This document shows positions 1-64,000 of a stretch of DNA of 64,000 nt, one piece after another. Position 1 is the stretch's first letter. The number at the start of each line of letters is the position of its first letter. The stretch covers positions 62,001 to 126,000 of the forward strand of contig JAKBAD010000004.1 in the NCBI GenBank assembly GCA_021809435.1. The letters are read 5' to 3'. The position numbers and the translations under genes are program-made. This stretch comes from Pseudomonadota bacterium (GTDB lineage: Bacteria; Pseudomonadota; Alphaproteobacteria; Acetobacterales; Acetobacteraceae). The notes beneath the pieces are model-generated. The model saw only the letters and a list, made by a program, of their open reading frames with translations. It searched no databases and was not told the DNA's origin.

Positions 1-1
1 A

Positions 2-859
2 GTGCTGGCCTATCTCGAGACCCTCACCCCGCTGGCGCCGTTGCACGAGCCCCACAACCTCGCCGGCATCCGCGCCGCCCAGGCCGCCTGGCCGCATGTC
101 CAGCAAGTGGCGTGTTTCGACACCAGCTTCCACCGCGCCCACCCCTGGGTGAACGACACCTTCGCCCTGCCCCGGGGATATTTCGATGAAGGCGTGCGCC
201 GCTACGGGTTTCACGGCCTGTCTTATGAATATGTCACCGGCAAATTGCGCGAACTCGCCCCCCATCACGCGCAAGGCCGCGTCATCGTCGCGCATCTGGG
301 CAATGGCGCCTCCATGTGCGCCATCCGCGATGGCGTTTCGGTCGCCAGCTCCATGGGCTTCACCGCCCTCGACGGCCTGCCCATGGGCACGCGCTGCGGC
401 CAGCTCGACCCCGGCGTGGTGCTCTATATGCTGCAAACCAAGGGCATGACGCCCGCCCAGATCACCGACGTGCTTTATAAAGAGTCCGGCCTCAAGGGCC
501 TGTCCGGCCTCTCGGCCGACATGCGCACCCTCGAGGAGGCCGGCACGCCCGAGGCCCGCCAGGCGATCGAGTATTTCGTCTTCCGCATCCGGCGCGAGGC
601 CGGCGGCCTGGCGGCGGTGCTCAAGGGGCTCGATGCCTTCGTGTTCTGCGGCGGCATCGGTGAAAATGCCTGGCATGTGCGCGAGCGTGTCCTCGAGGGC
701 ATGGAGTGGATCGGCATCGAGCTCGACCGCGAGGCCAACCGCGCCAACGCGCCGGTCATTTCCTCACCCCGCTCGCGGGTCAAACTGTTCATCATCCCCA
801 CCAACGAGGAAGCGATGATCGCCCGCCACACCCTCGACGTAATCAGCCCCAAAACATAA
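2..859 (+). CDS. ackA: acetate kinase, C-terminal part (cut by window start)
   Basis: Acetate kinase interconverts acetate plus ATP and acetyl phosphate plus ADP in the cytoplasm (Pta-AckA pathway). The gene enters from before base 1: 285 residues are present of a usual ~400, so the GTG at base 2 is an internal codon, not the start. Visible ASKHA-family segments in the expected order are HGLSYEYV near residue 71, [11 protein letters not shown] near 98 and [16 protein letters not shown] near 217. It ends in TAA and converges on the sensor kinase gene, with a 91-base gap. Phosphotransacetylase may lie upstream, outside the window. Confidence 0.95.
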
Positions 860-900
860 AATCGCCCTGCGCGTGCTCCTCACGTCATCTCGCGATAGCG

Positions 901-948
901 CCATAATCATCTGGTCTGAGCCTTCTGGTTCCGATCAGACGGTTATGG
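901..948. terminator. imperfect dyad between convergent genes
   Basis: Between ackA and the convergent sensor kinase gene, CCATAA pairs with TTATGG and GTCTGA pairs with TCAGAC, with an asymmetric internal bulge. There is no T-run, so a terminator role rests mainly on position. Confidence 0.3.
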
Positions 949-950
949 CT

Positions 951-2282
951 CTATAGCGGCAGCTCGATCTCCGCGCGCAACCCGCCCCCCGGCCGGTCGC
1001 GCAGCCGCAAATCCCCGCCATGCGCGCCAATGATATCGCGCGCGATGGCCAGTCCCAGCCCCGTGCCGCCCGGCTGCTCGCTTTCAAAGGGTTTTAGCAG
1101 CGTCTCGCGCTTCTCCGCCGGAATCCCCGGCCCGTCATCATCGATGAAAATGCGAAAACTCCGCGCCCCCGCATCGGCCGGGCGCGGCAAGGTCACCCAA
1201 ATATGGCTGCCATGGCGGGCGGCATTGTCAATCAGGTTGGTCAGCGCGCGCCGCATGGCCTCGGGGCGCAGCCGCACCACCAGCCCCTGGGGCGCGCTCA
1301 GCGCCACCTGCGCGCCGCCCCGCCGACTGGCCGTGCACACATCCTCGAGCAGGCCGGCCATATCGGTGGCGCTGGCCTGCTCGCTGCCCTCGCCGCGCGC
1401 AAAGCTCAAATAAACCGCGATCAGCCGCTCCATTTCCTCAATATCGCTGATCATATCGGCATGGTCTTGCGGCTCCATGCCGGGCTGCATGGCCAGGGCC
1501 AGGCGCAGCCGCGTGAGGGGCGTGCGCAAATCATGCGAGATTCCGGCCAGCATGGTGGTGCGCTGGGCCAGAAACCGCCGCAGCCGTTCGCGCATGCGGT
1601 TGAAGGCGGTGGCGGCCCGCCGCACCTCAATCGCCCCTTCCGGCCGTATCGGCCCCTCATCGCGCCCCATGCCAAAGGCCTCGGCGGCCAGGGCCAGCCG
1701 CGTGATGCCGCGCACCTGCGTGCGCAAAAACAGCGCCGCGATGCCAAACACCAGCAGCGCCGTGCCGGTGAGCCAGATGAGAAACAGATAGAACGTGCCA
1801 ATGAACAGCCGCTTGCGCGAGACCTCTATGCTCAGCACCCCGCCCGGCATCTGCACATTCACCACAATCACCCCGGGCAGATTATTCCAGTCCACATTGA
1901 ACGGCCGGTCGAGCTCGTGGCTCAGCGCGTGTGCCAGATCCTGGTCCACCGGCCCCGGCGCATCGGGTGGGGGCAAATGGCGCAGCACCTCATTGGGCAA
2001 AAAGCTGGTCTGGAAGCCAAAATTCCGGGTCGCCTCCTGAATGATCAGCCCCTGGCGCGAGGGGTCGCGGCTCAGATCATCAACCATGAACGCGACATCG
2101 CCCGCCACCCCCCCAGCCAGCCGGCGCGAGAGCTCGTTCAAATGGTTGCCGTAAAAAATCTGCAGCGCCACCGCCTGCGAGAGCACCAGCGGCAGCAGCA
2201 CAATCAGCAATGACCGCCCAAACAGCCCGCGCGGCAGCAGCCGCCGGACCAGTTTTTCCAGACCAAAGCCCCTCAGTCTCAT
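951..2282 (-). CDS. EnvZ-like sensor histidine kinase
   Basis: Membrane sensor kinase of 443 residues. Order: a first membrane helix around residues 23-42, a periplasmic stretch of about 115 residues, a second helix around 160-187, a HAMP region, the dimerisation/phosphoacceptor segment [12 protein letters not shown] with His250, then the ATP-binding domain with [10 protein letters not shown] near 349, DDGPGIP near 388 and GTGLGLAI near 410. It should phosphorylate the response regulator encoded just upstream; the genes overlap by 4 bases (ATGA), implying translational coupling. The periplasmic domain resembles nothing I can name, so the stimulus is unknown. The kinase is clear and the partner assignment very likely. 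Confidence 0.93.
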
Positions 2283-2974
2283 GCGCCGGGCTTGAGCGAA
2301 TAGCCCTTGCCGCGCACGGTGAGCAAAAAGCGCGGCTCTCTGGGGTCGGGCTCGATTTTGCGGCGCAGCCTGGTCACCTGCACGTCGATGGCGCGCTCAT
2401 TCACATCGTCCAGCCCCAGCACCCCAGCCAGCGCCTCGCGGGAGAGCACCTCGTGCGGGCGGGCGGCAAAGGCGGTCAGCAGCGCCAGCTCCGAGCCGGT
2501 CAGCCGCACGCGCGCGCTCTGGCTCACCAGCTCGCCGCGTTCGGGGTCAAACAGTGCCTGGCCCATCTGCACGGGCCCGGCGGGCAAGGCGGGCGGCGCG
2601 GCGCGCCTGAGCATGGCCCGGATGCGCGCCACCAGCACGCGCGGGTCAAACGGCTTGCCCAGATAATCATCCGCCCCGGCCTCGAATCCGGCGACAATAT
2701 CCTCAGGCGTGTCCCGGGCAGTGAGCAGCAAAATCGGCATGGCGGCGGCGCGCTCGCCGCGCAGGTCGGCGGTCAGCTCCAGCCCCGTCTCGCCGGGCAT
2801 CATCACGTCGAGCACCATCAGGTCGAAATCCATGAAGCCCAGCTTCTCGCGCGCTTCTCCGGCCGAGGCCGCGCGTGTCACCCGAAATCCCTGTTCGGCC
2901 AGAAAGCGCCCCGCCAGCTGCGCCAGGCGCGCATCGTCGTCAACCAGCAGAATATGCGGCGCGTCCGCGCTCAT
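2279..2974 (-). CDS. petR: OmpR/PetR-like response regulator
   Basis: Two-domain DNA-binding response regulator of 231 residues. The receiver domain occupies about residues 7-120, with acidic pocket DDD at 12-14, phosphoacceptor Asp56 in MVLDVMMP and the conserved Lys in GKPFDP near 105. A winged-helix domain follows (about 130-230; [15 protein letters not shown] is the OmpR/PhoB recognition helix region). It lies between the MarR-family gene (1-base overlap, TGATG) and the kinase gene. A MarR-type regulator next to an OmpR-type regulator matches the petP-petR pair of Rhodobacter, required there for cytochrome bc1 expression. The OmpR class is certain; the PetR equivalence is inferred from gene order. 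Confidence 0.85.
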
Positions 2975-3534
2975 CAGCGCGGCGGCTTGGGCTGGCGGTT
3001 CTGCTCCAGCGCGTCGAAATACTCGCGCCCCTGGTCGCGCATCAGCCCCTTGAGCACGCGCTTGAACCCATCCACCGCCGCGCCGCCCGCCTCGCGGTAA
3101 GCCACCACCAGCCGCTCGCGCTGGGCCTCGAACAGCCGCCGTTCCAGCGCGCCCCCGGCCTCGGTCAGGGTCAGCAGCCGCTGGCGCCGGTCCACGCTGC
3201 CGGGCACCTGGGCCACATAGCCTTCCTTGATCAGCGGCCCCAGCACGCGCGTCAGGCTCTGCTTGGTAATGCCCAGAATGGCCAGCAGCTCGCCCACCTT
3301 CAGCCCCGGCCGTCGGGCAATCCAGTGCAGGGTGCGGTGGTGGGCGCGGCCAAAGCCCAGCTCGGCCAAAATCGCATCGGGGGCGGCGGTCATGTCGCGC
3401 ATGGCGAAAAACAACATGTCCTGCGCCAGCCTGATCTCGTCCTCGCGCAGAAATAAATGCCCGGCGCCTGGCGCCGCGGCGGGCTGAAGTTCACGTTTCA
3501 CGCTACTATAGGATTGAGTCGTGGGGTCTTGCAT
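2974..3534 (-). CDS. petP: MarR-family regulator, PetP-like
   Basis: Winged helix-turn-helix regulator of 186 residues from the ATG at 3534. The recognition region is [20 protein letters not shown], followed by the wing [14 protein letters not shown] start at 3570 is also open, but it would read through a perfect 7-base dyad at 3561-3577 that looks like an operator, so 3534 is preferred. The gene heads a three-gene unit (MarR, OmpR-like, kinase) and is divergent from ilvE, the order seen for petP-petR in other alphaproteobacteria. Autoregulation through the dyad, possibly also affecting ilvE, is inference. The MarR family is clear; the PetP name is context-based. Confidence 0.82.
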
Positions 3535-3560
3535 GGCAGAATCGCATTCTTTGGTGGTAC

Positions 3561-3577
3561 GCCATACCACGTATGGC
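3561..3577. promoter_or_regulatory. candidate operator dyad between petP-like gene and ilvE
   Basis: Perfect inverted repeat GCCATAC-N3-GTATGGC, placed 27 bases upstream of the MarR-family start and 68 bases upstream of ilvE. Size and symmetry suit a dimeric MarR protein. Binding is inference. Confidence 0.5.
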
Positions 3578-3644
3578 AGTATGACTGACTTATGTGCAAG
3601 GTTTTTCTGGTTTATGACCCTAGCGCAAACGGAGTGATTTGACC

Positions 3645-4544
3645 ATGGCGCTTGTTCCTTTTGACGATCGTGACGGCTTCATCTGGTGGGATGGCATGAT
3701 GATCCCCTGGCGTGACGCCAAGCTTCACGTATTGAGCCATGGGTTGCACTATGCTTCTGCCGTGTTTGAGGGCGAGCGCTCCTATGGTGGCAATATCTTC
3801 AAGCTCGATGAGCACACCGACCGTCTCATCGAATCGGGCCGCATCCTCGGCTTCGAGATTCCCTTCACCCACGAGCAGATCAATCAGGCCTGCATCGATG
3901 TGTTGAAGGCCAACAACCTGACCGACGCCTATCTCCGCCCGCTGGCGTGGCGCGGCTCCGAGCAGCTGGCCGTGTCGGCGCAACTCACCAAAATCCACCT
4001 GATGGTGGCGTGCTGGGAGTGGCCGAACCTGTTTGGCGCCGACCGCATGAAGGGCGTGCGCCTGGGCATTGCCGATTGGCGCCGCCCGCACCCCAAAACC
4101 GCCCCCACGGCGGCCAAGGCGGCGGGGCTCTACATGATCGGCACCATGAGCAAGCACAAGGCCGAGGAGCAGGGCTTCAACGACGCCCTGATGTACACCT
4201 GGGACGGGTTCGTGGGTGAGGTAACGGGCGCCAACATCTTCTTCGTGATCGATGGCAAGCTCCACACCCCCATCCCGGATTGCTTCCTTGATGGCATCAC
4301 CCGCAAAACCGTCATCGGCCTGGCCAAGGCCCGTGGCATCGAGGTGATCGAGCGTCACATGAAGCCCGAGGAGATGGCCCTCTCGAAGGAAGCCTTCGTC
4401 ACCGGCACGGCCGCCGAGATCACCCCTGTCCGCCAGATCGGCGATCTGCATTTCGAGCCGACCCAGATCACCGAAATGCTGAAATCCGACTATGAGGCGC
4501 TGGTGATGATGTCCCCCGAGGAAGTGAAGCGCCGCGCCGCCTGA
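3645..4544 (+). CDS. ilvE: branched-chain amino acid aminotransferase
   Basis: Fold-type IV PLP aminotransferase of 299 residues. It catalyses the last step of valine, leucine and isoleucine synthesis and the first step of their breakdown, with 2-oxoglutarate as partner. Seen: LSHGLHYASAVFEGER near the N terminus, the PLP-binding Lys158 in TAAKAAGLYMIG, and the cofactor phosphate motif EVTGANIFFV followed by GTAAEITPV. The ATG at 3645 is chosen over TTG at 3639 because GGAG at 3631-3634 sits at a normal distance from it. The gene is divergent from the petP-like regulator and is followed by a hairpin-rich repeat that can stop transcription from both sides. Confidence 0.95.
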   Translation: MALVPFDDRDGFIWWDGMMIPWRDAKLHVLSHGLHYASAVFEGERSYGGNIFKLDEHTDRLIESGRILGFEIPFTHEQINQACIDVLKANNLTDAYLRPLAWRGSEQLAVSAQLTKIHLMVACWEWPNLFGADRMKGVRLGIADWRRPHPKTAPTAAKAAGLYMIGTMSKHKAEEQGFNDALMYTWDGFVGEVTGANIFFVIDGKLHTPIPDCFLDGITRKTVIGLAKARGIEVIERHMKPEEMALSKEAFVTGTAAEITPVRQIGDLHFEPTQITEMLKSDYEALVMMSPEEVKRRAA

Positions 4545-4559
4545 GCGCTCTAAAACATC

Positions 4560-4656
4560 AAAAGTTTTTGGGGGTGTGGGGGCTTTTTGCAAAAAGCCCC
4601 CACGGTCTTTTGGCCCCTTTTTTGTAAAAAAGGGGCCAAGCCCCCAAAAAACTTTT
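4560..4656. repeat. cloverleaf-like intergenic repeat, copy 1
   Basis: Outer arms AAAAGTTTTTGGGGG (4560-4574) and CCCCCAAAAAACTTTT (4641-4656) are complementary and enclose two hairpins: arms GTGGGGGCTTTTT/AAAAAGCCCCCAC at 4576-4603 and arms GGCCCCTTTTTT/AAAAAAGGGGCC at 4612-4637. The same design recurs at 25031-25124 and, in the opposite orientation and altered, at 36244-36352. It fills the gap between convergent ilvE and rdgB and can act as a bidirectional terminator. Confidence 0.85.
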
Positions 4657-4663
4657 AATTCTT

Positions 4664-5248
4664 TCAGAAGTTTATCGCACCCGCGCGCAAGGCCGCCGCC
4701 AGCTGCGCAAAGGCCTTGGCGCGGTGGCTTATGCGCTCCTTCTCCGCCCCCAGCTCGGCAAAACTCTGCTCATAGCCATCGGGAATAAAGAGCGGATCAT
4801 AGCCGAATCCGCCCAAACCGCGCGGCTCGGGGGCAATATGCCCATGCGCCTCGCCCACATAGGTATGGGTGGTGCCATCGGGCAGCGCCAGGCACAGGGC
4901 GGCGGTAAAATAGGCCCGCGCCTCGCCGCGCTCCGCCACGGCCTGCAAAATGCGCGCGAACGCCGCCGGATAATCGCCCCCCGCATAGCGCGCCGACTGC
5001 ACGCCCGGTCCCCCGCCCAGCGCCGCCACGCTCAGGCCCGAATCATCGGCCAAGGCGGGTAACCCCGCGGCCCGCGCCGCCGTCAGCGCCTTAAGGCGCG
5101 CATTGCCCGCGAAATCGGGCGCGCTCTCCTCGGGTTCGGGCAGCCCCAGCTCGCCCGCGCTTTTCAGCGCGAAGCCCAGCGGCGCCAGCAGTGGCGAGAA
5201 TTCCTTCAGCTTGCCCGCGTTATGCGTGGCGATCACCAGCGTCTTCAT
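4664..5248 (-). CDS. rdgB: RdgB/HAM1 non-canonical purine NTP pyrophosphatase
   Basis: House-cleaning enzyme of 194 residues that hydrolyses dITP, ITP and XTP to monophosphates, keeping deaminated purines out of DNA and RNA. Family motifs are the N-terminal nucleotide-binding TLVIATHNAGKLKEF, LADDSGLSVAALGG near residue 65 and the C-terminal GFGYDPLFIPDGYEQSFAEL, ending in KERISHRAKA. The start overlaps the yqgE stop by 4 bases (ATGA), so the two are co-translated on the minus strand. Full length for the family. Confidence 0.96.
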   Translation of the reverse strand: MKTLVIATHNAGKLKEFSPLLAPLGFALKSAGELGLPEPEESAPDFAGNARLKALTAARAAGLPALADDSGLSVAALGGGPGVQSARYAGGDYPAAFARILQAVAERGEARAYFTAALCLALPDGTTHTYVGEAHGHIAPEPRGLGGFGYDPLFIPDGYEQSFAELGAEKERISHRAKAFAQLAAALRAGAINF

Positions 5249-5826
5249 GCGTGCCCCGCCGCGCCCGAGAGCATCGCCGGGTCGATTTTCAGCTTACCCA
5301 GCGCCCGCGCCCATTTCGCCTCGTTTTTGGCATCGAACATAATGGCGTCATCCGCCGGCACGGTCAGCCATGAATTTTGCAAAATTTCCTCCTCCAGCTG
5401 CCCCGCGCCCCAGCCCGCATAGCCCAGCACCAGCCGCGCCTTGGCCGGCCCGCCGCCTTCGGCGATCGCCTGCAAAACATCCAGGCTGGCGGTGAGCAAA
5501 TGCGTGCCGTCCACGTCCAGGCTGGCCGTCGAGGCCCAGTCGGCGGTGTGCAGCACAAAGCCGCGCGTATCATCCACCGGCCCGCCCGCCCCCAGCGCGA
5601 TTTCGCGCAAGGGCGGCGCGGGCTGCACGCCCAGCTGGCGCAAAAGCTCGGGAAATTTCTGGTTTTTGAGCGGTTTGTTCAGCACCACCCCCATGGCGCC
5701 CTCGGCGCTGTGAGCGCACATGAAAATCACGCTCTGCGCGAAGCGCGCATCGCCCATCGCGGGCATGGCAATTAAAATCTGGCCAGTCAGCCAGCAAGGG
5801 GCGGGTTTATCGTCTCGGGCACTCAT
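5245..5826 (-). CDS. yqgE: YqgE/AlgH family protein (UPF0301)
   Basis: Conserved protein of 193 residues whose biochemical role is not settled; the family was first linked to alginate control in Pseudomonas. Seen: LTGQILIAMPAMGDARFAQSVIFMCAHS at the N terminus and the family signature GAMGVVLNKPL, followed by LGAGGPVD near residue 90 and LVLGYAGWGAGQLEEEI near 145. ATG at 5826 is used; a GTG eight codons earlier at 5850 is open, but neither has a good ribosome binding site. Translationally coupled to rdgB. The divergent neighbour is a peroxiredoxin. Confidence 0.9.
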   Translation of the reverse strand: MSARDDKPAPCWLTGQILIAMPAMGDARFAQSVIFMCAHSAEGAMGVVLNKPLKNQKFPELLRQLGVQPAPPLREIALGAGGPVDDTRGFVLHTADWASTASLDVDGTHLLTASLDVLQAIAEGGGPAKARLVLGYAGWGAGQLEEEILQNSWLTVPADDAIMFDAKNEAKWARALGKLKIDPAMLSGAAGHA

Positions 5827-6008
5827 GCCCCCAATATAAGGCACAGCCACGGGCGGTTGCCAGTCCTCACCGCCTGTCCAAGCCGGCGCTCTTCACCAAA
5901 CCGGCCAGTTCGGCTACGAAGCCGTAATCTGGAGCGCGCGCGGGCGCCACCGCCTGGTGGGGTCTCGTTCGCCAGCGCGCTTCCCAATCATTGCCAAGCG
6001 GGGACCGC

Positions 6009-6488
6009 ATGATCAAACTGGGCGACAAACTACCTGCCATGAAGCTCATGATCGCGACGGGCGAAGGCCCGCGCGAGGCCGACACGGCCGAGCTTCTGGG
6101 CCAGGGCAAAGTGGTGCTGTTCGCCGTGCCCGGCGCCTTCACCCCCACCTGCTCGGCCAAGCATGTGCCGGGCTTCGTTAAGCTGGCCCCCGAATTCAAG
6201 GCCAAGGGCGTTGAGCGCATCGTGTGCCTGGCGGTCAACGACGCCTTCGTGCTCGGCGCCTGGGCCAAGGACCAGAAATCCGGCGATGCCGTCATCATGC
6301 TGGCCGATGGCTCGGCCGCCTTCACCAAGGCGCTGGGGCTCGAGCTCGACCTCACGGCGCGCGGCATGGGCGTGCGCAGCCAGCGTTTCGCGCTCATCGC
6401 CGAAGAGGGCGTGGTCACCCGCCTGTTCGTCGAGGAGCCGGGCGGTTTCGAGGTCAGCCGCGCCGAGGCCGTGCTCGAAGCGCTCTAA
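6009..6488 (+). CDS. peroxiredoxin (Prx5/AhpC-TSA type)
   Basis: Thiol peroxidase of 159 residues that reduces hydrogen peroxide and organic hydroperoxides. The peroxidatic Cys lies in PGAFTPTCSAKHVPGF near residue 43-58, the Prx5-group signature, and CLAVNDAFVLGAW follows as in that group. ATG at 6009 is chosen because GGGGA lies 5-8 bases upstream; an in-frame TTG at 5991 is less likely. No resolving Cys in the usual 2-Cys position is obvious, so a glutathione or glutaredoxin reductant is likely. The gene is divergent from yqgE and is followed after 11 bases by the glycosyltransferase gene. Confidence 0.92.
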   Translation: MIKLGDKLPAMKLMIATGEGPREADTAELLGQGKVVLFAVPGAFTPTCSAKHVPGFVKLAPEFKAKGVERIVCLAVNDAFVLGAWAKDQKSGDAVIMLADGSAAFTKALGLELDLTARGMGVRSQRFALIAEEGVVTRLFVEEPGGFEVSRAEAVLEAL

Positions 6489-6499
6489 GGCCGCGCGCC

Positions 6500-7582
6500 A
6501 TGTCTCTCGCCCTCACCGTGGTGGTGCCGTGCTATAACGAGCGCGCCAACATCGCCCCCATGGTCACCGCCCTCGATGCCGCGCTCACCGGCATCGCCTG
6601 GGAGGTGGTGTTTGTCGATGATGACAGCCCCGACGGCACCGCCGCCGAAGCCCGCCGCCTCGCCCAAACCGATCCCCGCGTGCGCTGCCTGCGCCGCATC
6701 GGCCGGCGCGGCCTGTCCTCGGCGGTCATCGAGGGCGCGCTGTCCTCCTCCGCCGCGTATGTCGCCGTCATCGATGGCGATCTCCAGCACGATGAAACCC
6801 GCCTGCCGCCGATGCTCCAGGCCGTGCGCGAGGGCGCCGACATGGCGATCGGCTCGCGCCACGTCGCGGGCGGCGATTCCGCCGGCCTGTCCTCGCCCCT
6901 GCGCGTCAAACTCTCCGAAACCGGCATAAGCTGGGCGCAAAAATTCACCCACACCCGCATCACCGACCCCATGTCGGGCTTCTTCCTCACCCGCCGCGAG
7001 CTGTTCGAGCAGCTGGCCAGGCGGCTCAACGGCCAGGGCTTCAAAATCCTGCTCGATCTGGTCATGGCCTCGCCCACACCGCTCAAGGTGGCCGAGATCC
7101 CTTATAAATTCCGCCCCCGCCAGGCTGGCGAGAGCAAGCTCGATATTCTGGTCATGCTGCAATTCGCCGGCATGCTGCTCGACCGGCTGCTGGGCGGCGT
7201 GGTGCCGCTGCGCTTCATCGCCTTCGCGCTGGTGGGCGCGCTGGGCGTGCTGGTCAATCTGGTGGTGCTCGAGCTGGCGCGCGGCGCCGGGCTGGGCTTC
7301 TCGGCGGCGCAAACCATCGGCACCATCGCCGCCATGGCGGCCAATTTCCAGCTCAACAATCAGCTCACCTACCGCGCCAACCGGCTCAAGGGCGCGCGCG
7401 CCTGGCGCGGGCTGGTGCTGTTCATGCTGGTCTGCGGGCTGGGCGCCATCGCCAATATCGGCATCGCCAACACGCTCTACGCCGAAAACGGCCATGGGCT
7501 GGCGGCGGGCGCGGCGGGCGCGGTGGTCGGCGTGGTGTGGAACTATGCCGTCTCCTCAACGCTCGTCTGGCGGGTGCGTTAG
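6500..7582 (+). CDS. GT2 polyprenyl-phosphate glycosyltransferase with C-terminal GtrA domain
   Basis: 360-residue protein fused from two parts. Residues 5-225 are a GT2 catalytic domain: VVVPCYNERANI, the nucleotide-sugar site VDDDSPDGT, the metal-binding VIDGDLQHDE near 90 and DPMSGFF near 155. Residues about 235-355 are a GtrA-type domain with four membrane helices. Such enzymes load a sugar from NDP-sugar onto a polyprenyl phosphate and help flip it. The next gene is a GT39-type integral membrane transferase that would use the product, so the pair probably modifies an envelope glycan or lipid. The sugar cannot be read from sequence. Start ATG at 6500 gives the complete GT2 N terminus. Confidence 0.9.
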   Translation: MSLALTVVVPCYNERANIAPMVTALDAALTGIAWEVVFVDDDSPDGTAAEARRLAQTDPRVRCLRRIGRRGLSSAVIEGALSSSAAYVAVIDGDLQHDETRLPPMLQAVREGADMAIGSRHVAGGDSAGLSSPLRVKLSETGISWAQKFTHTRITDPMSGFFLTRRELFEQLARRLNGQGFKILLDLVMASPTPLKVAEIPYKFRPRQAGESKLDILVMLQFAGMLLDRLLGGVVPLRFIAFALVGALGVLVNLVVLELARGAGLGFSAAQTIGTIAAMAANFQLNNQLTYRANRLKGARAWRGLVLFMLVCGLGAIANIGIANTLYAENGHGLAAGAAGAVVGVVWNYAVSSTLVWRVR

Positions 7583-7589
7583 GGCGGCC

Positions 7590-8999
7590 ATGCGCGCGCG
7601 CTGGCTCATTGGCGGGGCATTGGCCGCGCTCACCCTGCTCCGCCTCCTTGTTGCCGCCCGGCTGGAACTGGCGCCCGACGAAGCCTATTACGCCCTCTGG
7701 GCCGCGCATCTCCAGCCCGGCTATTACGACCACCCGCCCATGGTGGCGCTGTTCATCCGCGCGGGTGAGGCGGTGTTTGGCAAAACCGCGCTGGGCGTGC
7801 GGCTGCTGGCGCCGTTCTCGGCGCTGCTCGGCGCGCTGCTGCTGTGGGATGCCGCCGACCGCCTGTTCCCCGCCCATAAGCCCGGGGCGCTTGCCGCGCT
7901 GCTGCTCAACGCCACCCTGCTGATTGGCACCGGCGCCATCATCATCACCCCCGACACGCCGCTCCTGCTGTTCTGGTCTGCCGCCCTCAACGCGCTCGCG
8001 CGGGTGATCGAGACCGGCCAGCCCCGCTGGTGGCTGGCGGCGGGGCTGGCCATGGGGCTGGCGCTGCTTTCCAAATACACCGCGCTGCTGTTTCTCATCG
8101 CGGCGTTTTTCTGGCTGCTTTCCTGCCCCTGGGGCCGCGCGCGGCTGCGCACGCCCTGGCCCTGGCTGGCCGCGGCCCTGGCCCTGCTGGTCTTCGCCCC
8201 CGATATCGCCTGGAACGCCGCCCATCACTGGGTCAGCTACGCCAAACAAGGCGGCCGGGTCGATGGCTTCAAGCCCGCCCGCAGCCTGCAATTCCTGGGC
8301 GAGCTGGTGGGTGGCCAACTCGGCCTGCTCACGCCGGGCATTTTCGTGCTCGCCTTGGCCGGCACCTGGCGGCTGCGCCACGCCGCCCACCCCGCCGCCA
8401 GCTTGCTGCTCTGGCTCACCCTCACCCCGGCGGCGGTGATGTTCGAGCATGTGCTCACCGGCCGGGTGCAGGCCAACTGGATGGCCATTCTCTACCCCTC
8501 GCTGCTCATCGCCGCCGCCCTGCCGCCCGCGCCCGCGCTGCGCCGCTGGGTCACGCCCGCCCTGGCGCTGGGCTTCGCGCTCTCGGGTCTGGTCTATGTT
8601 CAGGCGCTCACCCTGGCGCTGCCCCTGCCGCCCCGGCTCGACCCCATCGCCCTCCAGCTGGCCGGCTGGCGCGCGCTCACGGCCCAAATCGCCGCCGAGG
8701 CCACGGCGCTCAACGCCCCCTATGTCACCGCCGATAATTACGCCCTGAGCGCCGAGCTGGTATTTTACGGCCCGCCTGCGCTGCGCGTGGTCGGGTTCAC
8801 GCCGCGCTGGTCTTATTTCACGGGCTACGCCCCGGCGCCGGTGGCCGGGGTGGCGGGGCTGCTGGTCACCCACAGCCTCACATTTCCCTGCCATCAGCTG
8901 GCCAGCCTCACCCGCCAGGCCGGCGGCCGGGTGGTGCAGCCCTACCGGGTCTGCGCCCTCATTCCCGGCAAGCCGGGCCGCGAAATCCCCCACCCATAA
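7590..8999 (+). CDS. GT39/ArnT-like integral membrane glycosyltransferase
   Basis: 469-residue polytopic membrane protein with about ten hydrophobic helices. The N-terminal motif LELAPDEAYYALWA, with the catalytic acidic pair just after the first membrane helix, and YYDHPPMVALFIR are typical of the PMT/ArnT fold (GT39/GT83), which transfers a sugar from a polyprenyl phosphate to an acceptor on the periplasmic side. It starts 7 bases after the GT2-GtrA gene, so the two form a donor-maker and transferase unit. Acceptor (lipid A, glycan or protein) is unknown. The C-terminal region of roughly 100 residues is periplasmic. Confidence 0.88.
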   Translation: MRARWLIGGALAALTLLRLLVAARLELAPDEAYYALWAAHLQPGYYDHPPMVALFIRAGEAVFGKTALGVRLLAPFSALLGALLLWDAADRLFPAHKPGALAALLLNATLLIGTGAIIITPDTPLLLFWSAALNALARVIETGQPRWWLAAGLAMGLALLSKYTALLFLIAAFFWLLSCPWGRARLRTPWPWLAAALALLVFAPDIAWNAAHHWVSYAKQGGRVDGFKPARSLQFLGELVGGQLGLLTPGIFVLALAGTWRLRHAAHPAASLLLWLTLTPAAVMFEHVLTGRVQANWMAILYPSLLIAAALPPAPALRRWVTPALALGFALSGLVYVQALTLALPLPPRLDPIALQLAGWRALTAQIAAEATALNAPYVTADNYALSAELVFYGPPALRVVGFTPRWSYFTGYAPAPVAGVAGLLVTHSLTFPCHQLASLTRQAGGRVVQPYRVCALIPGKPGREIPHP

Positions 9000-9011
9000 C
9001 CGCCCCGGCGG

Positions 9012-9737
9012 TCAGAACTGGTCCTTGGCCGCGCGCAGCAGCCCAAACGCTTCGGCCGATTGCGCGCGCAAAAACGGATTGGTCGCGCGCTCCACCCCCA
9101 GCGTCACCGGAATCGTCGCCCGCCCCGCCTCGCGCAGCGCCGCGATCTCGGCCGCCCGCGAGATCAGCGCCTGGTTATCCGGGTCGGCATGCAAGGCGAA
9201 TTTGGCGTTCGAGGCGCTATATTCATGCGCGCAGGCCACCAGCGTGTCATCGGGCAGCGGCCCGAATTTGGCGAACGAGTCAAACATCTGCGCGGCACTG
9301 CCCTCGAACAGCCGCCCGCAGCCGAGTGAGAACAGCGTATCGCCAGGCAGCAGAATATGCCCGTCCTCGATATAATAAGCGATATGCCCAAGCGTGTGCC
9401 CCGGCACCTCGATCACCCTGAGCGTGGCCGCGCCGAACGGCACGTTATCGCCCTCGCTCACCGCCACATCCAGCTTTGGCAGCCGCGCCTCATCGCCCCT
9501 GAACCCCACGATCTTCGCGCCAAACGCGGCGCGCAGCTCATCGGCCCCGCCAATATGGTCGGCATGGTGGTGGGTGAGGAAAATGAAATCCAGCCGCCCC
9601 TCCTCGGCGCGCAGCGCGTCCGCCACCGGCCCGGCCTCGCCCGGGTCCACCACCGCCACCAGCCCCGAGACCGGCTCACGCAGAATCCAGGCATAATTAT
9701 CCGAAAACATCGGCACGGCCCGCAGGCTCACGGTCAT
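9012..9737 (-). CDS. gloB: hydroxyacylglutathione hydrolase (glyoxalase II)
   Basis: Metallo-beta-lactamase-fold thioesterase of 241 residues that hydrolyses S-lactoylglutathione to lactate and glutathione, the second step of methylglyoxal detoxification. The binuclear metal motif THHHADHIGG is at about residues 55-64; further ligands are in PGHTLGHIAYY near 112 and in LLPGDTLFSLGCGRLFEG, which is characteristic of glyoxalase II rather than other family members, with CAHEYSASNAKFAL near 170. It is divergent from a methyltransferase gene with only 40 bases between starts, a pairing common in alphaproteobacteria. Confidence 0.95.
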   Translation of the reverse strand: MTVSLRAVPMFSDNYAWILREPVSGLVAVVDPGEAGPVADALRAEEGRLDFIFLTHHHADHIGGADELRAAFGAKIVGFRGDEARLPKLDVAVSEGDNVPFGAATLRVIEVPGHTLGHIAYYIEDGHILLPGDTLFSLGCGRLFEGSAAQMFDSFAKFGPLPDDTLVACAHEYSASNAKFALHADPDNQALISRAAEIAALREAGRATIPVTLGVERATNPFLRAQSAEAFGLLRAAKDQF

Positions 9738-9777
9738 CTCTGTCGCTCCTTCCGCTAATTGAGGTTATATAAGCGCA

Positions 9778-10566
9778 ATGGCGATCGATGCACGAGACGT
9801 GGCCGGTTTTTATGCCTCGCCCCTGGGCCGCAAGGTGGCGGCCCGGCTGGGCGCGGCGCTGTCGGGGCTGTGGCCCCAGGCCAAGGGTCTCGACCTGCTG
9901 GGCCTCGGCTTCACCGGGCCTTATCTGCCGCTCTGGGCGGGTGGCGCGCGGCGTGTCATCGCTTTTTCCCCCGCCGCCATGGGTCCAGCCCCCTGGCCCG
10001 CCGGCCGTCCCGGCCTCGCCTGCACCGGCGATGAAGACAGCCTCCCCTTTCCCGATCTCTCCTTCGATCGCATCCTCATCGTCCATGGGCTCGAACATGC
10101 CGACAGCGCCAGGCGTTACCTGCGCGAGGCCTGGCGCCTGTTGCGCGATGATGGGCGGCTGATCGTGGTCACCCCCAGCCGGCGCGGCCTCTGGGCCTAT
10201 GCCGAGCGCACGCCCTTTGGCCATGGCGAGCCTTATTCCGAGCGCCAGATCGCCCGGCTGCTCACCAGCGCCTTCTTTCAGGTCGAGGCCCAGCGCGCCG
10301 CGCTCTACGCCCCGCCGGTCTCCTGGCCGCCCGTGCTCAGCCTGTTCGGCGCCACCGAGAGCCTGGGCGCGCGCCTCGCCCCCCATTTCGCCGGCATCAC
10401 CATCGCCGAGGCGAGCAAGGCCATGCATGGTCTCATCCCCGCCGGCGCCCGGCGCGCGGGGCGCCGGGTCTTCGCCGACCTCACCGGCTCACTGCACCGC
10501 CAGACGCGGGAGCGTCTTCACCATCTCCCCCCGCCCCCAAAGCCTGATCACGTCACTCTGGTTTGA
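9778..10566 (+). CDS. class I SAM-dependent methyltransferase
   Basis: 262 residues. The Rossmann-type SAM domain has motif I LDLLGLGFTGPYLP near residue 40, an acidic CTGDEDSLPFPDLSFDRILIVHGLEH stretch near 85-110 (Methyltransf_11 pattern) and the post-motif LREAWRLLRDDGRLIVVTPSR. Motif I is weaker than usual: DLLGLGFTG instead of DxGxGxG. The substrate is unknown. Genes of this type next to gloB are frequent in alphaproteobacteria. Its 3' end overlaps the convergent MscS gene by 14 bases. Confidence 0.8.
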   Translation: MAIDARDVAGFYASPLGRKVAARLGAALSGLWPQAKGLDLLGLGFTGPYLPLWAGGARRVIAFSPAAMGPAPWPAGRPGLACTGDEDSLPFPDLSFDRILIVHGLEHADSARRYLREAWRLLRDDGRLIVVTPSRRGLWAYAERTPFGHGEPYSERQIARLLTSAFFQVEAQRAALYAPPVSWPPVLSLFGATESLGARLAPHFAGITIAEASKAMHGLIPAGARRAGRRVFADLTGSLHRQTRERLHHLPPPPKPDHVTLV

Positions 10567-12805
10567 TCTGGGGCGCCGGCGGGGTGAAGTAATAGCTGTA
10601 GGGAAACGCCACCCCCGCCGCATCCAGCCGGGGCTTGAGCCGGGCATAAAATTCGCGCCGCACCGCCCAATGCTGGCCCGGCCCCGTGCGAATGCGCCCG
10701 GTAAACACCATGCCGTTCATCGAGAGTTCATCAAGCCCGTAAAGCTGCAAATCATCGCGGATCATCGGGCCAAACACCTCATCGCCGCGCAACTCCGCCG
10801 CCACCTCGCGGATAATGCCAAACACCTGGCGCGGATCGGCATGATACTCCAGCTGCACAGAAAAGGCGGCATAGGAGAAATCGCGCGTCATGTTGGTCAC
10901 GGTGCCGACCGAAGAGAACGGAATGATGTTGAGCGAGCCGTCATTGCCGCGCAGCCTGATGGTTCGGATGGATAATTGCTCCACCACCCCGTTCAGCCCG
11001 CCGACCGACACATAATCCCCCACCTGCAAGGCATCCTCGAGCAGCAGAAACAGCCCCGTGATCACATCCTGCACCAGCTTCTGGCTGCCAAACCCGACCG
11101 CGATGCCAATCACCGAGGCGCCCGCCACCAGCCCGGTGGCATTCACCCCAATTTCAGCCAGCCCCGTCAGCCCCGCCACCGTGCCGACAATAATCGCCAC
11201 CAGCGTGCGCAGCATCGGGCGCAGCGTGCGCAGCCGCGCCGAGTGCCGGGCGCGCCCGGCCTCGGTCAGCCGCTCAATCCGCGCCTGCAAGGCGATATTG
11301 AACGCCTCCCACAGCGTCAGCGCAGCCGCCAGCGTCACGGCAATCGACATCAGCGCCGAGATCAGCGCGTGGCTCAACGGGTCGGCGAGCAGCCAGCCCA
11401 GCGCGCCAAACCCCCAGCCCTGCAACACCAGCAAAACCGTGCCCGCCAAAATCGCCGCCCCCAGCACCAGGCGCATGAAGGGCACATAGGCCCGGGCGCG
11501 CGCATGCAGCAGCGGGTGGCGGGGTGGCGGCGCATCGGCCTCATGGTGGTGGGGCGGCAAAAGCCGTTCCAGCGCCAGCACCAGCCCGGTCCAGGCCAGC
11601 CGCCCCAGCACCAGCCCCAGCATCGGCACCAGCACAAAGCGCAACATCTCGCCCTGGGCATTGGCCACGCCGCCCGCCCAGGCCAGCCACAGCGCCAGCA
11701 CATAAATCATCACCGGCCAGTGCCACACCGCGCCCAGCCGGCGGCGCAAATCGGCGGCCACGCCGGTGCGGCCGGGTTGGCCGCACAGCCAGCGTGCCAC
11801 CGGCCGGCGCGCCTGCCATACCGCCAGCACCAGCTCCACATGCACCATCAGCACCACCAGCTTGACCAGCGGCGCGGCATCGGCGTGGGCGAGGCCCAAA
11901 ATCTCGGTGGCCGAAACCAGGCAATAGCCAGCAAACACGGTGCCAAACAGCACGCCGCCCCAGCTACGCGCCCATTGCGCGCGGGGCGTGGTCAGCTGCA
12001 CCAGCCGCAGGCTCGGCGCGGCCGGCGCCACCAGTACCTCAAGCCCCACCAGCGCCCCGCGCCAGAGTAAAAACCCATTGCCCAGCCCCACCACAAACAG
12101 CGTGGCCGCGCGCGAGCCGGGCTCGCCCAGCGCCAGCAGCCCGCCCAGCCCGAGCCCAAAGCCCAGCAGCGGCAGCAGCCTGAGCCCCATGGCCAGCAGC
12201 GCGAATCCAACCCGCCGCGCCCATGCCGGCACCGACACGGGCGGCGTGCCCTGCGCCTCGCTGGCGCCGGCCTCGGCATCGGCCAGCCCCTGATTATCGG
12301 CATCGGGCAGAAATTCACGCGGGCCGGGCCGGGCCTTGCGCGCGCACCAGCTCAGGGGCCGGCGCAGCAGGCGGGCAATCACGGCCCAGCAGACCAAGGC
12401 GGGCAGTAAGGTGCTGCCCAGCGCCCGCCCCAGCGAGAGCACCGCCGCCCGGTGCGCGGGCTGGCTGGGCAAGCTGACGGCCCAGGTGAAAACCGGTTTC
12501 AGCCGGAGGGCGTTGTGCAAATTGTCCAGAAACGCCCCAAGCCCGCGCACCGCCGCGCCCGCCAGCGCCGCCCCGGGCGCAAAGCCGAGCGCGCTGGTGC
12601 CGAAGGGGGCGTCTATGTCGGGCGCCGGCGCGGCGCCGGCCTTGGCGGTCAGCACGGCGAGCGGCGAGCCGGGAATGATCGGCACGCCAGATGCCGGCGC
12701 GCTGGCTGGCGCGCTGGCGGGGGTGGCCGTGGCGGCCGGTGCGGCGGCGCTGGCCGCATTGGGCAGCAGCAGGGCCAGAAGAACGAGAAGGGCGGGCAGG
12801 CGCAT
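10553..12805 (-). CDS. large MscS-family mechanosensitive channel
   Basis: 750-residue inner-membrane protein from ATG 12805, preceded by AGGTG at a good distance and beginning with a signal peptide ending about NAASA. A proline/alanine-rich periplasmic segment precedes around ten membrane helices. The conserved MscS core is near residues 530-690: the pore-lining helix is followed by GVNATGLVAGASVIGIAVGFGSQKLVQD and GLFLLLEDALQVGDYVSVGGLNGVVEQLSIRTIRLR. It probably releases solutes on osmotic downshock. The extra N-terminal helices place it with the larger YbdG/YnaI/MscK-type channels. A start 12 codons earlier is open, but would hide the signal peptide. Confidence 0.9.
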   Translation of the reverse strand: MRLPALLVLLALLLPNAASAAAPAATATPASAPASAPASGVPIIPGSPLAVLTAKAGAAPAPDIDAPFGTSALGFAPGAALAGAAVRGLGAFLDNLHNALRLKPVFTWAVSLPSQPAHRAAVLSLGRALGSTLLPALVCWAVIARLLRRPLSWCARKARPGPREFLPDADNQGLADAEAGASEAQGTPPVSVPAWARRVGFALLAMGLRLLPLLGFGLGLGGLLALGEPGSRAATLFVVGLGNGFLLWRGALVGLEVLVAPAAPSLRLVQLTTPRAQWARSWGGVLFGTVFAGYCLVSATEILGLAHADAAPLVKLVVLMVHVELVLAVWQARRPVARWLCGQPGRTGVAADLRRRLGAVWHWPVMIYVLALWLAWAGGVANAQGEMLRFVLVPMLGLVLGRLAWTGLVLALERLLPPHHHEADAPPPRHPLLHARARAYVPFMRLVLGAAILAGTVLLVLQGWGFGALGWLLADPLSHALISALMSIAVTLAAALTLWEAFNIALQARIERLTEAGRARHSARLRTLRPMLRTLVAIIVGTVAGLTGLAEIGVNATGLVAGASVIGIAVGFGSQKLVQDVITGLFLLLEDALQVGDYVSVGGLNGVVEQLSIRTIRLRGNDGSLNIIPFSSVGTVTNMTRDFSYAAFSVQLEYHADPRQVFGIIREVAAELRGDEVFGPMIRDDLQLYGLDELSMNGMVFTGRIRTGPGQHWAVRREFYARLKPRLDAAGVAFPYSYYFTPPAPQIKPE

Positions 12806-12888
12806 AGCGCCGCACCTGAAACGACCCGTGGCCGCTGTCAACCGGGCGTGCCTATCGGAATCCGTGATTCCGTGATTATATTCGCGTC

Positions 12889-13077
12889 ATGAAAACGGTT
12901 CTGCTCATCCTGCTGGCGCTCGACATGCTGGCCGTGCTGGGGGTGATGTTCGCGGGCGCCTTTGGCATGGCCAAACCCGACCGCGACCCGCGCACCTCCA
13001 ACCGGCTCATGCGTTTGCGCGTCACGCTGCAAGCGGTGGCGGTCGGGCTGGTTGTGCTGCTGCTGCTCAACGGGTGA
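12889..13077 (+). CDS. HIG1-like twin-transmembrane protein
   Basis: 62 residues with two membrane helices (about residues 2-24 and 43-60) joined by a charged loop containing TSNRLMRLRVTLQA. This matches the small HIG1/twin-transmembrane proteins widespread in alphaproteobacteria, relatives of the mitochondrial proteins that associate with respiratory complexes. The stop overlaps an in-frame GTG of alkB, so the two genes are read together. The precise role in bacteria is not established. Confidence 0.8.
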   Translation: MKTVLLILLALDMLAVLGVMFAGAFGMAKPDRDPRTSNRLMRLRVTLQAVAVGLVVLLLLNG

Positions 13078-13079
13078 GC

Positions 13080-13697
13080 ATGAGCGCCACGCTGTTCGGC
13101 GTCGAAACCCCGGGCCTTTGCCAGCTGCCCGGCTTCGCCCGCGCGCATGAGAACGCAGTGATCGCCCTGATCGGCGCGATCGCCGCGCAGGCTCCGTTTC
13201 GCACCATGCTCACCCCAGGCGGTGGCCGGCTCTCGGCGGCCATGACCAATTGCGGCCAGGCCGGCTGGGTCAGCGACCGGCGCGGCTATCGCTATGAGCG
13301 CACCGACCCGCTCAGCCGCCAGCCCTGGCCCGCCATGCCCGGCCTGTTCCAAACCCTCGCCCAAAACGCCGCTCACCAGGCCGGTTTCCCCGGCTTCACC
13401 CCCGATGTCTGCCTCATCAACCGCTATGAGCCGGGCGCCAAAATGGCCCTCCACCAGGACCGCGACGAGGCCGATTTCACCGCCCCCATCGTCTCGGTCT
13501 CGCTGGGCCTGGCCGCCACCTTCCTCTGGGGCGGCCCAACACGAGCCGCCAAGGCGCAAAAACTGCCGCTCTTCAGTGGCGATGTGGTGGTCTGGGGCGG
13601 CCCGGCGCGGCTCACTTTCCACGGCATCGCGCCGCTCAAGCCCGGCCCCCATAAGCTCGGCCTGCGCTACAACCTCACCTTCCGCCGCGCGCTGTGA
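13080..13697 (+). CDS. alkB: AlkB 2-oxoglutarate/Fe(II) DNA-repair dioxygenase
   Basis: Repairs 1-methyladenine and 3-methylcytosine by oxidative demethylation. 205 residues from ATG 13080 (GTG at 13074 also open). Seen: CLINRYEPGAKMALHQDRDE with the iron-binding HxD, SLGLAATFLWGG, then the second His in FHGIAPLKPG and the 2-oxoglutarate-binding Arg in LGLRYNLTFRRA at the C terminus. Also AMTNCGQAGWVSDRRGYRY, the substrate-lid segment of E. coli-type AlkB. The stop overlaps the GTG start of the following GNAT gene (GTGA). Confidence 0.95.
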   Translation: MSATLFGVETPGLCQLPGFARAHENAVIALIGAIAAQAPFRTMLTPGGGRLSAAMTNCGQAGWVSDRRGYRYERTDPLSRQPWPAMPGLFQTLAQNAAHQAGFPGFTPDVCLINRYEPGAKMALHQDRDEADFTAPIVSVSLGLAATFLWGGPTRAAKAQKLPLFSGDVVVWGGPARLTFHGIAPLKPGPHKLGLRYNLTFRRAL

Positions 13698-14230
13698 TCG
13701 CCTCCCTCGAAACCAAGCGCCTGCTCCTGCGTGGCGTGCACCCCACCGACGCCCCCAGCCTGCAACGTCATTTCAACGATTACGAGGTGATACGCTGGCT
13801 CAGCCACCACGTACCCTGGCCCTATCCGCGCAACGGCGTGGCGCGGTTCATCAACTCCATCCTGCCGGCCCAGGGGCGTGAACGCTGGGTCTGGACCATC
13901 CGCCTCAAATCCAGCCCCCATGAAGCCATCGGCATCATCGAGCTGCGCGCCGGCGAGGGCTGCAATCGCGGCTTCTGGCTTGGCCGCGCCTTTTGGGGCC
14001 ATGGCATCATGAGCGAGGCCGAGCGCGCCGTGACCGCCCATGCCTTCATGGTGCTGGGCTTCGAGCGCCTGCGCCTCGACAATGCGCGCGGCAATGTCCG
14101 CTCGCGGCGGGTCAAAGAAAAAGCGGGCGCCACGCTGCGTTACGTGGAGCCCGCCCGTTTCGTCGATCCCACGCTCCATGAACAGGAGATCTGGGAACTG
14201 ACCTTCGCGGCCTGGCGCCAGCGGCCATAG
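13694..14230 (+). CDS. GNAT-family N-acetyltransferase (RimJ/RimL type)
   Basis: 178-residue acetyltransferase. It begins LETKRLLLRG and contains the acetyl-CoA-binding region GFWLGRAFWGHGIMSEA followed by FERLRLDNARGNVRSRRVKEKAGA, typical of RimJ/RimL-like GNAT proteins that acetylate amino groups of proteins or small molecules. Translationally coupled to alkB by a 4-base overlap, with a GTG start. Substrate unknown. Confidence 0.85.
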   Translation: MIASLETKRLLLRGVHPTDAPSLQRHFNDYEVIRWLSHHVPWPYPRNGVARFINSILPAQGRERWVWTIRLKSSPHEAIGIIELRAGEGCNRGFWLGRAFWGHGIMSEAERAVTAHAFMVLGFERLRLDNARGNVRSRRVKEKAGATLRYVEPARFVDPTLHEQEIWELTFAAWRQRP

Positions 14231-14250
14231 CCGCCAGCGCCCCCCCGCTC

Positions 14251-15627
14251 TTATTCCTCGGCCACGATATCCGCGACCCGCGTGCCATAGCCCGAGGGAC
14301 GGAAGAAGATCACGCCAATCACCAGCCCGCCAATACCCACGATCTTGACCGTGAGGTTGAAGGTGGTGAGCGCATAAAGCCCCAGCCCGAACAAGCTGAG
14401 CGCCGAGAGGCCGGGATAGAGCACATAATGCACGAAATCCCACGCCGAGCTCTTGAGGCTGTCGCGATACACCCAGGCGCACACCAGCCCGGCGAGGCCG
14501 TAATAATAGCACACCTGCACCGCGATGGCGCTGACCGAGTCGTTCAAAATGGTCGAGATGCTGGGCATGAAGCTGGAGATGAAAATCACCACCACGCCCA
14601 CCACCAGCAGCAGATACATGGTGCGCACCGGCGTCACGGTCCGCTCATGCACCTGGCCGAAATAGGTCGGCAGCGCGCGGTCGCGGCCCATGGCGAACAG
14701 GGTGCGCGAGAATTGCAGCATGGTGGTCTCGAGCGTGGCGACCGAGGAGAGAATCAGCGCCAGCGACGCGGCATACCCGCCCACCGGCCCCAGCCCCGAA
14801 GCCACCGCGACATGATAGATCAGGTTATCCGAGAAGCCCGAGGCATCGGAGAGCGAGAAGATCAGCAGCGCCGCCAGCGTGAAGGCGATGAACGAGGCAA
14901 TGGTGGCGAAGATCGAGAGAAACCCGCCCTGCCCTGCGGCATTATATTCGTGGCCCTTGGTTTCTTCAGCCAGGTTGGCGGTCACGTCCCAGCCCCAATA
15001 GAGAAACACGGTGGCCAGCGCGGCGGGGGCGAACTGCCCGGCGGGATAGTTGAAGCCAAACCACGACCACGAGAAGGGGTTCGCCGTATGCCCGGCCGAA
15101 TGCACGAACGCGGCAATGGCGATGATGAACAAAATCCCCAGCTCGATGGTGCTCATCACCACCTGAATGCGGCTGGTCAGCTCAATGCCCGCGATCAGCA
15201 CCAGCCCGATGACCAGAAACCACACCGCGCCAATGCCGGTGGTCAGCCACACATTGCTGGCGAGATTGGGGTCGAACAGGTCGATGGTGGCCGTGCCCAG
15301 CGGCACCGAGCCGGTGACCATGAACACCATTGCCGCAACCAGCAGCGCCCAGCCTGAAAAATAGCCAAAAAAACCACCAAAAACAGACTTGGTCCACTCA
15401 TAGGCGGCACCGGCATTGGCCATCTTGGCGGTCAGCCCCTTATAGGCCACCGCGATGCCCAGCATCGGCACGGCGAAAATCAGCAGCGCGTTGAGCGACA
15501 CCATGCCCGCCGTCGAGAGCAGCCCGGCAATCGCCACCGCGATCGAGTAAGCAGGCGCCGAGCCCGCCACACCCATGATGATCGATTCAAAAAATGACAG
15601 CGAATTCGCTTTAAGTTTCGTACTCAC
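14251..15627 (-). CDS. APC-family amino acid/polyamine permease
   Basis: Secondary transporter of 458 residues with about 12 membrane helices. The N-terminal FFESIIMGVAGSAPAYSIAVAIAGLL contains the unwound first-helix glycine motif of the APC superfamily. GTG at 15627 is chosen because AAGGGAGACGG precedes it at correct spacing; an ATG at 15681 is open but would overlap aguA. It is the last gene of the agmatine/putrescine operon, so agmatine or putrescine is the likely cargo, by context only. Confidence 0.85.
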   Translation of the reverse strand: MSTKLKANSLSFFESIIMGVAGSAPAYSIAVAIAGLLSTAGMVSLNALLIFAVPMLGIAVAYKGLTAKMANAGAAYEWTKSVFGGFFGYFSGWALLVAAMVFMVTGSVPLGTATIDLFDPNLASNVWLTTGIGAVWFLVIGLVLIAGIELTSRIQVVMSTIELGILFIIAIAAFVHSAGHTANPFSWSWFGFNYPAGQFAPAALATVFLYWGWDVTANLAEETKGHEYNAAGQGGFLSIFATIASFIAFTLAALLIFSLSDASGFSDNLIYHVAVASGLGPVGGYAASLALILSSVATLETTMLQFSRTLFAMGRDRALPTYFGQVHERTVTPVRTMYLLLVVGVVVIFISSFMPSISTILNDSVSAIAVQVCYYYGLAGLVCAWVYRDSLKSSAWDFVHYVLYPGLSALSLFGLGLYALTTFNLTVKIVGIGGLVIGVIFFRPSGYGTRVADIVAEE

Positions 15628-15644
15628 ACCCGTCTCCCTTTTGT

Positions 15645-16730
15645 TTACGCTGTTGTTGCAGGTTGCTGTTGCGTGATGCAATGAATATTGCCGCCACCCA
15701 ACAAAATCTCACGCGCCATCACCTGCACCACCTCACGATCCGGGAATAAACGCGCCAGCACGTCGCGCGCGGGCGCATCAGTCTCGGTCCCAAAAGCCGG
15801 TGCAATAATCGCGCCATTGGCCATGTAGAAATTCACATAAGAGGCCGCGAGCCGCTCGCCCGCCGCCCGGCTCATGCCTGAAGCCGTGGCATCGATGCCC
15901 CCGGCCTCCTCGGCGCTGTAAGCCATCGGCGCGGGCATGGGCATGCGCACCACCTCCAGCGCCCGGCCCCTGGCATCCACCGCCCCCGCCAGCCGCGCCT
16001 CGGCCGCGCGCGAAACCTCATAATGCGGGTCGGCCGGGTCATCGCACCACGAAAGCAGCACCACGCCCGGGCGCGCGAAACAGGCGAGATTATCAATATG
16101 GCCGTTGGTCTCGTCGCCGGGCACGCCTCTCTCAACCCAAATCACCTTGTTAACGCCCAGATACTCGCCCAGCATCCGCTCCATATCCGCGCGGGTCACG
16201 CCCCGGTTGCGGTTCTCATTCAGCCCGCATTCCTCGCACATCAAAACCGTGCCCTCGCCATCCACATGAATGGCGCCGCCCTCCATCACCAGCGGCGCGC
16301 GAAAGCGCCGCCCGCGCGTCAGCTCCAGCATCTTGGCGGCCACCTGGTCATCCAAATCCCAGGGAAAATACAAGCCGCCCTCCAGCCCACCCCAGGCGTT
16401 GAACGGCCAATCCACCCCGCCCAACACACCGCCCGGCCCAACCAGAAACGAACAGCCCACATCGCGCGCCCACGAATCATTCGTGCTCATCTCCACCACC
16501 CGCACACCGGCGGGCAGCATCGCGCGCGCATTCTCAAACTGGCGGGCGCTCACCAGCATCGTCACCGGCTCAAACCGCGCAATCGCCGCCGCCACCGCCG
16601 CAAAAGCACGCTGCGCCGGCTTCGCCCCCAGCCGCCAATTATCCGGCCGCTCCGGCCAGATCATCCAACACCCCTCATGCGCCGCCCACTCGGGCGGCAT
16701 CACAAACCCAGCCTCACGCGGTGTGGTCAT
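15645..16730 (-). CDS. aguA: agmatine deiminase
   Basis: Guanidino-group modifying enzyme of 361 residues that converts agmatine to N-carbamoylputrescine and ammonia. Seen: MPPEWAAHEGCWMIWPERPDNW at the N terminus, NDSWARDVG near 83, PLVMEGGAIHVDGEGT, GVPGDETNGHIDN with the catalytic His, and nucleophile Cys in GGGNIHCITQQQP near the C terminus. A GGGAG ribosome binding site sits just upstream. A 246-base palindromic repeat separates it from aguB although both lie in one operon. Confidence 0.96.
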   Translation of the reverse strand: MTTPREAGFVMPPEWAAHEGCWMIWPERPDNWRLGAKPAQRAFAAVAAAIARFEPVTMLVSARQFENARAMLPAGVRVVEMSTNDSWARDVGCSFLVGPGGVLGGVDWPFNAWGGLEGGLYFPWDLDDQVAAKMLELTRGRRFRAPLVMEGGAIHVDGEGTVLMCEECGLNENRNRGVTRADMERMLGEYLGVNKVIWVERGVPGDETNGHIDNLACFARPGVVLLSWCDDPADPHYEVSRAAEARLAGAVDARGRALEVVRMPMPAPMAYSAEEAGGIDATASGMSRAAGERLAASYVNFYMANGAIIAPAFGTETDAPARDVLARLFPDREVVQVMAREILLGGGNIHCITQQQPATTA

Positions 16731-16740
16731 GTCGGTCTCC

Positions 16741-16966
16741 CTTGATGGGGGCTTCGCCCCTTACACCTGCCAGGGGGGCGCTGCCCCCCTTAACCCCCCG
16801 CCAAGGGCCGAGAGGCCCTTGGATCCCATCCGGTTTCTCGGTGGTCCCCCCACAAGGGGGGGACCACCGAGACACCGATTTAGTGAGGTCCAGGGGCTCG
16901 GCCCCTGGCAGAGGTCCAGGAGGCAGCGCCTCCTGGTGGGGGTATGGGGGCGAAGCCCCCATTGGA
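16741..16966. repeat. composite palindromic element, copy 1 (inside agu operon)
   Basis: Seven hairpins in a mirrored order. Left: 16747-16760 (GGGGGCTTCGCCCC), 16772-16790 (arms AGGGGGG/CCCCCCT around CGCTG), 16801-16822 (arms CCAAGGGCC/GGCCCTTGG). Centre: 16831-16877 (20-base arms, loop ACAA, one mismatch). Right: 16890-16908 (CCAGGGGC/GCCCCTGG), 16916-16936 (CCAGGAGGC/GCCTCCTGG), 16944-16962 (ATGGGGGC/GCCCCCAT). The right half is an approximate inverted copy of the left. Related copies lie at 30258-30441 and 54913-55098 and a half copy at 42019-42122. The element ends at the aguA ribosome binding site. Confidence 0.85.
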
Positions 16967-16976
16967 GCGCCCTCCA

Positions 16977-17867
16977 TCACCGCGCCGCCTGGTGGCGTGT
17001 GCTGCCATCGAGGGTGAGCAGGGGCGTGTAGAGTTCGGGCCGCCGGTCGCGGAACACGCCCCAGGAATTGCGCTGCTGGCGGATGGCGTCGAGGTCGAAG
17101 GTGGCGGTGAGGATGGCCTCCTCCGCGCGGTTGGCTTCAAGCACTTTGGCGCCGGTCTGGTCGGCGATGAAGGATGAGCCATAGAAGGTGATATGTGTGC
17201 CTTTCCGCCCGGCCTCGCGGCCGATGCGGTTGGAGGCGACCAGCGGGGTGAGGTTGGCGGCGGCGTGGCCTTGCATGGTGCGCTGCCAATGTCCCGCGCT
17301 GTCGAGCCCGTCATCTTGCGGCTCCGAGCCGATGGCGGTGGGGTAGAAGAGCAGCTCCGCGCCCATCAGGGCCATGGCGCGCGCGCATTCGGGAAACCAC
17401 TGATCCCAGCAAATACCGACGCCAATGCGGGCGAATTTCGTATCCCACACCTTAAAACCGGTATCGCCGGGCGAGAAATAGAATTTCTCCGAGTAGCCCG
17501 GCCCGTCGGGGATATGCGATTTGCGGTAATGCCCCAGCACTTCGCCGCCGGCATCCACAATCACGACTGTATTGAACAAGCTCTGCCCGGCGCGCTCATA
17601 AACCGAAACGGGCAGCACCACGTTCAGCTCGCGCGCCAGCTCCACGCAGCGTTTCACCGCCGGATTTTCCTCAAGCGGCACGGCGAGCTTTAAAAACTCA
17701 TAAATCTGGTCCTGGCAGAAATAAGGCGTCTCGAAGAGTTCCTGAATCAGGATGATCTGCGCGCCCTGCCGGGCCGCCTCGCGAATCAGCCGCTCAACCT
17801 GGGCGATATTCTCACCCGGCTGGTCGGAGCAGGCCATTTGCGTGGCCGCGACGGTAACATTACGCAT
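16977..17867 (-). CDS. aguB: N-carbamoylputrescine amidase
   Basis: Nitrilase-superfamily amidase of 296 residues that hydrolyses N-carbamoylputrescine to putrescine, CO2 and ammonia, the step after AguA. The Glu-Lys-Cys triad is visible: Glu in ILIQELFETPYFC near residue 43, Lys in HYRKSHIPDGPGYSEKFYF near 118, Cys in GVGICWDQWFPE near 153. Length and these flanks match AguB rather than other nitrilases. It lies 19 bases downstream of the glutamine synthetase-like gene, in the same operon. Confidence 0.96.
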   Translation of the reverse strand: MRNVTVAATQMACSDQPGENIAQVERLIREAARQGAQIILIQELFETPYFCQDQIYEFLKLAVPLEENPAVKRCVELARELNVVLPVSVYERAGQSLFNTVVIVDAGGEVLGHYRKSHIPDGPGYSEKFYFSPGDTGFKVWDTKFARIGVGICWDQWFPECARAMALMGAELLFYPTAIGSEPQDDGLDSAGHWQRTMQGHAAANLTPLVASNRIGREAGRKGTHITFYGSSFIADQTGAKVLEANRAEEAILTATFDLDAIRQQRNSWGVFRDRRPELYTPLLTLDGSTRHQAAR

Positions 17868-17886
17868 AGGGCCTGCTCCTCATTGT

Positions 17887-19251
17887 TCAGGCGTTTTTCA
17901 GGTAAGCGTCATATTCAACATCCGAGATACGCTTGCGCATCTCGGAAATCTCCTGGCGCTTACAGGCGGTAAACAAACGCTGGAACTCATGGCCGAATAT
18001 ATCGGCGATCACGGCCGAGTTGGCGAACCGGTCGACCGCGCTCGACCAGGCAATGGGCAGCGGCGGCGCCGAGGCGCTGCGTGCCGTGCCAATGCTTTCC
18101 GGCCCCGGGCTTGCCTGCGTCTCCAGCCCAATCAGCGCCGAGCCCAGCAGTGAGGCAAAGGCCAGATACGGGTTGCAGTCGGCGCCGGCCACGCGGTGCT
18201 CGAGCCGCGAGGCCGAAACATCGGCGGTGATCACGCGCAGCGCCGCCATGCGGTTATCATGCCCCCAGTCGCCATAGGTGGGCGCATGCACGCCCGGCGC
18301 GAACCGGCGGTAGGAGTTGGCATGGGGGGCGAGGGTGATCATGGTGTCGGGCATGGCATGAATAATACCGCCCACCGCCTGATAAAGCCGCGCCGAGCCG
18401 CGTTCGGGATTGTTCGCGAAGATATTATTCCCCGCCTCATCGAGCACCGACATATGCACATGCATGCCCGAGCCCGCGCAATCGCCATAAGGCTTGGCCA
18501 TGAAGGTGGCGGTGAGCCCGTGCTTGCGCGCCACCTCCTTGATGGTGCGCTTGAACAGCACGGCATGGTCGGCGATGAGCAGCGCATCGGTCGAGTATTT
18601 CAGCGTTACCTCGAACTGGCCGGGGCCGTTTTCCGAAATCAGCGTCTCGAGCACAATACCCTGGGCGCGGGCGGTGGCCATCATCTCGCGCAAAATCGGC
18701 TCATATTCCCGAATTTCGCCAAGCCCCACGGCATCCACGCGCCAGCCGCGCCAGCCTGATTCATCGGCGCCGCGAGGGGCGATTTTCAGCCCCCCGTGCT
18801 TGTCCGAATCAACCAGATAGAACTCCAGCTCCACGCCCAGCGCCGGGGTGAGCCCGGCCGCCTTGTAGCGGTCGAGCACCCGCGAGAGCACACCACGCGG
18901 ATCGAGGAAGTAATAGCTCCCATCGGCCTCTTTCATGGTCAGCAGGGCCTGGGTCACATTCCCGTCCGACCAGTTCATGCGCGTGATCGAATGCGGCACG
19001 GCGGTGCACAGCCCGTCCGGGTCGCCGGTATCCTGCGCGATACCATCCTCGATGATGTCATTGCCCCAGATATCGAGCAAAAACACCGAACGCGGAATGG
19101 CCAGCCCCGGCCCGAACAGCGATTTCGACTTGCCCGGCTGCAGCCACTTGCCGCGCAGCACGCCGTTCACATCGACAAGGAACGCCTCGACGAAATCGCT
19201 TTGCGCCATCAACGCGACCTTGGCCGCGATGTCCTCGGGTTGCGTGTTCAC
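17887..19251 (-). CDS. glutamine synthetase-like gamma-glutamylpolyamine synthetase
   Basis: 454-residue ATP-dependent ligase of the glutamine synthetase fold. Seen: the beta-grasp N terminus FVEAFLVDVNGVLRGKWL, the catalytic LGVELEFYLVD near residue 140, ENGPGQFEVTLKY near 210, AKPYGDCAGSGMHVHMSV and RLEHRVAGADCNPYLAFASLL. The family (PuuA, SpuB/SpuI) joins glutamate to putrescine as the first step of the glutamylated putrescine pathway. Direct neighbours are a SpuC-type aminotransferase (4-base overlap) and AguB, supporting a polyamine substrate. A role in ammonia assimilation is unlikely because it lacks the adenylylation-loop features of GlnA. Confidence 0.88.
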   Translation of the reverse strand: MNTQPEDIAAKVALMAQSDFVEAFLVDVNGVLRGKWLQPGKSKSLFGPGLAIPRSVFLLDIWGNDIIEDGIAQDTGDPDGLCTAVPHSITRMNWSDGNVTQALLTMKEADGSYYFLDPRGVLSRVLDRYKAAGLTPALGVELEFYLVDSDKHGGLKIAPRGADESGWRGWRVDAVGLGEIREYEPILREMMATARAQGIVLETLISENGPGQFEVTLKYSTDALLIADHAVLFKRTIKEVARKHGLTATFMAKPYGDCAGSGMHVHMSVLDEAGNNIFANNPERGSARLYQAVGGIIHAMPDTMITLAPHANSYRRFAPGVHAPTYGDWGHDNRMAALRVITADVSASRLEHRVAGADCNPYLAFASLLGSALIGLETQASPGPESIGTARSASAPPLPIAWSSAVDRFANSAVIADIFGHEFQRLFTACKRQEISEMRKRISDVEYDAYLKNA

Positions 19252-20627
19252 ACCGTCACCTCGTCCTTGACCTTCTCATAGGTCTGGTCGATGGATTTCT
19301 TGGCCAGAACGACAAACTCGTCGATCTCGGCATCCGAAATGATCAGCGGCGGCGAGAACACCATGGTGTCGCGCACCGCGCGCATGATCAGCCCGTTCTC
19401 GATGCAGAAATCGCGGCAAATCGTACCCACACGGCCATTCTTCTCAAAGAATTTGCGCGTGCGCTTATCAGCCGTCAGCTCGATCGCGCCGATCAGCCCA
19501 ATGCCCCTGATCTCGCCCACCATCGGGTGGTCGCCGAGCGCGGCGGTCAGCTTGGCGCGCAGCACCTCGCCCTTCTGGGTCGCCGCCTGCACCAGCCCCT
19601 CCGATTCGATGAGTTCGATATTCTTGAGCGCCAGCGCGCAAGAAACCGGATGCCCAGAATAGGTGAAGCCGTGATAATATTCACCCGTCTCGTTGACCAA
19701 AACCTCGGCCACGCGGTCATGCACAAACACCGCCGAGAGCGGCAGATAGCCCGAGGTGAGCGCCTTGGCGGTGGTCATCAAATCCGGCTTGATGCCGAAA
19801 TAATCAGAGCCAAACCAGGTGCCCAAACGGCCATAGCCGCAAATCACCTCATCGGCGATCAGCAGAATATCGTTTTCCTTGCAAATGCGGTTGATCTCGG
19901 GCCAATAGGTCGAGGGCGGAATGAGCACGCCGCCCGCGCCCTGAATCGGCTCGCCGATGAAGGCGGCGATCTTGTCGGCGCCGATCTCCTTGATCTTGGC
20001 TTCCACCTGGCGCGCGGCATAGAGGCCGAATTCCTCCGGGCTCATCTGCCCGCCCTTGCCATACCAATAAGGCGGAATCACATGCACGAAATTGGGCATA
20101 TCGCCCGACTGGCGGTGCATATCCACCATGCCACCGGCCGAGGCGCCAAGCGTGGTCGAGCCATGATACCCATATTCACGCCCGATGATGATCTTCTTCT
20201 CGGGCTTGCCCAGCGTCTGCCAATAAACCCGCGCGGTGCGCAGCGCGGTATCCACCGCTTCCGAGCCCGAGCAGCCGTAAAACACATGCTTCAAGCCCTC
20301 GGGGGCGATGCTGGCCAGCTTGGTGGCCAGCGCCACGGCGGGCTTGTTCGTGGTTTTGAAGAAGGTGTTGTAATAAGGCAGGGTGGCCATTTGCTTGGCG
20401 GCGGCTTCCACCAGCTCGGGGCGGCTATAGCCGAGCGACACGCACCAAAGCCCGGCCATGCCATCCATGATCTTGTTGCCCTTGGCGTCATAAAGGAACA
20501 CGCCCTCGGCGCGCTCGATCACCTTCACCCCCCGCTCATGCAGGTCCTTATGGTCGGTGAAGGGATGCAGATGATGCGCGGCGTCAAGCGCCTGCCAGTT
20601 CATGGCAGAGTCGATATTGTCCAACAT
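19248..20627 (-). CDS. spuC: putrescine-pyruvate aminotransferase (SpuC-like)
   Basis: Class III PLP aminotransferase of 459 residues. Opening HHLHPFTDHKDLHERGVKVI, DGMAGLWCVSLGYSRPEL, the cofactor-holding FYGCSGSEAVDTALR, the Asp in LLIADEVICGYGRLG, and PLP Lys in LMTTAKALTSGYLP match SpuC closely along its length; YHGFTYSGHPV is also shared. It would convert putrescine to 4-aminobutanal with pyruvate as acceptor. ATG 20627 is preceded by AGGA at good spacing. It heads the five-gene minus-strand operon and its stop overlaps the next start by 4 bases. Confidence 0.9.
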   Translation of the reverse strand: MLDNIDSAMNWQALDAAHHLHPFTDHKDLHERGVKVIERAEGVFLYDAKGNKIMDGMAGLWCVSLGYSRPELVEAAAKQMATLPYYNTFFKTTNKPAVALATKLASIAPEGLKHVFYGCSGSEAVDTALRTARVYWQTLGKPEKKIIIGREYGYHGSTTLGASAGGMVDMHRQSGDMPNFVHVIPPYWYGKGGQMSPEEFGLYAARQVEAKIKEIGADKIAAFIGEPIQGAGGVLIPPSTYWPEINRICKENDILLIADEVICGYGRLGTWFGSDYFGIKPDLMTTAKALTSGYLPLSAVFVHDRVAEVLVNETGEYYHGFTYSGHPVSCALALKNIELIESEGLVQAATQKGEVLRAKLTAALGDHPMVGEIRGIGLIGAIELTADKRTRKFFEKNGRVGTICRDFCIENGLIMRAVRDTMVFSPPLIISDAEIDEFVVLAKKSIDQTYEKVKDEVTV

Positions 20628-20922
20628 GTTTGGATTTCCTAACGGATTTGCTGATATGGTCTGATTTTATTGTCAGGCCAAAGCGCGCGCGCCCGCGCGC
20701 GCCGGCCGGTCAGGCCCGGTGGGGGCTAAAGCCGATCCGCGCGCAGAGCAGCAACAGCTCTGCCTTGAAATTGGGCGTATATGTGGTTTCAACCAAACGC
20801 ATGGCAGCAGCTTGGCATGGGTGCACACCCGTTTCAAGATTTTTTATGCATCCGGGTCACGGTGCCTTCGCACCTGCACAATAGACCGGCAAAACGCCCC
20901 TCATTTTACCGCACTGCACAAC
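20628..20922. promoter_or_regulatory. upstream region of the polyamine operon
   Basis: About 300 bases without a gene between spuC and the mdh terminator. It holds two short dyads that could be operators: TGGTT-TC-AACCA at 20784-20795 and GGGTG-CA-CACCC at 20819-20830, and a small GGTGC/GCACC hairpin at 20861-20874. A long alternating GC tract (GCGCGCGC-type) lies near 20683-20702. No convincing -35/-10 pair directed at spuC could be picked by eye. Confidence 0.4.
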
Positions 20923-20952
20923 AAAAAGGCCGGAGCGTGCGCCCCGGCCTTT
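20923..20952 (-). terminator. mdh intrinsic terminator
   Basis: Minus-strand hairpin with arms AAAGGCCGG and CCGGCCTTT and an internal GC-rich loop, followed by a T-run (AAAAA on the plus strand at 20923-20927), 23 bases past the mdh stop. Confidence 0.85.
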
Positions 20953-20974
20953 ACGTTCAGATCTGTGCTCTGGC

Positions 20975-21955
<981 letters not shown>

Positions 21956-22024
21956 GTCTCTTATGTCTCCTTCTTGAGGGCCGCTTCCCCTTAGACCCTT
22001 GTGAGGTCAGGTCAAGCCCCTGTG

Positions 22025-22912
22025 TCAGGGTGGCCCAGCCTCGCTTACAATCAGCGAAATCGGCCGCGCGGCGTTGCGCACGGCGCGCACACCTGGGCGC
22101 AGCGCGTCGCCATCGGCCTGGGCGGGGGGGATAAATCCGGCACCAAACCGCACCTCGCGGGCGGGCAGCAGCCGCACCCCGGGCAGGCTGGGCAGCAGCC
22201 CCAGCGGCAGGGCGGCCCCGGCCGCCAGGGCGGGCAAGGTGCCTGGGCGCTCAAACAGCGCCACCCAAAAGCCCGGCTCGCCGGGTCTGGCCTGGGGGGC
22301 CAGCAAAAACGGCCCGCCATAAAGCCGGCCCTTGCTCACCACCACGCTCGCCGCCTCATGGGTCTGGCCGTCAATCTCCACCGTCATGGGCGCGAACCCA
22401 TAAGCCACGCTCTCCCAGAGCGATTGCCAAACATAAGCCCCCCGGCCAATCACCCGTTTCAGCCCGCGCTTGAGCCCCCGCACCACCGCCCCGTCAAAGC
22501 CCAGCCCCAGCATCTGCACAAACACATGCTCCCGGCCGTCATCGAGCGCGGCCACACCGGGCCAGAGCGGGCGGGTGCGCTGATAGGCCAGCGCATGGGC
22601 AATGCCGCGCGGGCCAAAGGGCAGCCGGTATTCGCGCGCCAGCACGTTGGCGGTGCCCAGCGGAATCACCCCCAGCTGCGTGCGCCCCCCGATCAGCCCG
22701 TTGGCCACCTCGGCAATGGTGCCATCCCCGCCAGCCGCCACCACCATCGGCTCCCCGGCCATGGCTGCCGCGCGCGCCAGCGCCACGGCATGGCCGGCAT
22801 GGGTGGTCTCGGCCACCTCCACCGCCACGCCATTTTCCAGCAGCAGGTCGAGCACGCGCCACAAATGCGCCGTCCGGCGCCGCCCGGCGGTCGGATTGAA
22901 AATCACCAGCAT
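22025..22912 (-). CDS. diacylglycerol/lipid kinase family protein
   Basis: 295-residue soluble lipid kinase of the DAGK catalytic family. Seen: N-terminal VIFNPTAGRRR, the nucleotide-binding VVAAGGDGTIAEVANGL near residue 57, and LGVIPLGTANVLAREY near 80. It would phosphorylate diacylglycerol or a related lipid. It is divergent from a PlcP-type phosphoesterase, an enzyme group that releases diacylglycerol from phospholipid, with a PHO-box-like array between them, so a role in recycling diacylglycerol during lipid remodelling is plausible. Substrate not proven by sequence. Confidence 0.88.
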   Translation of the reverse strand: MLVIFNPTAGRRRTAHLWRVLDLLLENGVAVEVAETTHAGHAVALARAAAMAGEPMVVAAGGDGTIAEVANGLIGGRTQLGVIPLGTANVLAREYRLPFGPRGIAHALAYQRTRPLWPGVAALDDGREHVFVQMLGLGFDGAVVRGLKRGLKRVIGRGAYVWQSLWESVAYGFAPMTVEIDGQTHEAASVVVSKGRLYGGPFLLAPQARPGEPGFWVALFERPGTLPALAAGAALPLGLLPSLPGVRLLPAREVRFGAGFIPPAQADGDALRPGVRAVRNAARPISLIVSEAGPP

Positions 22913-22960
22913 GTCAGCCCCTGGGCGTTATCCCCAAAACCCTTTCAATGGCCAAACGCC

Positions 22961-23000
22961 ATGACAGCGCGATGACAGAAACATGACGCCGCGATGAAAC
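22961..23000 (-). promoter_or_regulatory. tandem PHO-box-like array
   Basis: Four 7-base half-sites with a strict 11-base period on the plus strand: ATGACAG at 22961, ATGACAG at 22972, ATGACGC at 22983 and ATGAAAC at 22994. On the minus strand the first two read CTGTCAT-N4-CTGTCAT, the consensus layout of a PhoB binding site. It lies 49 bases upstream of the lipid kinase start and 80 bases upstream of the plcP start. Confidence 0.72.
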
Positions 23001-23079
23001 CGTAAAATCCGCAATCTTGCAGGCCCCGTCATGGAAACTTCACTGTCATGCAGGCGCCCGGGCGGACTATGGCGAGACC

Positions 23080-23988
23080 ATGACCGGCAGTTCATCCCAG
23101 CCGCCTCGCGGCCCGCACGTTTACCGCACCGTGTTCATCTCCGACACGCATCTCGGCACGCGCGGCTGCCGCGCCGAGTTTCTGGCGGATTTCCTCAAAA
23201 CCGTCACCTGCGAGAATTTGTTTCTGGTCGGTGACATCCTGGATGGCTGGCGCCTCAAGCGCTCCTGGTTCTGGGACCATTACCACGACAAGGTGCTGCG
23301 CCGCGTGCTCAAGCTCGCCCGCCACGGCACCAATGTCATTTATGTGCCCGGCAATCATGATGAAATGCTGCGCAAATATCTCGCCCTCGGCATCGAGGTG
23401 TGCGGCGTCAAAATCCAGCTCGAAGCCGAGCACCTCACCGCCGATGGCAAGCGCCTGCTCATCACCCATGGCGATCAGTTCGACAGCGTGGTGCGCCATG
23501 CCCGCCTGCTCGCGTTGCTGGGCGACTGGGCCTACGAAATGGCGCTGGTGGTCAACCGCTATTTCAACATGGTCCGCCTCAAGCTCGGCTATCCCTACTG
23601 GTCGCTTTCGGCGTGGCTGAAGCTGCAAGTGAAAGAGGCGGTCAAGGCGATCGACCGGTTCGAAACCGCCCTCGCCGATGATGCCAAGGCCCGCGGGTTC
23701 GATGGCGTGGTCTGCGGCCATATCCACCATGCCGAAATGCGCATGGTGAATGGCGTGATGTATATGAACGATGGCGACTGGGTGGAAAGCTGCACCGCGC
23801 TGGTCGAGCATCTCGATGGCCGCATGGAGCTGATCGACTGGGTGGCGCGCAACAAGCTCTCCATGCTGGCCAAACCCGGCGCCCGCCTCAACGCCGCCAA
23901 ATCCGCCGCCGTGCGTGAAGTCGCCGCCCAGCTCAGCGCCGTCACGCGCGAACTCGACGAGGCCAGCCCTGTCCCCGCCGAGCTCTAA
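23080..23988 (+). CDS. plcP: PlcP-like metallophosphoesterase (phospholipase C type)
   Basis: 302-residue calcineurin-like phosphoesterase. Metal-binding motifs: FISDTHLGT near residue 17, LVGDILDGWRL near 49, GNHDEML near 91, THGDQFD near 133, GHIHHAEM near 220, then MNDGDWVESCTALVEH. The spacing and the GDWAYEMALVVNRYFNMVRLKLGYPYWSLSAW region (given here as landmarks, residues about 150-185) resemble Sinorhizobium PlcP, which removes the head group of phospholipids under phosphate limitation. LpxH of lipid A synthesis is a relative and the alternative. A GT4 gene downstream and the PHO-box-like array support PlcP. ATG 23080 has GGCGAG upstream. Confidence 0.78.
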   Translation: MTGSSSQPPRGPHVYRTVFISDTHLGTRGCRAEFLADFLKTVTCENLFLVGDILDGWRLKRSWFWDHYHDKVLRRVLKLARHGTNVIYVPGNHDEMLRKYLALGIEVCGVKIQLEAEHLTADGKRLLITHGDQFDSVVRHARLLALLGDWAYEMALVVNRYFNMVRLKLGYPYWSLSAWLKLQVKEAVKAIDRFETALADDAKARGFDGVVCGHIHHAEMRMVNGVMYMNDGDWVESCTALVEHLDGRMELIDWVARNKLSMLAKPGARLNAAKSAAVREVAAQLSAVTRELDEASPVPAEL

Positions 23989-25024
23989 GCCCCAGCTCGC
24001 CGCCACCAAACGCATCCTCATCGTCTCCGACGCCTGGACCCCCCAGGTGAACGGGGTGGTGAGAACCTTGCGCACGGTCGCCGATGAGCTGCGCGCCATG
24101 GGTCATGTGGTCGAAATCATCGGCCCCGAGCGCTTCAAAACCATTCCCATGCCGAGCTACCCCGAGATCCGCCTGGCCCTGTTCGCGCGTAAAAAACTCG
24201 GCCGGATCGTCGATGATTTCCAACCCGACGCCCTCCACATCGCCACCGAAGGGCCGCTCGGTCTGGCCGCGCGGGCCTTCGCGGTCAAGCGCCGCATCGC
24301 CTTCACCACCGCCTTCCACACCCGCTTCGCCGAATATCTCAAGGCGCGCACGGGCTTGCCTGAATTCGTCTCTTACGCCTGGCTGCGCTGGTTCCATGCC
24401 GGGGGCGCGGCGGTCATGGTCGCCACCCAATCCTTGCGCGATGAGCTGGTGGCGCGCGGCTTTTCGCATGTGCGGCCCTGGTCGCGCGGCGTCGATCTCA
24501 CCGCCTTCAGCCCGGCGGTAAAAGAACCCTGGGACCTGCCGCGCCCGATCTTTCTCTATGTCGGGCGCGTGGCGGTCGAGAAAAACCTCCGCGCCTTCCT
24601 CAAACTCGACCTGCCAGGCTCGAAGCTGGTGGTTGGCGATGGCCCGCAAAAACACGAGCTGGAAACCGAATTTCCCACCGTGCATTTCGCCGGCGCCCGT
24701 CACGGCGCGGCCCTGGCGGCGGCCTATGCGGGGGCCGATGTGTTCGTGTTCCCCTCCAAAACCGACACGTTCGGCCTCGTGGTGCTCGAAGCCCTGGCAT
24801 CGGGCCTGCCGGTTGCCGCCTATCCGGTCACCGGGCCAAAGGACATATTGGCCGAAGCCACCATGCCCGTCGGCGCGCTCGATGAGGATTTACGCAAGGC
24901 CTGCCTGCAAGCCTTGGAACTCGACCGTTCCGCCTGCCGGCCCTTTGCCGAAACCTATTCCTGGCGCGCCTGCGCCGAGCGCTTCCTCGAAAACCTCGTC
25001 CCCGTACAGGGAAGCGCGCTATGA
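23915..25024 (+). CDS. GT4 glycosyltransferase, Agt-like
   Basis: Retaining glycosyltransferase of up to 369 residues. The catalytic part begins at ILIVSDAWTPQVNGVVRTL; the acceptor-side TAFHTRFAEYLKAR, the linker SRGVDLTAFSP and the nucleotide-sugar EX7E motif in FPSKTDTFGLVVLEALASGLP are clear GT4 features. The match to diglyceride glycosyltransferases (Agt, SqdX-like) together with an overlapping plcP suggests it puts sugar on the diacylglycerol that PlcP releases. The only in-frame ATG/GTG-type start is GTG 23915, which overlaps plcP by 74 bases; a CTG at 23969 with GAGG upstream is an alternative. Confidence 0.8.
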   Translation: MKSPPSSAPSRANSTRPALSPPSSKPQLAATKRILIVSDAWTPQVNGVVRTLRTVADELRAMGHVVEIIGPERFKTIPMPSYPEIRLALFARKKLGRIVDDFQPDALHIATEGPLGLAARAFAVKRRIAFTTAFHTRFAEYLKARTGLPEFVSYAWLRWFHAGGAAVMVATQSLRDELVARGFSHVRPWSRGVDLTAFSPAVKEPWDLPRPIFLYVGRVAVEKNLRAFLKLDLPGSKLVVGDGPQKHELETEFPTVHFAGARHGAALAAAYAGADVFVFPSKTDTFGLVVLEALASGLPVAAYPVTGPKDILAEATMPVGALDEDLRKACLQALELDRSACRPFAETYSWRACAERFLENLVPVQGSAL

Positions 25025-25030
25025 ATAATT

Positions 25031-25124
25031 AAAAGTTTTTGCGGGTGTGGGGGCTTTTTACAAAAAGCCCCCACAGTCTTTCCGCCCCTTTTTTGAAAAA
25101 AAGGGGCGGCCCCAAAAAACTTTT
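25031..25124. repeat. cloverleaf-like intergenic repeat, copy 2
   Basis: Outer arms AAAAGTTTTTGCGGG and CCCCAAAAAACTTTT enclose two hairpins: arms GTGGGGGCTTTTT/AAAAAGCCCCCAC at 25047-25074 and arms CCGCCCCTTTTTT/AAAAAAAGGGGCGG at 25082-25109. Compared with the copy at 4560-4656, the second hairpin has GGCCCC changed to CCGCCCC with the matching change in its other arm. It lies between the convergent GT4 gene and coq9. Confidence 0.85.
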
Positions 25125-25129
25125 GAACG

Positions 25130-25750
25130 TCACGCGGCGCGCGGCGCGAACCGCGCCAGTTTGGCGCTCAGCCCCTTGCGCAGTTTGGTCACCCGCCCCA
25201 CGCCCGCCAGCCGCCGGTCGAGAAAGGCCGAGAATTTCTCATCATCGTTTGATTGGTCAGCGAGCCAATAGAGCAGCGCCGCCAGAATGATCCCGCCCAG
25301 CATCGCGCGCTTGGTGTACCAGGAAAAATCCGCCGAATGATCCTCGGCCGCATACCAAACCGAGTCGGCCATATGCGCCACCACCCGCGCCAGCCGCGCC
25401 GCCTGGCTCGGCAACAGCAAATGCGCCAGCGCGCGGCGCGTCGCCTCCTTCTCGCCGGCCCACAGCTCAAACCGCGCCAGCAGCGCCGCCTTCACCCGCC
25501 GGCTCAGCCCGGTCTCCATCCAAGAGCCCCGCAACCGCTCCACCAGCCGGTCATCGGCCAGCCGGAACCAGCCCTCGATCATCTCCCCCGGCTCCTGAAA
25601 AAACACCGTCGCCTCAATGGGGCTATGGCCCATCTGGGTGAGCGCCGCCGCCAGCGCCTTCATGGTCCAGCCCTCAAACGCCGCCTCGGCGGCCACCATA
25701 TCCAGCAATTGCGCGGTCGTCTCGTCCTGGGTCATGTGATCCTCAGCCAT
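25130..25750 (-). CDS. COQ9-family ubiquinone biosynthesis protein
   Basis: 206-residue homologue of COQ9, the lipid-binding helper of ubiquinone synthesis in mitochondria and alphaproteobacteria. A TetR-like helical N-terminal region (MVAAEAAFEGWTMKALAAAL) precedes HMADSVWYAAEDHSADFSWYTKRA, the family's most conserved segment, then a hydrophobic helix around 165-180 that forms the lipid-binding end. ATG at 25750 is chosen for its AGGA site; upstream in-frame codons run into def. It follows def by 16 bases. Confidence 0.9.
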   Translation of the reverse strand: MAEDHMTQDETTAQLLDMVAAEAAFEGWTMKALAAALTQMGHSPIEATVFFQEPGEMIEGWFRLADDRLVERLRGSWMETGLSRRVKAALLARFELWAGEKEATRRALAHLLLPSQAARLARVVAHMADSVWYAAEDHSADFSWYTKRAMLGGIILAALLYWLADQSNDDEKFSAFLDRRLAGVGRVTKLRKGLSAKLARFAPRAA

Positions 25751-25766
25751 GGCGAATTCCTGCCTC

Positions 25767-26300
25767 TCACCCGTGATTCGATATATAAGGATGGCGTTCC
25801 AACTCTTCACTATAGCCAAAGGCGGCAAAATCCTCCACCCGCGCCGGGTAGAGCACCCCGTCCAGATGATCCGCCTCATGTTGCGCCACCCGGGCGGCGA
25901 ATCCGCTCAGCACCTCATCCACCAGCCGCCCCTCGTTATCTTGCCCGCTCAGCCGCACCTTTTTGTAACGCGGCACCGCGCCACGCAGGCCAGGCACCGA
26001 AAGACACCCCTCCCAGCCAGTCTCCCGCTCTGGCCCCAACGGGGTGAGCACCGGGTTGAACACCGCCATCAGCGGCCGCGCCAGCCCGCCAGGGTCGCGC
26101 GCGGCGGGCACGAAGAATATAAAAAGCCTAACGGCTTCATGTACTTGTGGCGCAGCCAGGCCCACGCCCCCGGCCTCTTCGAGGGTGGCGGCCATGTCGC
26201 GCACCAGCCGGCGCAAATCGGGGGTGGTAGGGTCGGCCACCGGCTGGGCCGGGGCGCGCAGCACCGGATGGCCCATGCGGGCAATCTTCAGAATCGTCAT
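25767..26300 (-). CDS. def: peptide deformylase
   Basis: 177-residue metalloenzyme that removes the formyl group from nascent N-formylmethionine. All three family motifs are present: GGVGLAAPQV near residue 44, EGCLSVPG near 98 (metal-binding Cys) and QHEADHLDG near 141 (HExxH). Motif I is regular, so activity is expected. Forms an operon with coq9 and is divergent from rpsU. Confidence 0.96.
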   Translation of the reverse strand: MTILKIARMGHPVLRAPAQPVADPTTPDLRRLVRDMAATLEEAGGVGLAAPQVHEAVRLFIFFVPAARDPGGLARPLMAVFNPVLTPLGPERETGWEGCLSVPGLRGAVPRYKKVRLSGQDNEGRLVDEVLSGFAARVAQHEADHLDGVLYPARVEDFAAFGYSEELERHPYISNHG

Positions 26301-26329
26301 ATTTGCATGTTTGCCTCCGCAGAAATCAT

Positions 26330-26357
26330 TTGGCGAGCCGAAAATCTGTGCTATAGG
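26330..26357 (+). promoter_or_regulatory. candidate rpsU promoter
   Basis: TTGGCG (26330-26335) and TATAGG (26352-26357) separated by 16 bases, 80 bases upstream of rpsU. The match to sigma-70 type boxes is fair. Confidence 0.5.
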
Positions 26358-26437
26358 CGCCCACAGTTTTGCGGCACCGGCCTTTAAACAGGCCGCGTGA
26401 CGTTTTGTTTTAAACCCTGTTTGGAGCTGGCAACCCG

Positions 26438-26641
26438 GTGCAAGTTCTCGTCCGTGATAATAACGTCGACCAAGCGCTGAAGGCGCTCAAGAAGAAGCTG
26501 CAGCGCGAAGGCGTGTTCCGCGAGATGAAGCTCCGCCGCCATTATGAGAAGCCCTCCGAGCGCCGCGCCCGCGAGGCCGCCGAGGCCGTGCGCCGCGCCC
26601 GCAAGATGGAGCGCAAGCGCGTGGAGCGCGAAGGCTTCTAA
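26438..26641 (+). CDS. rpsU: ribosomal protein bS21
   Basis: 67-residue, strongly basic small-subunit protein involved in initiation. [20 protein letters not shown] and [20 protein letters not shown] are the bS21 signature, followed by a basic Arg-rich tail. GTG start; GGAG lies about 13 bases upstream, slightly far. Followed by a strong terminator. Confidence 0.97.
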
Positions 26642-26665
26642 AAACCCTCTGAGCGCCGGATTTGA

Positions 26666-26694
26666 GCCGTGGAACGCCCTGTTCCGCGGCTTTT
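26666..26694 (+). terminator. rpsU intrinsic terminator
   Basis: Ten-pair stem with arms GCCGTGGAAC and GTTCCGCGGC (one G-T pair), loop GCCCT, then TTTT, 25 bases past the rpsU stop. Confidence 0.85.
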
Positions 26695-26772
26695 GGCGTT
26701 TTCGTGGCTTTGTGTGGTTTTGCCCCCGCAAAATATGGTTTTGCGAGGGTATTTTGTGGATTTGCGTGGAGT

Positions 26773-27021
26773 TCAGCCTTTTTGGATGACCAGCAGGTGG
26801 GTGCCATCCTCGAGTGGGACAAGATCGAGCAGATCATGCCCCTGATCGGCCGCCGCGCGGGGGACGTTGCGCAGCGGGTCTTCCCCCTTCAGCTTCACCA
26901 GCAGCACCTGGCCCTGGGTCATCACATCCAGCGCCAGGCGGGTGCGGACATAGGTCATCGGGCAGGTTTCGGCGGTAATATCGATGGCCTTATCATGGGC
27001 GGGCAAAGCGGTTAAACTCAC
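26773..27021 (-). CDS. TusA/SirA-like sulfur carrier family protein
   Basis: 82 residues of the TusA fold. The conserved Cys is in ITAETCPMTYVRTRLAL; classical TusA has CPxP, while CPMT is the usual form in an alphaproteobacterial subgroup. Members relay sulfur as a persulfide on this Cys. It is divergent from the Fur-family regulator, with 56 bases between starts, which hints at a link to metal or Fe-S metabolism, unproven. Confidence 0.85.
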   Translation of the reverse strand: MSLTALPAHDKAIDITAETCPMTYVRTRLALDVMTQGQVLLVKLKGEDPLRNVPRAAADQGHDLLDLVPLEDGTHLLVIQKG

Positions 27022-27077
27022 CAGACTTCTCCTCTTGGGCTGGACCGGAGCGACAACATGCGCCAGAAGGCACGCCG

Positions 27078-27488
27078 ATGGATATAAGCATCGAGCGCCT
27101 GTGCATAGAGAATGGCCTGAAAATGACCGGTCCGCGCCGGGTCATCGCGCGCGTGCTCTCGGAAGCCACCGACCACCCCGATGTGGACGAACTGCACCGG
27201 CGCGCCAACCGGCTCGATCCGCGCATTTCGCTGGCCACGGTGTATCGCACCGTGCGGCTGCTGGAATCCAAGGGCATCCTGGCCCGGCGGGAGCTGGGCT
27301 CGCGCCGTGCGCGCTATGAGCCCAATGGCGATGGCAATCATTTCCACCTGATCGATAAGGAAACCGGCTCGGTGGTTGAATTCTCGGCCCCCGAGGCCGA
27401 GATGAAGCTGCGTGAGATCGGCCGCGCCCAGGGGTTTGAGGTCGATACCATCAAAATCGAGCTGTTCGGCCGGCGGCCCAAGGCATGA
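27078..27488 (+). CDS. Fur-family metalloregulator
   Basis: 136 residues. The winged-helix part holds MTGPRRVIARVLSEATDHPDVDELHRRA and the recognition helix ISLATVYRTVRLLESKGI. The metal/dimer domain has GNHFHLIDKETGSVVEF in place of the usual HHDHLxC, and no CxxC structural zinc site is present, as in alphaproteobacterial Fur/Mur proteins. It may sense iron or manganese. Irr is less likely because the haem-regulatory motif is not seen. Divergent from tusA. Confidence 0.88.
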   Translation: MDISIERLCIENGLKMTGPRRVIARVLSEATDHPDVDELHRRANRLDPRISLATVYRTVRLLESKGILARRELGSRRARYEPNGDGNHFHLIDKETGSVVEFSAPEAEMKLREIGRAQGFEVDTIKIELFGRRPKA

Positions 27489-27594
27489 GCGCGCCGCCGC
27501 CCAGCCCGCACGGGACCGCCACGCCAAACATAAACAACATGAGTGGGATGCCGGCCAAGGGGCAAACCCCAGGCCACGCTTGAAGGATGATGCA

Positions 27595-28107
27595 ATGTCT
27601 GACGATGATGACGACCTGAACCAGCCCGAGTCGCTGCTGCCTTATGACGAATGGACCCAGGAGGCCCTGCGCCAGGTGGTGGTGAGCGCGCTGCGCCATG
27701 CGGCGGCGGAAGGGTTGCCCGGCGGGCATCATTTCTACATCACCTTCCGCACCGATTATCCGGGCGTACAGATCCCCGACCGGCTGCGCGCCCAATATCC
27801 CGAGGACATGACCATCGTCCTCCAGCACCAGTTTCATAGCCTCACCGTCGATGACGCGGGCAAGGTGATGTCGGTCGGGCTGTCTTTCTCGGGCATTCCC
27901 TCGACCCTGGTTATCCCGCTGGCGGCCATTTCGGCCTTTGCCGACCCGGAAGTGCGCTTTGGGCTGCATTTCGAGGTGACCGTGCCCGAGCCGATCAAGG
28001 TGGCCGATATTCCCGCCCCCGAAGGCGATGATGTGCCCGCCCGCCCCACCGACGGCCCGGCCGATGTGGTGAGCCTCGATGCCTTCCGCCGCCGCCAGAA
28101 AGACTGA
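27595..28107 (+). CDS. sspB: SspB, ClpXP adaptor (alphaproteobacterial type)
   Basis: 170-residue adaptor that delivers ssrA-tagged and other substrates to ClpXP. Seen: LLPYDEWTQEALRQVVVSALRHAA, FYITFRTDYPGVQIPDRLRAQYPEDMTIVLQHQF as the peptide-binding core, and the acidic/hydrophobic C-terminal tail DVVSLDAFRRRQKD, the ClpX-docking motif of the alpha form. ATG 27595 follows AAGGA at eight bases. It is upstream of the fumarase gene (33-base gap). Confidence 0.92.
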   Translation: MSDDDDDLNQPESLLPYDEWTQEALRQVVVSALRHAAAEGLPGGHHFYITFRTDYPGVQIPDRLRAQYPEDMTIVLQHQFHSLTVDDAGKVMSVGLSFSGIPSTLVIPLAAISAFADPEVRFGLHFEVTVPEPIKVADIPAPEGDDVPARPTDGPADVVSLDAFRRRQKD

Positions 28108-28140
28108 CCAAAGACCGCCAAGAGTGCAGGAGCCAAGACC

Positions 28141-29787
28141 ATGAGCGCTGACCAGCCGACCCGCCCCGGGTTCACCTTCTCGACCATGTTCCCCCTGGGG
28201 GCGGACACCACGCCTTATCGTAAGCTCGATATTGGCGGGGTCTCGACCATTGAGGTCGAGGGTAAGCGGGTGCTGAAAATCGAGCCCAAGGCGCTCGAGG
28301 ATCTGGCCGTGGCGGCGTTTCATGATGTCTCGCATCTGCTCCGCCCCGGGCATTTGCAACAGCTCGCCAATATCCTCAAAGACCCCGAAGCCTCGGAAAA
28401 TGACCGCTATGTGGCCATGGAGTTTTTGAAAAACGCCGTGATCGCCGCCGGCGGGGTGCTGCCAATGTGCCAAGATACCGGCACGGCCATCGTGTTTGGC
28501 AAAAAGGGCCAGCGCGTGTGGGTGCAGGGCGATGAGGAGGAGGCGCTCTCGTTTGGCGTCTCACGCACCTATACCGAGACCAATTTGCGCTATTCGCAGA
28601 TGGCGCCGCTCGATATGTTCACCGAGAAGAACACCGGCAATAATCTGCCCGTGCAGTTCGATATTTATGCCGCCCCTGGCGGGCATGATGATGACGAGTT
28701 CCATTTGCAGTTCATGGCCAAGGGCGGCGGCTCGGCCAACAAGACCTTCTTGTATCAGGAAACCCGCGCGACGCTGACGCCGGAGAAGATTTACAATTTC
28801 CTGGAAACCAAGATGAAGACGCTGGGTACCTCGGCCTGCCCGCCTTATCATCTCTCGATCGTCATTGGCGGCACCTCGGCTGAGCAGAATCTCAAGACCG
28901 TGAAGCTCGCTTCCACCCGTTATCTCGACGGGCTGCCCACGGGCGGCGACATCTCCGGCCATGCCTTCCGCGACCTCGAGATGGAGCGGAAAGTGCTGGA
29001 AATCAGCCGCAAGATCGGCATTGGCGCGCAGTTTGGCGGCAAATATTTCTGCCATGATGTGCGGGTCATCCGCCTGCCGCGCCATGGCGCGAGCCTGCCG
29101 ATTGGCATTGGCGTGTCGTGCTCGGCCGACCGGCAGATCAAGGCCAAGATCACCCCTGAGGGCGTGTTTCTGGAGCAGCTGGAGACCGATCCGGCCAAAT
29201 ATCTGCCCGAGGTGACCGATGAGCATCTGGGCGGGGAGGTGGTGCATATCGACCTCAACCAGCCGATGGACGCCATCCGCGCCAAATTGTCTTCCTATCC
29301 CATTAAAACCCGCGTGGCGCTGACCGGCACCATTGTGGTGGCGCGCGATATTGCCCATGCCAAGCTCAAAGAACGGCTCGATGCCGGGCAGGGCTTGCCG
29401 CAATATCTGAAGGACCACCCGGTTTATTATGCCGGCCCGGCCAAGACGCCCGCAGGCATGCCGACCGGCAGCTTTGGCCCCACCACCGCCGGGCGCATGG
29501 ATTCTTATGTCGCCGAGTTCCAGAAGGCGGGTGGCTCGCTGGTGATGCTGGCCAAGGGCAACCGCTCGAAGGCGGTGACGGAGGCCTGCAAGACCTATGG
29601 CGGGTTCTATCTCGGCTCGATCGGCGGTCCGGCCGCGGTGCTCGCGCAAAACAACATCACCAAGGTCGAGGTGCTGGAATATCCTGAGCTTGGCATGGAG
29701 GCGGTGTGGAAGATCGAGGTCAAGGATTTCCCGGCCTTCATCGTGGTCGATGACAAGGGTAACGACTTCTTCGCCGATCTGGCGTGA
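28141..29787 (+). CDS. class I fumarate hydratase (4Fe-4S)
   Basis: 548-residue iron-sulfur hydro-lyase, reversible fumarate to malate. The alpha-like N-terminal half has [21 protein letters not shown] with one cluster Cys, [15 protein letters not shown] and the third ligand in [13 protein letters not shown]; the beta-like C-terminal half has [21 protein letters not shown] and GGPAAVLAQ. The length fits the fused FumA/FumB form rather than separate subunits. Oxygen- and iron-sensitive enzymes of this class often coexist with a class II FumC elsewhere. A G/C hairpin follows the stop. Confidence 0.95.
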
Positions 29788-29809
29788 TAACGGCCTGACC
29801 CCCCTAACC

Positions 29810-29830
29810 CCCCGTGCCGCCGGCACGGGG
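29810..29830 (+). terminator. hairpin after fumarase
   Basis: Ten-pair stem with arms CCCCGTGCCG and CGGCACGGGG and a single-base loop, 23 bases past the fumarase stop and 20 before the VOC start. No T-run, so it may be a partial stop or an RNA-stability element. Confidence 0.5.
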
Positions 29831-29849
29831 CCAAGCTCCCCGAGGCGCC

Positions 29850-30245
29850 ATGAAATTCACCGTCGATCGCGTTGACCATCTCGTGCTCGTGTGCCGCGAC
29901 CTGGAAACCACGGCCAGCTGGTATCAGCGCGTGCTGGGCATGGAGCGCGAGGAATATGGCGGCAAAAACCGCACCGCGCTGCGCTTTGGCGGCACCAAGA
30001 TCAATTTGCACGAAGTGGGCTCGGAAGGCCGGCTGCACGCCCAGACCGCCCAGCCGGGCACGCTGGATTTCTGCCTCGTGGTCGCTGTCGGCCCGCAGGA
30101 TGTGATCAACCAGCTCCATGCCTGCGGCGTGCCGGTGGAAGGCGGGCCGATCGGGCGGATTGGCGCGCTGGGCGATATGGTCTCGGTCTATTGCCGCGAT
30201 CCCGACGGCAACCTCATCGAACTCGCCTCCTATCTCGGGGATTAA
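29850..30245 (+). CDS. VOC-family (glyoxalase/bleomycin resistance fold) protein
   Basis: 131-residue single VOC domain: VDRVDHLVLVCRDLETTASWYQRVLGM at the start and VYCRDPDGNLIELASY at the end, giving the metal-site His and Glu of the fold. It resembles small glyoxalase-like and virulence-associated VOC proteins; the reaction cannot be named. ATG 29850 has GAGG five bases upstream. A palindromic repeat follows the stop. Confidence 0.82.
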   Translation: MKFTVDRVDHLVLVCRDLETTASWYQRVLGMEREEYGGKNRTALRFGGTKINLHEVGSEGRLHAQTAQPGTLDFCLVVAVGPQDVINQLHACGVPVEGGPIGRIGALGDMVSVYCRDPDGNLIELASYLGD

Positions 30246-30257
30246 GCTCATGGTTGT

Positions 30258-30441
30258 GGTGCCGCAGGGGGACGCTGTCCCCCTGCACCCCCTGCCAAGG
30301 GCCGAGAGGCCCTTGGATCCCATCCGGCTTATCGCGGGTACCCCCACAAGGGGGGTACCCGCGATAAGCCGATTATTGAGGTCCAGGGGCTCGGCCCCTG
30401 GCTGGGGGGTGAAGGGGGGACAGCGTCCCCCCTTCGGCACC
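30258..30441. repeat. composite palindromic element, copy 2 (upstream of queA)
   Basis: Bounded by GGTGCCG (30258) and CGGCACC (30441), roughly 35-base imperfect terminal inverted repeats. Modules: 30267-30283 (GGGGGAC/GTCCCCC), 30295-30316 (CCAAGGGCC/GGCCCTTGG), central hairpin 30325-30371 (arms of about 20 bases, loop ACAA), 30383-30401 (CCAGGGGC/GCCCCTGG) and 30414-30432 (GGGGGGAC/GTCCCCCC). It lies between the VOC gene and queA and ends five bases before the queA ATG. Confidence 0.87.
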
Positions 30442-30446
30442 ATGCC

Positions 30447-31472
30447 ATGAAATTATCCGAGTTCGATTACGAGTTGCCCGAGGGGTGCATTGCCACCCAG
30501 CCGGCGCGCCCGCGCGATGCGGCGCGGTTGCTGCATGTGGCGGATGCGTTGGGCGACTGGCGGGTGCGGGATTTGCCGGGGCTGTTGAAGGCCGGTGATG
30601 TGCTGGTGGTGAATGACACGCGGGTGATTCCGGCGCAGTTGAGTGCGTTGCGGGGCCAGGCGCGGGTGGGGATTACGCTTGATTGCCGCCAGGATGACGG
30701 CACGTGGCGGGTTTTGCTGCGCAACGCCAAGCGGGTGCGGGTGGGCGATGAGCTGGTGATTGATCCGGCGTTCTCGGCCCATGTGGTGGAGGTTTATGAG
30801 GGCGGCGCGGCCAGGCTGCGCTTTGAGGCCGATGATTTTGGCCAGGCGCTGGAGCGCAGTGGCGCGCTGGCGCTGCCGCCTTATATTGCCCGCCCCGAGG
30901 GGCTGACGGCCGAGGACAAGGCGGATTATCAGACCATGTTCGCCGCCAACCCGGGCGCGGTGGCGGCGCCGACGGCGGGGCTGCATTTTACCCCCGCCCT
31001 GCAGGCCGCGCTGGCGGCGCGCGGCGTGGAGATGGTGCATGTCACGCTGCATGTGGGGGCGGGGACGTTTTTGCCGGTGCGGGTGGAGGAGATTTCTCAG
31101 CATAAAATGCATGCCGAACGGGGCGTGGTGAGCGCTTTGGCGGCGGCGCGGATAAATGCCGCGCGGGCGGCCGGGCGGCGGATTGTGCCGGTGGGCACCA
31201 CGGCGCTGCGGGTGATTGAGAGCGCCGCCGATGAGGCGGGATATGTGCGCGAATTCAACGCCGAGACGGATATTTTCATCACGCCTGGCTATCGCTTCAA
31301 GGTGGCGGATGCGCTGATGACCAATTTTCATCTGCCGAAATCGACGTTGCTGATGCTGGTTTCGGCCTTTGCGGGGGTTGAGCGGATGAGGGCGGCTTAC
31401 CGGCATGCCATTGCCAAGGGCTACCGGTTTTATTCATACGGGGATGCTTGTTTGCTGGAGCGGGCGGAATGA
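30447..31472 (+). CDS. queA: SAM:tRNA ribosyltransferase-isomerase
   Basis: 341 residues. QueA moves the ribosyl part of S-adenosylmethionine onto preQ1 in tRNA to give epoxyqueuosine. Seen: [24 protein letters not shown] at the N terminus, [47 protein letters not shown] and [18 protein letters not shown], all QueA landmarks, with family-typical length. First of four co-directional que genes; its stop overlaps the tgt start (ATGA). The palindromic element takes up the position of a ribosome binding site and none is clear. Confidence 0.97.
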
Positions 31473-32590
31473 CGACGTTTGGGTTTTCTCTGCATGCCAC
31501 CGATGGCCGGGCGCGCGCGGGCACGCTGATGACCGCCCATGGCGAGGTGCCGACGCCGACTTTCATGGCGGTGGGCACGGCGGGCACGGTGAAGGCCATG
31601 ACCATGGACCAGGTGCGCGCCACGGGGGCCAGGATTGTGCTGGGCAATACCTACCATTTGATGCTGCGCCCGGGCGCGGAGCGGGTGGCGCGGCTGGGCG
31701 GCTTGCACAAGATGATGGATTGGCCCGGGCCGATCCTCACCGATTCAGGCGGGTTTCAGGTGATGTCGCTCGCTAAATTGCGCAAGCTCGATGAGAGCGG
31801 GGTGACGTTTCGTTCGCACATCGATGGCGCGGCGTTTCATCTGACGCCGGAGCGCTCGACGGAGATTCAGCATTTGCTGGATGCCACCATTACCATGCAG
31901 CTCGATGAATGCACGAAATTTCCGGCGACCCATGCGGAGGCGGCGGACTCGATGCGCATGTCGGCGCGCTGGGCGCGGCGCTCGCGCGATGCGTTTGTCA
32001 AGCGCCCGGGCTATGGGCAGTTTGGGATTATCCAGGGCTCGACCTTTGAGGATTTGCGCGCGGAATCGGCCGAGGCGCTGGGGGGGCTGGAGTTTGAGGG
32101 CTATGCCATTGGCGGCTTGGCGGTGGGCGAGGGGCAGGCGGCGATGTTCTCGGTGCTCGATTACGCGCCCCAGATGCTGCCCACGGACAAACCCCGCTAT
32201 CTGATGGGCGTGGGCACGCCCGATGATCTGCTGGGGAGCGTGCTGCGCGGCGTGGATATGTTTGACTGCGTGATGCCCACGCGCGCCGGGCGCACGGCGC
32301 GGGCTTTTACCTCACGCGGGATTTTTAATTTGCGCAATGCGCGCTTCGCCGACGATACGCGGCCGCTGGATGAGGGCTGCGCCTGCCTGGCTTGCACGCG
32401 CCATTCGCGGGCTTATTTGCACCATTTGTTCAGGTGCGAGGAAATGCTGGGGCCGATGTTGCTGACGGCGCATAATCTTACCTATTACCAATCGCTGATG
32501 CAGGGCGCGCGGCGCGAGATTATCGGGGGGGGGTATGAGGATTATGTGGCCGGTGTGCGCGAGGGTTGGGCACGGGGAGATGTGGCATGA
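31469..32590 (+). CDS. tgt: tRNA-guanine transglycosylase
   Basis: 373 residues. Tgt exchanges guanine-34 of GUN-anticodon tRNAs (Tyr, His, Asn, Asp) for preQ1. Seen: the catalytic Asp in [43 protein letters not shown], the nucleophile region [14 protein letters not shown] and the zinc site [18 protein letters not shown]. The start at 31469 shares ATGA with queA; its stop shares ATGA with queF. Confidence 0.97.
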
Positions 32591-33051
32591 GTGATGACCG
32601 CTATGGGGCGTTGAGCCAGCTGGGCCAGGCCGCGCCCGCGCCCACCAGCCCCGATGAGGCGGTGCTGGAGCGCGTGGAGGCGCGGACAGGCGGCAAAAAC
32701 GCCGTGGTGCGCTTTACCTGCCCGGAATTCACCTCGCTCTGCCCGATCACCGGGCAGCCGGATTTCGCGCATATCGTGATTGATTACATCCCCGATGAAT
32801 GGCTGGTGGAGAGCAAGTCTCTCAAGCTGTTTCTCCACGCCTTCCGCAATCATGGCGGGTTTCATGAGGCGTGCACGCTGATGATCGCGGAGCGGCTGGT
32901 GGAGCTTTTGAACCCTAAATGGCTGCGCATTGGGGCTTATTGGTATCCGCGCGGGGGGATACCGATTGATGTGTTCTGGCAGACCGGCGCGCCGCCCGAG
33001 GGGGCTTGGATTCCGGACCAGGGTGTGGCGCCCTATCGTGGCCGGGGTTGA
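32587..33051 (+). CDS. queF: 7-cyano-7-deazaguanine (preQ0) reductase
   Basis: 154-residue NADPH-dependent nitrile reductase making preQ1 from preQ0. This is the short unimodular type I (YkvM-like) form: [30 protein letters not shown] carries the active-site Cys and the substrate-binding Asp, followed by [20 protein letters not shown] with the QueF NADPH motif. Coupled to tgt by ATGA. Confidence 0.97.
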
Positions 33052-34066
33052 GGGGCGGATAAAGGCCAAGGCCGCCGCGCTGGGGTTTGACGCGGTGGGG
33101 TTTGCCCGCGCGCGGCTGGATGATGAGCACCGCGCCCGGCTGGCGGCGTTTTTGGCCGCCAATCACCATGGCACCATGGGCTGGATGGCCGCGCGCGCCG
33201 ATGAGCGCGGCGACCCCACGGCGCTGTGGCCCGAGGTGGTGAGCGTGATTTCGCTGGGGCTGAGCTACGCGCCCGCGGGCGATGCGCTGGAAAATTTAAG
33301 CCGGGGCGAGGTTGGCAATATCTCGGTCTATGCCCGCAACCGCGATTACCACGATGTGGTGAAGGGCAAGCTCAAGCATCTGGCGCAGTTTGTGGCCAGT
33401 TTGGGCGCCGGGGTGAAGGTGTTTGTGGACACCGCGCCGGTGATGGAAAAGCCCCTGGCCCAACAGGCCGGGCTGGGCTGGCAGGGCAAGCACACCAACC
33501 TCGTCTCGCGCGCCCATGGCTCGTGGCTGTTTTTGGGCGAGGTGATGACGACCCTGACGCTGGCGCCCGATGCGCCGGGGGGGGACAGGTGCGGCTCGTG
33601 CATGGCCTGCCAGGAAGTGTGCCCGACGGCGGCGTTTCCCGCGCCTTATCGGCTCGATGCCAGGCGCTGCGTGTCTTATCTCACCATCGAGCATGAGGGG
33701 CCGATACCGGAGGAATTCCGGGGGGCGATGGGCAACCGGATTTATGGCTGCGATGATTGCCTGGCCGTGTGCCCGTGGAACAAATTCGCCCAGGCCGGGC
33801 GCGAGGCCAAGCTGGCCGCGCGCGAGGATTTGACCGCGCCGCTATTGGCCGAGCTGGCCTTGCTCGACGATGCCGGGTTCCGGGCGAAATTTGCCGGCTC
33901 GCCGGTCAAGCGCATTGGGCGCAACCGGTTGGCGCGCAATGTCGCCATCGCGCTGGGCAATGCGGGCGATGCCGGGCTGCTGCCGGTGGCCGCGCGGCTG
34001 GCGGGGGATGATGACGCGGTGGTGGCCGAGGCCGGGGCCTGGGCGGTGGCCAGGCTGGGGGCGTGA
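33038..34066 (+). CDS. queG: epoxyqueuosine reductase
   Basis: About 342 residues. QueG is the cobalamin-dependent iron-sulfur enzyme that reduces epoxyqueuosine to queuosine, the last step. Seen: [45 protein letters not shown] and two 4Fe-4S motifs [16 protein letters not shown] and [15 protein letters not shown], then HEAT-like repeats at the C terminus. The start is uncertain: GTG 33038 is used, overlapping queF by 14 bases; GTG 33023 is also open. It completes the queA-tgt-queF-queG unit. Confidence 0.94.
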
Positions 34067-34112
34067 CGGCGTTTCTTTTCTTTCCCCCACAAAAGGATTA
34101 ATAACGCCCCCC

Positions 34113-34973
34113 ATGAGCTGGTTAACCGAATTCGTCCGCCCGAAAATCCGCACTTTGCTTGGCCGCAAGGAGGCGCCCGATAATCTCTGGCACCAATGCC
34201 CCTCGTGCCAGCAGATGATTTTTCAGCGCGAGCTGGAGGCCGCCAAGAAGGTTTGCCCCCATTGCGGGCACCATATGCGCGCCACCGCCCAGGAGCGCCT
34301 GGCCTGGACGTTCGATGACGGGCATTTCACCCGCATCGATTTGCCCAAGGCGGTGCATGACCCGCTGAAATTCCGCGACCAGAAGAAATATGCCGATCGC
34401 CTGCGCGAGGCCCGTGACAAGACCAAGCAGGATGACGCGCTGCTGGTGGCCCATGGGCTGGTGGGCGGCAAGCGCGCGGTGGTGGCGGCCATGTCGTTCG
34501 AGTTCATGGGCGGCTCGATGGGCTCGGGCGTGGGCGAGGGGCTGGTGGCCGCCGCCAAGCTGGCCGTGCTGCAACAGGCCCCGCTGATTGTGTATACCGC
34601 CTCGGGCGGGGCGCGCATGCAGGAAGGCGCGATCAGCCTGATGCAGATGCCGCGCTCGACCATTGCCGCGCAGATGGTGAAGGAAGCCGGGCTGCCTTAC
34701 ATCGTGGTGCTCACCGACCCGACCACCGGCGGCGTCACCGCCTCGTTCGCGATGCTGGGCGATATTCAGATCGCCGAGCCGAACACGCTGATCGGGTTCG
34801 CGGGCGCGCGCGTGATTGAACAGACGGTGCGCGAGAAGCTGCCGCCCGGGTTCCAGCGGGCCGAGTATCTGCATCAGCATGGCATCATCGACATGGTGGT
34901 GAAGCGCGGCGAGTTGACCGCCACGCTGGCCCGGCTGATCGAATATTGCACGGCCAACCGGCGCGCGGCCTGA
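34113..34973 (+). CDS. accD: acetyl-CoA carboxylase carboxyltransferase beta subunit
   Basis: 286 residues, catalysing with AccA the transfer of carboxyl from biotin to acetyl-CoA, the first committed step of fatty acid synthesis. The N-terminal four-Cys zinc ribbon is CPSCQQMIF...CPHCGHHM (residues about 29-51), followed by the crotonase-like core with SGGARMQEGAISLMQM and GGVTASFAMLGDI. AAAAGGA lies somewhat far (about 14 bases) from ATG 34113. folC follows after 7 bases, a common alphaproteobacterial arrangement. Confidence 0.97.
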   Translation: MSWLTEFVRPKIRTLLGRKEAPDNLWHQCPSCQQMIFQRELEAAKKVCPHCGHHMRATAQERLAWTFDDGHFTRIDLPKAVHDPLKFRDQKKYADRLREARDKTKQDDALLVAHGLVGGKRAVVAAMSFEFMGGSMGSGVGEGLVAAAKLAVLQQAPLIVYTASGGARMQEGAISLMQMPRSTIAAQMVKEAGLPYIVVLTDPTTGGVTASFAMLGDIQIAEPNTLIGFAGARVIEQTVREKLPPGFQRAEYLHQHGIIDMVVKRGELTATLARLIEYCTANRRAA

Positions 34974-34980
34974 GGCGCGG

Positions 34981-36237
34981 GTGAGCCGGTTCGACGCGGC
35001 GCTGACGCGCCTTCATACGCTCTATCCGAAGCTCATTGATTTGCGGCTGGAGCGGCTCGAGCGCCTGCTGGGGGAGCTTGGCCACCCGGAGCGCAAGCTG
35101 CCGCCCGTGCTGCATGTGGCGGGCACCAACGGCAAGGGCTCGGTGTGCGCGTTTGCCGCCGCCATCGCCGAGGCCGCGGGGCTGAAGGTGCATGTGTATA
35201 GCTCGCCGCATCTGGTGCGGTTCAATGAGCGGTTCCGGCTGCATGGTGAATTGGCGACCGATGACCAGATCGCCGAGGCGCTGGATGCCGTGGAGGCCGC
35301 CAATGGCCCGGCGCAGATTACCGTGTTCGAGGCGATTACGGCGGCGGCGTTTTATATGTTCGCCAAATATCCGGCCGATCTCGCGATCATCGAGGTGGGG
35401 TTGGGCGGGCGGCTGGATGCCACCAATGTGGTGAGCCCGAAAGCCTGCGCCATTACCTCGGTCTCGCTCGATCATCAGGATTTTCTGGGCGCCACGCTGG
35501 CCGCCATTGCCGCCGAGAAGGCCGGGATCATCAAGGATAACGTGCCGGTGGTGACCGGGTTTCAGCCGCCCGAGGTGATGGCGGTGATCGAGGCCGAGGC
35601 CGCCGCCCACCACGCGCCGCTGTGGCGCCGGGGCCAGGACTGGACGGTGCAGGGTTATGGCTATGGCATTGTCTATGACAAAATGGCCCTGCCCCGGCCC
35701 GCGCTGCTGGGCCCGCACCAGGTGGAGAATGCCGGCATCGCCATCTCGCTGCTGCGCGCGGCGGGCTATAAGTTCAATGACCGGATTTTGGCCAAGGGGC
35801 TGACCAGCGCCCAGTGGCCCGCGCGTATGCAGCGCCTGCATGGCGCGCTGGCCAAGGCGCTGCCCGAGGGCGCGCAGCTTTGGCTCGATGGCGCCCACAA
35901 CCCCGGCGGCGCCCTGGCGCTGGCCGAGCAATTGCAGGCCTTCAGCGGCCCCACCACCCTGATTGTGGGCATGAAGCAGAGCAAGGATGTGGGCGAGGTG
36001 CTGCGCATTCTCGCCCCCCATGCCGCTGAGATTTACGCCGTGGCCGAGCCGGGCCAGCATCTGGCCTTGCCGGTTGAGGCGATCATTGAGGCGTCCAACG
36101 GCAAGGCCAAGCCGGGACCCGACATCGCCGGGGCGCTCAAGCAAATTACCGCGCCGACGCGGGTGCTGATTTGCGGCTCGCTCTATCTGGCGGGTGAGGT
36201 TTTGAAGCTGGACGGCGCTGGCGCGGGCGCGGGCTAA
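34981..36237 (+). CDS. folC: bifunctional folylpolyglutamate/dihydrofolate synthase
   Basis: 418-residue Mur-ligase-type enzyme that adds glutamate to dihydropteroate and to folates. The ATP-binding VAGTNGKGSVCAFAAAIAEA is near residue 44, then YSSPHLVRFNERFRL, GLGGRLDATNVV and the C-terminal LWLDGAHNPGGALAL. Starts with GTG 34981, seven bases after accD. Full family length. Confidence 0.96.
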   Translation: MSRFDAALTRLHTLYPKLIDLRLERLERLLGELGHPERKLPPVLHVAGTNGKGSVCAFAAAIAEAAGLKVHVYSSPHLVRFNERFRLHGELATDDQIAEALDAVEAANGPAQITVFEAITAAAFYMFAKYPADLAIIEVGLGGRLDATNVVSPKACAITSVSLDHQDFLGATLAAIAAEKAGIIKDNVPVVTGFQPPEVMAVIEAEAAAHHAPLWRRGQDWTVQGYGYGIVYDKMALPRPALLGPHQVENAGIAISLLRAAGYKFNDRILAKGLTSAQWPARMQRLHGALAKALPEGAQLWLDGAHNPGGALALAEQLQAFSGPTTLIVGMKQSKDVGEVLRILAPHAAEIYAVAEPGQHLALPVEAIIEASNGKAKPGPDIAGALKQITAPTRVLICGSLYLAGEVLKLDGAGAGAG

Positions 36238-36243
36238 ATGAAT

Positions 36244-36352
36244 AAAAGTTTTTTGGGGCGGCGGCGGCGGCGCTCCCCTCGCGGTTACCAGAAAGGGCCA
36301 GAGTCTTGGGGGGCTTTTTATAAAAAGCCCCCCAAACCCCGCAAAAATTTTT
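36244..36352. repeat. cloverleaf-like intergenic repeat, copy 3 (reversed, rearranged)
   Basis: Outer arms AAAAGTTTTTTGGGG (36244-36258) and CCCCGCAAAAATTTTT (36337-36352). One hairpin, arms TTGGGGGGCTTTTT/AAAAAGCCCCCCAA, is at 36306-36335. The position of the second hairpin is filled by a GGC-trinucleotide run and unrelated sequence. The order of parts fits the reverse complement of the copies at 4560 and 25031. Confidence 0.75.
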
Positions 36353-36367
36353 AGGAGTTTATGACCA

Positions 36368-37192
36368 ATGCCCGTTAAACCCGCCATTGGCCCGGCCACC
36401 AGGCTTTGCATGTCGCTCGCCGCGCGGCCGGGCGTGTTTGGCTCGCGGTTTCATAACCGGCTTTATGAGCTTTTGGGGCTGGATTTTGTCTATAAGGCCT
36501 TCACCACCACCGACCTGCCCGCCGCCATTGGCGGGGTGCGGGCGCTGGGCGTGCGGGGCTGCGCGATCTCGATGCCGTTCAAGGAGGCGGTGATCGCGCT
36601 GCTCGACAGGGTGGATGGCTCGGCCGCCGCGATTGAAAGCGTGAACACCATCGTCAATGATGATGGCCGGCTGACCGGTTATAACACTGATTATATCGCC
36701 ATTGCCCAGCTGCTTGAGCGGGCGGGCATTGACCCCGCCACGCCGTTTTTGCTGCGCGGCGCCGGGGGCATGGCCAAGGCGGTGGCCGCGGCCCTGCGCG
36801 ACCGGGGGCTGGTGAGCGGGCGGATCATCGCGCGTGATGAAACCAAGGGCCGGGCGCTGGCCGAGGCTTACGGGTTTGGCTGGGCGCCGACGCCCCAGGG
36901 GCTGGGCGCGGCGCTGCTCATCAACGCCACGCCGCTGGGCATGAAAGGGGCGGATGAGGCGGTGCTGGCCTTTCCCGAGGCGGCCATCGCGCGGGCGGAG
37001 ACGGTGTTTGACGTGGTGGCCTTGCCGGTGGAAACGCCGCTGCTGCGCGCCGCCCAACAGGCCGGCAAAGCGTGTATTTCAGGCGCCGAGGTCGCCATCA
37101 TCCAGGCGTTGGAGCAGTTTGTGCTCTATACCGGCCAGCGTCCGGCGCCCGAGATGGTGGCCGAGGCGGCGCGTTTTGCCCGCGCGGGGTGA
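36368..37192 (+). CDS. shikimate dehydrogenase-like protein (SDH-L type)
   Basis: 274-residue NAD(P)-dependent dehydrogenase of the AroE fold. The substrate site reads AISMPFKEAV (the catalytic Lys is kept; AroE has NVTIPHKE), followed by ESVNTIVNDDGRLTGYNTDYIA and the dinucleotide motif LLRGAGGMAKAVAAAL. The MPFKE and GAGGMAK forms match the Haemophilus HI0607 SDH-L group, which is only weakly active on shikimate, so a true AroE elsewhere is likely. AGGAG at 36353 is the ribosome site, shared with a five-codon ORF at 36361. It abuts the convergent tonB-like gene. Confidence 0.88.
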   Translation: MPVKPAIGPATRLCMSLAARPGVFGSRFHNRLYELLGLDFVYKAFTTTDLPAAIGGVRALGVRGCAISMPFKEAVIALLDRVDGSAAAIESVNTIVNDDGRLTGYNTDYIAIAQLLERAGIDPATPFLLRGAGGMAKAVAAALRDRGLVSGRIIARDETKGRALAEAYGFGWAPTPQGLGAALLINATPLGMKGADEAVLAFPEAAIARAETVFDVVALPVETPLLRAAQQAGKACISGAEVAIIQALEQFVLYTGQRPAPEMVAEAARFARAG

Positions 37193-37990
37193 TTATTTTT
37201 CGATGATGTAATGCATGGTGGCGTCCACGGTGATGTGGTCGTCCTTGGTGCCGGGCGGGAAGGGCGGCAGCTGCACGCCCCGGAACAGGCCGAGCCAGGC
37301 TTGGTCGAGAAACACCGAGCCCGAGCCGCTGAGCAGGTGCAGGCCGGTGATGTTGCCCTGGCGGTCGACGGTGAATTCGATTTCGACATCGCCTTGCTGG
37401 TTTTGCTCGGCCGCCGCCTGGGGATAATATTTATGCTCATTCACCCATTTATTCAGCGCGGCCTGCCAGTCGGCGCCGATATGGCCCTTGATGGTCAGCT
37501 CAGGCCCGGCCACGGCCTGGGCATCTGACTGGGGCGGGTTGAAATTCATCGCATGGGGGAAATTGGGCTGCGGCGGCTGGGGCATGAGCGGCGAGGCCTG
37601 GCCGAACGACATGCCCTGCATGACCGCGTAATGCGGCGCGGGCGGGGCGCTGCGCACGGGCGGCGCGCTGTGGGCGTGGGGCAAAGGCGGCGCTGGTTTG
37701 GGGCTGGGCGCGGGCTGGGCCTTGGGCGGCGGTGGTGGCGGGGCCGATTGCGCCGGGAGCGGCGGGCCATGCACGGGCGAAGGTGGGGCGGTGGTTTGGG
37801 AGTGGCCGCCATTATCGAGCACCACATCGACGCTGGAGGGGGCCTGGTCCTCGGTCAGTTCGGGGCGCGCGCGCACGAATAAAATGGCCGCCAGAATAAG
37901 GCCGTGCAGAAGCAGCGTCGCCGCCCAGGGCCAGGGGCGGCGGCGTGGTGCGGGGCTCGTCGGGGCCGGGCGTTCGCCCGCCGCCGGCAC
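37193..37990 (-). CDS. TonB-family energy transducer
   Basis: About 265 residues from GTG 37990. Layout: a short cytoplasmic part, one membrane helix WAATLLLHGLILAAILFV, a long proline-rich periplasmic stretch (about residues 65-165) and a C-terminal TonB-like domain (QGDVEIEFTVDRQGNITGLHLLSGSGS). It would couple the proton motive force to outer-membrane transport. No ExbBD or receptor genes are adjacent. No good ribosome site was found; the start is set by the end of the upstream gene at 38025. Confidence 0.82.
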   Translation of the reverse strand: MPAAGERPAPTSPAPRRRPWPWAATLLLHGLILAAILFVRARPELTEDQAPSSVDVVLDNGGHSQTTAPPSPVHGPPLPAQSAPPPPPPKAQPAPSPKPAPPLPHAHSAPPVRSAPPAPHYAVMQGMSFGQASPLMPQPPQPNFPHAMNFNPPQSDAQAVAGPELTIKGHIGADWQAALNKWVNEHKYYPQAAAEQNQQGDVEIEFTVDRQGNITGLHLLSGSGSVFLDQAWLGLFRGVQLPPFPPGTKDDHITVDATMHYIIEK

Positions 37991-38024
37991 CAGGCCAGCG
38001 GGCAGGGCAAAGCCGCGCAGGGCC

Positions 38025-38537
38025 TCAATAGCCGGGTTGCGGCGCCGGCTGATACTCACCCTGGGGCTGCTGGTTGATGATCTGGCCCGACATTGGGTCC
38101 TGTATCGATTCGCCATGGCCGACCATGCATTGCGCGTAGGCCTGGTCATATTGGCGCTGGAGCGAGTCGGCCTGGTTTTGGGTATTGCCGCCCGCCACCG
38201 CCGCGCCGCCGGCCAGGCCCATGCCCGCGCCAACCGCCATGCCCGCCCCCATATTGCCCGAGAGCGACCCCAGCGCCGCACCGGCAATGGCGCCAATGGC
38301 CGTGCCGGCCGCCGCCGTGCCAAGCGAGTTTTGCTGCGATTGCTGGGCGGTTTGCCCGGCTTCGGGGATTTGGCGCTGGGCGTAATATTGGCAATAACTC
38401 TGGTCTTGCTGGAACTGGTTCCAGCTTTTACCGGGGCCGGGATAGGCGGTGATTTGCGGCCGGGTGGGGGTGGCGGCCGTGCAGGCGCCCAGCGCCAGCA
38501 GGGGCAGCAGGGCGAGGCTCAGGGTCTTGCGTATCAT
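38025..38537 (-). CDS. glycine-zipper lipoprotein
   Basis: 170 residues with a lipoprotein signal peptide, lipobox LLALGAC with Cys19. A Gln-rich region contains two Cys (SYCQYYAQ and YAQCMVG), and between them a glycine-zipper stretch (GTAIGAIAGAALGSLSG, then GAGMAVGAGMGLAGG), typical of outer-membrane associated proteins of the OmpA-like/YmgG type. Function unknown. It lies directly upstream of the TonB-like gene on the same strand. Confidence 0.82.
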   Translation of the reverse strand: MIRKTLSLALLPLLALGACTAATPTRPQITAYPGPGKSWNQFQQDQSYCQYYAQRQIPEAGQTAQQSQQNSLGTAAAGTAIGAIAGAALGSLSGNMGAGMAVGAGMGLAGGAAVAGGNTQNQADSLQRQYDQAYAQCMVGHGESIQDPMSGQIINQQPQGEYQPAPQPGY

Positions 38538-38723
38538 CGATCATCTCCTGCGCCGGGGGCGCTTGGTTATGGTCCGTGCGGGCAATTTAGGCCCCGGCAC
38601 GGCGCGGGGCAACGGGCGGGCCGGACTGGTTACGATTCGTAGCCCCCGGCGCCCGCCCGCATGGTCCTCTGATGGCCGTAATGTGATGGAGAATTGCGGC
38701 GAAATCAGGGTGGTGGCCGGGGC

Positions 38724-39863
38724 TTAACCCTCGGCCACGCCCTTGAGGAAATCCTTCACCTTGGCGAAGAATCCCTCATGCTCGGGGCTGCCCGATTTAT
38801 GGACGGCGGCCTCTTTCTCGAATTCCTCGAGCAGCTCGCGCTGGCGGCGGGTGAGGTTTTGCGGGGTTTCCACCGCCACCTGGATGTACATATCGCCGCG
38901 CTGGGTGGAGCGCAGGACCGAGAAGCCCTTGGCGCGCAGGCGGAACTGGTCGCCCGACTGGGTGCCGGGGGTGATTTTGACCTTCGAGATGGTGCCGTCG
39001 ATGGTCGGCACCTCGACCTCGCCGCCCAGGGCCGCCTGGGTCATGCGCAGGGGCACGCGGCAATAAATATTGGCGCCGTCGCGCTGGAAGATGGGGTGCG
39101 GGCGGATGGCGACATGCACATAAAGATCGCCGGGCGGGGCACCGCGCGGGCCGGCCTCGCCTTCGCCCGACAGGCGGATGCGCGTGCCGTCCTCGACGCC
39201 CGCCGGGATTTGCACCGAGAGGGTTTTCTCGCGCGCCACCGTGCCCGCGCCCGCGCAGATACGGCAGGGGTTGCGCACCACCCGGCCCGAGCCGCCGCAG
39301 GTGGGGCAGGTGCGCTCGACGAGGAAGAACCCCTGTTGCGAGCGCACGCGGCCCGAACCGGCGCAGGTGCCGCAGGCCTCGGAGCCATTGGCCTTGTCAG
39401 ACGAGCCCGAGCCGGCGCAGGCATCGCAGACGATGCGGGTGGCGACGCGGACATTGACCTTGGTGCCGGAAAAGGCCTGGGCGAGGTCGATCTCGACGGC
39501 GGCTTTGATGTCGTTGCCGCTTTGCGCCGCGCCGCCGCCGCGCCGGGCCTGGCCGAACATCTGCTCGAAAATATCGCCGAGCCCGCCCTCGAACCCAAAG
39601 CCGCCGCCCATGCCGCCGCCCGCGCCCATGCCGCCATTTTCAAACGCCGCATGGCCGTAACGGTCATAGGCCGAGCGCTTCTGCTCGTCCTTCAGCACGT
39701 CGTAGGCTTCGTTGATTTCCTTGAATTTCTGCTCAGCCGAGACATCGCCCGGGTTACGGTCGGGGTGATAGACCATGGCGAGCTTGCGATAGGCTTTTTT
39801 CAGCTCATCGGCGCTCGCCGTGCGCTCAACGCCCAAAATCGCGTAATAATCCTGTTTGGCCAT
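38724..39863 (-). CDS. dnaJ: chaperone DnaJ
   Basis: 379-residue Hsp40 co-chaperone that stimulates DnaK. J domain with the HPD tripeptide in [11 protein letters not shown] near residue 33, a Gly/Phe linker ([18 protein letters not shown]), four zinc-finger repeats [24 protein letters not shown] and CRICAGAG, and the C-terminal substrate domain. Downstream of dnaK, separated by 90 bases containing a terminator-like hairpin. Confidence 0.97.
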
Positions 39864-39885
39864 GTCGTCCCTTAAGGTTCAGACG

Positions 39886-39913
39886 AAAATCCCGGAGGCG
39901 AAACCTCCGGGAT
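39886..39913 (-). terminator. hairpin between dnaK and dnaJ
   Basis: Perfect ten-pair stem, arms ATCCCGGAGG and CCTCCGGGAT, loop of five, followed on the minus strand by TTTC. It probably reduces read-through from dnaK into dnaJ or stabilises the dnaK mRNA end. Confidence 0.75.
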
Positions 39914-39953
39914 CCTCAACACTCAATTACACGTTACAAGTCAAGCGCGGGGC

Positions 39954-41852
<1,899 letters not shown>

Positions 41853-42018
41853 TTATACGCTCCTTTGCAGCGGACCAGCCCAGCCCGAAGCACCGGGGCG
41901 GTCCCTTTTTGAGATGCCTAGAATTTAGCCAAACCCCACCGCCGATACAAGGGGAATTTGTCATGGGCGGGGCAGGGGCGCTGACACTTGGCCGCGGCCC
42001 CGGTCGCGGCCTTGCGGG

Positions 42019-42122
42019 CGGCATAAAAAATCCCGCCCCCCAGGGGCGGGATTTTTATGCCGGGTGGGTTCCAAGGGCCTCTCGGCCCTTGGTGGGGTGT
42101 GGGGCAAGGCCCCACGGAAACC
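42019..42122 (-). repeat. half copy of the composite palindromic element, with terminator hairpin
   Basis: Read on the minus strand from the leuA stop: hairpin GTGGGGC/GCCCCAC (42099-42115), then arms CCAAGGGCC/GGCCCTTGG (42071-42092), the shared linker GGAACCCACCC, then a central hairpin at 42019-42062 with arms of about 19 bases that ends in a T-rich run. This matches the left half plus centre of the elements at 16741, 30258 and 54913; the right half is absent. The last hairpin is a strong intrinsic terminator for leuA. Confidence 0.8.
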
Positions 42123-43697
42123 TTACGCCGACAGCGCCTCGGGCACGGAGCGCGTGCGCTTGGTGATGAGTTTGTTGAGCGCGTGGATATAGGCGCGCAC
42201 GGCGGCGACGATGGTGTCGGTATCCGCCCCCTGACCATTGACGGTCTTGCCGTCCTCTTCCAGCCGCACGGTGCATTTGGCCTGGGCGTCGGTGCCCTCG
42301 GTCACGGCGCCGACGGAGAACAGCAGCAGGCTGGCGGTGTGGGGGAAGATGGCGTGGATGGCGTTGAATGCCGCGTCCACGGGGCCATCGCCGCGTTCAT
42401 CGGCGGTTTTGGTCTCGCCGTTCACGCTCAGCTCCAGCAGGGCGCGGGGCTTGTCCTTCGAGCCGGCCCAGACTTCGAGGGAGACGAATTTGATGGTCTC
42501 GTTCGAGCGCATCACCTCGTCATCGACCAAGGCCACGATGTCCTCATCATAGACGATCTTCTTGCGGTCGGCCAAATCCTTGAAGCGCTTGAAGGCGTCG
42601 TTCAAGGCATTGTCGCCGATTTCGGCGTAGCCCAGCGAGGTCAGCTTGTCGCGGAAGGCCGCGCGCCCCGAATGCTTGCCCATGACCAGCGAGGTTTTCT
42701 GCCAGCCCACGCTCTCGGGCGTCATGATCTCGTAGGTGGCGGCGTTTTTCAGCATGCCATCCTGATGGATGCCGGATTCGTGGGCGAAGGCATTGCGCCC
42801 GACGATGGCCTTGTTGGGCTGGACATCGAAGCCGGTGATGGTGGCCAGCAATTTCGAGGTGCGCAGGATGCGCGTAGTCTCGATATTGTGGTGATAGGGG
42901 TTGGCGTCCGGCCGGGTGCGGATGGCCATGACGATTTCCTCGAGCGCGGCATTGCCCGCGCGCTCGCCGATGCCGTTGATGGTGCACTCGATTTGCCGCG
43001 CGCCGCCCTGCGCGGCGGCCAGCGTGTTGGCCACGCCCAGGCCCAGATCGTTGTGGCAATGGGCGGAGAAAATAACACGCTCGGCGCCGGGCACGCGCGC
43101 GCGCACGGTGGAGAAGATGCGCACCATGTCCTCGGGCACGGCGTAGCCCACCGTGTCGGGGATATTGATGGTGGTGGCGCCGGCCTTGATGGCGGCCTCG
43201 ACGCAGCGGCACAGGAAGTCGATATCCGTGCGGGTGCCGTCCTCGGCCGACCATTCAACGTCGTCGGTGAAATTGCGCGCCAATGTGACCGAGCTGGTCA
43301 CGGCCTCCAGCACCGCGTCGGGCTCCATGCGCAGCTTATATTTCATGTGCAGCGGGCTGGTGGAGATGAAGGTGTGGATGCGCTTGCGCTCGGCGCCCTT
43401 GATGGCCTCGCCGGCCTTGGTGATATCGCCCACCGCGGCGCGGGCCAGCCCCGCCACCACCGGCCCCTTGGCGATGGCCGCGATTTGCTGCACGGCCTCG
43501 AAATCGCCCGGCGAGGCGGCGGGGAAGCCAGCCTCGATGACATCGACGCCCAAAGCCGACAGGGCTTCTGCCATGCGCAATTTCTCGTCCAGATTCATCG
43601 AGAAGCCGGGGGATTGCTCGCCGTCGCGCAAGGTGGTGTCGAAGATGATGACGCGCTGATCGTCGATGGTGCCGAAATTCGGGTGGATGATGGACAT
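42123..43697 (-). CDS. leuA: 2-isopropylmalate synthase
   Basis: 524 residues; condenses acetyl-CoA and 2-oxoisovalerate, the first step of leucine synthesis. The HMGL-like TIM barrel has IIFDTTLRDGEQSPGFSMN near residue 18, HCHNDLGLGVANTLAA (metal-binding HxH) and GIGERAGNAALEEIVMA; the C-terminal LeuA regulatory domain binds leucine for feedback inhibition. AGGA lies eight bases before the ATG. A leucine-rich leader peptide and alternative hairpins lie upstream, suggesting attenuation. Confidence 0.97.
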   Translation of the reverse strand: MSIIHPNFGTIDDQRVIIFDTTLRDGEQSPGFSMNLDEKLRMAEALSALGVDVIEAGFPAASPGDFEAVQQIAAIAKGPVVAGLARAAVGDITKAGEAIKGAERKRIHTFISTSPLHMKYKLRMEPDAVLEAVTSSVTLARNFTDDVEWSAEDGTRTDIDFLCRCVEAAIKAGATTINIPDTVGYAVPEDMVRIFSTVRARVPGAERVIFSAHCHNDLGLGVANTLAAAQGGARQIECTINGIGERAGNAALEEIVMAIRTRPDANPYHHNIETTRILRTSKLLATITGFDVQPNKAIVGRNAFAHESGIHQDGMLKNAATYEIMTPESVGWQKTSLVMGKHSGRAAFRDKLTSLGYAEIGDNALNDAFKRFKDLADRKKIVYDEDIVALVDDEVMRSNETIKFVSLEVWAGSKDKPRALLELSVNGETKTADERGDGPVDAAFNAIHAIFPHTASLLLFSVGAVTEGTDAQAKCTVRLEEDGKTVNGQGADTDTIVAAVRAYIHALNKLITKRTRSVPEALSA

Positions 43698-43732
43698 GAT
43701 TCTATCCTGCTATGCCGTTGGGTTGGGTTTTT

Positions 43733-43809
43733 GGGGCATTCCCCTGAGCGGCGGGCGCGGCGGCTAGGGCACGCGCGGAAGAGACTTATCGCTCAGGGGC
43801 GGATAAGTC
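43733..43809 (-). promoter_or_regulatory. candidate leucine attenuator
   Basis: Three pairings that cannot all form at once on the minus strand: GACTTATC/GATAAGTC (43802-43809 with 43783-43790), CCCCTGAGCG/CGCTCAGGGG (43790-43799 with 43741-43750), and GGGG/CCCC (43741-43744 with 43733-43736). The first arm overlaps Leu and Ile codons of the leader peptide. No strong T-run follows, so the control may act on translation or through Rho. Confidence 0.55.
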
Positions 43810-43846
43810 GAAGGAGCAGCCCGGCAAGGATGGGGGCGGTGGCCAT
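43793..43846 (-). CDS. leuL: leucine-rich leader peptide upstream of leuA
   Basis: Seventeen-codon ORF encoding MATAPILAGLLLRLIRP, with five leucines, three of them consecutive. It ends 95 bases before leuA's start codon and its 3' part overlaps the first arm of a set of alternative hairpins. Ribosome stalling at the Leu codons when charged tRNA-Leu is scarce would alter folding. The upstream ribosome site (GGTG) is weak. Confidence 0.6.
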   Translation of the reverse strand: MATAPILAGLLLRLIRP

Positions 43847-43929
43847 GGCACCGAGATAAGGGGTTTTGGGCGCGCATGCAAGCGGTTTGCAGGATAGAGA
43901 CGGCTGGCATGCGCGCCGGGAGCGGGGGG

Positions 43930-44895
43930 TCAGGGCGTGCGGGTGAGCTCATAAAGCGAGACGGCGCCGGCGGCCGAGACGTTGAGGCTCTCCATGCCGC
44001 CGGGCATGGCGAGCGAGCATAGCTCGTCGCAGGTTTCGCGGGTCAGGCGGCGCATGCCCTCGCCTTCCGAGCCCAGCACCAGCGCCACGCGCCGGCCGGC
44101 GAAGGATTCGGCGCGCAGGCGGGTGGGCGCCTCGCCCGCCAGCCCGACCACCCAGAACTCGGCGGCCTTGAGCGCCATGAGCGCGCGCGAGATGTTGACG
44201 ATGCGCAGCAAAGGAATGGCTTCCAGCGCGCCCGAGGCGGCTTTGGCGAGCGCGCCGGTTTCCTCGGGGGCGTTGCGGTCTTGGGCGATGACGCAGCAGG
44301 CGCCAAAGGCCTGGGCCGTGCGCATGAGCGCGCCAACATTGCGGGGGTCGAAAATCTGGTCGAGCACCAGCACCGGGCCGGGGCGCTTCAGGGCCTCTTG
44401 CAGGGCGGGGGCGGTGAGCTGGTCGGTGAGCAGGGCGATGCCCTGATGCACGATGCCAGAGCCCGGCTTGGCGCCCAGTATCTGGTCGATTTTCTCACGC
44501 GGGGCGATTTCGGGCGGGACCGGCCAGGGGGCGGGGCATTCGGCGGCCAGCGCGGCCTGGGCCTCTTCGGTGATCACCAGCCGGCGAAAGCGCCGATGCG
44601 GGTTTTGCAGCGCCGCGCCCACCGCATGCGTGCCGTAAAGCCACACCGCGCCATGGGGGGCCGGCGCCGGGCCGTGCCCGCCGCCCCGGCGCTCGCCCCG
44701 CTCGGGGCGCTCGGGCCGCTCACCGCGCTCACCCCGCTCGGGCCGCGCGCGCGGCTCATCGGCCATTGGCTTAGGCCCGCGCGCGGGCTCGCGGTGCCCG
44801 CGCGCGGGCTGGGCACCCGGCTGGCCGGGGTGCGCGTGGCGGGGGCGGTCATCGGCGTGGCGGGGCTTGCCGGCATGGGGGCGCTTTTGGGTCAT
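43930..44895 (-). CDS. rlmB: 23S rRNA 2'-O-methyltransferase, RlmB/TrmH family
   Basis: 321 residues of the SPOUT superfamily. The C-terminal half has the trefoil-knot motifs VLDQIFDPRNVGALMRTAQAFG, LALVLGSEGEGMRRLTRETCDEL and IPMxGGxESLNVSAA in the form AMPGGMESLNVSAAGA. A small substrate-binding domain (about residues 80-155) precedes it. The first 75 residues are a low-complexity Arg/Glu/Pro/Gly-rich tail with PERGER repeats. RlmB methylates G2251; other TrmH-type targets cannot be excluded. Confidence 0.88.
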   Translation of the reverse strand: MTQKRPHAGKPRHADDRPRHAHPGQPGAQPARGHREPARGPKPMADEPRARPERGERGERPERPERGERRGGGHGPAPAPHGAVWLYGTHAVGAALQNPHRRFRRLVITEEAQAALAAECPAPWPVPPEIAPREKIDQILGAKPGSGIVHQGIALLTDQLTAPALQEALKRPGPVLVLDQIFDPRNVGALMRTAQAFGACCVIAQDRNAPEETGALAKAASGALEAIPLLRIVNISRALMALKAAEFWVVGLAGEAPTRLRAESFAGRRVALVLGSEGEGMRRLTRETCDELCSLAMPGGMESLNVSAAGAVSLYELTRTP

Positions 44896-44963
44896 GGGCT
44901 GTCACTATCCTCGTGAAGATGCGTTGACAACCAACGCGGGATCGGCCAAAGGGTCGCCCCATC

Positions 44964-45049
44964 GGAAGGGTGCCCGAGTGGCTAAAGGGGACGGACTGTA
45001 AATCCGTTGGCGTGCGCCTACGTTGGTTCGAATCCAACCCCTTCCACCA
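44964..45049 (+). tRNA. tRNA-Tyr (GTA)
   Basis: Acceptor arms GGAAGGG and CCCTTCC, A discriminator and encoded CCA. Anticodon arm ACGGA-CTGTAAA-TCCGT with anticodon GTA, a long variable arm as in class II tRNAs, and T arm GTTGG-TTCGAAT-CCAAC. Its G34 is a target of the queuosine pathway encoded at 30.4-34.1 kb. Confidence 0.97.
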
Positions 45050-45223
45050 AAATCATCTTCAAATACGATCATTCCCAGCCTCTGGCGCGGTCTTCCCGCG
45101 CGCCGATGCTGGTCTCGGCGCGCGAGCTGGCCCCCCAGAGCGAATTTGGGCGCGCGCATGAAAGGCTTGGCTGGCGGGGTGGGGTTTACTACCCCCCGGC
45201 TCTTGACGTAACGGTGGGCTCAC

Positions 45224-45297
45224 GCGGGTGTAGCTCAATGGTAGAGTCCCAGCCTTCCAAGCTGGCTGTGCGGGTTCGATTCCCGTCACCCGCTCCA
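45224..45297 (+). tRNA. tRNA-Gly (TCC)
   Basis: Acceptor arms GCGGGTG and CACCCGC, T discriminator, encoded CCA. Anticodon arm CCAGC-CTTCCAA-GCTGG with anticodon TCC; T arm CGGGT-TCGATTC-CCG. Confidence 0.97.
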
Positions 45298-45440
45298 AAT
45301 GCCCCAAAATTCACGCCATCCGCCCCCTTGTGCGGGCCAGGCAATAAAGCTAGAGGCACGAAAAGAGGTCGCCGGTTGCCGGTGACACTTGACAGCAGGC
45401 GCGCCAGAGTGTGGAAGGCGTTCTCCTAGCTGGTACGGAT

Positions 45441-45517
45441 AGGGGCGTAGCTCAATTGGTTAGAGCGCCGGTCTCCAAAACCGGAGGTTGAGAGTTCGAG
45501 ACCCTCCGCCCCTGCCA
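45441..45517 (+). tRNA. tRNA-Trp (CCA)
   Basis: Acceptor arms AGGGGCG and CGCCCCT, G discriminator, encoded CCA. Anticodon arm CCGGT-CTCCAAA-ACCGG gives CCA. A TTGACA at 45389-45394 may be the -35 of a promoter for this tRNA with secE-nusG, the -10 is not clear. Confidence 0.97.
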
Positions 45518-45565
45518 TCCTTTTCCAGCAAATTTGTGTTTCAGTCCGTTTTTCGGAGTTCGGCT

Positions 45566-45760
45566 TTGGCGTTCGACCTGGTGAAATATATGCGCGACGT
45601 GCGCGCCGAGGCGGCGAAGACCACTTGGCCCTCGCGCAAGGAAACCGTGCAAACCACGGCGCTCGTGCTTTCCCTCGTCGTCATTGCCGCGCTCTTCTTC
45701 CTGGCGGTGGATGAGATCATCGGCGCGCTCATGCGCTGGCTGTTCGGCGTCGGGGCATAA
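45566..45760 (+). CDS. secE: preprotein translocase subunit SecE
   Basis: 64-residue inner-membrane protein clamping SecY in the Sec translocon. VRAEAAKTTWPSRKETVQTT is the SecE amphipathic signature, followed by one membrane helix (LVLSLVVIAALFFLAVDEII). TTG at 45566 is taken as the start because GGAG lies seven bases upstream; no ATG gives a full-length protein. Between tRNA-Trp and nusG, the classical order. Confidence 0.94.
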   Translation: MAFDLVKYMRDVRAEAAKTTWPSRKETVQTTALVLSLVVIAALFFLAVDEIIGALMRWLFGVGA

Positions 45761-45770
45761 GGAATTACCC

Positions 45771-46304
45771 ATGGCCAAGATGCGCTGGTATGTGCTGCAC
45801 GTCTATTCAGGCTTCGAGAAGAAGATCTCGCAGCAGATCAAGGAACAGGCCGAGCAGAAGGGCTTCGCCGATCATATCGGCGAGATCGTGGTGCCCGCCG
45901 AGGAAGTGACCGAGGTGCGCCGCGCCCAGAAGGTGAACACCGAGCGGAAATTCTTCCCCGGCTATGTGCTCATCAACATGGTGATGACCGATGACACCTG
46001 GCATCTGGTCAAGGATATTCCCAAGGTCACCGGGTTTTTGGGCAACCGCCACAAGCCTACCCCGATCACCGACGCCGAGGCCGAGCGGATCATGAAGCAG
46101 AGCGCCGAGGGCGCCGAGACTCGCCGCCCCGCCGTCACCTTCGAGGTGGGCGAGCAGGTGCGTGTCTCCGATGGGCCGTTCACCTCGTTCAATGGCGTGG
46201 TCGAGGATGTGGACGAGGAAAAGAGCCGCGTGAAGGTGATGGTGTCGATTTTCGGCCGCCCCACCGCGGTCGATCTCGAATACAGCCAGGTCGAAAAAAT
46301 CTAA
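45771..46304 (+). CDS. nusG: transcription antitermination factor NusG
   Basis: 177 residues. N-terminal NGN domain RWYVLHVYSGFEKKISQQIKE with KFFPGYVLINMVMTDDTW, and a C-terminal KOW domain VGEQVRVSDGPFTSFNGVVEDVDEEKSRVKVMVSIFGR. It binds RNA polymerase and links it to Rho or the ribosome. AAGGA precedes ATG 45771, ten bases after secE. Confidence 0.98.
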   Translation: MAKMRWYVLHVYSGFEKKISQQIKEQAEQKGFADHIGEIVVPAEEVTEVRRAQKVNTERKFFPGYVLINMVMTDDTWHLVKDIPKVTGFLGNRHKPTPITDAEAERIMKQSAEGAETRRPAVTFEVGEQVRVSDGPFTSFNGVVEDVDEEKSRVKVMVSIFGRPTAVDLEYSQVEKI

Positions 46305-46324
46305 CCCGCGCCGTCTCGCGCGCC

Positions 46325-46357
46325 AAAACGCCGCCCGGCCCCGCCCGGCGGCGTTTT
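46325..46357 (+). terminator. nusG intrinsic terminator
   Basis: Stem with arms AAAACGCCGCC and GGCGGCGTTTT, loop of 11, continuing into T6; 20 bases past the nusG stop. Confidence 0.85.
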
Positions 46358-46430
46358 TTGTTGGGGCGCCCGGGCTTGCTTTTTCCGCGCCAAACGACAA
46401 TGTCGGGGGCGGTCACTCCATAGGGTCAAC

Positions 46431-47444
46431 GTGTCTGACACTCCATCCTCCCCGTCTTTCATGCGTTTTTTGCTGCCCGGCGCGGCCGTGCTGCTGTTCA
46501 TTGGGCTGCTGGCCTGGGCGGCCGAGTATTGGCTGGTCGGGCAATATTATGTCAGCACCGATGATGCCTATCTGGCCGCCGATTCGAGCCTGATCGCGGC
46601 GAAAATCCCCGGCTATGTCACGGCGGTCGATGTGCTTCAGGATCAGCCCGTGACGCAGGGGCAGGTGCTGGCCGAGATCGACCCGCGCGATTATGAAAAC
46701 GCCCTGACCGCGGCCCGGGCCGAGGTCGCCAACGCCCAGGCCGCGCTGACCTTGCAGGCCGCGCGCATCGAGGCCGCCAAGGCCGATATCGCCGCCGATC
46801 AGGCGCGGTTGAGCTTTGCCCGCGCCGATGCCGCCCGCTATGCCGCGCTCTCGGCCAAGGGCGCCAGCGCCCGCCAGCAGGCCCAGGCGGCCGCCACCGC
46901 GCAAGCCACCGCCACCGCCCAGCTCACCGCCGATGAGGCCAATCTCGATGCCGCCCAGGCCGAAATCGCGGTGCTCAACGCCCAGCTCGCCGGCGCCCAG
47001 GCCCATGCCGCCCAGGCGGCGCTGGATCTGCGGAATACCCGCATCCGCGCGCCGTTTGATGGCGTGGTCGGCGACAAGACCGTGGCGCTGGGCGATTACC
47101 TCCAGCCCGGCGCCGAGATCATGGCCATTGTGCCGCTGGCCCAGGTTTATGTGGTCGCCAATTACAAAGAGACCCAGATCCAGGATATCCGCCCCGGTCA
47201 GCCGGTCAGCGTGCATGTGGATGGTTTCCCGAACCTCACCGTGCAGGGCCATGTGGACAGCATCTTCCCCGCCTCTGGCCAGGAATTCGCCCTGCTGCCG
47301 CCCGATAACGCCACCGGCAATTTCACCAAGATCGTGCAGCGCGTGCCGGTGAAAATTCTGCTCGATCTCAACAAGAACCTGATCGGCAAGCTGCGCCCGG
47401 GCATGTCGGTCGAGCCTGAGATCGACACGCGCGCGGCGCCGTGA
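46431..47444 (+). CDS. EmrA/HlyD-type membrane fusion protein
   Basis: 337 residues: one N-terminal membrane helix (about 10-32), a biotinyl-lipoyl-like half LIAAKIPGYVTAVDVLQDQPV, a long alanine-rich coiled coil (about 80-195) and a second lipoyl half RAPFDGVVGDKTVALGDYLQPG with the beta-barrel domain. Bridges an inner-membrane pump to an outer-membrane channel. GTG start with AGGG upstream; its stop overlaps the emrB-like start (GTGA). Confidence 0.92.
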   Translation: MSDTPSSPSFMRFLLPGAAVLLFIGLLAWAAEYWLVGQYYVSTDDAYLAADSSLIAAKIPGYVTAVDVLQDQPVTQGQVLAEIDPRDYENALTAARAEVANAQAALTLQAARIEAAKADIAADQARLSFARADAARYAALSAKGASARQQAQAAATAQATATAQLTADEANLDAAQAEIAVLNAQLAGAQAHAAQAALDLRNTRIRAPFDGVVGDKTVALGDYLQPGAEIMAIVPLAQVYVVANYKETQIQDIRPGQPVSVHVDGFPNLTVQGHVDSIFPASGQEFALLPPDNATGNFTKIVQRVPVKILLDLNKNLIGKLRPGMSVEPEIDTRAAP

Positions 47445-49009
47445 GCGTCACCCCGACCGACCGGCTGCCGACCCGTAACCTCGTGGCGGTGGCGGGCGCG
47501 CTGATCGGCGCGTTCATGGCGGTGCTCAACATCCAGGTGGTCAACACCTCGCTGCCCGATATTCAGGGCGGCATCGGCACCGGGCTCGATGATGGCGGCT
47601 GGATCTCGACCGCCTATCTGATCGGCGAGATCATCGTCATCCCGCTCTCGGGCTGGCTCTCGCAGGTGTTCTCGCTCAAGCGTTATCTCATCGTCTCGAC
47701 GCTGCTGTTTCTGGCCTTTTCGGTGGCGTGCGGTCTGGCCTCCAACTTCCCCGAGATGGTGGCGCTGCGCGCGCTGCAGGGCTTCTCGGGCGGGGTTTTA
47801 ATTCCGCTGGCCCTGGTGTGCGTGATGCTGCTGCTGCCCGAGCGCGCGCGCCCGGTGGGGTTTGCCGCCTTTGCCCTCACCGCCACCTTCGCCCCCGCCA
47901 TCGGCCCCACGGTGGGCGGCGCCATCACCGATCTGTACGGCTGGCGCTATATTTTCTTCCTCAATCTGGCACCCGGCGCGCTGATGGTGGCGGCGCTGGT
48001 GTGGGGGCTCAAACCCTCGCCCATGAAGCTGGAGCTGCTCTATAACGGCGACTGGCTGGGGGTGTTCACCATCGCGGTGGGGCTGGGCACGCTGCAGGTG
48101 GTGCTGGAAGAGGGCAACAAGGATGATTGGTTCGGCTCGCCGTTCATCCTGCGCCTGTCCATCCTCTCGGCCCTGGCGCTGACGGCGTTTCTGATTCAGG
48201 AGCTGCGCCCGGGCAACAAGGCGCCGCTGGTGAATTTGCGGCTGTTCACGCGCTGGAATTTCGGCTTCGTCTCGGTGGCCAATTTCATGCTGGGCTTCGT
48301 GCTCTATTCGGCGGTGTATCTGGTGCCGCTTTATCTGGCGGTGGCGCATGGCTATTCCGCCCGCCAGGCCGGCGCGGTCATGGCCTGGATCGGCCTGCCC
48401 CAGCTCTTCATCATTCCCTGCATGCCCTATCTCATGCGCCGCTTCGACCCGCGCTATTTGCTGGCGCTGGGGTTTTTGCTGTTCGCGATCAGCTCGTTCA
48501 TGAACATGAATCTGGGGCCCGACCAGTCAGGCCCGCAAATGCTCATTCCCAACCTCGTGCGCGCGCTCGGCCAGGCCATGGTGTTTCCGCCCATCACCAT
48601 GATCGCCACCGCCGGGCTGGCGGTCGCCGAGACCGGCTCGGCCTCGGCGCTGTTCAACATGCTGCGCAATCTGGGCGGGGCGATTGGCATCGCGGTGACA
48701 CAAACCTTTGTCACCAACCGCGAGAAATTTCACTCGAACATCATCAACGCCGCGGTCAGCCCGCTGGCGCCCGCCACGCGCGCGCGGCTGGCCGGGCTCG
48801 AGGCTTATTTCACCGCCCATGGCGCCATGGGGGCGCAGGCCGCGCGCGGCCAGGCGGTGCAGCTGATTGGCGAAACCATCAGGCTGCAAGCCTATTATTT
48901 CGCGTATGGCGATGCCTTCGCGCTGCTCGGCGCGGGCATGGTGGTGGCGCTCATCGCCACATTATTCTTGCGCCGGGTCAGCGGGCCGGGCGCGCCGGGC
49001 GGGCATTGA
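47441..49009 (+). CDS. EmrB/QacA-type MFS drug efflux transporter (DHA2)
   Basis: 522 residues with about 14 membrane helices. First-helix region MAVLNIQVVNTSLPDIQGGI and WISTAYLIGEIIVIPLSGWL are the DHA2 motifs; RALQGFSGGVLIPLALV and FALTATFAPAIGPTVGGAITDLYGWRYIFFLN (landmarks near residues 110-180) carry motif C. A proton-driven exporter that works with the upstream membrane fusion protein; an outer-membrane channel gene is not adjacent. Substrates unknown. Confidence 0.93.
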   Translation: MSVTPTDRLPTRNLVAVAGALIGAFMAVLNIQVVNTSLPDIQGGIGTGLDDGGWISTAYLIGEIIVIPLSGWLSQVFSLKRYLIVSTLLFLAFSVACGLASNFPEMVALRALQGFSGGVLIPLALVCVMLLLPERARPVGFAAFALTATFAPAIGPTVGGAITDLYGWRYIFFLNLAPGALMVAALVWGLKPSPMKLELLYNGDWLGVFTIAVGLGTLQVVLEEGNKDDWFGSPFILRLSILSALALTAFLIQELRPGNKAPLVNLRLFTRWNFGFVSVANFMLGFVLYSAVYLVPLYLAVAHGYSARQAGAVMAWIGLPQLFIIPCMPYLMRRFDPRYLLALGFLLFAISSFMNMNLGPDQSGPQMLIPNLVRALGQAMVFPPITMIATAGLAVAETGSASALFNMLRNLGGAIGIAVTQTFVTNREKFHSNIINAAVSPLAPATRARLAGLEAYFTAHGAMGAQAARGQAVQLIGETIRLQAYYFAYGDAFALLGAGMVVALIATLFLRRVSGPGAPGGH

Positions 49010-49095
49010 TCTGGTTTGGCGCGGCGCGCGGCCCGTTTGTGCGGCGCGGGCTTTGCGGCCAAACAGGCGCCGACCGGGCGTGATCTGAAAATATT

Positions 49096-49120
49096 CCGCC
49101 AGCCTCATTTGGCGGCTTTT
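49096..49120 (+). terminator. hairpin after the efflux genes
   Basis: Six-pair stem CCGCCA/TGGCGG with an eight-base loop, followed by CTTTT. Moderate strength. Confidence 0.55.
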
Positions 49121-49170
49121 CAGGTGGCGCGGACCGGTCTAGCGTGAGCTAAAACCAGGAGGAGAAAAAC

Positions 49171-49896
49171 ATGGCTCGCATTGCACTCGTCACCGGCGGC
49201 ACGCGCGGTATCGGCGCCCAGATCAGCATCGCCCTGAAGCAGGCGGGGCGTGTTGTGGTTGCCTCTTATGCCGGCAATGCCGAGGCCGCCGCCGCCTTCA
49301 CCGCCGCCACCGGCATCGAGGCCATCAAGTTCGACGCCGGAAATTACGAAGAGTCGCTGGCGGCCGTGAAGGATATCGAGACCCGCCATGGCGGCCATAT
49401 CGAGGTGCTGGTGAACAATGCCGGCATCACCCGCGATTCGGTGTTTGGCAAAATGTCACGCGATATGTGGGATGCCGTGATCGACACCAATCTCGGCTCC
49501 TGCTTCAATCTGTGCAAAGCCACGTTTGACGGCATGAAGGGCAACAAGTTCGGCCGCATCGTCAATATCGGCTCCATCAATGGCCAGGCCGGGCAGTATG
49601 GCCAGGTGAATTACGCCGCCGCCAAGTCGGGCATTCATGGCTTCACCAAGGCCCTGGCCCAGGAAGGCGCGCGCTATAACGTGACCGTGAACGCCGTGGC
49701 GCCGGGCTATGTGGACACCGACATGGTGCGCGCCGTGCCGCCCGATGTGCTGGAGAAGATCATCGCCAAGATTCCCCGCGGGCGCCTGGGCACGGCTCAC
49801 GACATCGCGCGCGGCGTGGCCTTCCTCACCGCCGACGACGCCGATTTCATCACCGGCTCGACGCTCTCGATCAATGGCGGCCAGCATATGTACTGA
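49171..49896 (+). CDS. phaB: acetoacetyl-CoA reductase
   Basis: 241-residue short-chain dehydrogenase reducing acetoacetyl-CoA to (R)-3-hydroxybutyryl-CoA with NADPH for polyhydroxybutyrate. Seen: TGGTRGIGAQISIAL, NNAGITRDSVFGKM, the active-site Ser in NIGSINGQAGQYGQVNYAAAKSG with YxxxK, and VAPGYVDTDMV. The match is better to PhaB than to FabG (TRDSVFGKMSRDMWDAVIDTNL). Strong GGAGG site. phaA/phaC are not in the window. Confidence 0.92.
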   Translation: MARIALVTGGTRGIGAQISIALKQAGRVVVASYAGNAEAAAAFTAATGIEAIKFDAGNYEESLAAVKDIETRHGGHIEVLVNNAGITRDSVFGKMSRDMWDAVIDTNLGSCFNLCKATFDGMKGNKFGRIVNIGSINGQAGQYGQVNYAAAKSGIHGFTKALAQEGARYNVTVNAVAPGYVDTDMVRAVPPDVLEKIIAKIPRGRLGTAHDIARGVAFLTADDADFITGSTLSINGGQHMY

Positions 49897-49918
49897 GCAG
49901 GCGTGAAGGCTTTGCTGA

Positions 49919-49955
49919 AACGGCCCCTTTTCGCCAGGAAAGGGGCCGTTTTTTT
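49919..49955 (+). terminator. phaB intrinsic terminator
   Basis: Twelve-pair stem, arms AACGGCCCCTTT and AAAGGGGCCGTT, loop of eight, then T5; 22 bases after the stop. Confidence 0.9.
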
Positions 49956-49976
49956 GACTTGGTCGCGTAGTTCAGA

Positions 49977-50030
49977 GTGCGATGACATCAGATTGCCCCG
50001 CCTCGCGGGGCGATCTGATGTCTGAATCGC
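49977..50030. repeat. dyad carrying the recurring GTGCGATGACATCAGAT motif
   Basis: Arms GACATCAGAT (49984-49993) and ATCTGATGTC (50013-50022), inside them GCCCCGC/GCGGGGC. The first 17 bases recur exactly at 62035-62051 and, with one change and on the other strand, at 63360-63375. Lies between the phaB terminator and the end of lrgB. Confidence 0.6.
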
Positions 50031-50046
50031 CCGCTGAACCACCACA

Positions 50047-50781
50047 TTATAGCCCAAAAATCGTGACCACCAGCGGCAGCACGATGGCGGTGAACAGCCC
50101 GTTCAGCCCCATGGCGAGCCCGGCGAAGGCGCCCGCCGTCTCGTTTTGCGCGATCATGCGCGCGGTGCCGAGCCCATGCAGCGCCGTACCCATGGCCAGC
50201 CCCTTGGCCCGCCAGTCGGTAATGCCGACCAGGCGGAAAATAAATGGAAACACCAGCAGCCCGAACATGGCCGTGATCATGACAAACACGGCGGCGAGCG
50301 AGGGAATGCCGCCCAGCGCCTGGGCAATGCCCATGGCGATGGGCGAGGTGACCGATTTGGGCCCGAGCGACATGAGCACCGGATGGGTGGCGCTCAATAC
50401 ATGGCCAAAAAACAGGGCCGAGCCCATGGCGGTGAGCGAGCCCAGCGTCAGCGAGGCCAGAATCGCCCCGGCATGCAGGCGGATGACCCGGCGGTTGGCA
50501 TACATGGGCACGGCCAGCGCCACCGTGGCGGGGCCGAGCAGAAAATGAATATAGACCGCGCCGGCGAAATAAGTTTGGTAGCTGGTGTGGGTGAGCAGCA
50601 GCACCGCGCCCGTGGCCATAATGGCCAGCACGGTGGGGTTGGTGAGCGCCTTGTGGCCGGCGAAGCGGTCAAGCTCGCGGGCCAGCTCGTAAATGCACAG
50701 CGTGACGGTGAGCCACAGCAGCGGCTGGGTTTGCAGATAGACCCAGATATGGAAAATCGGCAGTGGCAGGATATCATGCAT
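50047..50781 (-). CDS. lrgB: LrgB/CidB family membrane protein
   Basis: 244 residues with about seven membrane helices. The conserved LGPATVALAVPMYANRR, SLTLGSLTAMGSALFFG and SLGPKSVTSPIAMGIAQALGG are LrgB landmarks, as is GTALHGLGTARMIAQNETAGAFAGLAMGLNG (landmark near the C terminus). Family members act with LrgA in murein hydrolase control or in transport of pyruvate or glycolate. Overlaps lrgA by 8 bases. Confidence 0.92.
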   Translation of the reverse strand: MHDILPLPIFHIWVYLQTQPLLWLTVTLCIYELARELDRFAGHKALTNPTVLAIMATGAVLLLTHTSYQTYFAGAVYIHFLLGPATVALAVPMYANRRVIRLHAGAILASLTLGSLTAMGSALFFGHVLSATHPVLMSLGPKSVTSPIAMGIAQALGGIPSLAAVFVMITAMFGLLVFPFIFRLVGITDWRAKGLAMGTALHGLGTARMIAQNETAGAFAGLAMGLNGLFTAIVLPLVVTIFGL

Positions 50782-51130
50782 GGGATTTGGCCTCCTGGCG
50801 GCGCAGGAAAAACTGCATGGCGAGCCCGGTGACGATGAGCCCGAGCACGGTGGAGACCGGAATGGCCACCACCAGCGGCAGCCAGTTGGCCTTCAAGGTG
50901 GGCAGCTCGCCCACCACCCCCACGCCCGCCGGCACGAACAGCACGCCCAGATATTTGAGCAGGCCGGTCGAGGTGTCGCGCAGCTCCTCACCCGGCCCGC
51001 CGCGCCAGAACAACATGCCCAGCAGCAGCACCAGCCCGATGACGGGGCCCGGCAGCGGCAGGCCGGTGGCGGTTTGCAAAATGGTGCCGGCAAGCTGGCA
51101 GAGCAGCAATATGGCCAAAGCGCGGATCAT
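50774..51130 (-). CDS. lrgA: LrgA/CidA family membrane protein
   Basis: 118 residues with four membrane helices; LPLPGPVIGLVLLLGMLF and STGLLKYLGVLFVPAGVGVV are the LrgA/CidA signature, a holin-like partner of LrgB. First gene of the lrgAB pair, divergent from rpmE. Confidence 0.9.
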   Translation of the reverse strand: MIRALAILLLCQLAGTILQTATGLPLPGPVIGLVLLLGMLFWRGGPGEELRDTSTGLLKYLGVLFVPAGVGVVGELPTLKANWLPLVVAIPVSTVLGLIVTGLAMQFFLRRQEAKSHA

Positions 51131-51294
51131 GGTCTTGCCTTCCTGTTGGGTGGCCCCCCGGTTAGCGCGGGAAGGCCCGGCGTGAAAGGCGGATTTCTGC
51201 GAATCTAGCTTGCGTCTTGCACGATCAGCCAGTAAAGCCGGGCCTTCATTGCCTCCGGTCGGGATCGGGGGTGCCAGATTTTGGAGCTGAGACC

Positions 51295-51522
51295 GTGAAG
51301 GCGAATATTCACCCGGACTACCACGAAGTGAACATCATCATGACCGATGGCACTGAGTTCAAGACCCGCTCGTGCATGGGCAAGGCAGGCGAGACCCTGC
51401 GTCTCGACATCGACCCCAAATCGCACCCCGCCTGGACCGGCCAGCAGCGTATCGTTGACACGGGCGGCCAGGTCGCCAAGTTCAACAAGAAATTCGCCAG
51501 CATCGGCACGCGCAAGAAGTAA
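51295..51522 (+). CDS. rpmE: ribosomal protein bL31
   Basis: 75 residues, large-subunit protein at the intersubunit bridge. Opens [22 protein letters not shown] and continues [26 protein letters not shown]. The zinc-binding CxxC type is replaced: only one Cys is present, so this is the C-minus form. GTG start with GGAG eight bases upstream, and ends [11 protein letters not shown]. Confidence 0.96.
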
Positions 51523-51555
51523 TCTCGCGCGCGCGCCCCGCGTACGGAATTTGCC

Positions 51556-51583
51556 AAAACCCCCGGTTTTCCGGGGGTTTTTT
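51556..51583. terminator. rpmE terminator (bidirectional)
   Basis: Arms AAAACCCCCGG and CCGGGGGTTTT with loop TTTT and T-run; also A-rich at the other side, so it can serve the convergent ROK kinase gene. Confidence 0.88.
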
Positions 51584-51591
51584 AATGGATT

Positions 51592-52485
51592 TTATGTGGG
51601 CCACAGCCAGGCCGCGCCGCGCACGCCGCTGGAATCGCCATATTTCGCCCGCACGATGTTGGGCTGGAAAAAATCCGAGAACACGAACGGCCGCATCAAC
51701 CCGGGCAGATCCTCATAAAGATGGGGCAGGTTGGAAAGCCCGCCGCCCAGCACGATCGCGTCGGGGTCGAGGAAATTGGTCGCCAGGGCCAGCGCGCGGG
51801 CCAAACGCTGGGCGTGGCGCGCCATGGCGCGGGCGGCCTTGGGCTCGCCCGCCTCGGCGCGCGCGGGAATCGACGAGGCATCGCGCGCCTCGGGCCCATC
51901 GCAGTCGCGGGCCAAAGCCGTGCCTGAGATATAGGTCTCCAGGCAGCCGCTCAGCCCGCACCAGCATTTGTTGAGCGGTAACTCATCGGGCGCGGGCCAG
52001 GGCAGGGGGGTATGGCCAAACTCGCCGCCAATCATGTGCCGGCCTTCCACCAGCTGGCCATCCACCACAATGCCCGCCCCGCAGCCAGTGCCGATGATCA
52101 GCCCCAGCACCACCCGCGCGCCCGCGCCCGCGCCATCCACGGCCTCCGAGAGCGCGAAGCAATTGGCGTCATTGGCCACCCGTACCGGCCGGCCGAGGGC
52201 CTCGGCCAAATCGCGGTCGAACGGATGGCCGTTCAGGGCGTTGGAATTGGCGTTGCGCACCAGCCCCGTGGCGGGCGAAATGCTGCCCGGAATGCCCACG
52301 CCGACACTGGCGCTCACGCCCATCTCGGCCTCGGCGCGCGCCACCAGACCGGCGATGTTGCGCACCGATTCCGGATAAACCCGTGGCGTGGGGGTGCGGT
52401 GGCGGTAAAGCTCGGCGCCATCGGGGGCGAGCAGTAAGATTTCGGTCTTTGTACCACCCAGATCAATGCCAATTCGGTAGCTCAT
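51592..52485 (-). CDS. mak: ROK-family fructokinase (Mak-like)
   Basis: 297-residue sugar kinase. ATP-binding RIGIDLGGTKTEILLL, sugar-site NDANCFALSEAVDG, IIGTGCGAGIVVDG, GGEFGHTPLPW with the ExGH motif, the zinc site CWCGLSGCLETYISG, and the C-terminal GDSSGVRGAAWLWP, which is shared with E. coli Mak. Phosphorylates fructose, possibly other hexoses. ATG 52485 is used. Convergent with rpmE. Confidence 0.9.
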   Translation of the reverse strand: MSYRIGIDLGGTKTEILLLAPDGAELYRHRTPTPRVYPESVRNIAGLVARAEAEMGVSASVGVGIPGSISPATGLVRNANSNALNGHPFDRDLAEALGRPVRVANDANCFALSEAVDGAGAGARVVLGLIIGTGCGAGIVVDGQLVEGRHMIGGEFGHTPLPWPAPDELPLNKCWCGLSGCLETYISGTALARDCDGPEARDASSIPARAEAGEPKAARAMARHAQRLARALALATNFLDPDAIVLGGGLSNLPHLYEDLPGLMRPFVFSDFFQPNIVRAKYGDSSGVRGAAWLWPT

Positions 52486-52560
52486 CCATGCCTGCTCAAT
52501 TATTGCACTTTGCTGTTTGCCGCCTTGCCCAAACATCGCGCAAGGGGCATGCTCGCCACC

Positions 52561-52797
52561 ATGGGTGAACGTCTCATCGATGCACAATACCAAAAATCGC
52601 CTTTGCCCGTGCTGCGCGCCGCGCGGGCGCTCCGCTTCATGGCGCCGGGCGAGAAATTGCGGGTGCTGACGACCGACCCCGTCTCTGTCGCTGATTTCAG
52701 GGAGCTGTGCGCCCAGGCCGGCCATGCGCTGATCGCCAGCAGCGAGACCAAGGGGGTGTTCAGCCTCTCGCTCAAGCGCAAGGAGGAAACGCCATGA
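52561..52797 (+). CDS. TusA-like protein lacking the catalytic Cys
   Basis: 78 residues with the TusA fold: LIDAQYQKSPLPVLRAARAL, then DPVSVADFRELCAQAGHALIAS. The sulfur-carrying Cys of the CPLPVL motif is Ser13 (codon TCG), so persulfide transfer by the usual route is not possible. Another Cys, in RELCAQ, is not at the active position. An ATG four codons earlier (52549) is open. The stop overlaps the start of the deacetylase gene (ATGA). Confidence 0.82.
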   Translation: MGERLIDAQYQKSPLPVLRAARALRFMAPGEKLRVLTTDPVSVADFRELCAQAGHALIASSETKGVFSLSLKRKEETP

Positions 52798-53720
52798 CCG
52801 TGGCCCTATTCACGCATCCCGCCTCACTTGGCCATGAAACCGGCGAGGACCACCCCGAATGCGCCGACCGGCTGCGCTATATCATGCGCGTGCTCGACGG
52901 CCCCGATTTCGCCCCCCTGCTGCGCGAAATGGCGCCCAAGGCCAGCACCGCCCAGCTCAAGGCCGCCCATGATGGCGATTATGTCGATGCCATCATCGCC
53001 ATGCCGCGCGACCGCGACACCGTGATCGACGGCGACACGGTGTTCAGCCCCGGCACGTTCGAGGCCGCGCTGCGCTCGGCGGGCGGCGCCTGCGCGGCGG
53101 TGGATGCGGTGTTCGAAGGCTGGACCGAAGCCGCTTTCGTCGCCACCCGTCCGCCCGGCCACCATGCCGAGCGCGACCGCGCCATGGGATTTTGCTTTTT
53201 CAACAACGCCGCCGTGGCCGCTTATCATGCCCGCGCGCGCTGGGGCATCTCGCGCGTGGCGGTGGTGGATTTCGACGTCCATCATGGCAACGGCACGCAG
53301 CATATTTTCGCCAACGACCCCGGCCTCTTCTACGCCTCCACCCACCAATCGCCGAGCTTTCCCGGCACCGGCCTGGCGGCTGAAAAGGGCGTGGCCAACA
53401 ACATCATCAACGTGCCGCTGGTGCCGGGCACCAATGGCGAGGTGTTCCGCGCCGTGTGGGAGACCAAAATCCTCCCCGCCCTCACCGCCTTCGCGCCCGA
53501 ATTGCTGATCATCTCGGCCGGGTTCGATGCCCACGCCGCCGACCCCATGGCCCAGCTCCGCCTGCGCGAGGGGGATTTCGCCTGGATCACCCAGCAGCTC
53601 ATCGCCGTGGCCGACGAGGTGTGCCCCAGGCGCGTGGTCTCGCTGCTCGAAGGTGGCTACGATCTCAACGCCCTCGCGGCCTCGGTGGCGGCCCATGTGC
53701 GCGCGCTGATGCGGTTGTGA
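52794..53720 (+). CDS. histone deacetylase-family amidohydrolase
   Basis: 308-residue arginase-fold zinc hydrolase. Seen: HPECADRLRYIMRVL, the catalytic tandem His in TRPPGHHAERDRAMGFCFFNN, the zinc ligands in VVDFDVHHGNGTQHIF and SAGFDAHAADPMAQL, and SLLEGGYDL. This is the class II/acetylpolyamine amidohydrolase-like group (HDAH). Substrates could be acetylated proteins, polyamines or acetoin-type compounds. Forms a unit with the TusA-like gene and xseB, a layout common in alphaproteobacteria. Confidence 0.92.
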   Translation: MTVALFTHPASLGHETGEDHPECADRLRYIMRVLDGPDFAPLLREMAPKASTAQLKAAHDGDYVDAIIAMPRDRDTVIDGDTVFSPGTFEAALRSAGGACAAVDAVFEGWTEAAFVATRPPGHHAERDRAMGFCFFNNAAVAAYHARARWGISRVAVVDFDVHHGNGTQHIFANDPGLFYASTHQSPSFPGTGLAAEKGVANNIINVPLVPGTNGEVFRAVWETKILPALTAFAPELLIISAGFDAHAADPMAQLRLREGDFAWITQQLIAVADEVCPRRVVSLLEGGYDLNALAASVAAHVRALMRL

Positions 53721-53750
53721 TTTTCGCGCGGCGGCGGTACGGGTGACGCC

Positions 53751-53987
53751 ATGACCGAACAGCCCGATATCGCCGGCCTCTCGTTCGAAGAGGCCCTGAG
53801 TGCCCTGGAAACCATCGTGCGTGGCCTCGAATCCGGCCAGCAAAAGCTTGAAGACGCCATTAGCGCCTATGAGCGCGGCGCGGCGCTCAAAGCCCATTGC
53901 GAGGCCAAGCTCGCCCAGGCCGAGGCCCGCGTGGCCGCCATCGTGGCCCGCGCCGATGGCACACTCTCTCTCAAAACCGAGGAATAA
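53751..53987 (+). CDS. xseB: exodeoxyribonuclease VII small subunit
   Basis: 78 residues; the coiled-coil segment LSFEEALSALETIVRGLESGQQKLEDAISAYERG is the XseB signature. Binds XseA to form the single-strand exonuclease. Four bases before ispA. Confidence 0.96.
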   Translation: MTEQPDIAGLSFEEALSALETIVRGLESGQQKLEDAISAYERGAALKAHCEAKLAQAEARVAAIVARADGTLSLKTEE

Positions 53988-53991
53988 CCCC

Positions 53992-54903
53992 ATGGCGCTC
54001 GATGCCACCACCGACAACAAGGCGCTGTTCGACGCCATGAACGAGGTCGCGCGTCTGGTCGAAGCCCAGCTCGACGCGCTGCTCCCCGTGCCCGAAACCT
54101 CGGAAGCCAAGCTGATCGAGGCCATGCGCTACGCCGTGCTCAATGGCGGCAAGCGCCTGCGGGCGTTTCTGGTCATGGAAGTGGCCAAGCTGTTTGGCGT
54201 CAACCGCACCTGCGCGGCCCGCGCCGCCGCCAGCGTCGAGATGCTGCACGCTTATTCGCTCGTTCATGACGATCTGCCCGCCATGGATGACGATGATCTG
54301 CGCCGCGGCCAGCCCTCGACCCACAAGAAATTCGACGAGGCGACCGCCATCCTGGCCGGCGACGCCCTGCAAACCCGCGCCTTCGAGGTGCTGGCCGAGG
54401 AAGACACCCATGCCGACCCCGAAGCGCGCATCGAGCTCGTGCTGGCGCTCACCGCCGCGAGCGGCATGCGCGGCATGGTCGGCGGCCAGATGATCGACAT
54501 GGAATCCGAGGGCAAAACCCTCTCGGGCGCCGAAATCACCCGCCTCCAGGCCCTCAAAACCGGCCGGCTGATCCAATATTCCGCCGAAGCCGGCGCCATA
54601 CTCGGCCGCGCCCCGGTCGCCATGCGCCACGCCATCATGGCCTATGGCCGCGACCTCGGCGCCGCCTTCCAAATCTATGACGACGTGCTCGACGAAACCG
54701 CCGATGAAGCCGATTTAGGCAAAACCAAAGGCAAGGACGCCGCCCAAGGCAAGGCCACCATGGTCGCCATTCTGGGGCTCGAGCGCGCCAAGGCCCAGGC
54801 CGAACGGCTCGCCGAACAAGCCTGCGCCCACCTGGAGAGCTTCGGCGACCGCGCCGACCTGCTCAAAGCCCTCGCCGTGTTCACCGTCACACGTAAGAGC
54901 TGA
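53992..54903 (+). CDS. ispA: polyprenyl synthetase, farnesyl diphosphate synthase type
   Basis: 303 residues; builds farnesyl diphosphate from IPP and DMAPP/GPP for quinones and undecaprenol. Seen: GGKRLRAFLVMEVAKLF, first Asp-rich motif LVHDDLPAMDDDDLRRGQPS, GGQMIDMESEG, KTGRLIQYSAEAG and the second motif IYDDVLDETAD with GKATMV. GAGGA precedes ATG 53992. xseB-ispA is a usual order; dxs, often next, is not here: the palindromic element and FUSC follow. Confidence 0.95.
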   Translation: MALDATTDNKALFDAMNEVARLVEAQLDALLPVPETSEAKLIEAMRYAVLNGGKRLRAFLVMEVAKLFGVNRTCAARAAASVEMLHAYSLVHDDLPAMDDDDLRRGQPSTHKKFDEATAILAGDALQTRAFEVLAEEDTHADPEARIELVLALTAASGMRGMVGGQMIDMESEGKTLSGAEITRLQALKTGRLIQYSAEAGAILGRAPVAMRHAIMAYGRDLGAAFQIYDDVLDETADEADLGKTKGKDAAQGKATMVAILGLERAKAQAERLAEQACAHLESFGDRADLLKALAVFTVTRKS

Positions 54904-54912
54904 AACCCGGGG

Positions 54913-55098
54913 ATGGTGCCTGAGGGGGACGCTGTCCCCCTCAACCCCCTGCCAAGGGCCGAGAGGCCCTTGGAACCCACCCGCCATGAAAAAGGGGACC
55001 CACAAGGGGTCCCCTTTTTCATAGCGAATGATTGGGGTCCAGGAGCCCGGCTCCTGGTGGGGGGTCAAGGGGGGCAAAGCCCCCCTTGGGTACTGGCC
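54913..55098. repeat. composite palindromic element, copy 3 (between ispA and FUSC gene)
   Basis: Modules: 54924-54940 (GGGGGAC/GTCCCCC), 54952-54973 (CCAAGGGCC/GGCCCTTGG), central hairpin 54986-55022 (arms ATGAAAAAGGGGACCC and its complement, loop ACAAG-type), 55039-55057 (CCAGGAGC/GCTCCTGG), 55069-55085 (GGGGGGC/GCCCCCC). The central hairpin has A- and T-runs, so it can terminate transcription both ways between the convergent genes. Confidence 0.86.
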
Positions 55099-55105
55099 CC
55101 CGGTT

Positions 55106-57094
55106 TCACCCCTCGCGCGTGTGCAGCTGTGCGGTGAGGGCGGCGATGGCGTGGCCGAGGTCGTCATCGGGTTCTGTTGCGGGGGTGGGCAGGGGGTAGC
55201 GGCGTCTGGCGGCCAGGTGGGCGGCGTAGAGGTTGGCGAGGTTGGTGTAGTGCTGGGCGCGTTGGGGGCTGGCGGGGTGGGGGCTGACGCGTTCGACGGT
55301 CGCGGCGCCGGCGATCAGGCGGAGCTGGCTGAGCAGGGTTTCGGCGCTCTCGAGGCGGGCGCGTTTGCTTTGGCCTTCCAGGCGTTTGCGGCGCAGGGCG
55401 GTTTCGGCGAGCGAGCTTTTCAGCCCGGCCGCGCGGCGGGCGGCCTCGGTGGTTTCGTCGGGGCTGTTGGCGCCGAGCACCAGGCTGGCGAAGCTGAGAT
55501 TGGCGTGCACGGCCTCGGCGAGCAGCTGCTCGAACTGGCTGGTTTGGGGTTCGGGCCAGAGCAGGGCGGTGGCGCCCAGCCCGATGAGCGCGCCCAGCAC
55601 ATTATTGAGCGCACGGGCGATGGGAATGCCCTCTTGCGGCTGGAACAGGCTGATGACGAGCACGAAGAGCGGCGTGAGAAACAGCACAAATAGCGTGTAA
55701 TTGACCGATTTCAGCCCGATGGTGAGGGTGGCGAGCGGGATGATGAGGGCGAACAGCGCCAGCTTGCCGGGGATGAGCCCAAGCAGCAGCGCGGCCAGCA
55801 ACCCGCCGCCGACCGAGCCCAGAATCCGTTCGAGCGTGCGCGGCCAGGTGGCTTCGGTGGCGGGCTGCATGACCATGACGGTGGCCATGGTCGCCCAGTA
55901 GGAAAATGACAGCCCGAGCCAGACCGAAACCCCATAGGTGAGCAGCACCCCGGCGCTCAGGCGCGCGGCATGGCGCAGCACGGGGCCGGGGCGGTGCAGG
56001 CGCGGGCGGGTGGCGCGGGGCGCGGGGCTGAGCTGGGGCGGCGGCGGCGCGCCAAGGCCGGCCAGGCTTTGGGCGGCCAGGCGCAGGGCGGGGCCGAGCG
56101 GCGGGCTCAGCTGGCTGGCATCGCGCGCCAGGGCCTCGGCGGTCTGGCCGGGGGTGGCGTGTTCGGGGTGGCGGGTGGCGTGCGCGGCCTGAATGAGCGC
56201 GCGGTGCAGATGCCAGAGCGGGCGCTTGGCTTGGGGCGCGCGCTCGGGGTGGGTGGCCAGCTCATGCCCGGCGGCGATGAGGGCGGCGAACACGCGCTCG
56301 GCGGCGTCGAGCTTGGCGGCATAAAGCGGGCGGTTGGTTTCCAGCTGGTCAACCAGCGCCTGGGCGCGGGCCATGGCCAGGCGCAGCGCGCGGCGGTGGG
56401 TGGCGTTGGCCTGCATCCAGGGCGCGGGGCTGGCGCCTTCGCGGGTCAGCAAGGCGTGAAATTCGCCTGTCATGTCGGCCAGGCGCTGAAACAGCGAGGC
56501 GGTGGCCCGGCGCGCGGGCACATAAGCCGGCACCGGCCAGAGAAACAGGCAAAACAGCATGGCCCAGGCCCCGCCCATGGCAAAGGCGGCAGCGAGCAGC
56601 AGGGCCTGATGGGGCGTGCACGGATATTCCACCCCCACCACCGCCACCACGCTCACCAATATGCCCGGCAAGGTGGCGCTGGCGCCCAGCGCGCGCGTGA
56701 GATTGGCCAAAAACAAGCAGGCGGCGATGGCGCCAGCGCCATAAACCGGCCCGTGCGCGCCCGCCAGCGTGACAATGGGCAACACCGCCACGCCGCCCAG
56801 TACAAACCCGCCAATGGCGCGCTGGCGCACGGGGGGCGCGCCGCCGGGGTCGGCCAGGCAGGCCCAGAAGGCGGCAAAGGCCGCCCAGGCCAGGGTGTTG
56901 TCGTGGGTAATGTAGGCCAGCGCGACCATCACACTCACCGCCACGGCGGCGCGCAACCCTTCCGAGAAGCCCCATTGCTCGGGCGTAAGCCCGAAAGCGT
57001 GAGATTCGAGCGCCCGCGCCAGCCGGTAGGGCAGGGTTTTCACGCCCCGCCGGGCCGAACGCCTCAGCCCCTGTCTGGTTCCCAGCCCCATCAT
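55106..57094 (-). CDS. FUSC-family (YccC/AaeB-like) membrane exporter
   Basis: 662 residues with two sets of about five to six membrane helices separated by a soluble region (about 200-365). AVAVSVMVALAYITHDNTLAWAAFAAFWACLADPGG (N-terminal set, near 50-85) and FSYWATMATVMVMQPATEATWPRTLERILGSVGGG (second set, near 405-440) follow the FUSC pattern found in aromatic acid exporters. Substrate unknown. The coding strand is unusually C-rich. Confidence 0.85.
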   Translation of the reverse strand: MMGLGTRQGLRRSARRGVKTLPYRLARALESHAFGLTPEQWGFSEGLRAAVAVSVMVALAYITHDNTLAWAAFAAFWACLADPGGAPPVRQRAIGGFVLGGVAVLPIVTLAGAHGPVYGAGAIAACLFLANLTRALGASATLPGILVSVVAVVGVEYPCTPHQALLLAAAFAMGGAWAMLFCLFLWPVPAYVPARRATASLFQRLADMTGEFHALLTREGASPAPWMQANATHRRALRLAMARAQALVDQLETNRPLYAAKLDAAERVFAALIAAGHELATHPERAPQAKRPLWHLHRALIQAAHATRHPEHATPGQTAEALARDASQLSPPLGPALRLAAQSLAGLGAPPPPQLSPAPRATRPRLHRPGPVLRHAARLSAGVLLTYGVSVWLGLSFSYWATMATVMVMQPATEATWPRTLERILGSVGGGLLAALLLGLIPGKLALFALIIPLATLTIGLKSVNYTLFVLFLTPLFVLVISLFQPQEGIPIARALNNVLGALIGLGATALLWPEPQTSQFEQLLAEAVHANLSFASLVLGANSPDETTEAARRAAGLKSSLAETALRRKRLEGQSKRARLESAETLLSQLRLIAGAATVERVSPHPASPQRAQHYTNLANLYAAHLAARRRYPLPTPATEPDDDLGHAIAALTAQLHTREG

Positions 57095-57436
57095 CTGGCT
57101 CCTTTGCTGAAGCGGTTATTATATGCTGCGGTGCAACACAAAACCAGCGCGCGCCCCGCACGCCGGCGATGCGCCACCTGACCATCCTACCACGCCAAAT
57201 TGATTTCGATGTTTCCTATAATATCGAAAATATTATTGACGCGGCCTGTGCGCCTGCTTAGTTTCGGTGCCAACACTTCTGAACCAAAGACGACCAGGGA
57301 ATAACCAGGACCCAAGCCGACCAGCGCCGCGCCGTGTGAGCGGCACGCCCGGTCAGCCGCCCCGTGGGGGGCGCGCGGCTATCCGCGCCACCAGCCTAAC
57401 CGCCTTAATCAATAACAACCAGGAGACACCCAAGAC
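57095..57436 (+). promoter_or_regulatory. promoter and leader of the Liv-type ABC operon
   Basis: 342 bases without a gene between divergent units. A TTTCGAT-N12-ATCGAAA dyad lies at 57204-57229, and TTGACG (57236-57241) and TAGTTT (57259-57264) with 17-base spacing form a good promoter candidate. The transcript would have a leader of about 165 bases containing GC hairpins (GCCGCCCC/GGGGGGC-type near 57355-57375) and an AGGAG ribosome site near 57421. Confidence 0.6.
57204..57229. promoter_or_regulatory. candidate regulator-binding dyad
   Basis: Perfect seven-base arms TTTCGAT and ATCGAAA separated by 12 bases, in an AT-rich island just upstream of the -35 box, a usual place for an activator site. 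Confidence 0.5.
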
Positions 57437-58714
57437 ATGTCCAGCCAGACCACCTCGCCCTCGCGCCGCCGCGTTTTGCAGGCCGGTGGCGCCGCCGCCG
57501 CCGCTTCGGTGCTCGCCGCCCCGGCGGTGCGCGCCTCCAGCGCCAACACCATCAAAATCGGCTATGTCGCCCCGGCCTCGGGCCCGCTGGCGCTGTTTTC
57601 GGAATCCGACCCGTTTGTGCTGGCCCAGGCGAAAAAACTGTTCGCCAACGGCATCAAGGTCGGCGGCACCACTTACGCGGTCGAGATCATCTACAAAGAC
57701 ACGCAGTCCGATTCCAACCGCGCCTCCGATGTGGCGTCTGAGCTGATTCTGAACGACAATGTCGACATGCTGGTCGGCGCCTCCACGCCCGCCACCACCG
57801 TGCCGCTGGCCGACCAGGCCGAGCTGAACGGCGTGCCCTGTGTGACCAACGACACGCCCTGGCAGCCCTGGTTCTTCTCGCGCAAGGGCGATCCGACCAA
57901 GGGCTTCCAGTGGACGTATCATTATTTCTGGGGTCTTGAGGACATCATCGCGGTCTATACCTCGATGTGGTCGCAGATCGCGACCAACAAGCTGGTCGGC
58001 GCGCTGTGGCCCAACGATCCAGACGGCAATGCCTGGTCCGATGCCCAGCACGGCTTTCCCCCGGCGCTGGCCCAGAAGGGCTACGGGCTCGACGATCTCG
58101 GCCGCTTCCCGCTGCCGGCCGATAATTTCACCAGCTTCATCACCGACTTCAAGAACAAGGGCGCCGAGATCGTCACCGGCGTCATCCCGCCGCCCGACTT
58201 CGCCAATTTCTGGAACCAGTCCGGCCAGCAGGGCTACAAGCCGAAAATCGTCACCGTCGCCAAGGCGACCGAATTCCCCGAGGCGATCGCCGGCTTTGGC
58301 GGGCGCGCGGCGGGGCTTTCGGTCGATACCTGGTGGCACCCGACCTTCCCGTTCCACTCCAGCCTCACCGGCCAGAGCTGCGCCGAGATCGCCCAGGCCT
58401 ATCACGCGTTCTCGGGCAAAACCTGGACCATGCCGCTCGGCTATCGCTACTCGCTGATCGAGATGATCAAGGACGTGTTCAGCCGCGCGGCCTCCACCGA
58501 CCCCAACGACGTGGTCGCCGCCATCCGCGCGACCAACCTCAACTCGGTCGTCGGCACCATCAATTTCAACAAGGGGCCGGTGCCCAACGTCTCCAAGACC
58601 CCCCTGGCCGGCGGTCAGTGGAAGCAGGGCGCTGGTGGTGTCGAACTGGTGGTGATCGAGAATTCGCTCGAGCCCTCCATCCCGGTCGGCGGCAAGCTGG
58701 CGCCGATCGCCTGA
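57437..58714 (+). CDS. Liv-type ABC transporter substrate-binding protein (Tat-exported)
   Basis: 425-residue periplasmic protein of the leucine-binding (Peripla_BP_6) family. Twin-arginine signal SRRRVLQAGGAAAAASVLAA, cleavage near AVRAS-S. IKIGYVAPASGPLALFSESD opens the mature part. An aromatic-rich pocket (NDTPWQPWFFSRKG, WTYHYFWGLEDI) suggests a ligand other than leucine, such as an amide, urea or aromatic compound, but this cannot be settled. First gene of five. Confidence 0.9.
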   Translation: MSSQTTSPSRRRVLQAGGAAAAASVLAAPAVRASSANTIKIGYVAPASGPLALFSESDPFVLAQAKKLFANGIKVGGTTYAVEIIYKDTQSDSNRASDVASELILNDNVDMLVGASTPATTVPLADQAELNGVPCVTNDTPWQPWFFSRKGDPTKGFQWTYHYFWGLEDIIAVYTSMWSQIATNKLVGALWPNDPDGNAWSDAQHGFPPALAQKGYGLDDLGRFPLPADNFTSFITDFKNKGAEIVTGVIPPPDFANFWNQSGQQGYKPKIVTVAKATEFPEAIAGFGGRAAGLSVDTWWHPTFPFHSSLTGQSCAEIAQAYHAFSGKTWTMPLGYRYSLIEMIKDVFSRAASTDPNDVVAAIRATNLNSVVGTINFNKGPVPNVSKTPLAGGQWKQGAGGVELVVIENSLEPSIPVGGKLAPIA

Positions 58715-58715
58715 C

Positions 58716-59441
58716 ATGACGGCGCTGCTGGCGATTGATGGCGTCTCCAAATCCTTCGGGGCGCTGCGTGTCATCAATGACCTGACCCTCTCTTTGCAAC
58801 CGGGAGAGGCGTTGGGCATCATTGGCCCCAATGGCGCGGGCAAGACGACCATGTTCAACCTGATCTCGGGCAATGTCACGCCGGGGCAGGGCACCGTGCA
58901 CTTCAAGGGGCAGAACATCTCCCATTGGTCGCCGGCACAACGCTGCCGCGCCGGGATCGGGCGGACCTACCAGATCCCCCATCCTTTCGGCGGCATGACC
59001 GTTTATGAAAACCTGCTTGTGGGGGCGATTTATGGCGCCCACCATGCCGAGCGCGCGGCCGGCCGCCTGGCCATGAACCTGCTCGACCTCACCGGCCTGG
59101 CGCCCAAGGCCGACAAGCTGGCCGGCGGCCTGCCGCTGCTCGACCGCAAACGCCTGGAACTCGCCCGCGCGCTGGCCACCGAGCCCAAGCTGTTGCTGCT
59201 CGACGAGATCGGCGGCGGCCTGACCGAGCATGAGGTGCACGAGCTGATCGGCATCATCAAAACCATCCGCGCCCAGGGCACGGCGATCATCTGGATCGAG
59301 CATGTGGTGCATGCGCTCATGGCCGTGGTTGACCGGCTGGCGGTGATCAATTTCGGCGTGCTGCTGGCCGAGGGCGAGCCGGCCGCGGTGATGGCCGCGC
59401 CCGAGGTGCAGGCCGTTTATCTGGGGGTTGAGGCCGCATGA
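58716..59441 (+). CDS. LivG-like ABC ATP-binding protein
   Basis: 241 residues. Walker A GPNGAGKTTMF near residue 38; signature region is degenerate (LAGGLPLLDRKRLELARAL instead of LSxGQ); Walker B LLLLDEIGGGL has Ile in place of Pro; the switch His is in WIEHVVHALM. LivG proteins often have relaxed signatures, and DEI-type variants occur in some alphaproteobacterial importers, so activity is still expected. Overlaps the livF-like gene by 4 bases. Confidence 0.9.
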   Translation: MTALLAIDGVSKSFGALRVINDLTLSLQPGEALGIIGPNGAGKTTMFNLISGNVTPGQGTVHFKGQNISHWSPAQRCRAGIGRTYQIPHPFGGMTVYENLLVGAIYGAHHAERAAGRLAMNLLDLTGLAPKADKLAGGLPLLDRKRLELARALATEPKLLLLDEIGGGLTEHEVHELIGIIKTIRAQGTAIIWIEHVVHALMAVVDRLAVINFGVLLAEGEPAAVMAAPEVQAVYLGVEAA

Positions 59442-60136
59442 GCCTGTTGCATACCGATCATCTGCAAGCCTTTTACGGCGATTTCCAGGCGCTTTACGGC
59501 ATCACCCTCACCGTCGAGGAAGGCGAGACCGTGGCGCTGATCGGCGCCAATGGCGCGGGCAAATCCACCTTCCTCAAGGCCCTCACCGGCCTGGTCAAGC
59601 ATGGCGGCGGGGCGGTGCATTTTGCCGGCGAGAGCATCGGCCGCCTGCAGGCCCACCAGATTCTGGCCCGCGGCATCGCCCTGGTGCCCGAGGGAAGGCG
59701 GCTGTTTCCTTCGCTCAGCGTCGAGGAAAACCTGCTCATGGGCGGCTATGCCAAACGCCCGGGACCATGGACGGTCAAGCGCGTCTATGCGCTGTTTCCC
59801 GCCCTCGAGCCTCACGCCAAGCGGCCCGGCACCGCGCTCTCGGGCGGCCAGCAGCAGATGGTGGCCATCGGCCGCGCGCTGATGTCCAACCCCCGGCTGC
59901 TGCTGTGCGATGAGCTTTCCCTCGGCCTCGCCCCCATCATCATCCGCGACATCTACGCCGCCCTGCCCGCCATTAAACAAGAGGGCACGTCGGTCATGGT
60001 GGTCGAGCAAGACACCTCCCAGGCGCTCAAAGTCTCCGACCGCGTCTATTGCTTTCAGGAAGGGCGGGTCTCGCTCACCGGCCGCCCGGCCGACCTCACG
60101 CGCGCGCAGATCGCGCAGGCCTATTTCGGAGTGTAA
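59438..60136 (+). CDS. LivF-like ABC ATP-binding protein
   Basis: 232 residues. Walker A GANGAGKSTFLKAL, signature ALSGGQQQMVAIGRAL (regular), Walker B LLLCDELSLGLAP, switch region VVEQDTSQAL. The GRRLFPSLSVEENL segment is typical of LivF. It has a regular signature while its LivG partner does not, giving an asymmetric pair. Confidence 0.92.
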   Translation: MSLLHTDHLQAFYGDFQALYGITLTVEEGETVALIGANGAGKSTFLKALTGLVKHGGGAVHFAGESIGRLQAHQILARGIALVPEGRRLFPSLSVEENLLMGGYAKRPGPWTVKRVYALFPALEPHAKRPGTALSGGQQQMVAIGRALMSNPRLLLCDELSLGLAPIIIRDIYAALPAIKQEGTSVMVVEQDTSQALKVSDRVYCFQEGRVSLTGRPADLTRAQIAQAYFGV

Positions 60137-60138
60137 TC

Positions 60139-61011
60139 ATGGCCGACTGGATCAACACAATCCTGCAGGGGATTCTCACCGGCGGGCTGTATGCCCTGCT
60201 GGCGGCTGGCCTCTCGCTCGCTTTTGGCGTCATGCGCGTCATCAACATCGCCCATGGCGACTTCGCGGTGCTGGCCGGCTTCATCGCCATCGCGCTCAAC
60301 CAATGGCTGGGCCTCACCCCGGTCGAATCCCTCCTCGTCGCCATGCCGCTGATGGCGGCTTTGGGCTATGTGCTGCAGCGCTTCGTGCTCAACCGCGCGC
60401 TCGGCAACGATGTCATGCGCCCGCTGATGATCACGTTCGGCTTCTCGATCATCATCCAGAACCTGCTGCTCCAAGGCTTCTCGGCCGATTCCCGCTCGCT
60501 CTACGCCGGCAGTTTCTCCACCGCCAGCTTCCAGTTCGGCGGCCAGATCGCGGCGGGCTATTTGCCGCTGACCATGATGCTCTCGGCGGTGGTGATTTTG
60601 GCCGGGCTTCAGCAGATTTTCTCGCGCACCATGCTGGGCCGCGCCTTCCGCGCCGCTTCCGATGACCCCGAGATCGTGCGGCTGATGGGCGTGGATAACC
60701 GCCATGTCTATGGCATCGCCATGGGTCTGGCGCTGGCCATGGTGGCGGTGGCGGGCGTGTTTCTGGTCATGCAAACCACCGTCGCCCCCACCGATGGCCC
60801 GGTGCATCTGCTCTACGCCTTCGAATCGGTCATCATCGGCGGTCTGGGCTCGCTGTGGGGCACGCTGCTGGGCGGTGTCATCCTGGGTGTCGCCCAGGCG
60901 CTGGGCGATAAATTCGACCCCGGCATCGGCACGCTGGTCGGCCATCTCACCTTCCTGTTCGTGCTCGCCGTCAAGCCCAACGGCCTGTTCCCCAAGACCA
61001 AGGACCGCTAA
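60139..61011 (+). CDS. LivH-like ABC permease
   Basis: 290 residues with about eight membrane helices; ILQGILTGGLYALLAAGLSLAFGVMRVINIAHG opens as in LivH and GRAFRAASDDPEIVRLMGVD is the EAA-like coupling segment. GGAG eight bases before ATG 60139. Confidence 0.92.
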   Translation: MADWINTILQGILTGGLYALLAAGLSLAFGVMRVINIAHGDFAVLAGFIAIALNQWLGLTPVESLLVAMPLMAALGYVLQRFVLNRALGNDVMRPLMITFGFSIIIQNLLLQGFSADSRSLYAGSFSTASFQFGGQIAAGYLPLTMMLSAVVILAGLQQIFSRTMLGRAFRAASDDPEIVRLMGVDNRHVYGIAMGLALAMVAVAGVFLVMQTTVAPTDGPVHLLYAFESVIIGGLGSLWGTLLGGVILGVAQALGDKFDPGIGTLVGHLTFLFVLAVKPNGLFPKTKDR

Positions 61012-61014
61012 CCC

Positions 61015-62010
61015 ATGCGCGCAAAGCTTCTCTCCCCCAAGGCCTTCCAAATTTATGGCCTGGCCCTTCTCGTGGTCCTCATGGTGGTGGCGGCCAGCCA
61101 GCCCTGGTGGGCGCGCCGCTATACCGAGCAATGGACGACCGAATTCCTTTACACATTGGCGCTCGCCCAGGCCTGGAATTTGCTGGCCGGCTATGGCGGG
61201 TTGCTCTCGGTGGGGCAGCAGGCCTTCATTGGCGTCGGCGCCTATATGGTGGTGGCGCTGGGGTTGCTGGCGGGCTGGAATCCGTTCCTCACCATTCCGG
61301 TGGCGGGGCTGGTGTGCGTGGTGCTGGCCATTCCCATGGCGGCGCTGCTGTTCCGGCTCAAGGGCGCCAATTTCGCCGTCGGCACCTGGGTCGCGGCCGA
61401 GGTGCTGCGCCTGCTCGTCTCCAACATCGACGCGGTGAATGGCGGCTCGGGCATTTCCATCACCCCCACCCTCATCGGCATGCCGATCTGGTGGCGCATG
61501 TCCGAAACGCTGTGGATCGCGCTGGCGCTGGGCGTTGGCGGCATGGCCATGGTCTATGGGTTGCTGCGCACGCGCCTGGGCCTGGCGCTCACGGCGGTGC
61601 GCGACTCAGAACCCGCCGCCGCCTCGCTGGGCGTGTCGGTCTCGCGCATGAAATGGGCGGTGTATCTGGTGGCGGCGCTGTGGGCGGGCATGACCGGCGC
61701 GCTCATCTTCATCACCAAGCTGCGTGTCGCGCCCGATGCCGCCTTCTCCATCGACTGGATGACCACCACCTTCTTCGTCACGGTCATTGGCGGCATCGGC
61801 ACCGTCGAAGGGCCGCTGATCGGCACGGCGGTGTTCTTCGCGCTGCGCGCCCTGCTGGCCGATTATGGCTCGTGGTATCTCATCGCGCTCGGTCTGGTGG
61901 CCATCATCTTCATGCTGTTCATCCCCCAGGGCATCGCGGGGGTGCTGAAGACACTCACCGGCTCCAACCTCTTCCCCACCCAGCGCCACGCGCCCAAGGT
62001 GGCGAGCTGA
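61015..62010 (+). CDS. LivM-like ABC permease
   Basis: 331 residues with about nine membrane helices. AWNLLAGYGGLLSVGQQAFIGVGAYMV and GLALTAVRDSEPAAASLGVSVSRMKWAVYLVAAL (coupling segment) are LivM features. Last gene of the importer operon, three bases after the livH-like gene. Confidence 0.92.
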   Translation: MRAKLLSPKAFQIYGLALLVVLMVVAASQPWWARRYTEQWTTEFLYTLALAQAWNLLAGYGGLLSVGQQAFIGVGAYMVVALGLLAGWNPFLTIPVAGLVCVVLAIPMAALLFRLKGANFAVGTWVAAEVLRLLVSNIDAVNGGSGISITPTLIGMPIWWRMSETLWIALALGVGGMAMVYGLLRTRLGLALTAVRDSEPAAASLGVSVSRMKWAVYLVAALWAGMTGALIFITKLRVAPDAAFSIDWMTTTFFVTVIGGIGTVEGPLIGTAVFFALRALLADYGSWYLIALGLVAIIFMLFIPQGIAGVLKTLTGSNLFPTQRHAPKVAS

Positions 62011-62024
62011 AAGCTCATGGCGGC

Positions 62025-62050
62025 GCCTGATGGCGTGCGATGACATCAGA
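62025..62050 (+). repeat. 26-base repeat flanking the chemoreceptor gene, left copy
   Basis: Inverted with respect to 63360-63385; 25 of 26 bases agree. Contains most of the 17-base motif also found at 49977. The pair encloses the chemoreceptor gene (1361 bases end to end). Confidence 0.75.
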
Positions 62051-62068
62051 TCTAAAACACATAATGGC

Positions 62069-62091
62069 GCATTCAGCTAAACGCTGAATGC
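62069..62091 (-). terminator. hairpin at the chemoreceptor 3' end
   Basis: Perfect nine-pair stem GCATTCAGC/GCTGAATGC with a five-base loop, overlapping the stop codon. On the minus strand it is followed, after a spacer, by TGTTTTAG; terminator strength is uncertain. Confidence 0.45.
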
Positions 62092-63260
62092 TCCAGCGCC
62101 GTGGTCAGATTAAAGCGCAGCAGCAGCCCCCAGGGCTGGCTGGGCGCGCCCAGCGCCAGCGGGTGCAGCACCGCCACCTCGCCATCGGCGGCGAGGGCCT
62201 GAAACGCCTCGCCCGCGCCCAGCGCGCGCAGCAGGGCGGGGGGCAGGTCGCTGGCCGGCTGGCCGATGCGCGCGGGCTCCTCATGGGTGGCATAGCGCCC
62301 GCCATGCGAGAGCAGGCATAAGCTCCCCGTGCCCATGGGCTTGGCCGCCGCCAGCTGGGCCTGTAACTGCGCCAGCCCGAAATCAGCCCCCAGCACGCCC
62401 GCGAACCGGCCCTTGAACAGCACCGGCAGCATGAACGAGGTGATTTTCATCATCACCCCGCCCACCTCGTAATCATAGGGTTCGATCATCACCGCGCTTC
62501 CGGCCCGGCGCGGCAGCTCATAATACTCATTCTGCCCCGGCACATCGTAGCCCACCAGTGGCTCAAGCGAGAGCCGCCCCGAGCCGCGATGCCAGTATGA
62601 CAGAAACCGCCCCGTGGCATCGCTGCCCTCCTGGTGGGCATACTCGGCGTCGCGCCCGTCAAACGCGCCCGGCTCCATGCCGCAGGAGAGCGCCAGCAGC
62701 CCCGGATTACCCTCCAGATAGCGCGCCATGATGGCGTTGAACCGCGCGCGCGTCAGCGCATCGGGCTGGGCCTTGAGCGCCTGGAGGGTAAATTCCAGCC
62801 CGTTCAGCGTGGTGCCGATCTGGTTGAACCAGGCCAGCACGCGCGCGGCCTCCAGCCCGGTCAGCCGCACGGCGCGCTGCATCACGCCGTCGCTTTCCTC
62901 GCTTTCCACCCCTTGCACGGCGCGCTTAATCTCGGCCTTGATCTGGGGCAGCATGTCATTGATGGTCGAGGTGGCGGCCGATGTCCGTTCCGCCAGATTG
63001 CGCACCTCCGAGGCCACCACCGAAAATCCCCGCCCCGCATCGCCCGCGCGCGCGGCCTCGATGGTGGCGTTGAACGACAGCAGCTTGGTGTGGCGCGCCA
63101 CGCCGTTGATCATCTCGGCAATCTCGGCGATCTCCTGAAAGCGCCGCTCCAGCCCCGTGACCATGGATTTCACGCGCGCCATGGTGCCCCCCGCGCCGGC
63201 CGTCTCAGTGCCGGGCGCGCCGGCTCGGGCGCGGGTGAGCTCAGCCAATCCCTGATACAA
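62073..63260 (-). CDS. soluble chemoreceptor with C-terminal Cache-like domain
   Basis: 395 residues without membrane helices. The methyl-accepting signalling hairpin comes first: tip region INGVARHTKLLSFNATIEAARAGDAGRGFSVVASEVRNLAERTSAAT (residues about 50-98, CheA/CheW contact). A C-terminal region of about 230 residues contains YWHRGSGRLSLEPLVGYDVPGQNEYYELPRR and MMKITSFMLPVLFKGRFAGVLGADFGL, the pattern of a dCache_1 ligand-binding domain, normally extracytoplasmic. TTG 63260 is preceded by GAGGAG at good spacing. Signal unknown. Confidence 0.85.
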   Translation of the reverse strand: MYQGLAELTRARAGAPGTETAGAGGTMARVKSMVTGLERRFQEIAEIAEMINGVARHTKLLSFNATIEAARAGDAGRGFSVVASEVRNLAERTSAATSTINDMLPQIKAEIKRAVQGVESEESDGVMQRAVRLTGLEAARVLAWFNQIGTTLNGLEFTLQALKAQPDALTRARFNAIMARYLEGNPGLLALSCGMEPGAFDGRDAEYAHQEGSDATGRFLSYWHRGSGRLSLEPLVGYDVPGQNEYYELPRRAGSAVMIEPYDYEVGGVMMKITSFMLPVLFKGRFAGVLGADFGLAQLQAQLAAAKPMGTGSLCLLSHGGRYATHEEPARIGQPASDLPPALLRALGAGEAFQALAADGEVAVLHPLALGAPSQPWGLLLRFNLTTALEHSAFS

Positions 63261-63359
63261 GCCTAACTCCTCAGACGGTCATCGCCTGTCTCATTCTGGC
63301 CCGCGCCGGTTTCAATTTCGCTAACGCCCGGCGCCGATTCCGCGTGCCGGGCGTGGCAC

Positions 63360-63385
63360 TCTGAGGTCATCGCACGCCATCAGGC
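63360..63385 (-). repeat. 26-base repeat flanking the chemoreceptor gene, right copy
   Basis: Inverted copy of 62025-62050 with one difference. Ends directly at the 3' end of the aldo/keto reductase gene. Confidence 0.75.
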
Positions 63386-64000
63386 GGCGGGCGCTTCCTC
63401 GGTGTCAATTTCGGCTTGTGTCGCCGCCGGGTAGCGCGGCCCCGCCACCTTGCGCGGCGCCACAATCTCTTCCAGCCGCGCCAGCTGCGCGGGCGAGAGC
63501 GCCACCTCCGCCATATCCTCGCGCAAATGCGCCACGCTGGTGGTGCCGGGAATGGCATGCACGCCCGGCCCCCTGGCCAGCACCCAGGCCAGCGCGGCCT
63601 GCGCCGGACTCACCCCGATCTCAGCCGCATAAGCCTCGAACTCGGCCAGAATCGTGAGATTTTGGGCGAAATTCTCGCCTTGAAAGCGCGGCATGCCGGC
63701 GCGTATATCGCCGGGCGCGAACCGCGTATCGCGCACCCCGCCGGCCAAAAACCCGCGCGCCACCGGCGAGAAGGCCACCAGCGCCACGCCCAGCTCGTCG
63801 CAAGCCGCCAGCAGCCCATATTCGGGGTTGCGGCTCCAGAGCGAATATTCATTCTGCACGGCGGCAATGGGGTGAACCGCATGCGCCGTGCGCAAGGTCG
63901 CGGCCGAAACCTCCGAGAGCCCGATGGCGCCGATCTTGCCCTGGCGCACCAGCTCACCCAGCGCGCCCACGCTCTCCTCAATCGCCACGGTGCGGTCCAA
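63380..64000 (-). CDS. aldo/keto reductase, C-terminal part (cut by window end)
   Basis: 206 C-terminal residues of an aldo/keto reductase of about 330; the start lies beyond base 64000, so the first codon here is internal. Seen: IEESVGALGELVRQGKIGAIGLSEVSAATL, AVQNEYSLWSRNPE, LVAFSPVARGFLAGG and the NADPH-binding AIPGTTSVAHLREDM. The catalytic Asp, Tyr and Lys are in the missing part. Reduces aldehydes or ketones; the substrate is unknown. The YSLWSRNPE form is that of the yeast/plant-like AKR13 group. Confidence 0.9.
   Translation of the reverse strand: MDRTVAIEESVGALGELVRQGKIGAIGLSEVSAATLRTAHAVHPIAAVQNEYSLWSRNPEYGLLAACDELGVALVAFSPVARGFLAGGVRDTRFAPGDIRAGMPRFQGENFAQNLTILAEFEAYAAEIGVSPAQAALAWVLARGPGVHAIPGTTSVAHLREDMAEVALSPAQLARLEEIVAPRKVAGPRYPAATQAEIDTEEAPAA

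What the first reader, a model, noticed from the sequence alone, without database searches (positions are those of the whole stretch)
30258..30441. Composite intergenic element made of nested palindromes with mirrored halves
Seen: about 35-base terminal inverted repeats (GGTGCCG... and ...CGGCACC) each contain their own palindromes; order is module B, module C, central hairpin, C', B', and the right half is roughly the reverse complement of the left. The same plan is found at 16741-16966 (with an extra outer module A/A') and 54913-55098. Each module pairs with itself and with its mirror partner, so two folds are possible: a chain of small hairpins or one long rod. No ORF lies inside. This looks like a non-autonomous mobile or structured-DNA/RNA family. 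I cannot name it from known REP, BIME or MITE families.
Basis: seen in the sequence. Interest (0 to 1): 0.8.

Follow-up and report, generated by a model that had tools for sequence, protein, structure and literature searches.

The report
Mirrored hairpin cassette between bacterial genes
Between genes of an acid-loving bacterium (most likely Acidocella) sit copies of a small DNA cassette made of five hairpins in mirror order, part of a repeat family common in the acetic acid bacteria that has come and gone at gene junctions and whose middle hairpin looks like a transcription stop sign mainly where two genes face each other.

Summary
Window 30258-30441 is a mirrored array of five hairpins, B-C-T-C'-B'; the same plan is at 16745-16962 and 54915-55094, with a half copy at 42019-42117. 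It folds about 15 sd better than shuffles. A covariance model of the B-C module matches 29 of 38 genomes of the genus and 96 of 150 of the family (Acetobacteraceae), but only 2 genomes besides the window's own in a class-wide sample of 142. B and C as local hairpins show strong compensatory change; the long rod is the calculated energy minimum, but C-C' pairing is not copy-specific. The outer arms pair with their own partner and vary between loci. Copies are gained and lost at orthologous junctions, and cores flip or change. In the genus 0 of 46 copies lie between divergent genes, and the central hairpin carries a T tract in 23 of 26 convergent and 5 of 20 tandem settings (p=1.5e-5). The RAYT domain (REP transposase) was not found in the window's genome. 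Best reading: a BIME/REPIN-like family acting as RNA 3'-end cassettes, moved by an unknown agent. New variant of a known kind; function is inferred, not shown.

The parts
30258..30441 (.). Full element of the finding: outer stem, B, L1, C, L2, T, L2', C', L1', B', outer stem; between glyoxalase (+) and queA (+)
   Evidence: sequence; parse; folds
30264..30286 (+). Module B, self-palindromic hairpin
   Evidence: pairs vary in a compensatory way across 46 half elements
30295..30316 (+). Module C, hairpin CCAAGGGCC-GAGA-GGCCCTTGG
30325..30371 (.). Central hairpin T, no T tract (tandem setting)
30383..30401 (-). Module C', hairpin CCAGGGGCTCGGCCCCTGG
30411..30435 (-). Module B', hairpin
16745..16962 (.). 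Second full element with extra outer hairpins A (about 16745-16760) and A' (16944-16962); inner array 16772-16936; between CN hydrolase and peptidyl-arginine deiminase genes (both -); absent at the orthologous junction of relative G020
54915..55094 (.). Third full element; inner array 54921-55088; T at 54986-55022 has AAAAAGGGG..CCCCTTTTT; between convergent genes (polyprenyl synthetase + and FUSC -)
42019..42117 (-). Half element: T with T tract (42019-42062), C (42071-42092) and one outer hairpin; between leuA-like (42123-43697 -) and HSP70 (39954-41852 -)
29814..30245 (+). Glyoxalase-family gene upstream
   Evidence: Pfam PF00903
30447..31472 (+). queA (PF02547) downstream; 5 bases lie between the outer stem and the start codon

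Best explanation
This is one copy of an Acetobacteraceae family of intergenic mosaic elements (BIME/REPIN-like in plan) that works at the RNA level as a 3'-end cassette. Transcribed from either side it gives B, C, T, C', B' as successive hairpins (inferred from covariation and from local pairing during transcription) inside an outer stem that varies by locus. Between convergent genes the T hairpin has an A run and a T run and would act as a bidirectional intrinsic terminator (inferred from the context association). Between tandem genes, where the downstream start was called 11-27 bases from the array in 9 of 12 G000/G020 copies, T mostly lacks the tract and the array would act as an intercistronic barrier that protects or uncouples the upstream mRNA without stopping transcription (inferred). 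Copies are gained, lost, flipped and re-cored at junctions (shown by comparison of genomes). The agent of movement is unknown and is probably not a RAYT in this genome.
For: T-tract rule (A run and T run of at least 4 in T): convergent 23 of 26, tandem 5 of 20, Fisher p=1.5e-5; genomes other than those in which I noticed it 17/20 vs 3/10, p=0.005; G000+G020 (the discovery set) 6/6 vs 2/10, p=0.007; after collapsing similar T sequences 12/14 vs 5/15, p=0.008. None of the 46 was called between divergent genes; background in G000+G020 gaps of 100-600 bases 29%. Gene calls checked: 28 of 30 flanking proteins submitted have a Pfam domain on the called strand. Self-hairpins covary: 15 of 19 pairs with double changes, 97.1% of cells paired, covariation 0.325 vs 0.142, each in 0 of 500 shuffles. 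Outer arms pair with their own partner, 12.6 vs 5.8 with others, 0 of 5000 permutations. Orthologous G000/G020 sites keep an element while core orientation or T changes. Distribution in genus and family.
Against: No expression data. The simple terminator scan reported none at the two elements tested; it seems to take the longest stem, which would swallow the T run. The calculated RNA minimum is better than the fold with all four side hairpins enforced by 11.3 kcal/mol on average, 0.5 to 33.6 over 24 folds. One covariation measure, further pair types, is not above shuffles (227 of 500). Three convergent copies lack the tract and five tandem copies have it. In other genera none of eight copies with a T read by eye has the tract (L351, L355, L359, L361-L364, L369), two called convergent among them (L359, L363), and the called contexts were 12 tandem, 3 convergent, 2 divergent of 17, so the rule is shown only for this genus. 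Copies and genomes are not fully independent.
Confidence: 0.5

Rival explanations
1. A selfish non-autonomous palindromic element, moved as single-stranded or hairpin DNA by a transposase in trans, with no host function; it survives only where it does little harm, that is at gene 3' ends.
For: Scattered presence with empty junctions in close relatives; 149 and 127 module hits in G012 and G014 against none in 9 of 38 genomes of the genus, several of those incomplete; nearly identical copies in G012/G014 (by eye); absence from divergent regions is also known for REPs (recalled).
Against: Does not explain the T-tract/orientation association or the copy-specific pairing of the outer arms; no Y1/RAYT domain found in G000 or in the copy-rich G012, G014, G104; no target-site duplication seen.
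Confidence: 0.27
2. A DNA-level element: the palindromes bind a nucleoid protein or topoisomerase, or extrude as cruciforms, to absorb supercoiling at gene ends (as proposed for BIMEs; recalled).
For: Both strands fold into long stable structures; convergent genes are over-represented (26 of 46, against about 15-16% of gaps of 100-600 bases in G000 and G020); DNA fold z -14.7.
Against: Does not predict T tracts that depend on gene orientation; loops and linkers are asymmetric between B and B', C and C'.
Confidence: 0.1
3. Growth in place: small hairpins at junctions arise by template switching and larger palindromes are then inserted into their loops, so the element is a pile of nested palindromes and not one mobile unit.
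For: At the queA junction 30 genomes show every stage (labels by eye): 15 little or nothing, 6 a short palindrome (in five its stem holds an inverted copy of the queA start), 2 palindrome plus one hairpin, 5 full or decayed element, 1 remnant, 1 other hairpin family. C' loops carry 28-nt or 57-nt inserts, partly self-paired, at several loci.
Against: The B-C module and its order recur in other genera, which needs copying between loci or common descent; stages could also be decay (G012 keeps what looks like a right-end remnant).
Confidence: 0.13

Closest known systems
BIMEs (bacterial interspersed mosaic elements); abstract and outline of PMC2817692 seen, further details recalled
   Same: Intergenic mosaics of palindromes in alternating orientation; proposed roles in transcription termination and chromosome organisation (abstract).
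   Different: Five hairpins in a fixed mirrored order around a variable central hairpin; two unlike side hairpins C and C'; outer stem that varies by locus; no RAYT domain found in the window's genome.
REPINs (REP doublets forming hairpins); passages of PMC3116915 seen
   Same: Inverted doublet with a spacer hairpin and compensatory changes; two possible folds, long hairpin or clover, already described.
   Different: Doublet of two-hairpin modules (B-C), not of single REPs; no Y1 domain found in 24 of the 29 genus genomes that carry the module.
GTAG/CGTC-tagged REP dimers, some inserted inside longer palindromes; passages of PMC3733652 seen
   Same: HH/TT dimers that fold separately or as one large stem-loop, with structured spacers; some lie inside a palindrome.
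   Different: B and C modules carry no GTAG or CGTC tag at their ends in the parsed copies (by eye); the surrounding palindrome varies by locus. The 28-nt insert in C' loops reads CGTC..GACG with its next bases and could be a CGTC-type repeat (not tested).
Bidirectional intrinsic terminators between convergent genes (general knowledge)
   Same: GC-rich stem flanked by A run and T run, in 23 of 26 convergent copies.
   Different: Embedded in a repeated five-hairpin cassette; tract absent in 15 of 20 tandem copies.

Membership tests
REP/BIME of the RAYT-linked kind | Short GC-rich intergenic palindromes in many copies | tested here: met
   26 module hits in G000, 127 and 149 in G014 and G012 (about 150 candidates scored per genome); intergenic
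REP/BIME of the RAYT-linked kind | Inverted (mirrored) doublets | tested here: met
   34 parsed elements; + and - hits in pairs
REP/BIME of the RAYT-linked kind | GTAG or CGTC tag at one end of the palindrome | tested here: not met
   module listing, by eye, for B and C
REP/BIME of the RAYT-linked kind | Cognate RAYT (Y1_Tnp, PF01797) in carrier genomes | tested here: not met
   5 of 38 genus genomes have the domain, all five carriers; 24 of 29 carriers do not, among them G000, G012, G014, G104, G006; controls rang in 5 of 14
MITE | Conserved terminal inverted repeats shared by copies | tested here: not met
   in the window's genome and G020 the outer arms pair with their own partner far better than with others; short GTGCC/GGCAC stretches recur, and copies of the G012/G014 kind share part of the arm (GGAAAAGG/CCTTTTCC, by eye)
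MITE | Target-site duplication | tested here: inconclusive
   none consistent by eye at junctions with empty relatives; a CATG on both sides at queA may be chance
MITE | Transposase with matching ends | not tested
   only PF01797 was searched
Intrinsic terminator | GC-rich hairpin followed by T run | tested here: inconclusive
   A/T runs of 4 or more in T: 23 of 26 convergent, 5 of 20 tandem copies; consensus scan found none at two elements
Intrinsic terminator | RNA 3' ends at the T run in vivo | not testable with these tools
   no expression data held
Any Rfam RNA family | Match at or above the gathering score | tested here: not met
   only three tRNAs in the window

The most novel reading that the evidence does not exclude
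A mobile regulatory cassette whose interchangeable central hairpin is tuned to gene orientation: the family spreads through gene junctions of the Acetobacteraceae, and by swapping or flipping its core (and taking palindromes into its hairpin loops) a site receives a two-way terminator where genes converge and a read-through barrier where they run in tandem. Mobile palindromes would then supply the 3' ends of many genes in these genomes.
Probability: 0.25. Interest if true: 0.75.

Novelty: new variant of a known kind. Interest (0 to 1): 0.52.

Why it matters
Whether intergenic palindromes such as BIMEs and REPINs are selfish or serve as RNA 3' ends is an open question (recalled). Here a family with no RAYT domain found in the window's genome has a core hairpin that differs with gene orientation, which can be tested by mapping RNA ends in a cultivable strain. 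If true, turnover of mobile palindromes rewrites transcription termination and operon uncoupling between close species. It also gives a covariance model for a repeat common in one bacterial family and without a match in Rfam.

Tried and rejected
RAYT-driven REP family: rejected for G000 because PF01797 was not found there nor in the most copy-rich genomes. Classical MITE: not supported, for lack of clearly shared ends. Known RNA family: none at gathering score. Rod (B with B', C with C') as the selected fold: energetically best, but among the 12 G000/G020 copies B:B' and C:C' complementarity is no better within a copy than between copies (P 0.94 and 0.96); over all 34 copies B:B' is better within copies (P 0.0008) and C:C' is not (P 0.67); the former may reflect species differences. 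Linker pairs L1:L1' and L2:L2' are weakly copy-specific over 34 copies (P 0.0014, 0.010), not within G000+G020 (0.998, 0.17). A rearrangement at the G020 glyoxalase/BipA junction cannot be told from a MAG assembly join at the repeat. Literature: in 8 searches (listings only) I saw no title or abstract on such an element in Acidocella or Acetobacteraceae; three papers were opened; most subscription papers are not held.

Rows dropped: of 61 parsed T hairpins 10 had no gene call on one side (edge) and 5 were judged non-family hairpins after viewing them; a sixth first dropped (L328) was restored. With the five put back the tract is in 23 of 28 convergent and 5 of 23 tandem. The parser also misses some true copies (for example L017, L048, L050, seen); by eye these three fit the rule, but they are not in the count. 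One covariation measure (further pair types) was no better than shuffles.

Full report
What is there. Window 30258-30441 fills most of the gap between a glyoxalase gene (ends 30245) and queA (starts 30447), both on the + strand. It consists of an outer stem, hairpin B, a linker, hairpin C, a linker, a long central hairpin T, and then C' and B' in mirror order. RNA and DNA folds are about 15 standard deviations better than shuffles. The copies at 16745-16962 and 54915-55094 have the same plan, and a half copy lies at 42019-42117. The window is part of a 2.65 Mb, 12-contig genome.

Distribution. BLAST with the copy gives 22 matches in the own genome. A covariance model of the B-C module built from 46 half elements gives 26 hits there, hits at E 0.01 in 29 of 38 genomes of the genus (149 and 127 in G012 and G014; about 150 candidates scored per genome, so counts may be low), hits at E 0.001 in 96 of 150 genomes of the family (67 of 102 genera; 38 candidates scored per genome), and in a sample of 142 genomes of the class only in G000 and two others, one hit each. 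Of 20 loci read in other genera several are full mirrored arrays (for example L351, L355, L361, L364), others are halves or an array without T (L358).

Which fold is kept. On the half-element alignment B and C as local hairpins have 97.1% of cells paired, 15 of 19 pairs with changes on both sides, and covariation 0.325 against 0.142 shuffled, each in 0 of 500 shuffles; the number of further pair types (26) is no higher than in shuffles (25.2); sliding the partners lowers all measures. Cross pairing of B with B' and C with C' is not copy-specific among the 12 G000/G020 copies, although B:B' is over all 34. The outermost 28 bases on each side pair with their own partner (12.6) far better than with others (5.8), 0 of 5000 permutations as good, over 34 and also over 12 copies (11.2 vs 6.0). 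Short stretches recur (GTGCC/GGCAC next to B or B' in 5 of 12 G000/G020 copies; GGAAAAGG in copies of the G012/G014 kind; by eye). So evolution keeps local hairpins and a paired outer stem that varies by locus. The calculated RNA minimum is nevertheless better than the fold with all four side hairpins enforced, by 11.3 kcal/mol on average (24 folds, range 0.5-33.6). Local hairpins form first during transcription (general knowledge), so both folds remain possible.

Turnover at orthologous junctions. G020 is 81-92% identical to G000 over the orthologous flanks. Of nine G000 sites whose junction can be read, at least in part, in G020, one (window 16745-16962) is empty there, four keep an element with the core in the opposite orientation (L003, L004, L008, L010; in three of them with an unlike T), and four keep the orientation (L001 on the queA side, L002, L006, L017) (read by eye). 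At the CN-hydrolase/PAD junction 25 genomes were printed: full elements in G000 and G014, a partial one in G101; G018 does not reach the junction and G004 has other sequence there; on a tree of 24 genes the two full ones need two changes, with G020 and G012 as their nearest rows without an element. At the queA junction 30 genomes show little or nothing (15), a short palindrome (6), a palindrome plus one hairpin (2), a full or decayed element (5), a remnant (1), or another hairpin family (1), labelled by eye; full elements need four changes on the queA tree. No constant target-site duplication was seen.

Context. A simple codon-based gene finder was trained on G000 and G020. It was checked on every third of the 46 elements (16): of 32 flanking genes 30 were sent to Pfam and 28 have a domain on the called strand; the two failures are both at the C6:595227 copy, whose real neighbours by eye are on the minus strand, still tandem. 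First count in G000+G020: 12 tandem, 9 convergent, 0 divergent of 21, one more at a contig edge. In the larger set of 46 elements from the genus: 26 convergent, 20 tandem, 0 divergent, against 29% divergent among gaps of 100-600 bases in G000 and G020. In one search the array lies 2-41 bases from the called neighbours, apart from the miscalled C6 copy, a 174-base distance at 16770 (gene start called short: the Pfam-supported frame reaches 16730) and 199 bases at 42052; in 9 of 12 tandem copies the downstream start is 11-27 bases away.

The T-tract rule. I noticed it by eye in G000/G020, wrote it down and then counted with a threshold of 4 fixed beforehand. Convergent 23 of 26, tandem 5 of 20, p=1.5e-5; thresholds 3 and 5 give p=0.003 and 0.0003; genomes other than G000/G020 17 of 20 against 3 of 10, p=0.005; collapsed by similar T 12 of 14 against 5 of 15, p=0.008. 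Ten rows without a gene on one side and five judged non-family were left out. One tandem exception, the window half copy at 42019-42117 between leuA-like and HSP70 genes, leaves 166 bases between T and the HSP70 start, room for a promoter. Another, L244, lies between a pseudouridine synthase and a Cons_hypoth95 (RsmD-like) gene, by eye the same junction at which G000 has a copy without a tract (L004). In other genera none of eight copies with a T read by eye has the tract, and two of 17 copies were called divergent; one of these calls (L364) looks wrong by eye (a SecB-like end, recalled), so the rule is claimed for this genus only.

Mobility. The RAYT domain PF01797 was found in 5 of 38 genomes of the genus and not in G000 nor in the most copy-rich genomes. 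Other mobilisers were not searched. C' loops carry inserts: a 28-nt unit at several loci (L025, L189, L191, L256, L284, L287) and a 57-nt unit at two loci of G020 (L050, L052), against none in about 112 C hairpins of the CCAAGGGCC form (224 matches over both strands; loci may overlap, so counts are rough).

Conclusion. What is shown: a structured repeat common in the family, conserved local hairpins, a paired outer stem that varies by locus, gain and loss, core flips, avoidance of divergent gaps and a T-tract/orientation association within the genus. What is inferred: transcription-level function and the moving agent. It works like a BIME/REPIN mosaic and, in part, like a two-way terminator; it is not filed as a RAYT-linked REP family or a MITE because tested defining features were not met.

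Noticed in passing
window 4540-4663, 25016-25107, 36302-36350: A second family of nested palindromes with AT-rich hairpins (outer AAAAGTTTTTTGGGGG-like arms with inner GGGGGCTTTTTNCAAAAAGCCCCC); the queA junction of G004 carries a related-looking array.
   Followed up: no
L025, L189, L191, L256, L284, L287: A 28-nt mini-palindrome (GTCACGCC..GCACGAC) inserted in the loop of C', and a similar unit in B arms; possibly a CGTC-type repeat of its own.
   Followed up: partly
L050 and L052 (G020), L363 (another genus): 57-nt homologous inserts in C' loops at two G020 loci, and a longer insert in a C' loop of another genus.
   Followed up: partly
queA junctions of G014, G022, G008, G010, G002 (L329, L323-L325, L327): A short hairpin whose stem contains an inverted copy of the queA start (in G014 ATAAATTCATGG..CCATGAATTTAT); it could couple queA translation to the upstream gene.
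   Followed up: no
window 62021-62050 and 63360-63389: A 30-nt inverted repeat, 93% complementary, flanks a gene with methyl-accepting chemotaxis protein domains (62073-63260 -); perhaps an invertible segment.
   Followed up: partly
L012 (G000 C6:128650-128846): One convergent copy lies at the 3' end of a gapR-like gene, whose protein binds overtwisted DNA near 3' ends (function recalled; Pfam).
   Followed up: no
G020 C14:96303-96540 and C22:1: The G020 MAG joins the L001 and L009 flanks through an element; this is either a rearrangement between copies or a repeat-induced assembly join.
   Followed up: partly
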